The notes beneath the pieces are model-generated. The model was not told where the DNA came from, did not search any database, and was given only the letters and a program-made list of their open reading frames with translations. From Malus domestica (lineage: Eukaryota; Streptophyta; Magnoliopsida; Rosales; Rosaceae), in contig NC_091677.1 in the NCBI RefSeq assembly GCF_042453785.1, positions 6,481,501 through 6,545,500 of the forward strand: DNA of 64,000 nucleotides, given 5' to 3'. Positions within the stretch are counted from its first letter, which is position 1. Each line of letters starts with the position of its first letter. The position numbers were made by a program, and so were the translations under genes. Of this stretch, positions 1 to 64,000 are shown one piece after another.

Positions 1-1530
1 TTTACAAAAACTCAACAAAGGAAGATTAGGCACAATTACTAAATTTAAAACCAATCACCGAAGCGGAAGGTGAAACCATATCAAAGTAACGAATCCCCAT
101 CATAATGGTTAACAGTCATTACTAGTCCTCACATTAATCTCAACATGCCAATCATACAAATCAAACCACATTTCCAATATACATGCCACACCCCATTTCA
201 TAAACATAAATTGATGTTGAAGTATTGGAATAACAATTCAATAGAACATATTCATAAAACCAATTCATATCCACACAAGATCATAATTATGACAACCTGG
301 TAATTACCAATATCACATATATTAAAGTCACTCACCTGGAGTCCGTGCCAATGTACTCTAGCACAATAGTCAAGGCATCACGTTCTATCACCGCCTAACA
401 AAGCACAAGTCCACATTTAGATTTTCTTCGATAATTCACATACTCAAAAATTCTCATATGTCTCCCACAACAACATTTAATGAGGAATCGAACCGTCATT
501 CTAATGTAGAGTCCATGATCTTACTTCATTTGCTTTGTAAAATCCAATCACTAGATTTTCACTTATAAGTCCCTAAGGTCCTTAAACAATATCTACAATA
601 GCATATTAAAATCTTGTCTCAATTCAACAATAAGATTGTCAATTATTAGAATAATCAAGTGGCAGACCTTATCGATAAAATATACAATCAACAGCATTTT
701 CATAAATCGAATGTCATATATCGGAAAATTCGACTTTTTCCAAAAATTCTCAAATTCTACAAGAATAAATATTTCAACAAGTAGAGTAAACTTTATACCT
801 ATGGTCGAGTCCAATTTGGCCAGGAAGGGCTTAAAATTTGCTCGCACCTAACGAAACCCTAAGGTGGGTGTTCTTCAATTCGGCTTCCTTGGTGTTCCAA
901 CGCCCCTACAACTGATTGGGTCTTGTTCCTGGGTCCAAGGGGAGTTGATTAAGGGTGGTGGTGGGTGGTGAGACTAGCCGGAATGGCAAAATCACCGTCA
1001 AAACTCCTTGGGTCACCCGCACGGTTTTACACTATTTTAGACCTAAAAACCCTCAAATTTGGGTGGAGATGGAAGATGGGAGATGGTGGAAGAGGTTGCA
1101 GGTGATGGATGGTTGAATTTCTCCTGAAAAATGGTGGAAATGCCCGGAAACCACTCCGGTGGGCGCGTGAAAATGGGTCGACGGAAATGGAGGGGGAAAA
1201 TCCTCTTTTTCCTCTTTGGTCCTTCCTTTCTATGGTCCTTTCTCCTCCTTTAAAAAAAATCTGATGTGTCCCCTTTTAAGGCTGCTGACTAATCCTTTTC
1301 CACTACCTAAAATACCCAATTCCACTTATAGTAGCTGGTCCATTAATCCAAAAAAAAAAGTTTAGGCCTTTTACCCATAAGTGGAAATTAGAATAATTCC
1401 CACAATCTATATTTTTACCACTTCAAACGTCCGTAATTTATACCGTTATAATTTAGACTTGCAAACGGCTTTCGCCTATGCGTTCGTAGGTTCGAGATCT
1501 ATTTAAAAACACTAGTTGTAACTTCGAAAT
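1..1530. other. Non-genic start of window, degraded retroelement-like sequence
   Basis: I see no credible coding exon here. Two halves differ: 1-840 is AT-rich and 850-1250 is G-rich with many GGTGG runs. The stretch resembles the leader or LTR part of a long-LTR retroelement read on the minus strand, but I find no LTR pair, primer-binding site or TSD in the window, and the element may continue off the left edge. The short ORFs at 593-851 overlap each other on both strands and show no domain, so I treat them as chance. Confidence 0.3.
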
Positions 1531-1639
1531 ATCAACAAAAGATAAAGATTGATTATGAAACTTCCAACTTGATAACTAATCAATTACTAAACTTATAATT
1601 AGTGGAATTAAAATTAACTAATAAAGATAACGTAATCGC

Positions 1640-2234
1640 GAAATACGAATTTAAATTATGAAATACGTAATAAATGGTGAAATTCCAGGGATGGGATTTC
1701 ACATTACTCATGGCATTGCATTGAGATACTTTGGCATGATATACTTTTTCTGGATTTTCATCTTAAGTATGATTTCTGATACAGCTTATTATTATTATTA
1801 TTATTATTTTGGGAAATTATACAGGTTTTACGGCGAAGGGTTAGAACTTTTGAGAAATGAAATGATTTTGAAAAACTTTATTTTTGCCCACTCACACTTT
1901 ATGTTTTGTGGCCCTCCAGGTTTTAGGTAGAAGTGCTTTGGTGGATCACGAAGATTTCGACGGTGGTTCTGGCAGAACATCATAAATGTAGGATCACCCT
2001 TGGGTGTTGTATAATTAGTACTTGTCCTGCTTGACTGCACTTAGGCTATTTATGCTCTGATTGTGTATTTCACACTTCATCTTGCACTTACACCTTATCT
2101 TATCCAGTACTCTAGTTGATTTGGTTTTTGTTTATTCATAATTCCTTATATCTCTATTGCTTCCGCACTGTGCACATGGCTACGTCACCCTCACGTGACG
2201 GCCAACATGCCTTGAATTAGGTCGGGGTGTGTCA
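1640..2234 (+). mobile_element. 3' part of a long LTR (same family as 48134-49862)
   Basis: From about 1870 this stretch matches the reverse complement of about 48134-48480. Shared landmarks are TTTTTGCCCACTCAC, CCCTCCAGGTTTTAGGTA, CGCACTGTGCAC and CTCACGTGACGGCCAACAT, in the same order. The unit ends GGGGTGTGTCA at 2234, a typical LTR 3' terminus. No partner LTR is present, so it is a truncated solo LTR or fragment. The lineage looks Gypsy (Del/Tekay-like long LTR), which is inference. Confidence 0.55.
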
Positions 2235-3025
2235 TACAAACTTATATTATTATTGTTTTTTTTTTTGGAAATGTTTGAATCGAAAATTAATTAGGAGTTT
2301 AATAAAGGTGTGAGTATTAAAACCCTAAATCAATTACAAATTTTTATTTTAAAAAATTATGTAATTAACATGTAAATTCATTATCACATGAATGCTAGCT
2401 AGGGACTTCAATCAAAATTTAAAAACTAATAAGGTCTCAGTCAATGAACATTAGTAATTAAGGACCGGATACTAATTTTTTCTTTTTGTTTTCTCGTCCT
2501 TTTTTGTTTTTATAGATTTTAGATTTTTAAATGATTTAAAAGAATTCATTTATCTTTTGTATAATTTACACAAGTACTTTTAAAATGGTTGAAGGTGTTT
2601 TTGATGAAAATATTTTTAGAACCAATCCTTAGTAAAAATGCAAATGAATACTTGAAAAGTACTTGAAGTGCTTTAGAAACTCCTCATGTGGAAGTGATTT
2701 TAAAATGGTTGAACCGTTTTGGTGAACAAAGCTTTTGGAATTAAACCTTAGTAAAATGGCAAGTGGATCATAAAAAAACACTTTATTCCTTCAAGCAAGA
2801 ATCACATAACAGATGTTTATTGCAGAAAACATTTTAAGTACTTTTGATTCAAACGGTTCCAAACAAGCCCCCCAATACATTTTCTCTAAACATGTTTTTA
2901 GTCATTTAGAAAACAGTTCCAAACAAGTCCCCAAATTTTTTCTATGAAAACACTTTTAATCATTTTAAAAGTATTTTAAAACGAATCTTAAGTTTGCAAG
3001 CTCTATATGTGTATCATATTAGAAT
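2235..3025. other. Intergenic, contains a diverged repeat
   Basis: No gene seen. A motif TTTTAAAATGGTTGAA occurs near 2578 and again near 2699, each followed by a related run (fully ...ACC-AATCCTTAGTAAAA). A similar run is found near 56750. This suggests a short AT-rich dispersed repeat with an internal duplication; its ends were not resolved. Confidence 0.35.
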
Positions 3026-3707
3026 TGTGGATGCAAATTTCCGTCTTCTTCTTCTTGGATAAAATTGCACATACAAAACAATTAACACCTTAGGTCAAGG
3101 CCAAGAGCCTCACGCTCCCACGATGAATGGGGGGGCTTTGGCCGAAGAACCTCCGATGTCAAAGTTAGAATTTAGAGAGAAAAGTATTTGGAGAGTTTTT
3201 TGGGATTTTTGCCAAAGTGTTTGAATGAGTGTTTGGTGAAAATAGGAGCCTATTTTTAGGGCTAGGAGTGGCCGGTTTTTCAAGGGATTTTGTGGTTATG
3301 GTTTTGGCTTAATTAGCCAATTTATTGGCTAATTAAGTATGAAAGAAGTGAATGGGAGGTTACAAAATTATTTATTTGTATAAATGGGGTAATAAAATGG
3401 AGAAAAGTGAGAAAGGTGAGGATGAAAAGGAAGTGGCCGGCCCTTTAACAATTTTTAGGTTAAATTGTATAATTTAATAGGTAATTAATGGATTAATTGG
3501 GTAATTAATCTATTAATTTACCAATTAATTTATTTTGGAGGTTACTTTGCAAAAAAGAGAATTTGATGAGATGAATATTGAATTGTTACCTATTTGGAGC
3601 ATTTTTTAGTTGCTCGCGTGTAGGAATCCCGGTGTGCCTCAAGGGTAGTTTGGTTCTCTTTTACTAAAAAATTCACGTGTCGCCTTGTGATTATTTTTGG
3701 CTCCACA
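3026..3707 (-). repeat. Left LTR (3' LTR in element orientation)
   Basis: 682 bp. It starts TGTGGATGCAAATTTCCG and ends TTGGCTCCACA on the plus strand. It matches 6918-7601 along its whole length with scattered substitutions and two short indels in homopolymer runs. Confidence 0.8.
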
Positions 3708-4494
3708 AATGCTCCCACACCTGCTGGGATGTTCGTAGGAAAGGGCAGCAGGTGTAGAGATCTTCTTGCTCTAAGAAACTTATGACTGCTTCCTATTTTG
3801 ATGTAGATTCCCTCTTTAATGTGAAATTAGATTTTTCTAGGAAAGGGAAATAAATTTCTCTCAAAGCCTATTTAGGTCCACCTTAAGTAGGTTGTTAAAT
3901 CAACTTTGGAGAGCGATTTATTCTACATGTACAAGAGAGAGAAAGCTTAGAAGATATTTGTTCCCCCTCCTCTAGCAATCTTCTACATCTTGTCCGTGCA
4001 AAGGACCGTCTTTCGTTGCTTTCTTTGTCTTCTCCGCGCCGCACCGATGTAAGGAAAACTTAATTCTCCTTATCTTCTTCTTGGGAGGTGCTGCCACGGG
4101 GCAACCGTCAGGGCGGTGCAGCACGTCGGCTGGTAGGGGCCAGGAGTCAGCTTGGCATGGGCCAAGGAGATGGTGTGGCAGGGGTCATTGTTTGTGTTGT
4201 TCGGCTTGATTAAAGCCAAGGATTGGCTTGGCATGGGCCGAGGAAGTGACATGGCATGGACAACGGTTTGGGCTGCCAAGTATAGGCTGCTTGCCAAAAA
4301 TGAGGAAACTGCTTGAGTTTGATTTCTCAGCTGCCGTAGATGGAGCAGTCAAGGATGAAGCTGCGAAGATTGGAGTTGCTGAAGATGAAGTGTCGGATGA
4401 GCGAACTATTAAGTGTAAAAGTGGCTGCTGCTTCCTAACCATTTGTTACTTAATTGATATTTAAGCATTCGATCTTTTGAACTATGTGGCCTTC

Positions 4495-4880
4495 TCGCAT
4501 TGGAGAGCTTACCCAAATGGGTGTCGGAAAATTAGTTTACCCTCTGGCACTGGAGAGCAATTAGTTTACCCTCTGGCACTGGAGAGTAATTAGTTTAACC
4601 TCTCGTGTTGGAGAGTGGACCCATATGGGTGTCGAGGAATTGGTTTACCCTCTCGCACTGGAGAGCAATTAGTTTAACTTCTCGCACTGGAGAACATACA
4701 TTTTTGGGTGTTGGGGAATTGGTTTACCCTCTCGCACTGGAGAGCAATTAGTTTAACCTCTCGCACTGGAGAGAAAACCCTTTTGGATGTCGGGGAATTG
4801 GTTTATCCTCTCGCATTGGATAGCAATCCCTTTTGGGTGTCGGGGAATTGGTTTATCTTCTCGCACTGGAGAGCATGGAA
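4495..4880. repeat. Tandem repeat array in the element interior
   Basis: About ten variant copies of a roughly 30-bp unit built on CTCTCGCACTGGAGAGCAAT plus TAGTTTACC. They alternate with a longer form that inserts GGGTGTCGGGGAATTGG, giving a 60-bp higher-order period. Each unit has a short palindrome (CTCTC...GAGAG). No ORF spans it. It lies on the LTR-proximal side of the gag stop codon. Confidence 0.75.
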
Positions 4881-5727
4881 GTCATTGTTGTGAGTGCAGC
4901 TAAAGAAAGCTGGATTGCTGGACAACTGAAATAATCCTCAGCCTGCGAAGTCTTGTTTGGCGAACTGCTTGAGACTTTGAACTGCTTGTGGAACCCACGT
5001 AAGGGTGTAAGCGCAGTGAGCTGCTCCTATAATTATTGCGCCATCATTAGATGTTTCGTCGTGTGCCTTTTTTAGGCTTGGTTGGCATGAACCACATGGC
5101 AAGATCTGCATGGCTGGGAACCATGGTGCAAGATTGGCACAGTTATGAACTATAGTGATAGATCAATGGTTGCGGGAAGCCGTGGAGCAAGCAGACGCGG
5201 TTGTGAAATCAGAGATAGGGCTAGCTTGGCCCAGGTTGTGTGCAGCGGGAGGAATTGTCTGGAGTGTTGAGAACAAGGTCTGCCCCAGGTTCTTGGTAGT
5301 CAGGCTGGTGTGTTCTTCTGGTACTCGTCTGCCCCCGGCGTGCCATTAGGCTGAGCTGCTGTGTTTGTCGAAACAAAAAAAGTCTTTATATCCGGCAATT
5401 TATGTGAGGTAGTCTCGTCTACCCGATCTTGTCATTGAAAGATGACTCGCTTATATTGGTCATGTCTCATCAAAGCGCTTTGTCAATAGCTTCGTTGCGC
5501 GGAAAATCGTGCAATCGATCAGGAGTATTTATACTTCTTCCTAAATTTGCCTTTGTTGGGGGTGGCAGAGCCTTTGGCTGCCCCCGTTCGTGAGTTACTG
5601 GTTTAGGCTGCTTTTCCATGTGTTCGGCTCATCTATGTCATAACTACGGTCGATGTGGTATGTTTCTAACATGAGAACGAGTAACTCGCAGGCTACTGGT
5701 TGAACTTGAGCCAGATTGAGTGATTGC

Positions 5728-6798
5728 TTATCTCCGTCTACTGTGCTGCCTACTCCGATGTGAGGTGGATGATGCTCCTTGCGGGTTTTGCCGCGAATGA
5801 ACACTTCGCCTAGAAGGTTGCTCATGTTGATTATCGAAGTGTGGCCCTAACTGTGAGTGTATGTTCGTCTGTGGGCCTAATTGAGAGTGCACGCTGCTCC
5901 GCGAGGTAAGACGAGAGTATACGTCATCTCGAGGGCCTAGTTGGGAGTGTACACTGCCCGAACGCTTGGTTCGTAGTTGGTCGAGTGGCTGCTTGCCGGG
6001 ACCCTGCTGGAGAGGTTCTTCGTCTGCCCTTGTCCTACTTCGGGAGACCTTGTCTGGGGCACGTTGCATCTTGATATGCTGCAAGAGCTGGTGCACTAAA
6101 GTTGTTTGTTGTGCAAGGGCGCTCGTCAACTCTATGACTTGTTGAGACAAGTGTTGTTCGCCATTTGGATTGGAAGAGCTTGGAAAGAATGTGCCTCCTT
6201 GGGAAGTGGAAGGGTGGTAGACTCCAGGCGTGAGATTTGAGTTGGGAAATGTCAGATATGCAGAAAAATGTGGTGAGAATGCCCCCAGCTCGATGGTAGG
6301 TCCAGATGGTTGAGATAATCTTGGGCCAACTTGGGCTGCTTGGAAAGCCACGCGAGCAGATTGAGCCGCGGGAGCAGGTTGGGCCACAAGAGCAAGCTGG
6401 GTCGCGAAAGTTGGTTGCTCGACGGGAGCAGGCTGGGCCACGGGAGTGGGCTGCTTATCAGGAACAGGTTGGGCCACGAGAGCAAGCTGCTCGGTAAGAG
6501 CAAGCTGGGTCGCGAGAGCAGGTTGCTTGGCAGGAGTAGGCTGCTCGTCGGGAACAGGTTGGGCTACGAGAGCAGGCTGGGCAGTGAGGACAGGTTGCTC
6601 GGCAGGAGCAGGCTGAGCCACGGGAGTGGGCTGCTTGGCGGGAGCAAGCTGGGCCGCAAGAGCAGGTTGCTCGGTGGGAGCAAGCTGGGCCACGAAAATG
6701 GGTTGTTCAGCGGGAGCATGCTGCTCAATGAGTGATGCATGAGAATGTGAGGCTTGGGCTCGGGCCCGTGCAAGTTTGGATGACACGGCTTGGGCCAT
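5728..6798 (-). CDS. Gag-like repetitive protein of the LTR element
   Basis: 356 codons from the ATG at 6798 (MAQAVSSKLARARAQ). The open frame runs upstream into the LTR, but this is the first ATG at a sensible distance from the primer-binding position. Residues about 25-150 are a degenerate repeat of the type PAEQP-x3-AQLAP, about 11 residues long. After it come a Gln-rich helical stretch (HLSQQVIELTSALAQQTTLV) and a basic, Ser/Arg-rich tail with repeated HSQLGP motifs. No CCHC zinc knuckle is visible. I call it gag-like from its position and from its resemblance to gag regions of plant Gypsy elements. The ORFs in other frames over 6250-6830 are shadows of the same low-complexity repeat. Confidence 0.6.
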   Translation of the reverse strand: MAQAVSSKLARARAQASHSHASLIEQHAPAEQPIFVAQLAPTEQPALAAQLAPAKQPTPVAQPAPAEQPVLTAQPALVAQPVPDEQPTPAKQPALATQLALTEQLALVAQPVPDKQPTPVAQPAPVEQPTFATQLALVAQPAPAAQSARVAFQAAQVGPRLSQPSGPTIELGAFSPHFSAYLTFPNSNLTPGVYHPSTSQGGTFFPSSSNPNGEQHLSQQVIELTSALAQQTTLVHQLLQHIKMQRAPDKVSRSRTRADEEPLQQGPGKQPLDQLRTKRSGSVHSQLGPRDDVYSRLTSRSSVHSQLGPQTNIHSQLGPHFDNQHEQPSRRSVHSRQNPQGASSTSHRSRQHSRRR

Positions 6799-6917
6799 GG
6801 TGGAAACTCGTAATGGTGGTACCACTCCACCTATGACCACATTTAGCCTCGCGGATCGCTTTTTATGCGAGAATCTTCTACGAGTATGGATCTCAACTCT
6901 TAATGAAAACACCAATT

Positions 6918-7601
6918 TGTGGATGCAAATTTCCGTCTTCTTCTTCTTGGACAAAATTGCACCTACAAAACAATTAACACCTTAGGTCAAGGCCAGGAGC
7001 CTCACGCGCCCACGATGAATGGGGGGGCTTTAGCCGAAGAATCTCTGATGCCAAAGTTAGAATTTAGAGAGAAAAGTATTTGGAGAGTTTTTTTGGGATT
7101 TTTGCCAAAGTGTTTGAATGAGTGTTTGGTGAAAATAGGAGCCTATTTATAGGGCTAAGAGTGGCCGGTTTTTCAAGGGATTTTGTGGTTATGGTTTTGG
7201 CTTAATTAGCCAATTTCTTGGCTAATTAAGTATGAAAGAAGTAAATGGGAGGTTACAAAATTATTTATTTGTATAAATGGGGTAATAAAATGGAGAAAAG
7301 TGAGAAAGGTGAGGATGAAAAGGAAGTGGCCGGCCCTTTAACAATTTTTAGGTTAAATTGTATAATTTAATAGGTAATTAATGGATTAATTGAGTAATTA
7401 ATCTATTAATTTACCAATTAATATTATTTTGGAGGTTACTTTGCAAAAAAGGGAATTTGATGAGATGAATATTGAATTATTACCTCTTTGGATCATTTTT
7501 GAGCTGCTCGTGTGTAGGAATCCCGGTATGCCTCAAGGATAGTTTGGTCATCTTTTACTAAAAAATTCATGTGTCGCCTTGTGATTATTTTTAGCTCTAC
7601 A
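6918..7601 (-). repeat. Right LTR (5' LTR in element orientation)
   Basis: 684 bp, TGTGGATGC...AGCTCTACA on the plus strand, paired with 3026-3707. It lies directly upstream of the gag ORF on the minus strand. Confidence 0.8.
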
Positions 7602-8238
7602 AGAAGAAGTGACAAAATTTAAACAAAATAATCAAATTGATGCGTACTGATCGTTGTTGAAGTTGATACACAAATAAAGAGAGGTCAATTCAAGAATCTT
7701 TTTTATTAGTCTTTTTCCGTGTACATTGGAAGTCAAACTGAGGTGCATTTGATTTCATTGTCATAGGCCATTGAAAGGAAAACTATGCCATTAATATATA
7801 AACAAAATCGTTTGCAAAAGTGGTCAGTGACAAAACGTAATTAGATTTTTGGTTTCGATCGAACTTAAAAAATTATACATGCCGAGGAAAAAAATAAAGG
7901 GCAGCAAGCTTGTGAGGAGGGAAGAAATAAGAAGGAAAGAAATTGAAAGAAAAAGGGAGAAATTGTTTTGCATATTTAATTTATTTTTCTGTTTTCCTTT
8001 TCTTCTAATATAATTTTATGAATAAAGGTTAAGAACTCGTAACATGGTATTTGGGTCTTCAAGAAAACTTTTTAATCTAATGTAATCTAATGTTATATTA
8101 TCTTATCAGCAAGTAAACAAGTAGACGTCGTACTGAGTGACTTCAATTTTGTTGTTATCTTGTTCTTTTTCAAGTTGTACTCTCACTCTTGAAGAGTATG
8201 CTTTTCATTCAAGGTTGATGCCTGTATAATATTTTATA
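7602..8238. other. Intergenic, nothing recognised
   Basis: AT-rich sequence. No ORF with a recognisable motif, no inverted repeat and no RNA gene seen. Confidence 0.4.
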
Positions 8239-8393
8239 AGGAAAACTAATGAAAATGACTTGAAAACTTTGAGTTTTAATAATAAGGATAAAATAAAGGG
8301 TAAAGTGAATAGTATCAGGATTGACTTTTTAGTGTAAAAATGTGGTTTTTCGTTAAAGTGAACAGTACCGGATATTTTTCGTTAAAGTTCCCT
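8239..8393. mobile_element. Short hAT-type MITE
   Basis: 155 bp flanked by an exact 8-bp TSD, ATTTTATA (8231-8238 and 8394-8401). Imperfect terminal inverted repeats: AGGAAAACTAATGAAAA at the left, AGGGAACTTTAACGAAAA as reverse complement of the right. No coding capacity. Confidence 0.75.
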
Positions 8394-8639
8394 ATTTTAT
8401 AAGCATGCCTTTTCAATACCTGTCAAATTTTCACAAAAATATCAAATTTGTCCCCGCAATCGAAGGCGATCTTGAAGTCTTCTATATTCACGGGGAAGAA
8501 GATGGGAAATGAAATTGAATTGGACATATTTGTACCTTAATTTACTCCACCACCTCTAATTAATTCATACGTCTATCTCAGAAATTAAAATTAAAATGGG
8601 CAAACACCAATAGGACGATGGGGTTTTGATGAATTTTTT

Positions 8640-8880
8640 TTTTGGATAATAGGTTAAATGGAGGGAACGAGATTCTCTTTGGATCTCTCCCTCCAAAGCC
8701 CAAGGATCAAGTGATATGAATCTTTAAAAATTTGATTCAACGGCTAAAAATTATTATAGTTTTTAAAAGTTTTTACTAACTTCTCTATTTTTAACAGTTG
8801 AATTAAATTTTAAAAGTCCAAATCACTTAATCCCCTAGGTTTTGGAGAGAGAGATCGGGATCACCTATATATGCTCATTA
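8640..8880. repeat. Possible MITE with imperfect inverted repeats
   Basis: The left arm has GATCTCTCCCTCCAAAGCC and the right arm, read in reverse complement, GATCTCTCTCTCCAAAACC. The middle is AT-rich. No TSD was found, so the ends are approximate. Confidence 0.35.
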
Positions 8881-9006
8881 ACTAAGCCCAAATGTTTAGT
8901 ACCTAAAGATCAAAAGAGGCTATATATGCGTTAAGCAACACCAAGTGATGTCGTGCTAATTTGGTGCCTACAGAATATTATACATGGTTTAACAGTGTCT
9001 AGCACA

Positions 9007-9187
9007 TTTTTTTTTTTTAACAAACGATATTATCTACATTAAATGAGTAGGGGAGCTTGGGAGTGAGCTAAGCCTTACAATATGCTAGCACTAATGTGGT
9101 TCAAACTCATCTTTGGCGAGAAGCGAACCTAAGACCTTTCACCTACAAATGAAGAGAAATATCACTAGACCGTAATACTAAGTGGCA
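9007..9187 (-). mobile_element. tRNA-derived SINE (minus strand)
   Basis: Read on the minus strand it begins GCCACTTAGTATTACGGTC, carries a box A-like GTCTAGTGATA and a box B-like GGTTCGCTTCTCGCC, and ends in an A-tail (poly-T at 9007 on the plus strand). Related copies lie at 40289, 58925, 59714 and 63829, some in the other orientation. Not a functional tRNA: no cloverleaf can be closed. Confidence 0.6.
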
Positions 9188-10485
9188 CTTTTAAACTTGC
9201 AGGGTTTATAGCAGCTAGACTAGTAGTGCCTATTTTTCTCTTCTTCTTATGCTTAACCTCTGAACTGCATAGAAGAAGTCAAATATCAGATGATGCCAAC
9301 TTGAATAGTCAAATGAGTGAGTGTAGAAAAAAAAAAATTGGCACGACTAGCTAGTGTAATGCATATAACTGCCCGTAATTTTGAATAATCTTGAACCTTT
9401 ACCAACGTGCGTAGCCAAATGATACCGTTAAGATATATAAGCAATCTGTGTGAAGCTAAATGCAGGCGGATTCCACAAAAAACGATAAACAAGTCTATAT
9501 ATGAAGAAGTCAATGACGGTTATCTCATTTAAATTCTCTATCTTCACGTAGAACATGGATCTGGTCCACAATTAGGTCTTCCTAAACATCATCATGCTGC
9601 TCCTCTTAGTTACGTGAAGTTAAAGGAAGCTACGGTTCCAACCTAATTATTAGGAAAAAAAAAGGCCACGCAACTCTAAAGATTCATAGTTTCATACACA
9701 TTACAGATAGTCAAGGCCTAAACTCATTCACTTGCATAAGATGAATGGGAATTCTCGCGAAAAAATGCCCACAGAATAATGTATTTTTCGGATTGTTATC
9801 GCATCGTTTGACTTTCAAAGAAAGCTTGTGGATAAGCTATTGAATTAAAATTGGACCCCGTCAATTGTGAAATGTTTAACAGTTGCCAACCATGCTGCTA
9901 ATTAGTTGAGACTACATCTTCTGCATGGCCGTACGATTTGAGGGTAAGCAAATTGTTAACAAGGATAGACCCTATATACAAAGACTAGAAGGTAAGCAAA
10001 TTTTTAACAAGGAGAGAACACCGAACACATTGCTTGCGATGGAGGACAACATCCCATGCTAGCTAGCAAGCAATTGTTTTAACAGTGCTTTTCTTTTACG
10101 GATTGACTTTCTGCAAAATTGTGAGGTAATCTTGATATGATTATGATATGGAGTCTTAATACCATGCAACAAGAGGAGACCTAATTAAGGAAGACTTCTA
10201 TTAGTTATCATGACAAGAAATCTAATTGACATCATAGAGTTATGGCAAACCCTAACTACTCTATAATAAACAGATTAGTAGGAAACCCGAGCTATATCAT
10301 TTGCGTGATATATTCTTGGTAGTGAGTTGAGAAGACATCCTTCTCAAACCCTGGCACCATGTCTTCGATTACAGGTTAATGTCAAGTTTATATACATGCA
10401 CATTGACATATTCATTTAGTGATCTTAGAACATTTTGTGTTGTTTTAATTGCACATCCAACAAAAGATGCCTTTAGCTTTTTGTT
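9188..10485. other. Intergenic, nothing recognised
   Basis: No coding exon or structured repeat seen. A short local duplication (GGTAAGCAAATT near 9953 and 9991) is present. Confidence 0.35.
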
Positions 10486-11043
10486 TTTGCAAATTTCCGC
10501 CATATGTCTTGACGAAAATGCACTTGCAAAACAATCAACACCTTTGATCAAAGACCTAAACCCTCACGCGCCCACGATGGATCTCCGATGCCTAAGTTAG
10601 TTTATCTGAAAAGAGTAAGTGTAAGAGGGCTTTTAGGGATAACAAAAACTTACTGAAATTTGGTAGAGATGGAGGTATTCCTATTGGCCAAGGTTTATGG
10701 AGAAATATTCTCAAGATATTAAATAGGAGATAATATCTTGAGATAATGGACTAAATATCTCTAATTGATTTAAATATGGATTACTTACTTGAATGGAATC
10801 AATCTTTAATTGAGAATGTATTAAATATAGGATTTGGGTAATTAATGCTTATCTTTAATGTTTAGACTTTTCCTTGCCAAGGGTAGGTGAGCTATAGACA
10901 GTCGTATTTAGCTGCTTGAACCTTCACGGGTGTTGAGCTGAGTATCTGAGAAGTTTGCTCATTTAATGAGGGCAATCATGTCTTTCTTGAGCAAAAGTCT
11001 ACGTGTCACCTCTAAGATTTTTAGGATGATTTTAGGCTCCACA
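10486..11043. mobile_element. Diverged LTR remnant related to 3026-3707
   Basis: It shares with the LTRs at 3026 and 6918 the start GCAAATTTCCG, then a CACTTGCAAAACAATCAACACC-type block, CTCACGCGCCCACGATG, and the end TTTTAGGCTCCACA at 11043. The middle is diverged and shorter. No paired LTR or TSD found, so it is a solo LTR or fragment. Confidence 0.5.
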
Positions 11044-11758
11044 TTGGCCTCCTTGGAAAATTTAGCAAAGATCTTGGAACATAATGAAGCATGTTGTTCA
11101 CTCTTTTTTTTTGGTTGAACCAAAGGAAAGAAACGACATGTTCTTACAGTCTTTTGATTGTCGAACAAGAAGGAAATATATACCCAATTAAATTGCATTT
11201 TGGGCTTTTGTTTAGAAGGCGGTGAAGATTGTTTGATCGAAATATATTTAGCAATAAGGCCTATTAGTGGGCCTTACATGATCAGGCCTGGATTTTTCGG
11301 ATTAGAATTATGAGAATCCAAGGGTTTCGGAATTAAAAAATTTCTTGTAATTTCGTTCTGAAAAGCTTTGGGAAATTTACACGAAATTTCCAGATGAAAG
11401 AGAATCAAACTTGAGACCTGAGTGTATAAGTAAATATTTTCAACCGATTGAACTATAAGTTCTTTGAAAAATGATTTAAAATTGTGTGTATCCTAACAAT
11501 TTGAAAAGTCAAAAAGCCTACTCAAAATTGAAAACTCATACCGAAGGTCTAAAAAAAAAGGATTATCATATACACCAGTTATCACATGATGGATCCATGC
11601 GTCTTTGATCAAAAATACATTCCAACTTTTATCCAAATTTTTGTATTGCAGTACACAATGTGGGAACATAAAACAGAATGATCGAAAATATATGCAACCT
11701 CTTCATTGAAACTTCCCCATGGGTATATGGTACAAGCTTAGCAATGAATTTTAGCTAC
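11044..11758. other. Intergenic, nothing recognised
   Basis: AT-rich. The ORF on the minus strand at 10959-11198 crosses the LTR remnant border and has no motif; I do not call it. Confidence 0.35.
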
Positions 11759-12250
11759 TAAGAGCAACTTCATCGTTGAAAAGGCCCCCTTAGGGCAAGT
11801 CACTATTGAATAACATCCAATGAACAGTAATTGCTTTTTGCATCTTCACCCTTACATTGAATAACCATGACAATAGGTAATAAAATATTAGTATTTTTTA
11901 TTTTATAAAATAATACAAAATAATTTTATTTGTATTTTCGGATAAGATTTTTAATCGTTCTAGTGACGTCATGTGTCATTATCCGAGAAGACAATTTTTG
12001 GAGATAGATTTCGATAAGATAATTATCCAATGCCGTCGTGCCACGTGTTATTACCTTTTTAGAATCGTTGAGGATAGATTTCCGATAAGATTTTTAACCA
12101 ATCATGTCGCGCCACGTGTCGCAATTTGAAGACAATCTTTGAGGGTAGATTTCGATAAAAATTTTAACGAATGACGGCATGCCACATTGCATTATCTATA
12201 ACCTAATCCTTTCTTTTTCCTCCATATAACCCACCATCTAGAACCAAAAA

Positions 12251-14078
12251 TCACACACCAAATTCAAAATCTCTATCATTATTCATAGTTTTTTGTTCCT
12301 TCTTCACCAACGCTTGTTCATGGGGTGTTTCCGGCACTTCTTCTGTGTCTCCTTCAACATGCGAGTCGTGAATGGGTATATAGTGTAGATGGGTGTTGTT
12401 CATGACAACTTCTGGACTGACAGACACAACTCTAAATTTAGAACAATCTTTGACAATATTCCAACATTCCCACCGGGTGAATGATTTGTTTTTGTTTTTG
12501 GTTTTGACATTATACCAAGCTTGTGCTTGAAGTATCTACACAATGTAGGAGAAGAAATAATTATAATCAAAGTAGTTAACAAATAAATAATACAAACAAA
12601 TAATTATAATGTAAATTTGGGTACAGTCAAGGTTCTAAAAAACACTAGGCGCTAGTCGGGCGGTTGGCTGGCTCCTAGCGCCTAGGCGGTTAGGCGGGAT
12701 CTAGGCGGGTGCCTAGGTGGATTTATCTTGTAAATAAGTACACATAAAAAATTATACTTGTATAAAATCCATGAATAAGATAATAAAAGAATTATAAAAT
12801 ACAAAAAAAGTATCTAACAAGTGTTCAAAATTTAAAAACACATTAAACATATATGCTATATAACTTAAGATATTTTAAATGATTATATCTTATTTTTGAA
12901 ACATAAAAAGTAAAAATCTCACCCAAAACCGATCAGAAACCTATATATCAATTGAAAGTTGAGCTTGAGGTCAGGAAATCATGAAAAAGCAATTATGAAG
13001 AGGTGCATGCATCCTTTCTTCCCCATTTCATAAAGCACCACGTGTGTGGTGGTGTGACCCCTCCCCTCCACCTATAGTCCCCATCACTCAAATCAGCCTA
13101 GAGACTCCCAAACCATTTTGACAAAATCGGAAAACTTTTCTTCTTTTTTTATTCTTTCCCTTTTCTCATCGTCTTCATTTTCTTTTTGTTTCCTCTTCGT
13201 CAGTTTATCTTCTTTTTTTTTCTTTTTTTTTTTCCGTTTTCCTTCTGTAAATTCTTCCTTTTTTTTTTTGGTTTCCTCTTCTTCTGTTTTGCATTGTAAC
13301 CAACATTTTTGAGATCAACCGCTTTGCCTCTGTCTAAAACCACGGCGGACATTCAAACTCCGCCTTGAAAACCTTCATGTACAAGTTCATTAGATTCTCA
13401 TCCTGGAACGGCATAAACCTAGCCAGCAAAACGAACAGCACAACTCCGCACGACCAGATATCCGCCTTAGATCCATCGTACCCCTTCTTCCTCAGCACCT
13501 TTGGCGCCACGTAAGCAGGAGTTCCACACTGGGTGTGCAGAAGCCCGTCGTTCCAGAGCTACTTTGGCAGAGCGAAGAGTCCGAATCCAGGAAACCATTT
13601 CACTCCGCCTAGACCGCCGCCTAGACCGCCCAGGCCGCCTAAGAGCGCCTAGGCGGACACCTAATAGCTCCCCGATTTTTCTTAACGATTTGGACCTAAT
13701 CGGATCGGCACACCTACGCCCAACGCCTAAGCGGCCGCCTAGGCCGCTTTTTAGAACACTGGGTATAGTACAAACAAATAAATAATATATTGTTACCTGA
13801 TCCGCTAAATTTTCCCCACTTTGAAGATTAGCACTAGCTTGTGCCAAGGCGTCTCTCCAAAGACTAAACGATTGGCTGAGTATTATCCAACGACTGAACA
13901 TCGATTCTTTAGTTCTTTTCCCACCAATTTTCTCAAGATAATTGGTATGAATAAGACTCCACATTTCTCGCAATTGCATCTCATTACCTGTAATCGGATC
14001 ATGAGTAACTTCAACCCAGCTAGAACACAACGTAACATCTTCAAGAAGCGTCCAATTTGTACCTACATCATTAATCAT
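12251..14078 (-). CDS. PIF/Harbinger ORF1-type Myb/SANT-like protein
   Basis: Two exons, 13797-14078 and 12251-12535, joined in phase 0 with GT and AG borders, give 188 aa with no stop. The first exon has the trihelix/SANT-like signature [13 protein letters not shown], then [17 protein letters not shown] and [15 protein letters not shown] residues (seen as [19 protein letters not shown]). The second continues [20 protein letters not shown] and [11 protein letters not shown], then an acidic tail. Proteins of this kind accompany PIF/Harbinger transposases and are often mis-annotated as glutathione S-transferase T3-like. Such proteins usually have a longer, basic C-terminus; here it stops soon after VPETPHEQ. 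The intron holds a hAT element. The start ATG at 14078 is the first in frame; the frame is open slightly further upstream. Confidence 0.65.
12628..13761. mobile_element. hAT-type element carrying a kinase gene fragment (Pack-hAT)
   Basis: 1134 bp. Left end CAAGGTTCTAAAAAACACT, right end in reverse complement CAGTGTTCTAAAAAGCGG. The 8-bp flanks GGTACAGT (12620-12627) and GGTATAGT (13762-13769) match at 7 of 8 positions, the hAT TSD length. Both subterminal regions are dense in CCTAGGCG/CGCCTAGG-type palindromes. The interior contains part of a CIPK kinase gene (13300-13601). It sits in the intron of the ORF1 gene. No transposase. Confidence 0.8.
13300..13601 (-). pseudogene. Captured fragment of a CBL-interacting protein kinase (CIPK) gene
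   Basis: Read on the minus strand this encodes the activation segment to subdomain X of a SnRK3/CIPK kinase: a diverged DFG region (GFGLFALPK), then a TAG, then [38 protein letters not shown] and the [19 protein letters not shown] block, PPWF, a second TAG, and [11 protein letters not shown]. CIPKs have DFGLSALPKQ and GTPxYVAPEVL here, so the DFG Asp, the APE Glu and two sense codons (Gln, Ser) are lost. It is a single exon-like piece inside a hAT element, so it is a captured, non-functional copy. The source gene is not in this window. Confidence 0.8.
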
Positions 14079-14448
14079 TTTGTTGGAAACCAATTTGATT
14101 GAAACTTTGAGAGAAAGATTGGAATATGGTTGAAAGTATTTGAGAAAATATAAAATTGTGGTTGAAACTTTGAGAAAATATGAAATTATGGTTGAAAGTA
14201 TTTGAGAGAAAGATTGGAATAAGGTTGAAGCAAGGAAGAAAATGCCGATAATATTGGCGAAATATCGCCGATATTATCGGTTTTTCACGGTAACGATATT
14301 TTAATAGGTATCCAATTGGGTTTCGTCTAAATATCGTGATATTATCGATAATATCGCGATATTTCCGAAACTATCGCGATATTTCCGAAACTATCGCGAT
14401 ATTTTTTATAATATCGCCAGATCAAAACCCAAAAATATTTAAAAAATG

Positions 14449-14507
14449 CTGAGAAGTCTCAACAGATAACTACATTTGATCTTAGCCAAAAGGGCCGAGC
14501 AAGGCAT
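14449..14507 (-). pseudogene. U2 snRNA-like 5' sequence
   Basis: On the minus strand the sequence starts ATGCCTTGCTCGGCC and runs CTTTTGGCTAAGATCAAATG, against plant U2 snRNA AUACCUUUCUCGGCC and UUUUGGCUAAGAUCAAGUG. Similarity lasts about 45 nt and then fades; the Sm site and stem-loops III and IV are missing. One C is inserted in the first stem region and one T within the branch-point pairing element (GTAGTTA instead of GTAGTA). So it is a truncated, mutated U2 copy. It is correctly placed downstream of a snRNA promoter (next entry), with its 5' end 32 bp from the TATA box. Confidence 0.7.
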
Positions 14508-14531
14508 GCTTTTCACAGCTTAGGAATGTGG

Positions 14532-14753
14532 CTTTTATAGGCCTGTTTGCTTGCTCACTTCCCTTGCGTGGGCGATGTGGGATTACAGAAACCAAGCTTG
14601 GGAATGTGGCTTTTATAGGCCTGTTTCCTTGCTCACTGCCCTTGCGTGGGCGATGTGGGATTACATAAACGAGATTACAGAAACCAAGCTTGGGAATGTG
14701 GCTTTTATAGGCCTGTTTCCTTGCTCACTGCCCTTACGTGGGCGATGTGGGAT
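14532..14753 (-). promoter_or_regulatory. Three tandem plant snRNA promoters (USE + TATA)
   Basis: On the minus strand, ATCCCACATCG, matching the plant snRNA upstream sequence element (RTCCCACATCG), occurs at 14743-14753, 14651-14661 and 14573-14583. Each is followed by TATAAAAG (14702-14709, 14610-14617, 14532-14539). In the copy next to the U2-like sequence the gap between USE and TATA is 33 bp, the spacing of Pol II-type snRNA genes (U6-type Pol III genes have about 10 bp less). Units repeat at 78 and 92 bp; the longer one contains a 14-bp internal duplication. Only the last unit is followed by a U2-like start. Confidence 0.75.
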
Positions 14754-16290
14754 TACAGAAACCAAAACGTTTTGTTGCGACTTGCGAGGGCTGGTACATG
14801 TGAACTTGTGACTCCAACTAGGTAAGACTTAAGAGCCAGATCTAATTTGGGGCCTTTTATCCTATATTTGTGGACAACGATCAAATGCTAAAGATTAAAC
14901 AAACATAATATGTTCTACTGCTTAGCAAAAAAAGCTACAAACCCTTTGCTTATCAACAAAAAAAAGACAAGTCCTTGCACTAGATATACTTTCAAATTAC
15001 GTTGAGTAGCAACCTGATATATGTATTCGGACGAATTATAAAACAATTGACACACTCCTGGCTTCCAAAATTCAATTCTTTTACTTTATATAAACTTGAA
15101 AAAACATAATCGGCATCCAAATTAAAGTTTAGTCTTATTCAACATATTGATTTTCAATCGTTAATTGATATACTATAATTTGGAACTTTAACGCCTAGAC
15201 GCATGCTTATGTGTAAGAAATTTAAAGTGTCAAATTCGGCACATTATTCTTCATCATTTTATTCACTTCCTTTTTTTTTTTAATATCCTAAATAAAACCT
15301 CCCAATATTGTACTAATTAATTATATATAAATGATTATGGTGTGTTTAAACTTCTTTCATTAATTACTACATATTTTCTACACTCACAATGTTTGCCAGC
15401 TCGCTATATAATCAACTTAAATCAGTTAAATCCATAATGCAATGCATTTCCTTCCAATTTTTTATGATAAACTAATAGATAATTGACTAAATAAACATCC
15501 TGCAAAGTTTCATTAAAAATTTCCAAGTTTTTCTTACAATTTCCATGGTTTCCATGTAATTTTTATCGATATCGATATTATCCCGATATTTCCATCGATA
15601 TTTCAGTGTTTTTAGACTACCGATATTTCCGATCTTACCTATATTTTCTTCCTTGGGTAGAAGATATATTTATAGAAAAGTAAAATCAATTTATTTATTT
15701 TTATTTTTTAATTTTTTTTCTGATTTTTTATTAACTTAATTAATTTCTGCCGTTGGATTAAAAAAATTGAAATCCAACCGTCCAGATTGTGCCATGTGGC
15801 ACAACGGTAACTTTTCAGATTTTTTAAATGTTAATTTTTTTTAATTTAGAAAGGCGAATAACATGGACAGTTGATCTCAAATCTAACGGCTGATATTTAG
15901 GAAGGTTTCAATTTTTTTTTACCTTTGGAAATCCAACGGTCAAGAACAAGTAACCGTTGAAATCCAACGGCTGAGACAAAGCCACGTGGCCTCCAACGGT
16001 AACATTACGCACACCTGCACTGCAGGCCCCAACGCTTGAAACATGTCGAGGACGCGCCCCCACGCGTGCGTGTTATGCACGCACCTGACTAAAAAAATAA
16101 TAAAACGTGGCTGACGTCGCCCTGATGTCAGCGTTGCATCACCCCCACCTCGGGCTAGGGATTCTCGTTGGGCCTCTTGCTCAGGCCCCCTCCTGCGCAA
16201 TCACCCGCATGGGCTGGACATGATTGCTAGGGCAATTGCCCCTTGTTCTGGAGCCGGTCCATCGGGCTATGGAGCACTGTGGAGTTGCCC

Positions 16291-16619
16291 TAAGAAAGTT
16301 AAATAAACTTCTAACATATAATATATCACGTAGTGATGGTTCAATACGGCACAATAATTTCGTCATGTTCTATTTCTAGTTAAAGTAATAAGCATGTTGT
16401 AGAGATGTTAATATATCATGGAGGGTTTTCATAATAGTAAAAACCCTACCAGTAATCTCACTCTGTAACCTCAAGATTAACAAACAAAATGTGAACAATA
16501 AAACAGTTCAAAATACTAATTTTAGTAATAATACAAAAAGAAAAAGAAAATTAAAATTTTCTCACTCTCTCATCTCTCCATTGAATACTGATCAGTTACC
16601 AGTAATCTCTTTTACAAAT
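16291..16619. other. Intergenic, probable 3' flank of PSB27
   Basis: AT-rich, no ORF with a motif. It would contain the 3' UTR and polyadenylation region of PSB27 on the minus strand. Confidence 0.4.
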
Positions 16620-17135
16620 TTATCTGCCCCTCAACAATGCCTTCTCTGCAGTTTCCACCTCTTCCAAAATCCTCGCCTTTCTCTTTGCAGGAAGCGGAGC
16701 AGTCGGTCCAAAACTGACATAATGCCCTGAAACTGCATTGATTGCGGAGTAAATGTCCCTAAAAGAAACCCTACCGAGCAGAGTCTTCTCCCTCCTGTAC
16801 TTGGCCACCCATGAGTTTGATGTTTCTCTGAGCTCCGCCACTGCAGAAGCCACATTGGGGTCGTTCCTATCCATGTTAATGGTGGTTTTGACCTTGTTTA
16901 TCACCTCCTCCGTTTCTTTTACGTACTCCTCGTCCGAAGCGGCAAATGCAGCTGGTGTGAGCGGGAAGAGCCATGCTGGCGAGGACAGAGTTGCTGCAGC
17001 TGCTGCCGCCACGAACGATAAGAATTCGCGGCGTCGAGGTTGTGGGATTGTGGCGGTGGCGGTGGATTTGGTGGACTTGATTGGTGGAAGAGATTTGAGT
17101 TTAGAGGTGGGAGTTAGGAGTGTTGGTGAGGCCAT
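16620..17135 (-). CDS. PSB27: Photosystem II repair/assembly protein Psb27, chloroplastic
   Basis: Intronless, 171 aa. Psb27 binds the lumenal side of CP43 in photosystem II intermediates and helps assembly of the Mn cluster and repair after photodamage. Residues 1-33 are a Ser/Thr/Pro-rich plastid transit peptide. A twin-arginine signal follows (RRREFLSF, residues 34-41) with an Ala-rich hydrophobic core ending in AFA at 63-65, so the mature protein probably enters the thylakoid lumen by the Tat route and starts near Ala66. The mature part carries the family blocks NDPNVASAVAELRETSNSW, VAKYRREKTLLGR, FRDIYSAINAVSGHYVSFG and PAKRKARILEEVETAEKAL. Length fits plant Psb27-H1. The open frame continues upstream, but the ATG at 17135 gives the transit peptide. 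A light-type promoter module lies about 80 bp upstream. Confidence 0.95.
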   Translation of the reverse strand: MASPTLLTPTSKLKSLPPIKSTKSTATATIPQPRRREFLSFVAAAAAATLSSPAWLFPLTPAAFAASDEEYVKETEEVINKVKTTINMDRNDPNVASAVAELRETSNSWVAKYRREKTLLGRVSFRDIYSAINAVSGHYVSFGPTAPLPAKRKARILEEVETAEKALLRGR

Positions 17136-17214
17136 GGTTGGGAGTGGAGGGAGAGAGGACTGGGGATGAGAGAGAGAATGTGTTTGTAGGAGTAACCAGT
17201 AATTGGATTTGTGC

Positions 17215-17243
17215 CACGTGTGCTTATCAGTTATCACCTTATC
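17215..17243 (-). promoter_or_regulatory. G-box and I-box module upstream of PSB27
   Basis: A CACGTG G-box (17215-17220, GCCACGTGT on the plus strand) is followed by two I-box/GATA motifs, CTTATC at 17223-17228 and 17238-17243 (GATAAG on the PSB27 strand). This pairing is known from light-regulated photosynthesis genes such as rbcS. Position about 80-110 bp upstream of the ATG suits a proximal promoter. Function is inferred. Confidence 0.6.
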
Positions 17244-17326
17244 TTATTTATTTGGTTTTTCGGATGAGAGGTGAACCAATGAGGCATTGGATAGAGATCT
17301 GCTGGGGGGTGTGTGTTGTTAATTAG

Positions 17327-20300
17327 GTTCACGCTACTTGAAGTTGCAAGGCCTTGGGCTGTTCTAAAACAACAAAATTAGAGGGTAGAAAGTTGTGTAA
17401 GTGAAACTAAAATTGGAGTTTGAAAGCAACTAGCAATAGGGTCTTATGATATTTTGGAAGGTCTTAAATTCGGCTTGTATGAATCACGGGTTTGATAACT
17501 AATTATAGTTAATTCATTGTTATCCAAATATCATGCCTCTTTGGAATAGATATCAATGTTTCAAAAGACAAACCTTGTAATATGATACATAAAGAGAAGT
17601 CTACTTTTGGAGATGATATAATGGAGAAAAACTTACATCTACCAAGGATTATATTGTCACGTTTATGGTATTTGAATCAAGCATGCACGGTTATCTTAAC
17701 TCACTTTCTATATAATGCATGATCAACTTGAAATATCAAATCTCAAATACAGAGAATTTTCTCCAATGTATGGAAACAATTCCCTAACTCCCATAAGTCA
17801 ATAAAAACATGGGCCTACATGATTCGGGCTTTAAAAACACTGGGCTATAGATTTTGGACTCTGACCAAATGCTCCAAATCTGAATGGCCTTGTTTGGGTT
17901 GGTGTTCTACAAACTTTGTTCATACTCAAGTCAAAATCATCCCCTAAATCCCTCAATCCCAGACTCCAAAGAAGCTTTTAGCACATGCATTATAATCTTT
18001 GCACATAAAACTTCATTGAAACTTCATTGCCTTTGCTTTACATCCCTTGTTTTGTTCCCCAAATTCTTCATTTCACTCTTAGTGCTTGCCAAATTTTACT
18101 TTTCAACTTTGTTTACCAGGACCATATTTGCTCAACCTCGGTTTTGGTTCCGATTTTGTTCTCTGCTTTGCACATATGAACCCCACTCGGCTGCTATCTT
18201 TATATTATTTTACAGTATAATTTGGATCCGAAATTGTAATGTGGTACAAACTTACTCCATAAAGAAGCCAAGGTTAACATTTGTGTTCTCTTTTCATCAT
18301 TTTACCTTGCACCCGTACATTTAAAAATGAAACTGTCCTCAGCTTTTTTGACTTGTAATGATAAGTCAGAGGCAATTAGTCTTCACTTAATAGAAGACAA
18401 TTCGGATTTGACTCACATATACCGATAATAATACAAATTTACAATGAGTCCGATAATAAATTATTGTCCACTGTAGTTTATTGTTGGTGAGTTAATAGCT
18501 TATTATAAATGTATCTTTGTAAGTATTCTATCATTTCTTAAAAAATAAAACCCGTTTTTACTGAATATACAAAGTGAACTACAAGGCTGTTGCATATAAC
18601 ATACGTTTGGGCATCACTGGGCAGCCTTTCCTGGAAAATAAGCTAAAATACAAAATAAAATTGAAAAGGAATCCGAGGGCCAGGTTATGATTCATATGAA
18701 TGTATTGAACAATGGTAATTACCAATTAGAACACTAGATGAGAATAATCACACTTTGCATGATCGTTTGCATGATCGTCCCGTATGGTTATGATAAGTAA
18801 TCATGATCAAATAATCATTTGTAATTATTAAATTAATTATATGTGGACTAACATAACAAAGTTGAGATAATTAAGGGCCTACACTTTAAGAAAATTTGTT
18901 GTAAAGTAAAGCCACCACTTTAAAAGTTTGTGGAAAGGATGCATTGGTTCTTCTGAATTTTGATAGACTGAGAAACAAGGAACAAGAACATAAGGTTTAA
19001 ATTTCAATTTGGGTTAGCGCTTGGATTTTTCAAATAAACAAGTATATCAAAAAGCTAAAGGAGGCATAAAAAGTTGGAGCATACCCAAAACTGTTTGTCC
19101 ACATTTTTCAAATTATGGAAAAAGCTAAGCATTTTTTATGCCATGACACGTACATAGGTATCGTACTCGTTAACTTAAAACATTTTATTTATAAGCGAGA
19201 GAAATATTACTAAATTGATAAATTACTGAAGGGATCTAAACCTAAAACAGCGCACAAAATGGCAGATTGTTTTCTTTAAATATCAAAATTATGATTCCAA
19301 ATTCCTCATTCAAATTTTCATCTTATTTATTTTGGTGCCACACTTGATCAATAGGTCCATATCGATCATGTATTATGCAAACAATTATACAAGAAATGCA
19401 CACTCCTGCGGTTGTTTTTTATTTTTTATTTTATAAAAATAAATGCAAACGCATGTTGGTTGGTCAATGTCTTCGGGTTATATAATATCAGAAAAGAAAA
19501 AGCTTTCAGATTTGCAGACATGATCTTTCATTTTTCAGAAGAAAAAGAGGTGGGGTTTGAATTAGTCATGTCCCAAGTGTAACGTGTTCGTTCTTAGTAG
19601 GCCCACATGTTTTAAGTTATCCCGAAGCAATGGAAGGACTAATACTCACTACATCAAAAAAATTTCATTAATGAAAGATGTAAATTCATTGGAAAAATAG
19701 AAAAAAATAAGTATGTTGGATGAAATGGTTGTTGCGCTAGGCCATTTACAACCCCGGTGTATTTTGGATGCTTGATAGCATTGCTGAACCGGCATGCATA
19801 GGTTCGAATTCTTTTATTCCATAGTATGAAAGCCGGATTGAGTTTGTCGAGCTCACAAGTTTATCTACACAAATGATTATGATAAGGTTTTTTTGGGTCA
19901 ATCTAGAGTGTACATGATAGAGTGGTTTAAGTATAATAATAATGAATTAAGTACAATAATTGCATTAGGGATTGATTGTAGGAGAATTATATCCTTTTAT
20001 TGTTGAGGAGAGTCGTACACTTTCGCCGACGGTTGATACGAGATTTTAGAAGTTTTATTATGACATTGACAAATGTAGCATTGTGATTGGTCACCTAGTT
20101 GGAGAGAAACTCTTGTGATTCGACAGAAGTGCCTCAACGCAAATCCTTCAGTGGGTCTCTAAAGGTATGAAGTTGGACATTGCTCGTAGTTTTGAGGTTG
20201 TTAAAGTATGATACAAACAAAATAGGATTGTATATATAATTTAGTATGATGCATTTGCAATTATTTTTGTAAAGAAATTGAAAAGGAATATGTAAAAGGC

Positions 20301-21379
20301 CTTTTTTCCTTTGGAGCTGGGTTACCATTTAATATCGATCATTTCCGGTTCCACAAGATCTGGTTTTAGATTAGTTCCAGCCTTGCTATTCACAGCGAAG
20401 GGGAACACAATTTAATTGGGTCACAGACTCGTAAACCTAACCAATGCTGGCCTTGCAACTTGCAAGCATGTATACAACTAAAAGAGTTGTGGTTATAGAT
20501 TCAAGTTTGAATTGTAGCTGGGTTTGCACTAGATCAAATGGATAACATGTGAAAAAGCGCAAGGAGAGAAGAGAAATTCTTGGATAAGGTTGTACAAGGA
20601 AACTATCTCACACTGAGACTATTGGGTCTAATGAAGAAATACAAGAGCAATCATCATACCAAGAAAGTTGTCTTATGCGACGGAGTGAACTTGCTTGTCT
20701 CGGAAGTATATATTCATTTGTTTTTCAATCTCTTCTTGCTCTTATGAGACAAAAGAATACGTGATGAGAGACAAAAGGAACAAGGGGATATATTTGCATT
20801 CCAAGACAATTTTTTATTTGATTTTATTTTGTATGCGACAACCTTAACATAGAATTTTTTTGAGTAATTTTAGAGCCAATGAATGATGAACATGTTTAAT
20901 TGACAACCAAATTGCTCTAATTCATGTCCATCCAAAACTCACTATTAAATAATGACAACGATCAATGATATTTTATGTAATGTACCATCATTTAAAAAAA
21001 ATTATGCTAATCGTGTCTTCAACATCATATTGAGACAACTACATAAGGAGTTTAAGTAATAGACAAGTTTGGTAAAAGCCTAATCTTATGCCATGATTTG
21101 GGTTTTTAGGAAGAAATCTTAAATCCCCACTTATATAAGTTTTAAGTAGGGTTGTTTCCATATTTGCCAAAATTGTCATTGCCAACCTTACCTTGGTGGT
21201 TAGCTTAATTAGCCCCATCTCCTTTCCCTTTCCCTTTCCCTCTCTCCCATTTAAATCATCATATTTGCTACCTATCCATAGCGGAGCGAGTAGGGTTTGT
21301 GCCCTATGCGTCTAGAGCCGGACTCAACCACCTCATACAATACAACTAGTGACAAGCCTGCGGTATTAGGCTTGACATT
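17327..21379. other. Long intergenic region
   Basis: No convincing gene. The 146-codon ORF at 17884-18324 has no domain, low-complexity hydrophobic composition and no codon bias. A tRNA-like GGTTCGAATTC near 19802 may be an old SINE. The pyrimidine-rich run TTTCCC near 21225-21245 and the phrase around 21280-21370 look like a SINE-type tail region, unresolved. Confidence 0.35.
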
Positions 21380-21387
21380 TAAATCAT

Positions 21388-21535
21388 GGGGTATGATATT
21401 CATACATCATTTTTTACTTCTCACATACTCTTTTAAATTTCGGTTGTTGGATCGGATGGATTGAAGAAGATCAAATGATAGAAATTAATAATGAGTGTGT
21501 GAGAAGCAAAAATAGGTATGTGGATAGCATACCCC
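21388..21535. mobile_element. MITE, GGGGTRTG family, copy 1
   Basis: 148 bp with an exact 8-bp TSD TAAATCAT (21380-21387, 21536-21543). Ends GGGGTATGATATTCATAC and, as reverse complement, GGGGTATGCTATCCACATAC. Internal similarity to 51956-52102: TTTTTACTTCTCACA near the left, GTGWGAGAAG near the right. The 8-bp TSD places it with hAT-like elements. Confidence 0.75.
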
Positions 21536-21932
21536 TAAATCATAACATGATAAACTTGATCTTTGTAACAAAATAAAGTGGGAGGAAGGAGAAAAGGAAA
21601 GGGAAGGTGGACCGGGAAATCTTAGCACGGACGAAGGTGAGTGCGTGTGTAGGGTTTGTAGTAGATGGGAAGAACAGAAGGAGAAAGTGAGGGAGGAAGA
21701 AGAGAGTAGGATTCTCTCCCCTCTTTTTTTTTCTTTTCCTTCCCTCTCATCCTATCTAAACGGTCATAGTTAAACCACGTTAACATTTTATATTAATTTT
21801 TTTATAAAAAAAGAAAAACAAAATAGAGAAAGTAAGAAAAGAAAATGAAAATAGATAAAAAAAAGAGAAGAAAATCTTAATCCGAAGAAGAGTTGGGCAA
21901 GTTGGCAACTTTTGTTTAAGTTATTACTTTTA

Positions 21933-22431
21933 GAGTAAACTACCGATTTGCCCCCTGAACTATCACCCAACTTTCGATTTGCCCCCTGAACTTTTTGATT
22001 AGAAAATTAAGGACTTAAACTAATTTTTTTGGCCAATTTCCCCCCTACCGTTAGTTTTTCATAAATTTCATCCAAATTAACGTTAACTCTTATCATGTGC
22101 AAACCACGTAACTCTCATTTGTAGACAAAAGCGTCATTTCACTAGACCTTCAGACAGAAAAGCTATAGAATCACACATATTTGCATAGGTTTATATTTTA
22201 GAAATCTAAGGTTTTCAATTATTTTAAAGAATGAAGTGACCAAACTACCCACACATGTTGTGCATATGCTTCCATTTAACAGAAATTTGGATGGAATGAA
22301 TGAAAAATTAACAGCAGGGGCAAATTGGCCAAAAAAATTAGTTTAAGTCCTTAATTTTCCAATTAAAAAGTTCAGGGGCAAATCGAAAGTTGGGTGATAG
22401 TTCAGGGGACAAATCGGCAGTTTACTCTTTC
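21933..22431. mobile_element. MULE-type MITE with long inverted repeats
   Basis: The left arm (21933-22060) and right arm (about 22310-22431) are inverted copies over about 110 bp: GAGTAAACTACCGATTTG at the left against GAGTAAACTGCCGATTTG at the right. The 9-bp flank TTACTTTTA is found on both sides (21924-21932 and 22432-22440), the length for Mutator-like elements; the right end carries four extra bases (TTTC). No coding capacity. A related layout is at 29089-29561. Confidence 0.7.
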
Positions 22432-22440
22432 TTACTTTTA

Positions 22441-24120
22441 AGGGTGAGACATTCGGCCACGTCTTGTGTCCCGAGTTTGAGTCAGTTTGGCGTGTACTTT
22501 TATGTCTTTTCATCAAGACTCAGTTTCAGGTTTCAAGCCTTCACACTCTTCACCCCAGAATACTGGCGCATAATATATATATGTATTCAATTTCTTGTTA
22601 TATTTTCGTGTTTTTTCTACTGTTGGTAAACATGCTTATGAATTTGGTTGATAAAAATTAGCGTAATGCTAGAAAGAAAATTTAAAAACTAAATGATATG
22701 AAAATTAATGATTAAATTATTACTTCAAATTTGATAAATGTGCTTATTTATATTAGTGATACATCATTTAGTTTGCCAATTTTATTAACAAATTTAGTCT
22801 CCTAACATTAAAGATTAACCAAGACCAGGTCATGAAAACAATGCAATACGACATAATTTACATAATTTTCGAGACAAAACCGAACACAAAGCGGATATGA
22901 TTTAGAAAATCAAGAACAACCAACAAAAGATAAAATTTTGAATTAGCCACCAAAATAACACTTACTGCTGCTGCAGATTAACCACAAATTGACATAACAT
23001 AACAAAAACACCCTTAAAACAACTTGCATGTAGTGAATACAAAATTTAAATAGTTTGACTAAAATTTCCAATCGAAATCCAATTGAAGAGATACTAAGCT
23101 AAGAAAAATAAGCCGTACATAAGCACCCTTATGTTATTAGCATGTAGTTTTTATCATTTACATTTTGATTAACCATGTAACTACTTTTGACTTATTACAG
23201 TTTAATCTAAAAACAATGTTTCTTCTCCAATGATTTAGCTTAAAATGTTAAAGATTATTTAAGCTTATGTTAGTTTTTCTTTTCGGTAATTTTTATAAAA
23301 TAAAATTTATGTAGATTAACCTAATTTATTTTTATGAACATTTTAACCTAAAAATATTTAGATTCTAATAAGTAATGTAAAATCACTAAACCTATTGACC
23401 AAAAAAAATAAAATCACTAAACCTACCCCAAAATAATTTTGGATTTAATTAATTTATAAACTAAAATAAAAAAGTAAGTTCGAATATGAACTGTTGGGCG
23501 CGTTAGCGCGCCGAGAGTAGGTTTGAGTTTGGCACGTCCACGCTCAGTGATGGGCCAAAAAATAGGTTTGGGCGGTTTATTGAGCTAAATATGCCCAAAC
23601 TTGCTTTAGGCCCCGTAGTTAGAGATGATTTTGATGAGTTTATAACTTAAATTTTAGATTTTAACTCAATTATTAGAGTCGGTCTTACAAGCATAAAAAT
23701 TTGAAGATCATTATTTCAGTGTATTTAGCCTTTTAGTTTGGATGAGGATCCTCTCTGGATTCTTTTGTGGAGATCTAGAGATTAATCAATCGTGTTCGTT
23801 CATCATATATAGTGTGATTATTTTTCATTAGATACTATATTTAATTTTAAATAGCTTCGGACCATACAATATATGATGAATGTACATAATAATTGATTTT
23901 CGGAATTTCAGAAAAAGGTTTCGACTAGGATCCTAATCCTTTTTAGTGTTGGGTAGAATGAAGAAAAAAGAAAAAAAGAAGAAGAAAGAAATGAAAAGAA
24001 AAAAGGGGTAAGGATGATCGGACGCGCCATGAGGAAAGTGTATTAAATAGTGGCAGTTGCATCATGAGAATCTGAGATTGATTTCAATCATCGTTTTAGC
24101 CGGGAGGTGCACGGCTACTC
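22441..24120. other. Intergenic upstream of the PP2C gene
   Basis: No gene recognised. Around 23745-23950 a GAGGATCCTCTCTGG-type left end and a diverged CTAGGATCCTAATCC right end suggest an old MITE, without a TSD. 23490-23520 holds a short palindrome GGCGCGTTAGCGCGCC. Confidence 0.35.
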
Positions 24121-24126
24121 CACAGT

Positions 24127-24127
24127 A

Positions 24128-24166
<39 letters not shown>
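24127..24166. repeat. (CT)n microsatellite
   Basis: Uninterrupted CT dinucleotide run. It also generates an artificial Arg/Glu ORF on the minus strand (24115-24309) that I reject. Confidence 0.85.
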
Positions 24167-24167
<1 letters not shown>

Positions 24168-24596
24168 CCTTTCGGTTCTGCGCTGCTTTTGCAATTAATG
24201 CACCACCCTCCAGTCTCTCCACCATATAACCATTCAACTCTCTCCCCTCCCCCCACCCCCCCTCTTCTTTTCTGTTCTGGTTTTCTTCACTCTGATCCCA
24301 AAGCTCCAATCTAGGCTAAGAAAATTCAACAAAAAGGTAAAAAACTCACTACCGTTTTCTCAATTTTTCTCGAACAATCCAATTTTATTTCTAATTCTCA
24401 AATGTTTGTTTGTTTAAACCATTTGCTTTCCATTATCTGTGATCAATAATGCTCATCTCTGTTTGCTTCGAAATTATGGGTGATTTGGAGCAATAATCAC
24501 TGACTAATCAAAGATCTGCGTGTACAACTTCTCTGTCTATCTGCACTCTAATCCATCTACTTATCTTTTTTGGGTTTTGATCTCTATTGGTACTGG

Positions 24597-24601
<5 letters not shown>

Positions 24602-24634
<33 letters not shown>
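24602..24634. repeat. (GA)n microsatellite
   Basis: Uninterrupted GA run inside the presumed leader intron of the PP2C gene. Confidence 0.85.
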
Positions 24635-24638
<4 letters not shown>

Positions 24639-25409
24639 TCTCAAATTTCATTTTTTTTGGTGCGCTTTGTAAAGACTGAAACTTTTACTGCATTCTCATA
24701 GAAAACTAAACATACCATTTGATTTTGATGGTTGTTTGTGATATTGGGTTTTTCTGCTTTGTTTGCCCTTATGAATGATCATGTAATATTTGAGTGATCT
24801 CTTATGCTCAAAAGTTTACGGATTTTCTTTGATATTTTCTCAGGAACCAAACAAGGATTAACCCTGTGTATGCTTTGTTTGTTTACTTTCATTCTTTGTA
24901 CGATAAATAGTTATACCTAAATGATTATGTTATTTGACAAAAGAGCATTCCTCTCGTCTTTTTCCTGCTTTTTCAAAACTTGCTTTATCTCGCTTTCAAA
25001 AAAAAAAAATTTGCTTTATCTCTCTCGGATTTCTCTCTAGTGGGAAAACAACAGTTCGTAACTTTGTACCAATTTCAATATTGCCTTTACCTCTCTCTCT
25101 CTCTCTCTCCCCCTCTCTCCTCCTCCGAAGTAGTCTATGCTTTGTTGTTTGGTTGCTGTGAAAATGGAGGTAGATTTAACATGTACTAAAAATTTCCAAG
25201 TTGTCAAGAATATTTCTTTCTGGTTTCCTTAATTGGTATGCACTTTAATTCAGAAAATCTTGATTGTTTCTTAATGACCTAGAAACAGTTGGGTTTCTCT
25301 GAGTTTGTTTGTTGGTATACATAATTGGGCAAGATTTTCAATAGTCACATTGTTCTTCTGGTTTTTGCATCTCAATTTAGTTCTGTTTTATTAAGAATCT
25401 TTTAAGTGC

Positions 25410-25463
25410 ATCTCATATAGCCGACCCCACTTAGTGGGAAAAGGCTTTGTTGTTGTTGTTGTA
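25410..25463 (+). mobile_element. SINE 3' tail with (TTG)n end
   Basis: GCCGACCCCACTTAGTGGGA followed by AAAGGCTTTG and TTGTTGTTGTTGT. This hairpin plus TTG-repeat end is characteristic of widespread plant SINEs of the Au/TS type. Only the 3' part was recognised. Confidence 0.55.
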
Positions 25464-26134
25464 TTGAATTTTGATGAGTCCGAATCTCATAGTTGGCAGA
25501 ATACAGGGTAAATTTGGTGTTTTTATGGCATTTCTCGGTTTTGTGTACCCGATTTTCTGTTTTGTTGTGTCTCGATTAGCTTCTATTTGTTTTAGCGACA
25601 TTCTAATCTAAGTTATATCATAATCGACGGGTCTTTGGCACCTATTTTATATAAATCAATTTGCTCAAAATCCTACCACTTGGTTATTATCAGTGTGATA
25701 TCTCATGAAGGGCAATAGGATGTGGACGGCCTTTTTAAGTATTTCTATTCCTTGAAACATGGAATTGTGTTGTTTTAATACATCTTGTTTGTTTTGTTTA
25801 GTTCTTTACAAGCAGAAGCAGCCATTTTTGCATTATGTGTTGCCAGAGATTAAAAAAGTAATTAACTAATGTCTTCTTGTTCTCTTCAGCTAGTTTTATT
25901 ATCGATTCACGTTACATCCACGGACTGCATTGACCAAGATAAAATGACCTCATTTTTCTATATGGGCTTGTAATATGGCTGGTGGTTTGGATTTGTGGGA
26001 ATCTTTGGTATTTGGATATTCATTTGCTCGGTTGACCATTTTTGGCAAGTTTCAGAATTTCATGTGCGATCTGGTTGGCTAAAGTAGGACTTATCCTTTA
26101 TTCAGTCAGATGTCGTCTATGTTGAGCTGAGGAA

Positions 26135-28565
26135 ATGGGGGGTTGTGTTTCGACTAGTAGTCAGGGTACTCGTAGCAGCAACAGCAACAGAGAGGCAGTC
26201 ACACCCCCATGCTTGGGGATTCAATTTAGCGGTCGAAAGAGAACGAAGAAGACATTCTCTGACCATGCATATACTCTTCAGAATTTACACACCTTGCCCA
26301 ACCGCATTTTTACCAACGGAAAGAGCCAGACTTCTTGCATATTCACACAGCAGGGCCGCAAAGGCATAAACCAAGATGCCATGCTTGTGTGGGAAGTAAG
26401 TTTCTCCTCTACAGTGGGAATACTAATTGAACATGTTGGTAAGATAATTTATGATTGCTGAACTCTTGATTTTATATTCTTTTGAAGGATTTCATGTCCG
26501 ATGATGCGATATTCTGTGGTGTTTTTGACGGCCATGGTCCACACGGCCATCTTGTTGCTCGCAAAGTAAGGGATGCATTGCCAATGAAGCTGCTATCCTT
26601 CTTGTATTCATACCAAGGGTCCAGTAAAACGTGTTTCAAAGGGAACCTAAAGAAGTCAGATTGTGGAGATACTGAGAAGGATGGTTTGGATGAGGAAAAA
26701 TTGAATTTATCATGGAGAGACGCTTTCCTGAAGTCATATAAAGCTATGGACAAGGAGCTGAGGTCTCATCCTAATTTGGACTGCTTCTGCAGTGGTAGCA
26801 CTGCTGTCACTCTAGTCAAACAGGTACGGCAGCAAACACCATCTGCACTCTTAATTTTGCCTATTTCGTTTGCTTTGTTTTTGATTGCTTCACTTTTCAG
26901 GGGTCAAATCTTTTCATGGGTTATATCGGGGATTCCCGAGCAATCCTGGGATCAAGGGACAGTAGTGATTCCATGGTGGCAATCCAGTTAACTGTTGACT
27001 TAAAGCCTGATCTGCCAAGTGTGAACAATATTCTAAATTTCTTGTCACCGATGCTTTGGTTGCCTTCTTGTTATTTGAACCTTACTTGGTTGATGCTTAT
27101 GTAAATGTCATAGGGGAAGCTGAAAGAATTAAACGGTGTAAGGGTAGGGTGTTTGCTTTGCATGATGAGCCTGAAGTGTCTCGAGTGTGGTTGCCTTTTG
27201 ATGATGCCCCTGGTTTAGCTATGGCTCGAGCCTTCGGCGATTTCTGTTTAAAGGAGTATGGAGTGATCTCAATACCTGAGTTCTCACACCGGATACTTAC
27301 TGACAGAGACCAGTTCATTGTTCTTGCTTCTGACGGGGTAAAAATTTCGTCTTTGATAATATCCTATTTCGATATTCTCTATAGTTTATTTCTAAATTCT
27401 CTATAGTTTATTTCGATATTGTTTGTTCTTTTTGGTTTGATGTTTGTTGATTATTTCTACACGGCACTGCTGGCTTTAATAATGCAAAGAAAGTTAAAAA
27501 TTCACATAGTAATCGTACAATGATGAGGAATATCCATTTGCTCTTGAAATGGCTTACAGGAACCAAATATGAAGTGATAGAATTACAGACAAGTCACATT
27601 TAAATCACCAAACATTATCAAGGAGTGTCGATAGTTCTTATGAGATGTAAAGATCCAGTAAGAAAGTCCAAAGCATCTGGATTCTAAAAACACGAGTGAC
27701 AAAAGAGTGCTTACATCTCAGCATGTTCTTGTACTGTGTACATTATAGTTTAATGAGGAATGAAATATCTCCTGTACCTTCCACACGAGCAGGGGTCGCA
27801 GAATGTGAAATTGTTCAGACCTTTGAGGACTTATTAATGTCCTCTTTCCCTGTTTTCTCTATGGAAATTTTAATCCCTTAAAAGTTATATGGAGAACCTA
27901 AGGCAAGCTGGAGATAACATGATCGGTATTTATAAGTGATTGCTGCGCACCTACGAGAATGCTCTGCTTATTAATGTCTTGCTTTACTTGTAATTTATAA
28001 GCTTGATTGTTGATGGTGTAGCGTGGCATTAGATGTGAAATATAGTAAACCTAAAATTTCGTATTTAACTTCACTCGATGATCTTTAACTTGTATATTTA
28101 TAGGTTTGGGATGTCTTAAGCAATGAAGAGGTTGTTGAGATAGTCTCCTCAGCCCCAACCCGGGCATCAGCAGCAAGGACTGTGGTTGACTCAGCTGCTC
28201 GCGAATGGAAACTCAAATACCCGACTTCAAAGATGGATGACTGTGCAGTCGTTTGCTTGTTTCTGGATGGGAAAATGGACTCGGAATCTGATTATGAGGA
28301 ACAAGGCTTTTCATCTGCAACCCTTCAAAGCAATCACTCCGGCAATGCAGTTGAATCAGATGATGGCCAGAAGTCGGAGCCATCTTTGCAGAGGAATTTC
28401 ACTGTCAGGTCATCTGATGAAAGTGATGCTCATGGTAGACTACCGGTTGAGATTGAAGGGAATGAAGAAACAGTGGCAGCTGAAGAGAACTGGTTGGGTT
28501 TGGAAGGCGTGACACGCGTGAATTCCCTCGTTCAACTTCCTAGATTTTCCGAAGAAAGGCCTTAG
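26135..28565 (+). CDS. Protein phosphatase 2C, plant group E type
   Basis: Five exons, 26135-26395, 26488-26823, 26901-27018, 27114-27337 and 28104-28565, all with GT-AG borders and continuous frame, give 466 aa. A Mg/Mn-dependent Ser/Thr phosphatase. The N-terminus MGGC fits N-myristoylation at Gly2 and palmitoylation at Cys4, so it is probably membrane-attached. PP2C motifs in order: QGRKGINQDAM (Asp81), CGVFDGHGPHG (Asp101-Gly102), CSGSTAVTLVKQ, MGYIGDSRAI, PGLAMARAFGDFCLK, VLASDG|VWDVLSNEEVV (metal Asp312) and MDDCAVVCL. The last exon adds an acidic Ser-rich tail of about 100 residues. The motif order and MGxC start match Arabidopsis group E PP2Cs such as At3g02750. Intron 4 (766 bp) is the longest coding intron; its ORFs are noise. 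Confidence 0.9.
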
Positions 28566-29079
28566 AAATTGTGATTCAAATGTAAACGAAACCGGCTAGC
28601 GTTTATTGTATTATGGCATCTTTTGCCCTCATTAAAATCCAAAAGATAAGTCTTTCTGGGTTTCCATTTCCTCAGCATTTGTTGCAGAAGGCACACAAGT
28701 AAGGAAACTGTTCTCTTCAGGTAGCTGAGGCAAATATAATTCTGTGTTTCTAAGTTTTATGTACATTCTTTAGTCCAGATCAGATGTAGATGCAGCCTAG
28801 ATTTTTACGTTCCACATTTCTACTGGAAATTTATGCAATACATTGCTCAACCGAACGTCTACGTTTAAAAATGAAACCATCATATCCGACGGTTGAAACG
28901 ATCCCGCAGCGTAATGTACGTACGCAAGACATTGATGCATTGTGAGATTCAGCTCTTGAATTGTTCAAACCCATTGCCGCCTTGTCTGACTCCATCAACT
29001 TTTTGTTGCTCTATATCACCTAGTCTGACTCCATCTACTTTTTCGTCTAAAAAGTTAGCATGTGATTCTAAAAATTCTT
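28566..29079. other. 3' flank of PP2C and intergenic
   Basis: The first 250 bases probably hold the 3' UTR (AT-rich, ATTAAAA at about 28631). No other gene seen. Confidence 0.4.
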
Positions 29080-29088
29080 TAAAAGACA

Positions 29089-29561
29089 AGCATATTTGTC
29101 GATTTGTCCCGTAAACTTGTATAGAGGTCCTAATTTTCTTTGAATTTTAATTTTAGCTGACTACCCCTGAACTTTTATAATTAGCCAATTCATCCTTGAA
29201 CTTTAATTTTAGTTGATTACTCCCCTGAACTTTTGTAAATAACCAATTTCACCCATGCCGCTAGATTTTTTTTTCATCCAATTTTTAATCAATTTTGGTC
29301 ATGCGGACAACACATGACAACTGCATGGGGGCAAAAAGAATGAAAAATTGGATGGATGAAAATTGGATGAAAAATTTAAAATCTAACGCTAGGAGGGGGA
29401 AATTGGCTATTTATAAAAATTTAGGGGGTAATTGGCTAAAGTTAAGGTTTAAGGGGAAATTGGCTAATTATAAAAGTTCTGGGGTAATCAGCTAAAATTA
29501 AAGTTCAAGGGAGAAATTGACACCTTTATATAAGTTCAGGGGATAAACCGACATATATCTC
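29089..29561. mobile_element. MULE-type MITE
   Basis: Inverted arms of about 150 bp (left AGCATATTTGTCGATTTGTC, right as reverse complement GAGATATATGTCGGTTTATC). 9-bp flanks TAAAAGACA (29080-29088) and TAAAAGATA (29562-29570) agree at 8 of 9. Each arm has internal tandem units of the type CCCCTGAACTTTTRTAA / AATTRGCCAATT. The element resembles 21933-22431 in design and in the CCCCTGAAC motif. Confidence 0.65.
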
Positions 29562-29659
29562 TAAAAGATATTTTGAGGTCTGAAATATCGATGCGTTTAA
29601 AGAATCATTTTGACACTGGCAACCTTTTGGATAAAAAAAATGGATAAGTTAGTCGTAGG

Positions 29660-30137
29660 CAAGGTCTAAAATATCGATATTATCTTGACATTTCCATCGA
29701 AATTTCCGTGTTTTTGGACTACCGATATTTCCGATATCATCGATATTTTAGACCTTGATAGGAACTCTATGGTACTAAGTCACTCATGTATCTTACAATG
29801 CAATGTATAAAGTGTAAAATATTGTACTAATTCATTATATATAAATGATTATGGTGTGTTTAAACTTATTTCATTAATTACTACATATTTTCTATACTCA
29901 CAATGTTTGCTAGCTCGCTATATAATCAACTTAAATCAATTAAATCCATCATGCAATGCATTTCCTTCAAATTTTTTGTGATAAACTAATAGATAATTGA
30001 CTAAATAAACATTCTGCAAAGTTTCAATAAAAATTTCAAAGTTTTTTTATTCAATTTTTATCGATATTGATAATATCATGATATTTCCGTGTTTTTGAAC
30101 TACCGATATTTCCGATATCATCGATATTTTAGACCTT
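29660..30137. mobile_element. hAT-type element, same family as 14231-15655
   Basis: Ends CAAGGTCTAAAATATCGAT and the reverse complement AAGGTCTAAAATATCGAT. AGTCGTAGG is present on both sides (29651-29659 and 30138-30146), an 8- or 9-bp TSD depending on whether the terminal C belongs to the element. Subterminal ATATCGATA repeats and a central AT-rich core match 15290-15560 nearly base for base over long runs. A second internal copy of the right end lies at about 29735-29757, followed by G, suggesting an end duplication. Confidence 0.7.
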
Positions 30138-30673
30138 AGTCGTAGGGGCCATTACAGCATCAAAATTGAGTGACAAATTACTCAATTTTCCAATTAAGTG
30201 GCATAATTTTGCAGCAATACCTAACATATAGGTGCCACTTGTAAGAATTTTCCTATGATACGACAACAATAAAGGGGTAGATGGAAAATTGCAATGTGGA
30301 AAATGACCCCATTAAATACCTTGTCAGTGAAGAAAAGGAAAGACCAAACCAGAAAAAAAGTATGTCTGCAGAAGATAAAGATGAAACCTTAAATGGCAGG
30401 CTCCTTTATAGCTAAACGCACCAGTGCTTTCAAAGTTGGCAGCAGTAAAATAATTTACAGTTTATGAACTCAAAAGCGACAGTGATATTGTAAATTAAGA
30501 AGATGAAGACACAGAAAAAAGCAGCTGAAATTAATGGTAATTACTCTTTGATTCACATTCACATAGGAATGTAGGCAGATCTGCACATCATTAATGGCCG
30601 CAGGGGTTGGTGGAACATATAGGCAGATTTTAATACGTTTAAAGTATAACTCAATTCAGTTTCCGAAAATAAA

Positions 30674-31698
30674 GGTAAAGTACAAAAAAATTATCTTAAT
30701 TATTGATGTCACGACACTTTCATACCTTATCTTTTAAAATTGACAATATCATACCTCATCTTACGAATTTGTGCCAATGTCAGACCTCCGTTAGTTTTTC
30801 TGTTAAATGCTGACGTGACCAGAGACGTGATCTATTTTTTATTAAAAATTTAATTAAATATTAAAAATTAAAAAAATAAACAAAAAACCAAAAAAACCCA
30901 TCAACCCGTGTCCCCCCTCCCCAAAAACCCAAATCCCCTTATCTGAGTTCTCTCCCACCCAACCCTCTCTCTCGCCTCTCTCTCTCTTCTTTTTCCATGC
31001 AACCTGCATCTCTAAAATCCCAAAACCCAGAAATCCTTCCCACCCGTCCCCCCCAACCTTCCTATTCGATCCCACCGACAAAAACCCTACCTCTGTTGTT
31101 GACTCTAGTGATGACAGCCACGACCCCTAATCGCCCCCAAACCCTAACTCTAGCCACAACGTCCACAACAACATTCCCTTCTCCTCCTCGCCCTCGGAGT
31201 CTGCCCTTCCGGTGATTTGCGAGAGAAAAACAAAACAATAACAACAACAACAACAATCCCAATAGAAAAACTCTCTGTTTTTCCCAGAAAATTCCAAGAT
31301 TTTCCGAGAAAATCAAAGCAAGCGCGAGAAACAGAGAGAGAGTTTTGATCTGAGAGTAGCTCTCTTTGGTCTGAGTTTCCGATAAATGGTGTATATAGGC
31401 GGGTCAGATGAGGAGAGAGAGTGGAGGTGAAGTCCATGGTGATGGGTACTGAGAGGGCGAAGCCTTTGCACAATTTCAACTTGCCGTGGTATTTGAAGTG
31501 GGGGAACCAGAAGCACTTATTGTGCCAAAAGGAGAGCTTCGACGCCAGTGGGAGTGGCAGGGAAAGGTCTGGGGTTAATTGGCGATCGTTGGCTCAGAGG
31601 ATTGAGAGCTCGTCGGCGGTGATGACTCGGGTGGGAATGGTTTATGGGTTTTAGGATTTTAGGGATGCAGGTTGCAGGGAGAGAGAAGAGAGAGAGGT

Positions 31699-31735
<37 letters not shown>

Positions 31736-32076
31736 GAGAGGGTTGGGTGGGGGAGAACTCAGAGAAAGGGATTTGGGTTTTTGGGGAGGGGGGACAGGGA
31801 ATGATGGGTTTTTTTTTGGTTTTTGGTTTTGTTTTTTTTTGGTTTTTTTTTAATTTTTTAATATTTAATTTTTTTTTTAATATTTAATTTTTTTTTAATA
31901 AAAATGGGTCCCATTTTTGGCCACCTCAGCATTTAACAGAAAAAGTAATAGAAAAACTGTCGGAGGTCTGACATTGGCACAAATTCGTAAGATGAGGTAT
32001 GATATTGTCAATTTTAAAAGATGAGGTATGAAAGAGTTACGACACCAATAGTTGAGATAGTTTTTTGTACTTTACC
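30674..32076. mobile_element. Mutator-like element carrying a captured gene fragment (Pack-MULE)
   Basis: Inverted repeats start GGTAAAGTACAAAAAA at both ends and can be followed for about 350-400 bp on each side (30674-31030 against 31640-32076), including the block ATACCTCATCTTACGAATTTG and, further in, CCATGCAACCTGCATCTC-type sequence. Such long inverted repeats are typical of MULEs. A clean 9-bp TSD is not visible because the right flank is a poly-A run. The core (31060-31640) is GC-richer and contains the 5' part of a DUF1639-type gene. Confidence 0.65.
31436..31654 (+). pseudogene. Captured 5' fragment of a DUF1639-family gene
   Basis: The ORF begins MVMGTERAKPLHNFNLP and continues with LKWGNQKHLLCQK, matching the N-terminal signature of plant DUF1639 proteins (TERSKPLHNF-x-LP-x-LKWGNQ-x-x-LRC). 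After about 50 codons it runs into the inverted repeat and stops at 31654. About 100 bp of probable captured 5' UTR precedes it. It is a transduplicated piece, not a full gene. It keeps an open frame, so a short peptide could be made if it is transcribed. Confidence 0.55.
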
Positions 32077-32101
32077 AAAAAAAAAAAAAGTATAACTCAA
32101 T

Positions 32102-32594
32102 CTTGGTAACTAAGAAAAAACCACCTGAAGTTTTTGAACTTTGCATCAATATATATTACATTTTCAGCATATCCGATACACCCAATAGGTTCTTTTGAAT
32201 ATCAGAACGCACATTAGCCGTTAAATTCTACAATGTATGTCATACATCGGTGTACTGTAAATCAATGTAAAGTATACATTACCTTATAAGCAAGTTACAT
32301 TCACCAGTTATTCTGCCTCTAAATATCAAAGCATACATCCAATCGTCAAATTTCCTAATATATGTCATACATTGTTGTATTCTGGAATTTCGCAAGACCA
32401 TGGTCATTTAATTTTAACCAAACACTACCCAGTCCTTAAAAGTGCATAAAAATTATCGACCTAAGAAAAACCCAACTCAATGACTCATCATCACTTCTCT
32501 CTCCATGCACGTATACATTTGTATATCTCCTCTCTATCCATGGCATCTTAACTCACCGACAAACTGTTCACCCAACTTGCCAGAAATCCTCAGC
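32102..32594. other. Upstream region of the cell-wall protein gene
   Basis: No coding signal. AT-rich with several ATACAT repeats at 32220-32370. It probably holds promoter elements of the gene at 32694. Confidence 0.4.
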
Positions 32595-32600
32595 TATAAG
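32595..32600 (+). promoter_or_regulatory. TATA box of the cell-wall protein gene
   Basis: TATAAG in a CTATAAGAAG context, 94 bp upstream of the ATG at 32694. A pyrimidine-rich leader (CTTCTCTCTCATCTCTCC) follows it. Confidence 0.5.
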
Positions 32601-32693
32601 AAGAGCCCTTCTTCTACATTCAAATCACCAAGCTAACTTCAGCAAGACTACCCTTCTCTCTCATCTCTCCCTCCCTCTACCATTGCTCCGATA

Positions 32694-33089
32694 ATGGCTT
32701 ACAAAACCCGCCTTTCGTTCTTTGCTCTCATCTCCGTTTCCGTTATCCTCCTTGACCTAGTAGGAGGAGCAGTTGCCGGGAGAAATGTGCCAACAATCTC
32801 CAACAAAGATGAAAAGAAACAACCTCAGTGGTTACTTGACCATGACGGAAGTCTTCTCATTCCTGGCATTGGGCGTGTGATGCTACCACCATTGAAGCAT
32901 TTTGCTCCGTTCCCTGGCATGGGCGGCACCGGCAGCACTGGTGGAAGTGGAAGTGGTGGAAGCCCGAGTAGTAACAACTATGTTCCAGGCGGTGATGACA
33001 CATTCGTCCCAAACCCCGGTAATGAGGTTCCAACCCCCGGGAATGGTGGCGGGAGCACTCCGAGCACTCCAGTTACTCCAAATCCCTGA
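32694..33089 (+). CDS. Putative cell-wall protein, Gly/Ser/Pro-rich, secreted
   Basis: Intronless, 131 aa. Residues 1-28 are a signal peptide (hydrophobic core LSFFALISVSVILLDLVGG, cleavage likely after AVAG). The mature part opens with the family block QPQWLLDHDGSLLIPGIGR and VMLPPLKHFAPFPG, then a Gly/Ser-rich section (about residues 79-95) and a Pro/Gly/Asn-rich tail (PNPGNEVPTPGNGGG). This matches the small plant 'putative cell wall protein' family typified by Arabidopsis At2g20870. The molecular role is not established; location in the wall is inferred from the signal peptide and composition. A TATA box and leader are well placed. Confidence 0.85.
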   Translation: MAYKTRLSFFALISVSVILLDLVGGAVAGRNVPTISNKDEKKQPQWLLDHDGSLLIPGIGRVMLPPLKHFAPFPGMGGTGSTGGSGSGGSPSSNNYVPGGDDTFVPNPGNEVPTPGNGGGSTPSTPVTPNP

Positions 33090-34365
33090 ATTCGTTTCCA
33101 AATGAGCTTCGAATAAGCGTGCTAGGTCACGATTCTGTATCAGTCGACTAGTTGTATGTGTGTTTTTCTTCTACTGTCATTTGTTGTTTAGTTTGAGAGA
33201 GCTAGATTCTTGAGAGAACAGCATGCTGCTTTTCTAGCTTCGAATAAAGTAGTGAAGTTAATAAATCTATGTTTTGCTGTTTTTATGTTGCACTTCTGAT
33301 GCGAATCAATGAATGCTGCTCAGCAGTTGTTATTCTCTTTACTCTTTAGCCATGTTTTTGTGTCTGTATGTGTGAGAGAAAGGGAAACTTAATTTGCGGG
33401 CAATGATTTTCACACTCCTGTTTTCTCCTTCTGATTTATTCTCTATAACGGCCAAGAAAAAGGAGCGCAAAAGAAGATAACGTGAGTGCAGATATCACTT
33501 CCCTACTATTATTCTTGTGGTGGACAAAATTTTTATGAGGTGGACCTATAGAAGAAGCAACTAGACCTACTAATTAGAAACAAATTACACCAGAAAAGCA
33601 AAAAGAATAATTCAAATCCGACATTAATTAAATTTGGTATGAAACCAATTGACAAACACCATCTAGTACTTAATAGAAAGACATAATCCATCATCTTAAT
33701 TCATATACGAATATTACACTTAAATACATGTGTCTGTTCCCAGAAATAGAGGCCACAAAAAGCAATTGTTGCTAAATTACATTCGATCAAAAGGGAACAT
33801 GTTTTTTTCTCCGATTCACCCTAACACATCATGAATCCGACGATGCAAACACCCGTGAAGTTCTTCAAGCTTGGACCTGAACCTGTCACATAATCCCCAG
33901 AGATGTCACTAAACGAAACAGCTGCAAGGGCATAAACAACAGCTAGGTACTAATCAACAATCCTGAAGTGAAACCTGCATATACTTCTAAGTTGAAATCA
34001 CATCAATGTTCATTTTATCGATAGAGCACTACGAACTTCCAACAACATTTTACCGAAAAATGCTCAGAAACAAAACACACACGGGTTTAGTTATAACCAT
34101 AAACCAATTGACACAAAACGGCATTTAAATCTTTGAGTGAATTTTATCTGGAAGTTGATTAACTTTCCAAGCTGCTTATATGTTAATCCCAGCCATGTAA
34201 ATCTATGGAACTGACACTTTCACTATTTACTTGGATTCATAACAACATGTGCACAAACTTACTATTTTTGGCATTAAATAGCCATATTTATGCCTAGAAT
34301 ACATTCCACCACCAACCACATATTTTTCACATTGAACACGCCAATCATCAATCCAACAACTACCC
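33090..34365. other. 3' flank and intergenic
   Basis: 33090-33340 is the likely 3' UTR (AATAAAG near 33243). The rest shows no exon I can support. Confidence 0.4.
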
Positions 34366-34525
34366 AAAAAGGTCGTACCCAGTGCACAAGGCTCCCGCTT
34401 TACGCAGGGTCTGGGAGAGGTGAATGTCGGCTAGCCTTACCCCAATTTATGGAGAGGCTGCTCCCAAGTCTCGAACCCGAGACCTACCGCTCATGGACGA
34501 AGGCACTTGCCATCGCACCAAGATG
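34366..34525 (-). mobile_element. Au SINE
   Basis: Plus-strand landmarks GGTCGTACCCAGTGCACAAG, GCTCCCGCTTTACGCAGGGT, CTGGGAGAGGTGAATGTCGG and CTCCCAAGTCTCGAACCCGA match the Au SINE, widespread in angiosperms. On the minus strand it starts with a box A-like GATGGCAAGTGCC and a box B-like GGTTCGAGACT. It is close to the form I remember, so it may be a young copy. Confidence 0.8.
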
Positions 34526-35002
34526 AGAACAAATTGCAGCTCCACTGATACCAGATTTCATTTCGGTTTCCATGCATTCAAAGTCCTGTTGATTCCTCTA
34601 CCTATCCATTCAATTACAATTACAACCGCGGCCTCGCCTAACTAAGTTGGCTAGATCAATGTGCTTCCCCTTTTCCACCCAAGTTTGAATCCCCGTCCCC
34701 CTAGTTTATATTAGATTAGAACAATTGCTCAAGCTACATCCAATTGCATCATGGACACATATTAAAGGCTCAACATTTATAATTACGCTATCTATTTAGC
34801 CGCTCCTTCAATTCATTATCAGATATTTTTATCTTTTTCTTACTCAAATCAACCAAAACGGGTCGAACCCACAACAATCAAGAAATCGCAAAGCAAACCC
34901 ATTACACGAATTGCATTCAAAATACCCAAAATTGACAAAACCCATCAGGGAAATTGAGAAGAGGGATTAGAGGATGGACCTGATTCGAAAGAATGTGGGT
35001 GA

Positions 35003-35185
35003 CTAGAGATAGAAAGAATCCGATGTAATCTTAAAGATGATGAAGCAGAGGAACGCGAAGAATATGGAGAGGAAGAGGTAATCAACGAAGACGAAGAACT
35101 CGGTGGAGCCATGGTTCCTCTTCTTCTCACTCTTCGCAACGCTGGCGTCCTTGGATTCTTGGCGCAATTCTTTGACCTTCGCCAT
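35003..35185 (-). CDS. Small single-TM protein, unknown function
   Basis: 60 aa from the ATG at 35185. The first 28 residues are charged ([20 protein letters not shown]), followed by a strongly hydrophobic segment from about residue 30 to 53 ([20 protein letters not shown]), with four residues of tail after the membrane segment. The layout (soluble N-terminus, C-terminal membrane anchor) would fit a tail-anchored or small ER protein. I do not recognise the family. GC-rich leader and good ATG context support a real gene; it could also be the first exon of a longer one. Confidence 0.45.
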
Positions 35186-35208
35186 TGTTGTTTTCTGACC
35201 CGGTTCAC

Positions 35209-36124
35209 GCGGGCGAGGATCTAAAAGTGGGTTCTGGGATCTAGGTGCAAGAGATTTTTCAGATCCGGGGTTCGTTCTGTAATTTTGAAAATGTTGGGGA
35301 TGCTGCTACTTGTTTGAGGGAGGCGGAGGAGGTTGGTTTCGGTTAACGCTGGTTGAATCCCGCGCGCTCTGTGAAATGTTGGGAGGTCACGTGCACTGCA
35401 TGTGATGTAAAACGAGAAGTGGGCCTTTCAAAGCCACATTGGGCTACAAGGGTGGTCTGTAATAACCACCGAATATGAAAGGCCAGTTCGGTAATAAACA
35501 ACCGAACTATATAAATTATTGCGGCATATACGTGAAACTACGATTCGTAAGGAAGATGAAGCTCATTCCGAGGAAGGAGCCAAGCAGTGTTCTCAAAACT
35601 TTCCGAAAAAGGCAGTCATTTCAACTTCAACCTCGAACAAAATGTAGTTGCAAAATCTCAATCTTCTTACTCATCTTTGTGGCACTATAATTACAAGTAT
35701 ACAGTTTCTCCAAGCTGCAACATGAGTTGCAGTACCTGTTGAAATTTACAGCTACTCCAATACATATACATAGCACGAGATCGCCAGGGAGATCTGACTG
35801 AATTTGAGAACGAATATATAACACACCTGAGGGACAAATAATTCTTCGTGTCGTATGTGTTTGGTTCGGATAACCAATAATTGCTGGTCTCCCAAGCTAT
35901 CCCATGCCGCTTCCTAGTATATGGGGGTCTGCACATCCAATGGATGACGATCTCCCCTTTCAACGAGTATGTTACTCGCACTTATAGTATCGAATTTTTG
36001 ACTTCCACACCCTAATGGGGTCCATGCTTTTCAAAATTTAGTCCTGCCCACGGAATCACAAATTCATTATTTGAAGAATTCATTATTGGACCTAAACATG
36101 TATTGATATTCTGAAATATGCCCT
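35209..36124. other. Intergenic between the small ORF and the Mpv17-like gene
   Basis: Probably promoter of the minus-strand small ORF and 3' UTR of the Mpv17-like gene. A possible extra terminal exon of the latter near 35690-35720 (acceptor CAG then LGETVYL and a stop) cannot be excluded. Confidence 0.3.
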
Positions 36125-38653
36125 TCACTGACTGCTAACATGACGTACCTTTGAAGAACTGCTTGACGAAGAAGCAGAATCTGCTCCAGAAGATGCCTCA
36201 GATAAACTAGAATCTGCCTTCTCATTTGAATAACTACCCAAAGAAAATTTAATCAGTGAGAGACGATATATGCATGTTGAAATTAAAATGCATACAAAAT
36301 AGGGCAGATTACACTTCTCAGGGTAGGGGTTCGCACACAGAAATTCTCGCCACATAAAAGAACTAAGATTGGAGGCTTACGTTGAGAGAATAGTAACCCA
36401 AATTAGCTCCACACAGTCCACCCAAAGAAGCCTTTGTTCAACAGGGATCAGGCCATAGGTAATGACATGAGCGAATGGCCAAAGCTTCCATCCCGCCTGT
36501 CATGCCAGTTGACTCACAGATATAAGTAGGTTACAACTTATAACATACCAATTAAACCTGTATTCACTAAAAACTCAAACCACCACAAGCATTTAGATCA
36601 AATACAGCATTATAACAATTTCTACTTGATTTTACTTGCTAGTTCCTAACGTAAACTAATATCTGAAAAAATGAATTTCCTTTTTTCCTCTATCCCCTTG
36701 ATCTTTGTATATACTTTTTTCAGGTATAACACTAAGCTCTGCTGGTATGATTGCATAAGTACAAGTGAAAGAAGCAATTCTACTGTTGGAGACCCATTAG
36801 CTCAAATTTCATCTTTTAGCTATACTTTTGTACTTTACGACATATTCCGTTTATCTGTTATTGTGATATGAAATATTATTAAACTTAAGCAGCATATGAA
36901 GCAAAACAAGCAATGATAACTGAGTCAGAGAACTTGAATCAGATACAAGTGAACATATCCTCAATGTTTTTTCAGAAATCCAACTCTATCTGGTAAGAAA
37001 ATAATCTCGTAATCCATTCAAAACAAGCAAAAGACAATCACAAAAACAAAAACAAGACATGCAAAACTGTTAAGGAAGATTTAGAAGAGTTTCTCACAGT
37101 CAGCATGGGCACAAATGTAGCCCTAAGTTCATCAAAAATCTTGGTTGGGGATTCGAAACGCAAGAACCCCAAAACCACAAAATAGATGCTGTTCCAAATC
37201 GCTGACCACACTGTTTGATCAAAGGCTATTTTGGCAGGGACCACCCACCAATCCTCCAAAGGAAAAAGAGCCTGAAAATCAGAGTCGATAATTTTAGCCA
37301 TTCATAGAAACCCATCAAACAAGCTAGAAATAAGCAAATATAGACCAGAACCATCACCTCACAAAATTGGTAATAATAATGGGAAAGAGATCCATGGAAA
37401 GTAAAGCCAACAAGGCCTGATCTGAACATACGTTTCCGGTCAAACTCCAAAAGCGGCTTCCCTTCAAAACACTTCACATACAATAGGAAACAACTTAGAA
37501 GCCACAAAAACAAGTCATGATTGAGATGAACTTTATCTAATCTTATCTGAAGAGAGACTTACTTGAGCAATCCAATCTCCTAGAGTATAGACAACCCCAC
37601 TTATCACCATTTTGGCAAAAACAGGATTTGCTTTGAGAGCCTGTTCATATGCAATCCAATTGTGTTCCGGTACATATCTTAGTATCTCATAAAGTGTCCA
37701 TCCCTGAAAAAACGTCTCGAAAATTAAGCTTTGACATCCAAAATACAACAACTTACTGAGGCAACCATCTTATTCAATATAGAGAAGAAAAAGAACTCGA
37801 TTTCGATTCAGCTCATCATTCAACCATGTATAGGTTAACTTCTGAAGTATTAAGGATCAACCCCATTCCAAAAACAAAGCTGGAAACTTAAAGCAAATTA
37901 CCAAATTAAGACAAAAAAGAAAACCCTTTAAACATTCTGCAGCTTATTTGCATCAAAATCCATGAATTCACAGATAACAATTTCGATTCGGCTCATCATT
38001 CTACTAAAAGATGTTCCAAATCCGGCAGTGAAACTTAACTAAGTATAGATTAAAGTATTAAGGATCAACCAATTCCAGAATTAAAGCTGAAAACTTTAAT
38101 CAATTAACCAACAAATTAAGGTAAACCCATCAGAGGAAACCCTTCCAAGATTCATATGAGCACATAATCCATGAACACACGTACCAATATGTACACCTAT
38201 ACACATATACACATGAATGAGATAACTTACATGCCAATAATCGTGGTCGATTGTGAGCAACTTAGAGACCGCAAGGGTCCCAAATCCCAGAACAATTAAC
38301 GCATTAATAGCTCTGCTCGTCAGCTTATCCAAATCATCCCCCTCTCCTTTCTCCTCCGATGATGTCGAAAGAGCCTGAAATTCTCCCGACCCATTAAGCA
38401 GCAAGCTGCTATCTTGTTCCCCTGTATCCTTCTTCTTCAAGGGAACCACCTCTCTGTCCTCCGTGATCGATCTAACAATCCAGCTTCGTTTTTTCCTGGT
38501 CGGGAAGGCCGGAAGCCGTGGTGGGTGGGGTTTGCTGGAGGTTTGGGTGCAGAAGAAGAGTGAAAGCGAGTTGGGTTTGTGAGATTGGGTGGCGAAGGAG
38601 GAGGTTGAGGGTGAAGGGAGGTTGTGAGCTGCGATCGTGTTAAGGGTAGCCAT
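36125..38653 (-). CDS. Chloroplast Mpv17/PMP22-family membrane protein (PXMP2/4-like)
   Basis: Exons 38231-38653, 37563-37703, 37358-37471, 37098-37271, 36381-36496 and a last one from 36233 down to a stop at 36125 (or a splice at 36149). The first five join in frame with GT-AG borders. About 358 aa. Residues 1 to about 55 are a Ser/Pro-rich plastid transit peptide (MATLNTIAAHNLPSPSTSS). Then come an acidic linker, a TM segment (INALIVLGFGTLAVS), and the Mpv17/PMP22 domain: WTLYEILRYVPEHNWIAYEQ, VISGVVYTLGDWIAQ, FRSGLVGFTFHGSLSHYYY, DWWVVPAKIAFDQTVWSAIW, NSIYFVVLGFLRFESP and GWKLWPFAHVITYGLIPVEQ with LLWVDCVELIWVTILS. The tail is Ser-rich. It resembles Arabidopsis At1g52870. Mpv17 proteins are small channel-like membrane proteins; the substrate is unknown. 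Confidence 0.85.
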
Positions 38654-38869
38654 TTTGTTGGGTTAATCGAGAGAGCTTTCAGAGAACTTGAGGAATCCAA
38701 TGTGATGTAAATGGCTATGTTTTTACGTGGGAGTTTTTGTTGGGACTCAAGTGTTTGATTGATCGGGAAAGTAACACACGGCTCTCGATTTTTCAGTGGA
38801 TCAGAGAAAACGATCGTGCTTGCTTTCTTTGCCATACATTACAAATTTACAAATGCTTGGTTCTACTGT

Positions 38870-39214
38870 TTTCCCTTTGACTCAAAATTTCTATATCGTT
38901 AAGAGTAAAATTTTATCGTTGATCGCGTCGATTGTGTTGTGTTTCATAACATACATGCATGGCATTTGAGATGTTTCACATGTTAGAAATTTCTACAATA
39001 TCTAATTCAAAAATACTTAATTATTTCCCACCATTGTAGTAAATGATCACTTGCTTAAGTAAAATATTGATTACAATTTTTGTTTTTGTTTTTGGTTTTT
39101 TTAAGCATCAAATGAATGTTCGAACTTGAAATGCAAAGTTGCATCAAAGGTAAAATAAAATAGACTGCATAAGAAGTTTCTTCTAACATTTACAAGATAA
39201 AATCTGGTTACAAT
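38870..39214. other. Intergenic, nothing recognised
   Basis: AT-rich spacer between the Mpv17-like gene promoter and the first protease pseudogene. Confidence 0.4.
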
Positions 39215-39727
39215 GTTATGCCAGGAATCCTAACAAGTAATTCACCAGTGCTCGTTCCAACATTTCGTAGGCAGCTGGTCGAACAATCCATGAGTAATTA
39301 CTCCCCGAATCAATTAAAGTCCCTCGATGACCTGATTGTGTCCTAGCAAAATGTTAATTTATGGTACATACATCTGATGAGTAGTCTAAATTCATGGTAC
39401 TCTTTTCACTCCAAACGGTATGAGCAAAAATTTCCAAGGCATGTTTCAGGATTGCAAATTATTGAAATCAGTTGTCTTTGGTAAAAGCAATGGTTTCCTT
39501 GATCTCTGCACCCTTGGCATTGGATCCAAATAAGGTGGCTTTCAAGTGGTGCCTCGACAACGCCTCAGGCGTCTACGCGCACCTCCCAAACGCCTAGGCT
39601 AGTCTACAGCCCACTCTCGCTAGGCAGAGATGTTGATAGCCCGTCTAAAAAACTGCTTAGACTAGTCTCAATACTAATTTCTTAAAACATTGATCTTTTA
39701 CTTGTGAAACTTGACTGCGTTGGCCAT
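39215..39727 (-). pseudogene. Aspartic protease pseudogene, truncated copy
   Basis: On the minus strand the start region (ATG at 39727, MANAV) and the sequence upstream of it align with the start and upstream region of the copy at 48035 (shared GTTWAGCAATCTTTTWCTTGTGRAACTTAAAC). A hAT remnant (39540-39690) replaces most of the N-terminal half. Beyond it come LIWIQCQGC and then, after a deletion, GTLIDSGSNYSWIV and AAYEMLERALVNYLLG: the second catalytic motif (DSG) and its flank from a nepenthesin-like A1 protease. No long frame survives. Confidence 0.7.
39540..39690. mobile_element. hAT remnant of the CCTAGGCG family
   Basis: GCCTCAGGCG, CGCCTAGGCT and an end TTCTTAAAACATTG resemble the subterminal and terminal parts of the element at 12628-13761. 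It interrupts the protease copy. No TSD resolved. Confidence 0.45.
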
Positions 39728-40059
39728 GGAAATTTAGATTGTATGTTAAGCAATCTTTTACTTGTGAAACTTAAACCTAGATCACAGATTCACATGGCTT
39801 ATGTGATGGGGGAAGGAAAACTTAAAAGGTGATTCCTTTTTAAGAGAGAATCCGATTTGTTGCACGTAATGTTTAAGGAAAGATCTCAAAATCCACAAGT
39901 AATGAATGTTGTCATCTTTCTTTTGTAAATCATTAATTCATGGGTATGCACAACTTAAAGAGAAATCTAATTTTTTTTCCCCATTATTAATTAATTAGAC
40001 ATGAATAGATAGTTATAGCATGAATGACATCCACAGCTGGTATATCCATCTTCCACAAC

Positions 40060-40915
40060 TGAAGTGTTCGACCAAATAGGGTCCCAAACTTTAAGAGGCT
40101 CCCAAAAAAATTTTGCTATCTAATACACAGCATTACTATACCTGAATGTGAACGAAAAAAAAGAAAAGAATTTCAAGTGGGACTTACAATTCCCTCTTTT
40201 CTAATTTTCCCACTTTTCTTATTAAAAAAATAAATAAACTATCCCACCTTTTGATTTTCTAGCAATCTAATGATACTTTGTGTTTGTGTCACTCAGTACT
40301 ACAGTCTGGTGGTATTCCTCTTCGCTTACAAGTGAGAGGGTTTAGGTTCGAATCTTGTGAATGACAAATTCGATACCAAATTAGGCTGCCCATTGTGTGA
40401 CTTAGCAGAACTTCCCCTCCCATAGTGTAAAAATATCGATGTACTAAAAAAATGATACTTTAGTGGGCTCTACAACAATTACAAATCATACTTGCAATTA
40501 TATATGTTGCAGGAAAGATTAAATATGCTTGCTTTGATATCGATTGAAAATGGTTTTTTAGACAAAATTGATTATGAATATTTAATTGATGATTTTGCAA
40601 CAAAGAATGCATGAAGAACCATTTTAAGTGAAACTTCAATGTTAGACTTTTTTGAAGCTTTTACTCATTCGGTTTCTTAAGATTGAACCAATTGTTGATT
40701 ATTTAGTAATATGTAATTTTTGTAGCTTTCTTTACATTTAATGATATCTAGAAACTGATAATTAGTGTAAATTTTAAAGTTTATTTCAGTTTTAATTATT
40801 GCTTTTTAGCATCATCAATACATTGTTCAACTTTTTTTCTGGAAGACTGTCTTAAGATTGGCTCCCTTTATAAATTTTGTACAAGACCCCAAAATTTCAG
40901 GCACGGCCTTGAACA
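40060..40915. mobile_element. Possible old hAT remnant
   Basis: The left end AGGGTCCCAAACTTTAAGAG and the right end in reverse complement CAAGGCCGTGCCTGAAATTT are similar to hAT termini, with GGGGTCTTG-type subterminal sequence. No exact TSD. A SINE lies inside. Confidence 0.35.
40289..40451 (+). mobile_element. tRNA-derived SINE (plus strand)
   Basis: Starts TCACTCAGTACTACAGTCTG, box A-like TCTGGTGGTATTC, box B-like GGTTCGAATCTTG, and ends in a short A-tail. Same family as 9007-9187 over the first 70 bp. Confidence 0.5.
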
Positions 40916-42653
40916 TTCATACACAATAGTGTGCAATAATAAGGAGAATTTAGCGTCTAGAAATGCACTACAAAACACAATCTAATGTTTTCTAGCTTTT
41001 GTAGCAAATTCAACCTCGTTAAGAAATCCAAATCATTTCATCCAAATGGAGCCTTATCATAATGCAAACTTCTTTGAAACTTATTTAAACCAGAGATGGT
41101 TTATACATATGTAAGAGTTTTTATGCAGATTATGACCTAATTAATGGCAAAGATGGTTCGAATATTTTCACTACAGAAATTTTTAGCTAATTAAGATGGA
41201 TTTAGATATTTTATTTGTTCATGGTTATGCAGTTGCAGCTGTACATCAGTTCGAGCCATAACATCTCAGTGATATTCAAATCATGACAAATCGACATGAA
41301 AAAGTTCAGGAAAACAGTCACACATATGTATGTTCAATTCAAGGGAGGTTGAAACTTCTATGAAATTTTTAGTATAATAATTGCTAATGATTAGCACAAT
41401 TCATGGATTTTTAACACAATCTTGGGGTCCAAAACGCAATGTCTTTCTGTTAAGATCATATATGAAACGGTAATTTTGTTGCTGGTATGCACCTATGGTG
41501 ATTACACCTTCTCCATCACTTTCCGGTATCATTGCCAAGCAAAAATACTCAAATTTCCTTTGATCGATTTTCACGACATATGCACTCGGAGGCTGCACCA
41601 CTAGATCGGCACCTACCAAATGGAATGTAATTATTGGAAGATTGGCATATCCCTGCCTTACTCCTTTTGGTCTTATGCCTATCATCCTAGAGAAGCGATT
41701 CACCAGTGCTTGTTCCAAGATTTCGTATGCTGGTTTAATGTTATCCACGAGTAAGGAGCTCCTGAGGCAATTATGGTTTCCCCCACGGGACCTTTTCCAA
41801 AGAAAGGTTTCGGGTGGAATTCGCAAAGGTGTGCCTGCAACACTAATGTCTGTCAAGTTAATAAAAGTAAGCAACAATTAGACCAATAAGTGAGACAGGA
41901 TTATGTTACATTTCCGTATTGCGAAAGTACAGATTAGTTGGTATATCTTTACCAAATCAGAGATATGTAGTGTGACAATGATCGTTAGGGGCAAGTTTTT
42001 GGAGGTAATATGAGAACCTGCCTGTGCTGTAGAGCCTAAATGCGTGACAAGGGATCGAGGCGACCATCCTAACTCTAATATACCCGCAACATTACCTCCC
42101 TCCTTGCCCCAATGATCCATAACTGTCTGTTTAGTACCACACCCAAAAACAATGTTTGAAATCTTCTCTTTTTGGAACCTTGGGTCTGAATCAAATGTAA
42201 GGGTTTCTAATGCAAGCTCACCTTCAGAACTGCTACCACTACCGTACTCTTCATGGTACTAGCAAAAGTTTCCATGGCATATTCCACGACGGTAAAGGGG
42301 GTGGCTACCACAAGCAATTCTCCGATAAGAAGAGGATTGTGAATGATTAAAAATTGGTTGTCTTTACACAAAGCAATGGTGTCCTGGATCGTTACACCCT
42401 TGGCATTGGATCCATGTAAGGTCGCTTCCCGTGTCCATGAGAAGAAAGTAAGATATGGGTGATGACTTCTTGAATGTGCCTATGCTTAGTTTGGCAATGT
42501 TGTAGTTTCCAGTTGATGGTCAACTATTTGACGCACAACATTGGAAGAATAAATGTGATTGGCGGCTTGCAAACCTTGGCGGAAGTAGTTGGCGCGGGCT
42601 TTGGTTAGGAGAGTTTTCGAGTTCTTTTTTATTGTGTGAGGTTGGGTTGGTAG

Positions 42654-42911
42654 TGTAAATCTTACTGTAATATGATGAAGAAGAAGAAGATGAAAAGACG
42701 AAGAACAGAGATATCTTGAGAAGAAGAAAGAGAGAGTCGTTCAATACTAAAGACTATTTCATTACATTTACTGTTCAGAACATTACATACTTATATTCTT
42801 TTACACAGTAAACCTTATCTCTTAAGCTATCTTGTAACTACCTAATATAACAACCTTCCTTATCTAATGACAAGTGGCATCTTATTAAGTATTGGATCAC
42901 TATCCTCAACA
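42654..42911 (-). repeat. 3' LTR of the copia element
   Basis: 258 bp, TGTAAATCTTACTG...ATCCTCAACA on the plus strand. The polyprotein stop codon (42906-42908) lies in its first bases in element orientation. Confidence 0.95.
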
Positions 42912-43370
42912 TCCCCCCTCAAACTCAGGAGAGGAGCAATCGAGCCTGAGGTTGTTGCAGTGGGTCTGAAATAGTGGAGCAGATAGTCCCTTGGCTAGAA
43001 TGTCAGCAAACTGGTCACTGGATATAACAAAGCGAACTTGAAGGAACTTTTGAGCAACTCGTTCTCTCACAAAATGGATGTCCACCTCAATATGTTTAGT
43101 GCGCTGATGTAACACTGGATTACAAGATAAAGCAATCGCAGACATATTATCACAGAAGAGAACAGTGGGAGTAGAAACTGAAACTTTGAGAAACACAAGT
43201 AGTTGTTTAATCCAGTCAAGTTCAGCTGCAGTAGTTGCTAAGGCTCGGTATTCAGCCTCTGTGGATGATCGAGAAACCGTTTGCTGCTTCTTAGAAAACC
43301 AAGAGATAGGGTTATGACCAAGAAATACCACAAAACCTGTTGTTGATCTCCTGTCATTGGGGTCACCAGC
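42906..43370 (-). pseudogene. pol: Copia polyprotein, RNase H part after the second stop
   Basis: In frame with the RT part but behind a TGA at 43371-43373 that replaces the conserved Trp after the FSDAD motif (Trp codon changed by one base). It keeps the RNase H signature: [41 protein letters not shown] and [12 protein letters not shown]. It would be made only by readthrough or not at all. Confidence 0.9.
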
Positions 43371-46300
43371 TCAATCAGCATCTGAAAAAGCATGTAAATC
43401 CATAGAACATTTCACATATTTAATCCCAAGCTTGATAGTACCCTTAAGATATCGGAGGATCCTTTTTACCGCAATATAATGTGATTCTATAGGTTTGTGC
43501 ATGAATTGGCACACCTGATGGACTGCAAATGCTATATCCGGTCTTGTAAAAGTTAGATACTGTAAAGCACCAACAATGCTTCTGTAAAGGGCAGGATTGT
43601 TGAATGGATGACCATCATCCAATAGCAACCTATTATATGGTAAACAAGGGGTGGCACAGAATTTAGATTCTAACATCTCTGTTTTTGTAAGAAGATCAGT
43701 AACATACTTTGCTTGTGAGAGAAGCAAACCATCTGCCTGTTCAATAATCTGAATCCCCAGAAAGTAATGGAGAGAGCCTAAATCCTTGATTTCAAACTCT
43801 TTGGTTAAAGCAGTAATAACATCATCAACACCAGAGGTAGCATTCCCAGTAATTATTATATCATCCACATATAATAGGAGAATCACAACTGCAGAACCAA
43901 CTTGCTTCACAAAAAGAGATGAATCTGCATAAGTTGTAACAAAACCAAGAGATGGGAGGAAGCTAGTGAATTTTTCATTCCAAGCTCGGGGAGCTTGCTT
44001 AAGACCATACAGAGACTTATGGAGTTTACAAACATAATCTGAATGACAAGAATCAAGGAATCCAGGTGGTTGAGACATATACACATCCTCCTGTAAAACC
44101 CCATGAAGAAATGCATTCTTCACATCTAATTGCCTGAGTTTCCAACCAAAATTAGCTGCCAAGGCCAACATAAGTCTCACAGTAGTTGGTTTAACTACAG
44201 GACTAAAAGTTTCCCCATAATCAATGCCTTCTTCCTGATTGAAACCTTTAGCAACTAGCCTAGCCTTATACCTCCCAATAGTGCCATCAGCATTCTTCTT
44301 AATCTTGAATACCCATTTACATCCAACCAAGTTTTTATGGGGAGGCAGAGGTACCAAGGTCCATGTGCCCTGAGAGTGTAATGCAGACAATTCGTCCTTC
44401 ATTGCATGTAACCAAACTTCACTCTTTAAGGCAGATTTGTAAGTGGCAGGTTCAACCAGTGATAAATCTACGCCATCATTCTCATGGATTGTTGCTAAGA
44501 GAGCCATTTTCTTGGAAATTCCATTTTTGGAGCGAGTTTGCATTGGATGCAAGTTTAATGGAGGAATAGGAAGAACCACTTGCAGTCTCTCCGGTTGGAA
44601 ATCAGGAGTCACAGGGATAGTAGAGGAGGATGATTGTTCAACTGCAGTAATGGATTGTGGTGAGTGTTGTCGTACTGAAGGATCTGGGATTGGAGATATG
44701 GAAGCAGGTAGTGTAAACTCTGGTGATGTTAAAGGTTGTACTAAAGGAGACTCATGAGATCTAGAGTGTGATGGGGGTGATGTGGAAGCATGTAAAACTG
44801 GAGATATAAGCACATTTTGAAAATTAGGAACTGGAGTAGGAATGGACACTGGTACAGGTGGTGATTTAGACACTAGTAAATGTTGTGTACTTGTCAAAGA
44901 TGGGTAAGGAAACTCCCGTTCATCAAATAAAACATGACGAGAGATAAAGACTTTCTTCCTAGACACTTCATAACATAGAAATCCTTTGTATTTGGAAGCA
45001 TAACCGAGAAAGACACACTTACTAGTTCGGGGCTGCAACTTAGTGGAGTTAAATGGTCGTAACAATGGGTAACATGAACAACCAAAAGTTCTTAAATGAG
45101 TAACTTCAGGAACAGATCCATATAAGACTTCAAATGGTGAGTGGTGATGAAGTGTTGGAGTTGGCATTCTATTAATTAGGTAGACATAGGTTTGACAAGC
45201 AAAAGACCAGAAACTAAGAGGTAATTGAGCTTGTTGTAACAGGGTGATTGAAGTTTCAATAATGTGTCTGTGCTTCCTTTCAGCCAGACCATTTTGTTCT
45301 GGTGTGTGAGGACAAGACAGTTGATGAGTTTTACCCTTTTGAACCAGAAAAGTTTGAAAGTGTTTCCCTATGTATTCACCCCCACCATCACTTTGTAATG
45401 TTTTAATGGATACAGAAAATTGATTTAACACAAACTGATAAAAGGCAACAAAGATGGAACAAACAGCTGCTTTATTATTGATAGGAAAAATCCAACAGAA
45501 TCGTGTACACTCATCTATAAAGGTAACATAGTATTTAAACCCTTCTATAGAGAGACAAGGAGCAGGGCCCCACACATCACTATGAACAATCTCAAAAGGA
45601 GTATTTGACTTTGACAAGGCAAAGGCAAAAGGCAATTTACTAAATTTTCCCTCTAAGCATGTAGAACACAACACTGGAGAAGAATCGGATTCTATATGGA
45701 TGTTGGATTTCTTAAGCATAAGAGAGACTATAGAGTTAGAGGGATGACCTAATCTGCTATGCCATAGGCTGGAGCTAATTTGATGACCAAGGTATGCAGC
45801 AGCTGGAAAAATTGGTTTGATGGATGCAGGACTTGTAGGAATAGGAATAGGGTACAATCCATTATTGCAGAGGCCTTTGAACAGTACTCTCCCTGTGACT
45901 TTGTCCTGAATCCAAAAACAAAAGGCATCAAAAATTAGCCAACAGTTGTTATCAAGGCATAATCTATGTACTGAGAGTAAGTTTTGAGTGAGTTTAGGTA
46001 CACAAAGCACATAATTCAGCTTTAATTTGTGAGCAGAAGGTTGTAAAATAGTAGAGCCCACATGAGACACACTCAGACCTTCACCATTAGCAGTCTGAAT
46101 CATTTCAGTGGATGGATATGGTGTAGCCAAAGACAAATTGCTTAGATCAGCAGTCATATGGTTGGTTGCACCAGAATCAGTGAGCCATACTTGCTGGGAA
46201 CTCAGTTGTTGTCCCAAAGGTGGTGCTGAAGCACTAACATGATATGCATTCATAGATGGATGAGAAGATGGACCAGTTGAATTCCTGAAATGGCAAAACT

Positions 46301-46442
46301 GAGCACTATGGTTTCTTTTTCCACAGATTTGGCAACCTTCAGGAATTAGAGATTCAGTATTCCGAAATCTACATGTATCAGCAAAGTGACCATATTTACC
46401 ACATATTTGACATGGTGACACTTGAGAATTGGATGAAGGATA
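43371..46442 (-). pseudogene. pol: Copia polyprotein: zinc knuckles, protease, integrase and reverse transcriptase
   Basis: About 1020 codons open between the TAA at 46443 and the TGA at 43371, with no good start of their own. In order: two CCHC knuckles (CQICGKYGHFADTC, CQICGKRNHSAQFC), protease motif WLTDSGATNHM, GAG-pre-integrase (HSRLGHPSN...CSTCLEGKFSKLP), integrase catalytic D-D-E (VHSDVWGP, LQSDGGGEY, PEQNGLAERKH), and RT (KARLVAKGFNQ, LDVKNAFLHG, YVDDIIITG). All catalytic residues I can check are present. The frame equals that of gag, so the upstream TAA is a single nonsense change rather than a frameshift. Confidence 0.92.
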
Positions 46443-47405
46443 TTAACCTTGTGGAGAAGAACCAAGAATCCCTCGAGTGGAATTGTTAAAGAACTGTTTG
46501 CCATTGGCAAATTTAGAATTGGAACTATACTGGAATTTCCCCTTTCTTTTGTTCTTATTATAGAAAGGTCTATAACCAGAGGAGTTATAACCAGATGAAT
46601 TACCATCAGAAAAACCGCTTGACTGATCTCCAGAATTGGAATGAGTCCAAAATTTCGACCCTTTATCATTGAACTGTAGATCAGGATCTCTAGCTACCAT
46701 AGCAGACATGAAAGGAGTAGCAGATACATGTGCAAGCATTGCTTCCTCAGCAAGTAGTTGAGATCGGAGGTCCTTAAGAGAAATTACATTCTCTCTTCCA
46801 CGAATAATAGACCGAATAGTATTGAACTCAGCAGGTAAACCATTGAGAGTGAGGATTACTATATCATCATCATCAAACTTCACAGCCGCAGCAGATAAGT
46901 AATCTCTAGCTTCTTTTATCTGTTGCAAATATAACGAAATAGAATCATTACCCTTTGTGATAATCTGGAGGTCAGATTTCAATTGAAAGATACTGGTACG
47001 AGTCACTGTGGAAAATTTCTCTTTTAGGCGATTCCAGATATCTTGAGCACTTGTACTGCCAATAACACATGAGACAGCAGGTGGTGAGAGGGTAGCAGTA
47101 ATCAACTGCATAAGCGCTCGATCGTGCATCTTCCAAATCTTGAAATCCTCATATTCGACTTGGATGGATGAAGTGCAAGAATTGACCTCTGAACCACTGG
47201 ATGCCGCAGTAAGAAACCTTGAAGGACACAGCATGGACCCATCAACAAATCCCATAATTCCATGACCTTCGAGCATCAATTGAACCTGAAAGTTCCAAGT
47301 CAGGTAGTTTGATTCATCAAGCTTGGCTGTCACAGAAGTAGAAACAGTAGAGATAAGAGCCGTAATCGGAGACTGAACAATCTGGAGCTGAGAAGATGTC
47401 ACCAT
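46443..47405 (-). CDS. gag: Copia Gag
   Basis: 320 aa from an ATG at 47405, about 240 bp inside the 5' LTR. It has the copia Gag core (KLDESNYLTWNFQVQLMLEG, GFVDGS, then LQQIKEARDYLSAA and LTLNGLPAEFNTIRS). It ends at a TAA just before the zinc knuckles, which in copia elements normally belong to the same Gag. So the product lacks its nucleic-acid-binding part unless the stop is read through. Confidence 0.9.
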   Translation of the reverse strand: MVTSSQLQIVQSPITALISTVSTSVTAKLDESNYLTWNFQVQLMLEGHGIMGFVDGSMLCPSRFLTAASSGSEVNSCTSSIQVEYEDFKIWKMHDRALMQLITATLSPPAVSCVIGSTSAQDIWNRLKEKFSTVTRTSIFQLKSDLQIITKGNDSISLYLQQIKEARDYLSAAAVKFDDDDIVILTLNGLPAEFNTIRSIIRGRENVISLKDLRSQLLAEEAMLAHVSATPFMSAMVARDPDLQFNDKGSKFWTHSNSGDQSSGFSDGNSSGYNSSGYRPFYNKNKRKGKFQYSSNSKFANGKQFFNNSTRGILGSSPQG

Positions 47406-47635
47406 TGGTGAACAATTCGAACTTCAATATCGCAGAAACGTTTTAACAAACACCTGGTGTGCAAGAAACTAGTTCTTGCTCGAGCACTGCTGAAGAAGCA
47501 CAAAAAAACCAAAGAACGCAAGAAGAGAACCAAAGAACTCAAGAAGAGAAGAATTATGATCAGAGATAGAGGAAAGAAATAGAGCGGAAGCAATAGAACC
47601 AAGATCAATCACCGAGCGATTAGCAATTCCGGCGA

Positions 47636-47643
47636 TGATACCA
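47636..47643 (-). other. Primer-binding site of the copia element
   Basis: TGATACCA on the plus strand, TGGTATCA on the element strand, directly next to the 5' LTR. This is the usual initiator-Met tRNA PBS of plant copia elements. Confidence 0.85.
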
Positions 47644-47901
47644 TGTAAATCTTACTGTAATATGATGAAGAAGAAGAAGATGAAAAGACGAAGAACAGAG
47701 ATATCTTGAGAAGAAGAAAGAGAGAGTCGTTCAATACTAAAGACTATTTCATTACATTTGCTGTTCAGAACATTACATACTTATATTCTTTTACACAGTA
47801 AACCTTATCTCTTAAGCTATCTTGTAACTACCTAATATAACAACCTTCCTTATCTAATGACAAGTGGCATCTTATTAAGTATTGGATCACTATCCTCAAC
47901 A
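47644..47901 (-). repeat. 5' LTR of the copia element
   Basis: 258 bp, identical to the 3' LTR except for G at 47760. Confidence 0.95.
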
Positions 47902-48133
47902 GGTAGAAGGGTGATTCGGGGGAATCGTGGTGGATTAGCTTAATGCTCAACCCTTGTTTTGCCATGGTCACTCTCGGTAGTGATAAGAGTTGATGATAGG
48001 ATGTACAGAAAGAGACATGTGATTGTGTTAGCCATATGGAAATTCGAAGAAATTATATGTTCAGCAATCTTTTTCTTGTGGAACTTAAACGCTGATTAGA
48101 TTAATTGCTATATAGATTGAGGGTGATTGGGGT

Positions 48134-49862
48134 ATGTTGGCCGTCACGTGAGGGTGACATAGCTAAGTGCACAGTGCGGAATCAAGAAGGATAATAAAGA
48201 ATTCGAATAATTAAAAACCAATTCATAAGAGTACTAGCTAAGGTAAGTGCTCGAAAATGTGTGAATTCACAAATCAGAGCATAAGTAGCCTAAGTTCAGT
48301 CCAAAAAATAAGTACTAATTAAACGACACCCAAAGATGTCCTACATTGTGATAATTTGTCAGAACCTCTGTTCAATCCTTGTGAGCCACCAACGATCAGG
48401 CTTACCTAAAACCTGGAGGGGCGCAAAACAGAAAACGTGAGTGGGCAAAAACAAAGCTTTTCAAAACTATTTCATTTATCAAATGCTCTAACCCCTCGCC
48501 GTAAAACATATATAATTTTTCCCAAAAATAGAATATAAATATATATATTCAAATCATGCTTCACATAACCACAAACATAAGTATGCCATGCCAAATATAT
48601 AACAGAATGAGTAACTCAGGTGAAAATAAATTCATGGATAAATAACATATTAGCCGGAACCCCTGCAAGGTCTATACGGCTGAATTCATTGCTCATTAAT
48701 CAATCTAGCCGGAGTCACTGCAAGTGACCTATACGGCACTACATTGTACACGAGTCGAAACCACTGTAATGGTCTGTACGACAGGACTGGGTGTAATATA
48801 GTTATGCTCAATGCTACTCTCTCATGATAGTTGTGCGATAAATCGCTAGTCACATATGAGTCGGAACCATCTATGATGGTCTGTACGACAAGAATGTGCA
48901 CCTAAATTGGATCCAATGTCAGCATAAGGTGCGAGAGGTGACATTATAAACATGCATGTACCATATCTCTGACTAAATCACAATCACCCGGGATGCAGGT
49001 CTATGAGCTCTATGCTTCTCAATTAATCACAACCGTTATTCACATTCACAATTCATAAACTCACCTGGGCTTACCTGAGCGTCCACAACACTGCAATTAT
49101 ATATTATGCATCATATACTAATTCATATGCTGAATATAAATTTATATGCATGACATTTCAAAGCATACTTTCATTTAAACTCATTTTCTGGGAAAATATC
49201 GAGTATATAAATATATACTGAAAACCAAAAGCCCACTCACTGGTATGTCGAAAGGTCGTAGCCTCCGAGTCATCCTTGACTACGCTTGTCCTCGAGATAA
49301 GTCTCCCCTATATGCAAAACAACTATAAAAATATTAATTTAAAGCACATAACCAATACTAGCTAATAACTTCTCATACATTGCTTAAATGGGATGTTTGA
49401 ATATATCAACGTGATCTACACAACCTCACGAACATCCCCATATTTTTAGAAAAAATTTCTGACCACCCACACGCCGCCACGCACCGGTCAAGTTCTAAAA
49501 ATAGCATATACGAACTCAAAAGCTTGCAAGGAGTTCGAATCTTACCTTCTTGACATCGATCCGCGTTTGAATGAGAGAGTTCGAGATTTATCCTTACACT
49601 TGTACGGACGTAGCAAAAAAATCAAAAAGGAGAAGAGAGAGAGTGCACGGGGAAAGGTTGAGTGTGTGTGTCGGTGTGTGGTGGTCCTACATGGTCCTTC
49701 AATACACAAAACAAACATTTAAGTCTAAAGTGTTCCAAAAACTTAGGAAAATCTTTGAATTGGTCCAAATAAAACTTAACCCACATAACCACACAAAACG
49801 TCCAAGGGTAAATAAGTAATTTCAAGCCGTCGAAAATAAATATTTCTGGACAGGCTGTGACA
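48134..49862 (-). mobile_element. Long solo LTR (Gypsy-like)
   Basis: Read on the minus strand it begins TGTCACAGCCTGTCCAGAAA at 49862 and ends near GACGGCCAACAT at 48134, where it loses similarity to the longer end of the related fragment at 1640-2234. No internal retroelement domains and no second LTR nearby. It sits only about 100 bp upstream of the protease pseudogene start, so it could have altered that promoter. A TSD was not found, perhaps because the 3' end is truncated. Confidence 0.6.
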
Positions 49863-50582
49863 ATAAAAAATTAGAATAAGTTTGTACCGATTAGTCTTTT
49901 AAAAAAATATTTTCAATTTTTTAATCTTATATGTACTCATTCATGTAATTTTTCAAAATTTTAATCTTAAAATGTACCCATTCTTAAGATAAATCTGGTT
50001 GGTATGTAAAACAAGATTTAAAATTATGTTATAAGTTATCTTCCTAGCTAATTGATTTACTTTTAGGAAATTGTTATTGGCCTTCTAAAAATCTAATTAT
50101 GCACTCTAAATTTTTGCATTTAGAAAGAGAAATACTCTTATAAAGAGTGCACAATTAATTTTTTTGTGTGTCAATAATAATTTGTTAGCAAAAAGGGGAA
50201 GCAAGCAAAATAATATGTACAATGCTCTATAGAACTCCACTCCAAAGAAATTATTTATATATGTAAGAGGTACAATTCCAGTCATAAAAATTATTATACA
50301 TCAACATAAACATGTATATGCAACAACGGCCAGATATAGTAAGATTCACCATAAAACTAATAGGCAATATGGAGACTGGAGAGTAATCCAACTTATTTAT
50401 AAGTCCATGCAAAGTCTTTTCTCCATAAATGTGTAATGCACTCTCAACAATTACATTAAGGTGACTAACTAGCCATTTTCGCACTCATCTTTTTATTATT
50501 CTGCTTTACAATCTGAACAATTTTATAATTTATTTCTGCACTAACAAGACGAGTGGATGTAGCTAAAGAAGGAGTTTTACCC
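49863..50582. other. Intergenic, 3' flank of the terpene synthase
   Basis: AT-rich, no gene seen. The ORF at 50251-50484 (minus) lies just past the terpene synthase stop and has no motif. Confidence 0.4.
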
Positions 50583-53500
50583 CTAGTAGCCGGAATAGAT
50601 GCAAACCTTGGAATTCCGAAATGTCGTAAAAATAGTTGGTTTTCTCAGCTTAAGTGACAAGACCTCATGTCCAAAGGAAGGTTTGGCCACAAATTCTTTC
50701 CTTAAGTTCCCTTGGACTTTCACAGCACAAGTAGTCTGGGATTTTCCATAGCTAGCCAAACTTTTAGTTTTATCCTTCCGTAATATTCCGTGTGCATCAA
50801 TTTTCAAGGGATCATAAATTGCTTTGTTGATGTCAGGAAGCAATTTTGTTGGGGAGTCATATGCATTTGTAGAATTGAAAAACATCTGAAAGGCTTTGAG
50901 GCAGGAGAGGTGGAGTTTTTTGCATGCCTTTGGCATATCATCACCATCGATTCCATTAATCACCAGAGCCTGTTCTAGAAACTCTTTCTTCTTTTCATCC
51001 AATACCTTCTGTATAATCCCAATTGATTCTTCAACCCCTAAATTGGGATTTTCCTTCATGTGTAGCAGAACAAGGTTTGGCTTCCCCTCCTGTTGCTCCT
51101 TCTGCAATGAAATCATTCAATTTTCCCCATTAGTTAAAATTATACTAAATTAACATGGTGACAACTAATCAAGAATGTGGTCATTATGAATTTCTCGTCT
51201 GGGAGATATTTCGGTCTAATTATCCCACCACCACGTGAAGTTATCAATAATCGATTTATGTGTATTTATTTATTTTTGTCACAACATGTTTTATTAAAGA
51301 TATACCTTGTGTGCCTAATGTAACAATCTAGTCGTTCACTACTATTATATCAGGTACATTAATAATATTATATGACAGTATGATGGTCCCAATAAATCAT
51401 ATACCTGATAGCTTTGAATTTCGTTCAAAAGCCGTGTCAAAAGCATAAGTGAATTTGTAAGTGGATAACTTTGAGGGGACTTGAGGATCTCTAATCCTGG
51501 AGGTGTATCAAGCAGAAGAGCAGCTGAAAGAAGAATAGTCTGTGAAGCAATGGAGCTTTTGGCTACTTGGAGGTACTCAACAATTGACAAGGGATGCCCA
51601 TTTCTGCTCCATTCTGCTTCATTTAACCAGCTTACAAATGTTTGATGCCACTAAATTCATTCGGCAAAGAGAGAAAAGAAGATTAAGTAACACATTTTAT
51701 TATTTTTTTACAATTATGTGAACTGAATTATTTTACCAAAAATCTTACTAGATCCTGAAGAGAACTCTTTATGTCATATCCATTTTGTTTGAAGAATTGC
51801 CAAGAAATGTCATCAACAAAATCTTTTAGAGCCTTGAATATAGCTTTTCCATGTCCATCCAGTCCTTTTTCCTGCCATCTGTGTGATGTACACATTTAAT
51901 TAGTTAAAAATAATAACAAGAGTTACTTTAAATTTCTATACGTGGATTATATATAGGGGTGTGCTATCCACACACCCCTTTTTACTTCTCACACACCCTT
52001 GTTAATTTCTGTCCGTTGATCTTCTTTAATTCATCCGATCTGACGGCAGAAAACTAAAAAGGTGTGGGAGAAGTAAAAAAGGGTGTGTGGATATCACACC
52101 CCTATATATATCCGCTTAGAACATGCATGCGAGATTCAAAACATAACCCGTGCACACAATAATCATACATTAATATTTGACAAAAAAAAAAAATTATCAT
52201 ACGTTAATATATTGTACCTCTCGACGGCATTGGCAAGAGCTTCCAATTCATTCATCGAACCTTCCTTGTCAAAAAAATCATCAGCAACTGTAACAAGAAC
52301 TGCGGCTTTCACAACTGCGAGCCGTACATATGACAGGGAAAAATGTGATGCTGTTGAAGCAACTGCAAAATAACAGTACGCGGTTTTCTGTCGAGCAAAC
52401 GCCATGTCAACAAGACCAATGTCCTTTGACCACCTGCATGATTAATTTTTCACCCACAACAGAAAAAGAAAAAGGTTTTCATGGTTGACTAATTCCAGTA
52501 TTAAATTTTTAAAAAATGGAAATATAGAGATCGAGTGAGTACGAACCTTTCTAACTCCTTTAATTCATTTCTGAACATGGACTGCCGTAGTGTATAGTTC
52601 TCCATAGCAAGTTGTAGCAGCATGGCATTGCATTGACATGACAATCTGCAAGGTATTAATAAATTAAACTGCTTAATCAGTGATTTGACTGTCTTAATCT
52701 ATTCAATTAATTAGTATTAATCTAATTACCTGCAGGATAAGCCCTTCCCTGTCCATGAACCAACAGGCTCTTTCCTCTCAATGAACTTCCTGTGCTCCAG
52801 ATGATCCAACCGAGCAAGCCATGGAGTACCAATTTCATGCTTAATCTACTCAAGGGAGATATGCAACAAAATTAATTAGGAGATGATCATTAAATAACTA
52901 ATTATAATGATTGAATATATTTTCTTATTGCAATTTTTATTATATTTATAGAAAACTTCATTTTAATCCTTAAAAAAGATGAGTTTTAGATTATAACCAT
53001 ATGTAAGATTAAAATCCAATTTTAGTCCCTAGCACATTTAATCATATCATTTATTAGTTGTATTTTGATGTTTTATTTTATCTTTTTATTTTTATTTTAA
53101 TGTATTAATTACATTCAAATTTAATTTTTATTTCATTCATCAAAATATATTTTAATGTCTACATTTAGGCAACTAAATTTTTTATAATATATATTCCGAT
53201 AACAATTTTGTATGTTCATTTAGGTACATTAATACATTTGAATATTTTGGTATATCTATCGGTACAAACATGTATAGTTACATTGATTCAATATAATGCA
53301 TTTCGTTACATACACTTTGATACACACATTTGATACATTAATTAAATTATTATTTCGGTAAATACATTTAGGTACATACATTTTGGTATTGATATTTAGG
53401 TACATACATTTTCGGTATTGACATTTAGGTTCGTACATTTTGGTACATACATTTCGGTATTGACATTTAGGTACATTAATTCAATATAATACATTTCAGT

Positions 53501-56430
53501 ACATACATTTAGGTTCATTATAATATATTTCGGTATAATCATGTAGGTACAAATATTTTGGTACAAAAAAGTCAATTTTATATATTTTGGCACAATCATT
53601 TATGTACACTTATGTAGTATCTATATATTTTTGTATCACAATTTTTTTTTAATATTTTCTCATTTACGTTCATTTCTAATTAAAAAAATTAAATATGTGC
53701 ATATTAATAAAATTAAAATTTAATATGGAGAGATTAAATAAAAATACACATTAAATAGAAAAATTGAATGTAAATTTTGATAAAAGTACACTCAAAGGAT
53801 TAAATTGAATATTTAATCTAGCATCAAGTTTTTTTAAATTTTAATCTTTTACAAGAAATAATGTTCAAAAATCCCTTATATTTATTTTGAATAATATATA
53901 CCTGGTCTTGCAAGTCATTCATACTAGTAGGCCCAACCAGATTCTTAGAATCTTTTAATGTTTCCTTTTCTAGTATTCTTTTAGAGAATTCCTTAACATC
54001 CTCAAGGTCACTTTCTCCTCTAAATGTCACATCAGTTGCCCTGTAGACATTATACATGGCACTCAGAAAAATTTCATGGTGCTCTTCTATGTACACAATT
54101 ATATCTTCATCATGAAGGAACCAGCAGAACTTCCCTGCAAATATTAACAAATTTGGTATGTATATTAATAAATAAACTGATTTTTTTGATAAACAATATG
54201 ACATATACAAAATTTTACAACGTCTGTCAGAGTGTCACAACAGAGTTACAACATCATAACGAAACTAGAAACAACTAGGTTTCAAAGTCGTCACAAATAT
54301 TATAATTTGAAAGCATGTACATATATCAGCAATTAAGCATTAACTGATCCTTACGAGGAGATACTGTATAACCGTGAAGTCTGAGAAGTCGAAATGCGAG
54401 TGAATCTTTATATAGTTGTAATGGCATGGCGTGCTTTTCCTTGCTCTTTGGCTCTTCGCAGCTGATGTAACTTCTGGGTAAAAAAAATTAATTAATTAAC
54501 CAGATTAATAGTGTGCGTATATTGCTTAATGATGAATATTAGGTCGTCACCTGTACACTTGTCCCAGCATACTTGTTATCTCTGCCATGAAATGCTCTGC
54601 CAGTCCCAGCCTCTCAATCCGATTAACAAGACAAACCCTTAGAAGGTCTTCATCCATGGGGTAGATCGCTGGAACTGTACACGTATACTAGAGTTGTATT
54701 ACTCTTTGAGTTCATGTGGTTAATTTTGTCAATTTTTTTTACAGATGCTAAAATAATCTACATTACTTGTAAATATGGGGAGGGATATTCGAACACGAGA
54801 CTTTGGGTGCAAGGACGAATGTTGTTTAACCAACTAAGTTACAAACCACTTGTGTGGTTAACTTGTCATTTAATGATTTTTTTTTTTTTGGTAAAGTGTA
54901 TATAAAAAATTCTACAATGCTACCGAGTGTACGATAACTTAATTTTTTAAACGTGAGATCTTTATATTTATATTTATATTTTAAGAACAGTTTAACAGTT
55001 AAAAGAATAATATAGTATACTCAGACATATCTCGTGTGTGTGTGTACATAATAGTGTTATGACATTTGTACAGGTGACAGCACATTACGCTTCGTAGACC
55101 AAAAATCACATCATAGGAAGAAAAAAACAAAACATAAACAAACATTATTGGGAATCTGGGCAATAGTTGGAGTTGAATTGCATGCATGTATGTCCTACGT
55201 ACCTGAGAACCCGCATCTCTTGACAATAGAATTCAATTTGGACAAGAACACCTTGCGTCCTGTCTTCATAAAAGCATATGCAATAGCTGATGGGGATTGG
55301 ATTAACAGCTCATCTTCCTCACTTTGGCATAGTAGTAGAGTCTTATTGAGGTTAATATCATATGCTTCAGGCAAAGCTTCCAGGTATTGCATGAGTTCTA
55401 GTGAACAGTACTGTTGCTGACCACCACTTTGCACCAACCTGCCCAACGAAAACTAGATTAAATATTTAGGCGTCAATTTGATAAAAATTTCGACAAAAAC
55501 TAGATTCAATAAGCTTTTGATTTGATATAGGAAGAAAGTGCAGCAGTGTGGGAGGAGGCAGAAATACACATGTAGTGCAATAGAAAATGAAAACCAAAAC
55601 TAAAAAAGAAAATCTATGATAAAATTCTTTTCTATGTTTAATTTTCATGTTGTGTATCATTTAATGTGTATTTCTTCCATGTTCTACCCACCATTGATTA
55701 ATCACCTATCCTTATTCATCCCTAATTTCTTTCTTGTATTTTATCTTTATTTCTAGATAAATTATAAAAACAAAAAACTATATATACCTATGCATTTGGA
55801 ATATTTGTTGTCTCTTTTGGAAGACTTGTTCTACCAGTGCTGTTGAACCATGAGAAAAATGAACATGCAGTCCTTTGCTCTCTGCAAGTTCTACCATTGC
55901 TGGGAAAACAATCACAAACCACTCAAGAAAAGAATTATTTTGCTCTTCCAGTAGCTTCTCTGTACTTGCATGGATGAATGCCAGCCCTAAACAATAAACA
56001 TAGGAAAAAATCGTAACAACCAATTATTCCAACTGCATAAACGGGTATTTTCGACAGTAAATTTTTCCGGGGTTTGCGAAATTTGATCAACTACTTTTTT
56101 TTTTTACGTACCTTTCTGAATGGCATCATGGCCAACATCCCATGTGGCAAGTGCAACAATGCAAGCAAGAGTTGAAGTGAGGGACTCTATGGTTGGAACG
56201 TGGTCATCATCTCCCCAAAAGCCTCCTGTGGTTTGGTGTTCGACCACCCAGTCCAAGCATCCTTTGAACAAGGGTTCATCTGATCCTCGGTGAGGATTCG
56301 GAATCATTGACAGCCACGCAATGTCGTAAGGAGAAGGAGGAACAAGAGAAACAAGATCAAAATCAGGTGAAAACAATTCCTGTTTAACTTTCATTACAAG
56401 ATTCTTAACCATAGTTTCTTGAGAATCCAT
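50583..56430 (-). CDS. Class I diterpene synthase, TPS-e/f, geranyllinalool synthase-like
   Basis: Twelve exons with GT-AG borders and continuous frame: 56112-56430, 55788-55986, 55203-55438, 54551-54674, 54355-54473, 53902-54134, 52730-52845, 52547-52645, 52218-52433, 51749-51878, 51405-51650, 50583-51101; 851 aa. It starts MDSQETMVKNLVMKVKQELF with no plastid transit peptide, unlike ent-kaurene synthase. Residues 33-44 (SPYDIAWLSMIP) and HQTTGGFWGDDD are gamma/beta-domain motifs. The alpha domain has FARQKTAYCYFAVA (494-507) and the Mg-binding DDFFD at 533-537. The second metal motif is N673-E-I-Q-S677-x3-E681, with Glu where Asp is usual. I infer a C20 substrate (GGPP) and an acyclic or kaurene-like product; the product cannot be read from sequence. 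A TATAAATA box is at 56536-56543. Confidence 0.88.
51956..52102. mobile_element. MITE, GGGGTRTG family, copy 2, in intron 9 of the terpene synthase
   Basis: 147 bp, ends GGGGTGTGCTATCCACACAC and reverse complement GGGGTGTGATATCCACACAC. TSD TATATATA on both sides (51948-51955, 52103-52110). Strong hairpin potential. Same family as 21388-21535. Confidence 0.75.
52940..53830. repeat. Minisatellite-bearing repeat in intron 6 of the terpene synthase
   Basis: 53200-53620 consists of degenerate copies of TACATACATTTCGGTA / GACATTTAGGTACAT units, about 12-24 bp. The flanks (AGAAAACTTCATTTTAATC at 52953; TAATTAAAAAAATTAAAT-type at the other side) also recur around the repeat at 61570-62225 in the opposite orientation, so both are copies of one element. 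The ORFs over this stretch (53256-53599) encode only the repeat. Confidence 0.6.
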
Positions 56431-56535
56431 GCGATATTGTGTTTTTAGATACTGACACACTCACAGATACTTAGGTACGTACACTTGTTTTTTGCTTTTG
56501 TTATGTCTTGCAGATCAAGCATATAATTTCTGTGG

Positions 56536-56543
56536 TATTTATA
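56536..56543 (-). promoter_or_regulatory. TATA box of the terpene synthase
   Basis: TATAAATA on the gene strand, 106 bp upstream of the ATG at 56430. Confidence 0.55.
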
Positions 56544-56932
56544 GAGAGCTACAAGCATACACAAACTAATTTCCCGCGTGCGTAAACCAAAAAATATCAT
56601 ACACTACTTTTCTTCTCAATACAATGTTTCGAAACAATTGTGGCAGACATTAGAGTCAGTTGAAGTCAACCCATTTGGTACATAGTTCACAATGGCATTC
56701 CGATAATAACACCACTACATGGATACATAGGTTTCGTTTGGAAATACTTTTAAAATGACTGAAAACATCTTTAGTGGAAACATTTTTGAAATCAATTCTT
56801 AATAAAATCTCAAAGATCAGATATTTTGAGAAATGTTGTTGTCACGCTCTCAGACTATCAAAGACTAGAGCTAAAAAAACCATTCGACCATGTAAGAGGG
56901 GGCTAAAAAAAGAGAGAAAAAGAGATATGTAA

Positions 56933-57466
56933 GGCCATCTCCAACCGAATGCTGGCTAGATAGCTCGTTTTAATCCTCTGTCCCTCCAATAAATTAATAT
57001 TTTAATGAATAGTACATGGTCATATTTGCCTCCATCTCCAACCAAGGGCTATATAGCTCGTTTTAGCATTGTCACAAAAAACTATCTCCAACCAAGGGCC
57101 AAACATAATTTATTATTTAAATTTATGTGAAGAATTGAAATAGAATGAAGTGAGATAGTATGGATGGTGAAAATTATGTGAGAAATTGTGTATTTATAGG
57201 AAAAAAAAAGGAATTTTTTAAATTCATAAAAAAATAAAATAAAATAAAAAGGCCCAAAAAAAAATTCCTACCATTCCTATCGGATATAACCGACAATAAA
57301 TAAATACAATCCTGTCAGATATAACCAACAAGAATAATGCAAAATCCAACCCTGCCGATTGGCCCTTTGGCCTTTTCAGATTCTGTGGGGCCCATGAGCC
57401 CTCTAGCCTATCTCTCTATTGGAGACGATTTTCGGACTATTTTCGGCCCTTCGGTTGTAGATGGCC
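56933..57466. mobile_element. Tourist-like (PIF/Harbinger) MITE
   Basis: 534 bp, inverted ends GGCCATCTCCAACCGAA and reverse complement GGCCATCTACAACCGAA, TSD TAA on both sides (56930-56932, 57467-57469). Internal repeats of CTCCAACCAAGGGC. It lies 500 bp upstream of the terpene synthase start. Confidence 0.75.
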
Positions 57467-57469
57467 TAA

Positions 57470-58700
57470 GTAGTTGAGCCTTTTTCCTTCTTTTTCACCA
57501 TGAATTGACCCCATTCATTGCATTTTTTTTGCTTTAAAATGGCTTTGGGCATCCTATCCCATTTTTTTTCATTTTTTTCTTCATATAAGGGGCCAAAAGC
57601 ACTTTAATCCATACTAAAAGCATTTCTAACCGAGCCCATAATCACTTTGTTAGATTTAGGTTTTCTTCTCGTCGTGACTATTTTGACTTCTAGTACAACC
57701 CAACTGAAAATGTATGCTAAACTTTCTATCACACCATTTGAATTAGTATAACTCATTAATCCACGAGCTAGCCACGAGTTTGAATTTCACGAATCTAAGA
57801 TATAGTATACTAAATTATATAAGACTTATTATAGCATGAGTTAATTTAAAACACGAAACTCCCAATTAAAACAAGTTTAGTTCTAAATTCTAGTTCTCTC
57901 CTATTTTTTTTTTCTTTCCTTCCAATTAAAACAAGTTTAGTTCTATTTAGTTCTAGTTCTCTCCTTAATTTAGACACGGAACTCTTAATTAAAACTGTTA
58001 CATGTAGAAAAGGTCGCTCCACATTAATTTAGTGATTCGACCGATCAAGTCATTATCTTCTCTCGCTGGCATATGTCAATTTTTGTGTGCGTGTGTGTAG
58101 TGTTTATTCAAGACCGGACACATTATTAGTACCCGAGGGCCTGACAGAGGCATGTTAATCATGATTATTAGAAAAATCTGCGCCGGTTCTTTCTTCGTGC
58201 TTCTTGGTCAACAAGCATACTAGTACAATTATAAGTACTTCCTAATGAATTAACCTACCTAACTTAATACGCTTGTAACCTGCAATTAGTGCCGTTTTGT
58301 ATTTTTCACAAAAATAAAATAAAAGTCGATGCCCGAGGGCTAAGGGTATCTGGCCTACATATATCTGGCCGACATATATGGATTTTTCAACGTGGTAACA
58401 CTTTATTCTGTGTGAACACAAGGTACAACGTAATGTAGCAGAGTAGACACGTAGTAGGAGGCTAGTACTAGTGACTCCATAGTCATGACATTCGATTTTG
58501 CCTCAAGGGTAACATTTGATGTTAAAATTAAAAAAAAATGTTATGCTTACTGTATGGAAATGTATTTTTCATACGATATATGTACCATCTTTTTAATATA
58601 GATAGAATGGACATGTGTTGGTGGGTCAATATCTTAATTAGAGAGGTGGGACAAATATAAGTGCAACATTACTCTTATGAATAATCTTTTCAATTTCATT
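57470..58700. other. Intergenic, nothing recognised
   Basis: AT-rich, with a local duplication of CCAATTAAAACAAGTTTAGTTCT near 57870 and 57922. No gene. Confidence 0.4.
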
Positions 58701-58705
58701 TCAAA

Positions 58706-59310
58706 TGCAATAGAGAATGTATTCAATTGAAATTTTGAGAGATTTAACAGAATTTATGAATTCTTGGATTTTGATGGAGTTTAATTGATTTGTAGAAATT
58801 CTACATAAAATTTTGATTCAATTCGTTTGAAATCTCAAGGGGGAGGTGAGATTGTGCATTCTTCAAATACGTTATGAAATCTCTCCAATTTCTTCAAATT
58901 CCTCACCTTTTAAAAATAAATCCCTTTTTTTTAATAAATGATTTTATCTACATTAAGGGGGTGAAGGGTGGGCTTAGCTTCATGATGGGCTAGCAATAGT
59001 GTGGTTCATATTCACATTCGACGAGAATCAAACCTAAAAATTCTCATTTATAAGTGTAAAGGAATACCACTAGACTGTTGAACTAAGTGGTAAATAAACG
59101 ATAAATCATTAATTGAATACCTCTGAAATGTTATAAACTTCTTTAAAATTCTAATTGAGTACACTCAGATTTTTTAAGTATTTTAATAAACTATCATAAA
59201 GTTCTGATTGAATACACATTAAATTTTAAAGAAACATTTAATATTCTAATTAAATATTCCTCAATTTATTAAAATAATTAAAATTCTTTAAAATCCCTAT
59301 TGAATATGCC
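58706..59310. mobile_element. Compound MITE with a nested SINE
   Basis: The left half (58712-58910) is repeated at 63616-63808. The right end, in reverse complement GAGGCATATTCAATAGGGAT, resembles the left end GAATGTATTCAATTGAAAT, suggesting inverted termini. The SINE at 58925-59091 sits inside. No TSD resolved. Confidence 0.45.
58925..59091 (-). mobile_element. tRNA-derived SINE (minus strand)
   Basis: Poly-T at 58925, then GATTTTATCTACATTAAGGG and the family end TACCACTAGACTGTTGAACTAAGTGG. Family of 9007-9187. Confidence 0.55.
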
Positions 59311-59713
59311 TCACTTTACTTGATAATTATTTTGTTCTCAATTTTTCTAACTTTTATGTACTAGAGGTATGATAGCTAATTAAGTATACCCAAGTATAGG
59401 TACGTACTTAGTGGCCATAATAGCGGAGATCGATTAAATGCACAAAAGCATACCCAAAAATAAGTACTTTTCTGAATATGGAAGTGGTCCTTGATTTATG
59501 GCCACAGTTTTTATAACTATATACATCACTAGAATTAAAAAAAAAAAAAAAAACAGTTGGTGATTTTGCCATAAAAGTTCACCTTTTTTAGGATCGAAAA
59601 ATCTCACGCAAGCATTTTAGTCTTCGTTGGCTACCATCATGCAATTCACTGACACTAAGACTCATTACCAACCACTGGACCACCCCTGCTGTAGTTATAT
59701 ACATCACTAGATT

Positions 59714-59855
59714 TGTTTTTTTTTACCAGCGATATTATCTAGACTAAAGGAGAAAGAGATGGTTTAAGCTTCATAATAGGGTTTCAATAGTGAGAATCGA
59801 CTTAAAACTTTTCACTTATAAATAAAGAAAAATATCACTACACTTAAATTAAGTG
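59714..59855 (-). mobile_element. tRNA-derived SINE, diverged (minus strand)
   Basis: Poly-T, GATATTATCTAGACTAAAGG, then a decayed remainder ending AATATCACTACACTTAAATT. Followed by a duplicated TGACATTTGCAGGCGGCCGG (near 59868 and 59908) that recurs at about 63976. Confidence 0.45.
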
Positions 59856-60372
59856 TGTGTGAATCTGACATTTGCAGGCGGCCGGAAAATGCGAGGATTG
59901 AGACTTGACATTTGCAGGCGGCCGGCCAATGCGAGGATTGAGAATAGTGCAAAAGGCAGTCTTAATCATGTTGAAGGAAAAGTCACAAAATGTGACTAGC
60001 TACCGTCTGATTCATTTTATCTTTTGCTTGCGTCTAAAGTCTCCTATATATTTTTCAGCGTGTGTCGTGACCCATGATTCCATGTGGGCTATCTGAAGGA
60101 GGAAGTCCAACAAAACAACTCCAGCCCATCCAAATCAGCAGGGCAATTCGGTGGGTCCAACCCCCTAAACCAAGTAATCAGGCCATTCTCGCCCGCCTGT
60201 ACACCTAAAGCGATATGACGTCAGGCTGACGTGTAAGGGTGACTTCAGCATGACGTTAGTCACGGAAGATGTCGTCTTCACAACCATTTTCCCCTTTCTG
60301 CAAAATCCCAAAAACCCAATACTTATAAAAAAAAATTAAAAAAAAAAAACCCCAAATAATTACAATCACAAA

Positions 60373-61121
60373 TAAGGATGGGCGCAGTTCAGTTTTGTGC
60401 GGTTTTGAGTGAAACCAAAACCAAAACTGCAAGTTTTTGCTGTTTGGTTCGGTGCGGTTTTGAGGCTAAAACCAAAATGAAACCAAACCATTTAGTTCAG
60501 TTCGGTTTGATTTCAAACGGTTTTGGTTTGGTTTTATTATTGGAAAAAACTATTATGGTTACCTAGTTGATGACAACAAAACTCACATCCACCACAACAA
60601 AATAATTCAACTTGAGGCAACCAAAGTTAATAAATTCATGTTCACAAATCCAAAATACAAGTGCAGTTTGAAGAGCACTGCCCCAAATCGATTCAAATTC
60701 AGGAAGAAAGCCAAAGCCTTCCCACAGAAAGTCAGACTGTAATTGTAGATGAGATTGTCAAGGATTTGCCCAACAAGCGATCTGCTTAATTACTTCCTTG
60801 CCTCGCTACATCACAAATTCATGATTGGCGTAAGTTTAGGGTCTGATACCATCACAAATTCACATTACCTAGTTGATGACAATAGAATTCATAGCACAAC
60901 AAAATAATTCTACTAAATGAAAATAACCAATTAGAATTTAACATTTAATAAAGGTATGCGGCTTCGGTTTCGGAGGGCCGGAACCGAAACCAAACCATTT
61001 TCCCCTATTCGGTTCGGTTTCAAATTGAAACCGTTTTGAAACCGCAAAACCAAATCGTTCGGTGCGATTCGATTTGGTTTGTGTTTCGATTGCGGTTTTC
61101 GGTTTCAAGTGCCCACCCCTA
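60373..61121. mobile_element. hAT-type element
   Basis: 749 bp, ends TAAGGATGGGCG and reverse complement TAGGGGTGGGCA, exact 8-bp TSD ATCACAAA (60365-60372, 61122-61129). Subterminal arms are rich in GGTTTYGGTTTGGTTT / AAACCGAAACC repeats. The interior (about 60550-60940) may hold a nested miniature retroelement. No transposase. Confidence 0.8.
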
Positions 61122-61569
61122 ATCACAAAATCCAATTCATTTTCATAATTTCTGCAAAAACAAAAAACAGAAAAACAAAATCGAGAAATAAAAAATCCAA
61201 GAAACAATGGAAATATCATACATCGTGTGAATCGTGGGCAGGGGATTGGACTGGTAAAGAGCAAGGAACAGGAAACAGGCACTACAACGAAGTGTCTGAA
61301 TCTACAAACCTATTTGAATCTGAATGCACAATCACAGAGCAGGAAACAAACATTGCGTTGCAGTGTTCGAAAAATGGAGGTTGAAGGTGGTGGGAGGCGG
61401 GGAGGTTGAAGTCTGAAGGTGGTGGGAGGCGCGATTTACAATGAAGGAGATGGAAAAGTTTGGTGTTTTAAATGGTAATGGCATCATTTGTAATTTTAAT
61501 TTGAATGAGCTATTTTAATGTATCTTAAAGTCTCATTGACCTATTTATAATTCCAATAAATTTGATTGA

Positions 61570-62225
61570 CCTATTGTTAATATCATAACTTTTAATTAAT
61601 TTTATACAAAATCACCCTTAATTTTATTTAACATTCTTCAAACTTGAAAGACTCAATTAATGTACCTAAATATTAGTGCCAAAATGTGTGTACTGAAATG
61701 TATTATATTGAACTAATGTATTTAAATGTTAGTACTAAAATGTATGTATCAAAATATATGCACCGAAATATATTATATTAAATTAATGTACCTAAATGTG
61801 TGTATTGAAATGTATGCACTGAAATGTTAGTACCAAAATGTATTATATTGAATTAATGTACCTAAATGTTTGTATCGAAATATATGTACCAAAATGTGTG
61901 TACCTAAATGTATGCACCAAAATGTAATATAATGAATTTAATCTAAATGAAGAAGACAAAGTACATCGAAATATATTATATAACAAAAATTAGTTTATCT
62001 AAATGTTTATAACAAAATATATTACAATAAATGAAATGAAAATGAAATCAAATTAATACATTAAAAATTAGGAAGAAAAAGAGAAATAATTAAAAAATCA
62101 AAATATAATTAATAAATGAGGTTATTAATGTATCAAGGGACTAAAATTAGATTTCGATCTTACTCATGCTTTTAATCTAAACGTCATTTTTGCCATAGAT
62201 TAAAATGAAGTTTTCTATATTCATT
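61570..62225. repeat. Minisatellite-bearing repeat, second copy
   Basis: Degenerate tandem units such as AAATGTATGTACCAAAATGT and ATTATATTGAATTAATGTA fill 61670-61930. The right flank TAAAATGAAGTTTTCTATAT is the reverse complement of the flank at 52953. Same element as 52940-53830 in opposite orientation. Confidence 0.6.
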
Positions 62226-62263
62226 ATCTAAACTACCTATTAGATAATGGATACTATGGCGGC

Positions 62264-63603
62264 CATGGAACTGTAGGAACACTATGGTGTTTGAAAAGAA
62301 GAATGTTCATCCCATGGATGCAGTAATGATATTACAACAACATTGAGATGAGTTTTAGAAGATGAAAAATGGGCAATGATGGTAGATGTAGTGAGGCATC
62401 CACGCTTATTTCTACATCTTTTCCCACATCTTGAGAACGGTGACCTTTTCGTATACTTAAGCTTAATTGTGATCACTGGCGGAGCTACACCCACGGCTAC
62501 AGTGGGCTGTAGCCTAGGGAGGATTTTAACAAACTGCTGGTATAATAGTTTATATATGAGTTTGTTGTTGCTTATTGTATGTATAATAGCCCATCAAAAT
62601 CCTGCCAAAACTATTAGTTAATGTGTTTCTTAATTTATAAATAATACTTTTATTACCTTATATATTATTTTATTATTTTTAGACTAAAAGTAAAAATGGT
62701 AAATTAATACATAATTAGGTTTCTCCTATTCCCCATGCTTTTTACCCTATTCGTTCAAAACAAAAAAAATTAAACCCTCTACCCTAAGAAAAGAAAAACT
62801 ATAAATCACCATCAAATTATTTTCTAATGAAATTCAACACTAGGTATGCTCTTCATGTCTTCATTTAACTTATTTCTTGATTCAATTGTTAGGTTAATTT
62901 TTTTTAGTCCTTGAATTTGTCTATTAGGGTTAAAGATTATGGGAATAGTCCATGTTTCATGGTTCTTGTATTTGTAACTAAAAAAAAGGGCTCAACAACA
63001 ATATCGATTCTAATAATAACAAAAGATTTCAATTTCATTCCATATATCTACGGCACGACTTGAATTGGTATCCCCTAACCTTTTTTTTCTTTTGGGTACT
63101 TGTTATCAACAAAAGTGATAATATTTGTTCTCTTTCTATTGCTTTTTTGTATGCATGTTTTATTTGTGTAAAAATTAGTTGGAAAGTAATTAATAAACTT
63201 GTTTGGATTAGTACTTCATGTTCTTACTTTTATGTAGATTACTATATAATTTTATGTAGGCAAAAAATAATAATTCATAAGATTACATGCTAATAATTTA
63301 AGTTAGCCCACCCAAGAAAAATTTTATGGCTCCGTTATTGATTGTGATGGAGCATGGAGCAAGGGGAGAGGGAGCTTTGCATGGGTAGTAAGGGATTTTA
63401 CAGGTATTTTTCTGGGGGCGGGTGGGTTCGGGAACTTTCCTTGCAATCCTAGTTTAATGGCGGAAGCGGAAGCAATAAGGGCGGCTATTTTTTCATGTGT
63501 GGAGAAAAGATTTTCCGATATACAGTTGGAGTTAGATTTTAAGTGTTCTGTGGGGATGATTACTGGTGCTTTGCACCAAAGGCTATGCTTGAAGGTATCT
63601 TGA
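62264..63603 (+). pseudogene. LINE-type reverse transcriptase tail with RNase H domain, split by a hAT element
   Basis: The left part (62264-62473) shows a decayed LINE ORF2 C-terminus (CRNTMVFEKKNVHPMDAVM with later stops) leading into ILKLNCD. The right part (63334-63603) is open and encodes CDGAWSKGRGSFAWVVRDF, MAEAEAIRAAIFSCVEK and FSDIQLELDFKCSVGMI, the RVT_3/RNase H-like signature with catalytic D and E. The break lies exactly between NCD and GAW, where the hAT element at 62474-63340 duplicated 8 bp. The domain stops at 63603 before its usual end. Confidence 0.7.
62474..63340. mobile_element. hAT-type element inserted in the LINE remnant
   Basis: 867 bp, ends CACTGGCGGAGCTA and reverse complement CAATAACGGAGCCA, exact 8-bp TSD ATTGTGAT (62466-62473, 63341-63348). 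CACTGGCGGAGC is like the ends of plant hAT elements with MYM-type zinc-finger transposases. AT-rich core, no transposase ORF. Confidence 0.8.
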
Positions 63604-64000
63604 TGCAATAGGGTGTGTATTCAATTGAAATTTTGAGTGATTTAAAAGAATTTATAAATTCATGGATTTTGATGGGTTTAATTGATTTGTAGAAATTTTA
63701 TGTAAAATTTTGATTTAATTCCTTCGAAATTTTAGGGGGAGAGGTGAGATTGTGCATTCTTCAAATATAGTATGAAATCTCTCAAATTTCTTTAAATTCC
63801 TCACCTTTAAAAAAAAATTTAAAAAATTCTTTTTTTTTAATAAACGATATTATCTATAATAAGGGGGAAAATGATGGGTTTAACCTCAGACTAGCAATAA
63901 TATGGTTTAAATTCGTTTTCTCACTTACAAGTGAATAGAAATACCACTCAACTTAAATTAAGCATGTGTGAATCTGATATTTGGAGGCGGCCGGCAAATG
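63604..64000. mobile_element. Second copy of the MITE plus SINE compound
   Basis: 63616-63808 matches 58712-58910; a SINE of the 9007 family follows at 63829-63967 at the same junction (CCTCACCTTT then an A/T-rich link then poly-T). The end TTGGAGGCGGCCGGCAAATG matches the sequence after the SINE at 59714. Runs off the window. Confidence 0.5.

Follow-up and report, generated by a model that had tools for sequence, protein, structure and literature searches.

The window analysed in this study, a 64,000-nucleotide stretch of the Malus domestica genome (RefSeq assembly GCF_042453785.1, contig NC_091677.1, positions 6,481,501 to 6,545,500), holds a non-autonomous hAT element in whose shell lies the captured 5' part of a U2 snRNA gene. 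The element, on the minus strand, is delimited by its TIRs and by family boundaries common to many copies. Read from its 5' side, its features are as follows.

15656-15663, unstranded: TSD at the 5' side of the element, CTTCTACC, 8 bp, with one mismatch to CTTCAACC.
14231-15655, minus strand: the whole non-autonomous hAT element, subfamily A, 1,425 bp, with TIRs CAAGGAAGAAAAT... / ...ATTTTCTTCCTTG.
15304-15655, minus strand: hAT 5' terminal region (shell), 352 bp, to which copies of subfamilies B, C, and D and a relative lacking the block also have a counterpart.
14754-15270, minus strand: 5' flanking DNA captured from a U2 snRNA locus, by alignment to locus L080.
14702-14753, minus strand: distal promoter module, USE at 14753-14743, 33 nt, then TATAAAAG at 14709-14702.
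14610-14661, minus strand: middle promoter module, USE at 14661-14651, 33 nt, then TATAAAAG at 14617-14610.
14532-14583, minus strand: proximal promoter module, USE at 14583-14573, 33 nt, then TATAAAAG at 14539-14532.
14461-14507, minus strand: U2-like 5' end, comprising stem-loop I and the branch-site-pairing element with an extra T, by comparison with Rfam U2 and U2 loci of the same genome.
14448-14463, minus strand: small hairpin GUUGAG-ACUU-CUCAGC at the place of U2 stem II, in a predicted fold.
14428-14436, minus strand: Sm-site-like AUUUUUGGG, a candidate by its match to the Sm consensus.
14231-14427, minus strand: hAT 3' terminal region, about 200 bp of shell, with ATATCGCGATA-type palindromes and the 3' TIR.
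14223-14230, unstranded: TSD at the 3' side, CTTCAACC, matching the other side at 7 of 8 bases.

The ends have the form expected of a hAT element, with CAAGGAAGAAAAT... and its reverse complement at opposite ends and palindromes in subterminal position. A relative in the same window, at 29660-30138 (TIR AAGGTCTAAAATATCG; TSD cctacgac, read by eye), contains no match to the promoter/U2 block, as an earlier, sequence-only reading of this DNA had pointed out; its own 5' end is repeated once internally. In long A copies, such as L048 (1764-2489), TTGGTTTCTGTAATCCCAC occurs twice upstream of the promoters and encloses roughly 700 bp of additional DNA, which the window element does not have. No autonomous partner of the element was found among the hAT dimerisation-domain matches in the genome, of which there are at least 150 (from 1,495 candidates); these are domain matches only, none of them tied to the TIRs of the element. 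The upstream neighbor is an open frame for the photosystem II protein Psb27 (16620-17237, minus strand; Pfam PF13326, E 3e-35). An ORF at 13467-14093 (minus strand) begins about 140 bp beyond the 3' end of the element, on the strand and in the direction of its promoter; the ORF has no Pfam match and resembles plant Myb/NAM-associated proteins.

The three USE copies reported by the earlier reading, each ahead of a TATA box on the minus strand, are all present, in a block (14753-14461) where the modules are followed by about 47 nt of U2 5' end. The USE is ATCCCACATCG in every module. The 33-nt USE-TATA spacing that had been claimed for the U2-proximal module is exact there and equally so in the other two. 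Counted from the first base of the proximal TATA, the U2-like sequence begins 32 nt downstream, at 14507, just as proposed, which places it 277 bp inside the 3' end of the element with the promoter oriented outward. A USE-TATA gap of 33 nt was likewise found in 78/78 element promoters with a recognizable USE, over all four subfamilies (A to D). Of the 102 hits to the loose TATA pattern, a further 23 lacked a USE and, by eye, any element context, and one was at the native U2 locus in L013, with a 23-nt gap. Waibel and Filipowicz are said to have set out in 1990 the rule that plant snRNA promoters of the Pol II type have a spacing of 33 to 34 nt and those of the Pol III type one of 23 to 24 nt. 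By that rule, the element promoters have the spacing of Pol II snRNA genes (about 33 to 34 nt). Those U2 loci of the same genome in which a USE was found have gaps of 31 to 34 nt, with one exception at 23 nt.

The promoter modules recur as tandem units of 78 or 92 nt in subfamily A, in two, three, or seven copies, and of 61 nt in subfamily C, where they have a separate origin, so the promoters have been multiplied at least twice in this family. The longest array, in L004 (C10:18.614 Mb), comprises seven tandem USE-TATA modules in one element, all with the 33-nt spacing. Another locus on the same contig, L075 (C10:9.369 Mb), is rearranged: it has modules in both orientations, one of them without a USE, and U2 starts fused to hAT palindromes.

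The U2 part of the window element is short. Its score against the Rfam U2 model (RF00004) fell short of the gathering threshold of 46, at 38.1 bits (E 4e-6, 601 bases searched), and no family in Rfam, 5S included, had a gathering-level match anywhere in the window. The similarity claimed for 45 to 60 nt therefore stands as similarity, below the cut-off, and its credible length is about 47 nt (14507-14461), since the remainder of the model alignment lies on hAT palindromes; a full U2 gene in the window is ruled out by the score and by this length. The extra T reported in the branch-point pairing element is real (GTAGTTA) and marks subfamily A, being absent from B, and an extra C in the loop of stem-loop I is likewise typical of the subfamily to which the window copy belongs. 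Some C- and D-type elements exceed the Rfam U2 cut-off (for example, L029, L032-L034, L038, and L024-L027).

Plant snRNA genes use the USE and TATA for their start and, for their end, a 3' box of consensus CA(N)3-10AGTNNAA located after the RNA (PMC5079582). Such a box begins at +177 to +198 in 7 of 11 U2 loci of this genome. It was not found within 300 nt in 35/40 element copies, the window copy (L001) among them, and four of the five copies that have one are a single sequence, at +135 to +157. With its U2 truncated and the 3' box mostly missing, the window element is not a working snRNA gene.

The source of the captured DNA is indicated by a locus elsewhere in the genome. L080 (C16:13062668) has the same promoter, after which the U2 sequence extends further and has diverged more (35.2 bits), and no hAT shell occurs in the 2.2 kb fetched around it. 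Positions 1205-1674 of L080 align with positions 386-902 of the element (15270-14754 of the window), with 352/430 aligned bases identical (82%) and 127 gap columns, and the three window promoters match that of L080 at 53, 54, and 56 of 61 bases; boundaries were set without those local alignments of L080 that ran too long. Because 15270-14754 aligns with the L080 flank, this part of the element interior is the 5' flank of a U2 locus and not anonymous transposon DNA. The earlier suggestion of an snRNA cargo is thus borne out for the promoter and the U2 start and falls short in extent, since about 520 bp of flank was captured as well. That transfer went from a host U2 locus into a hAT element is indicated by the 5' shell, which also occurs in copies lacking U2 (such as 29660-30138), and by the lack of a shell at L080. 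It is conceivable that L080 is itself an ancient element stripped of both ends, but its similarity to U2 continues past the position at which that of A and B copies stops, and this favors a host locus.

A second, separate capture is read from the sequences of subfamily D (L024-L027 and L036), whose U2 piece differs from that of A, B, and C. The D copy L026 matches the region between about -380 and +94 of the U2 locus L010 (375/497 alignment columns identical), and its missing end was located in L059, giving an exact TSD, GTTCTAAG. L026 and L059 together (C15:19967176-19969507) form a 2.3-kb D-type Pack-hAT containing gene-like DNA and, downstream of it, the 5' part of a U2 gene; the gene-like DNA presumably resembles a QWRF/AUGMIN8-type first exon, and none of the D cargo ORFs tested has a Pfam match. 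At the 3' joint of D the U2 sequence reads CACGATATTA, and CGATATTA is common to U2 and the hAT subterminal repeat, so that this joint may have been made by microhomology-guided joining. In a small tree built from promoters and U2 5' ends, D falls outside a group made up of A, B, and C (0.907), with weak support elsewhere. Descent of A, B, and C from D is disfavored, as D is nearer to L010 (0.788) than to A, B, or C (0.64 to 0.66), with the deeper nodes weak. Each capture therefore has a gene fragment within TIRs and TSDs and a donor-type locus outside the element, namely L080 for A and B and an L010-type locus for D, as in Pack-TYPE hAT elements.

Native U2 loci also occur next to the family. 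At L013 (C13, ~11.503 Mb), a B-type element (2918-1812, exact TSD GTTAAGAG) has inserted some 50 bp ahead of the USE at a native U2 locus. The U2 of this locus starts at ~1697, and its USE-TATA gap is 23 nt, a Pol III-like value rather than one of 31 to 34 nt. L013 was considered as an element with a full-length U2 and rejected, as the U2 locus lies just outside and downstream of the inserted element. On the same contig, the intervals 11.498-11.504 and 11.638-11.643 Mb (L009, L012, L010, L013, and L016) contain two opposite-facing U2 groups about 140 kb apart, an arrangement resembling an inverted duplication.

The structure of the family and its spread through the genome are firm. An exact 17-mer between TATA and start, TATAAAAGCCACATTCC, occurs at 77 sites in 651 Mb, and its reversed control at none, which rules out a chance motif match. 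The sites form 50 clusters on 17/17 large contigs, 32 of the clusters with one tag, 13 with two, 4 with three, and 1 with seven; all lie inside 49 fetched loci, L055 carrying two clusters. A USE stands 33 nt upstream at 76/77 tags, the remaining one being in the rearranged L075. Sequence of the hAT shell was present in 48/49 tag-bearing loci, with both shells in 41 and L080 as the exception, and so accompanies 49/50 clusters. A similarity search with the block, in which 40 of 171 candidates were scored, gave at least 42 pieces, and one with the proximal promoter plus U2, in which 40 of 123 were scored, gave at least 66 pieces, at least 40 of them with a U2-adjacent promoter; this coverage undercounts diverged copies. 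Both hAT ends and the 8-bp TSD typical of hAT elements were found for 40 of the 52 block copies examined (47 from A, B, and C and 5 from D), the TSD being exact in 36 and with one mismatch in 4, and among nine further loci for seven, exact in six. Some of the misses are copies whose ends fall outside the fetched stretch (L008, L044, and D copies), and the others include L047, L071, and L075. L041 has gttagcct at both sides.

The observations of the sequence-only reading are thereby confirmed and its interpretation is partly supported. Copies of the block are present by the dozen in hAT copies, so the block is not absent from the rest of the family, and the idea of a transposon that spreads an amplified snRNA promoter agrees with the tags, clusters, and shells counted above. 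The element did acquire the block, as proposed, in an ancestor of the family rather than in the window copy.

We consider it likely that these are Pack-type non-autonomous hAT elements that, having captured the 5' part of U2, spread an outward-facing and probably active Pol II snRNA promoter. An ancestral hAT shell (352 bp at the 5' side, about 200 bp at the 3' side) acquired the 5' part of a U2 gene of the host, consisting of some 520 bp of flanking DNA, the promoter with its USE and TATA, and, of U2 itself, the first ~45 to 60 nt or more. A hAT transposase made elsewhere, presumably a helper, would then have moved the element to about fifty places, while the subfamilies diverged and the promoter module was duplicated in tandem in A and separately in C. 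The promoter retains the elements and the spacing by which plant snRNA genes are assigned to RNA polymerase II, and capped transcripts most likely still start near 14507. As the element usually has no 3' box, such a transcript would usually pass the 3' end of the element and run on into flanking DNA. Each copy would accordingly be a mobile outward promoter and not an snRNA gene.

An explanation with the same structure and a different view of activity, to which we give a little less than an even chance, is that the U2 fragment is an inert passenger, a cargo silenced as other transposons are, whose motifs look intact only through the youth of the copies or uneven mutation. Gene fragments are common in Pack-type elements (PMC8903248). 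The 33-nt spacing shared by all 78 promoters across four subfamilies argues against this view, as does the repeated multiplication of the promoter.

On whether the promoter is conserved, the tests disagree. Between the consensus sequences of A, B, and C, differences fall in 0/17 columns of USE plus TATA and in 16/57 columns of spacer (p 0.016), and among 49 copies, from which the motif filter removed no locus, deviating letters number 11/833 and 105/2,793, respectively (p 2e-4), or 6/735 and 98/2,695 without CpG. A version with 35 copies gave 0/17 and 17/58 columns and 7/595 and 66/2,030 letters. These p-values are optimistic, since the copies share ancestry. Ten A copies have 0 indel events and 29 substitutions in the block compared with 28 and 133 in other regions, which, like the lower deviation of motif letters, is not what a passive cargo would lead one to expect. 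Ten B copies gave indels/substitutions of 1/16 in the block, 1/26 in the 5' 300 bp, 14/102 in the 3' part, and 73/6 in the length-variable 300-700 region, and these indel counts add nothing. On the side of the passenger, recent A copies diverge by only 2 to 4% in interior and promoter, and the promoter is not the lower of the two: pairwise divergence is 0.037 to 0.040 in the promoter, 0.017 to 0.024 in the adjoining interior, and 0.023 in the U2-like part, with the ends of L043, L044, L047, and L049 roughly set and the 5'-most and 3'-most rows unreliable. Purifying selection on the promoter among young copies is therefore unseen in pairwise divergence. A McDonald-Kreitman-like contrast of fixed and copy-level differences was not significant (p 0.36), nor was the number of columns with any deviation (7/17 compared with 35/57; p 0.17). 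The USE is no outlier among 10-nt windows, 24/96 of which deviate as little or less, and the TATA is nearly one (3/99). That USE and TATA vary less than their spacers is, taken together, suggestive only.

Two further proposals concern the RNA itself. In the first, which we consider improbable, the promoter would drive the palindromic 3' end of the element as a source of hairpin siRNA or miRNA directed against hAT ends. Long palindromes do lie directly downstream of the predicted start, and the USE motif drives MIRNA loci in Cuscuta (PMC10226582). Those loci have features consistent with Pol III, whereas the element spacing is of the Pol II type by the rule given above, and Rfam miRNA matches are far below cut-off.

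Slightly more doubtful still is the proposal that the element encodes a chimeric snRNP RNA, capped and Sm-bound, made up of the U2 5' end, the short hairpin, an Sm site, and a long 3' stem-loop. All six pairs of the hairpin are retained in 37/41 A and B copies scored, and the putative Sm-like motif (AUUUUUGG type) is found in 34/41. The predicted 198-nt transcript also folds 5.0 standard deviations better than shuffles (z -5.0), with 0/200 shuffles as good. This stable fold, however, comes from palindromes in the subterminal parts of the hAT element, and these are features of the DNA; over the first 77 nt the fold has no advantage over shuffled sequences (z -0.75). In the outer stem, judged by eye, A and C keep pairing with changes on both strands and B and A2 do not clearly do so, so that the stem is not retained across all subfamilies. 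Together with the scarcity of the 3' box, the 77-nt fold and this mixed covariation leave the reading of the U2-like part as a conserved snRNP RNA unsupported. Finally, that the arrangement is coincidence, or a hAT element inserted beside a U2 pseudogene, as a U2 score under the Rfam cut-off might suggest, is refuted by its recurrence in 49/50 clusters with separate TSDs wherever ends were found.

The mobile, probably active promoter remains our preferred reading. It has a stronger form, which we regard as unlikely, in which a Pol II snRNA promoter has become a permanent component of a DNA-transposon lineage, maintained by selection. The lineage would hold the USE-TATA geometry fixed, would have multiplied the promoter up to seven-fold, starting from two separate U2 captures, and would have seeded outward-facing promoters at roughly fifty loci; the promoter would benefit the element by keeping its ends transcribed and open or by making Sm-binding chimeric RNAs.

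Provided that the promoters are active, a single transposon family has distributed dozens of snRNA-type promoters for capped RNA across the genome, each facing neighboring DNA. The family is a clean case of DNA transposons capturing non-coding RNA genes, with donor-type loci still present in the genome, and it makes testable the question, "does an snRNA promoter escape transposon silencing and aid the multiplication of its carrier?" Whether or not they are active, the copies can mislead U2 annotation, because several exceed the Rfam cut-off.

Several known systems resemble parts of this arrangement. SINEU elements are retrotransposons whose 5' part derives from an snRNA gene, with no TIRs, a TSD of variable length, and a 3' tail. 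The likeness is that of a mobile element with a 5' part taken from an snRNA gene, but the TIRs and the fixed 8-bp TSD exclude membership. Dada and Utopia are also transposons linked to snRNA genes, and they insert into such genes and do not carry them, unlike the element described here (PMC3706591; PMC4640811). The USE-driven MIRNA loci of Cuscuta are similar in reusing an snRNA promoter for other RNAs and differ in their features of Pol III rather than Pol II; transposons are not mentioned in that connection (PMC10226582).

The closest structural likeness is to Pack-TYPE hAT elements, which are non-autonomous, have TIRs and an 8-nt TSD, and contain an internal fragment of a host gene (PMC8903248). 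They are described as capturing coding DNA, whereas the family studied here has taken its cargo from the 5' side of a Pol II snRNA gene, with a promoter that is intact and multiplied; the word "snrna" is absent from the examined text of that paper. Among the matches listed from the open-licence literature, as far as their text was available, none described a captured U2 or snRNA promoter in a hAT or other plant DNA transposon. The Cassandra TRIM is likewise a plant transposon with an evolutionarily kept promoter of a host small RNA, in that case 5S (PMC10853983). Cassandra belongs to class I, with LTRs and a 5S promoter in its interior, whereas this family is class II, has a promoter of the Pol II type, and moves without RNA. 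Membership in Cassandra is excluded by the TIRs and by the absence of a 5S match at the Rfam cut-off in the window. Should the reading of a selected promoter prove true, the hAT family would be the class II counterpart of Cassandra.
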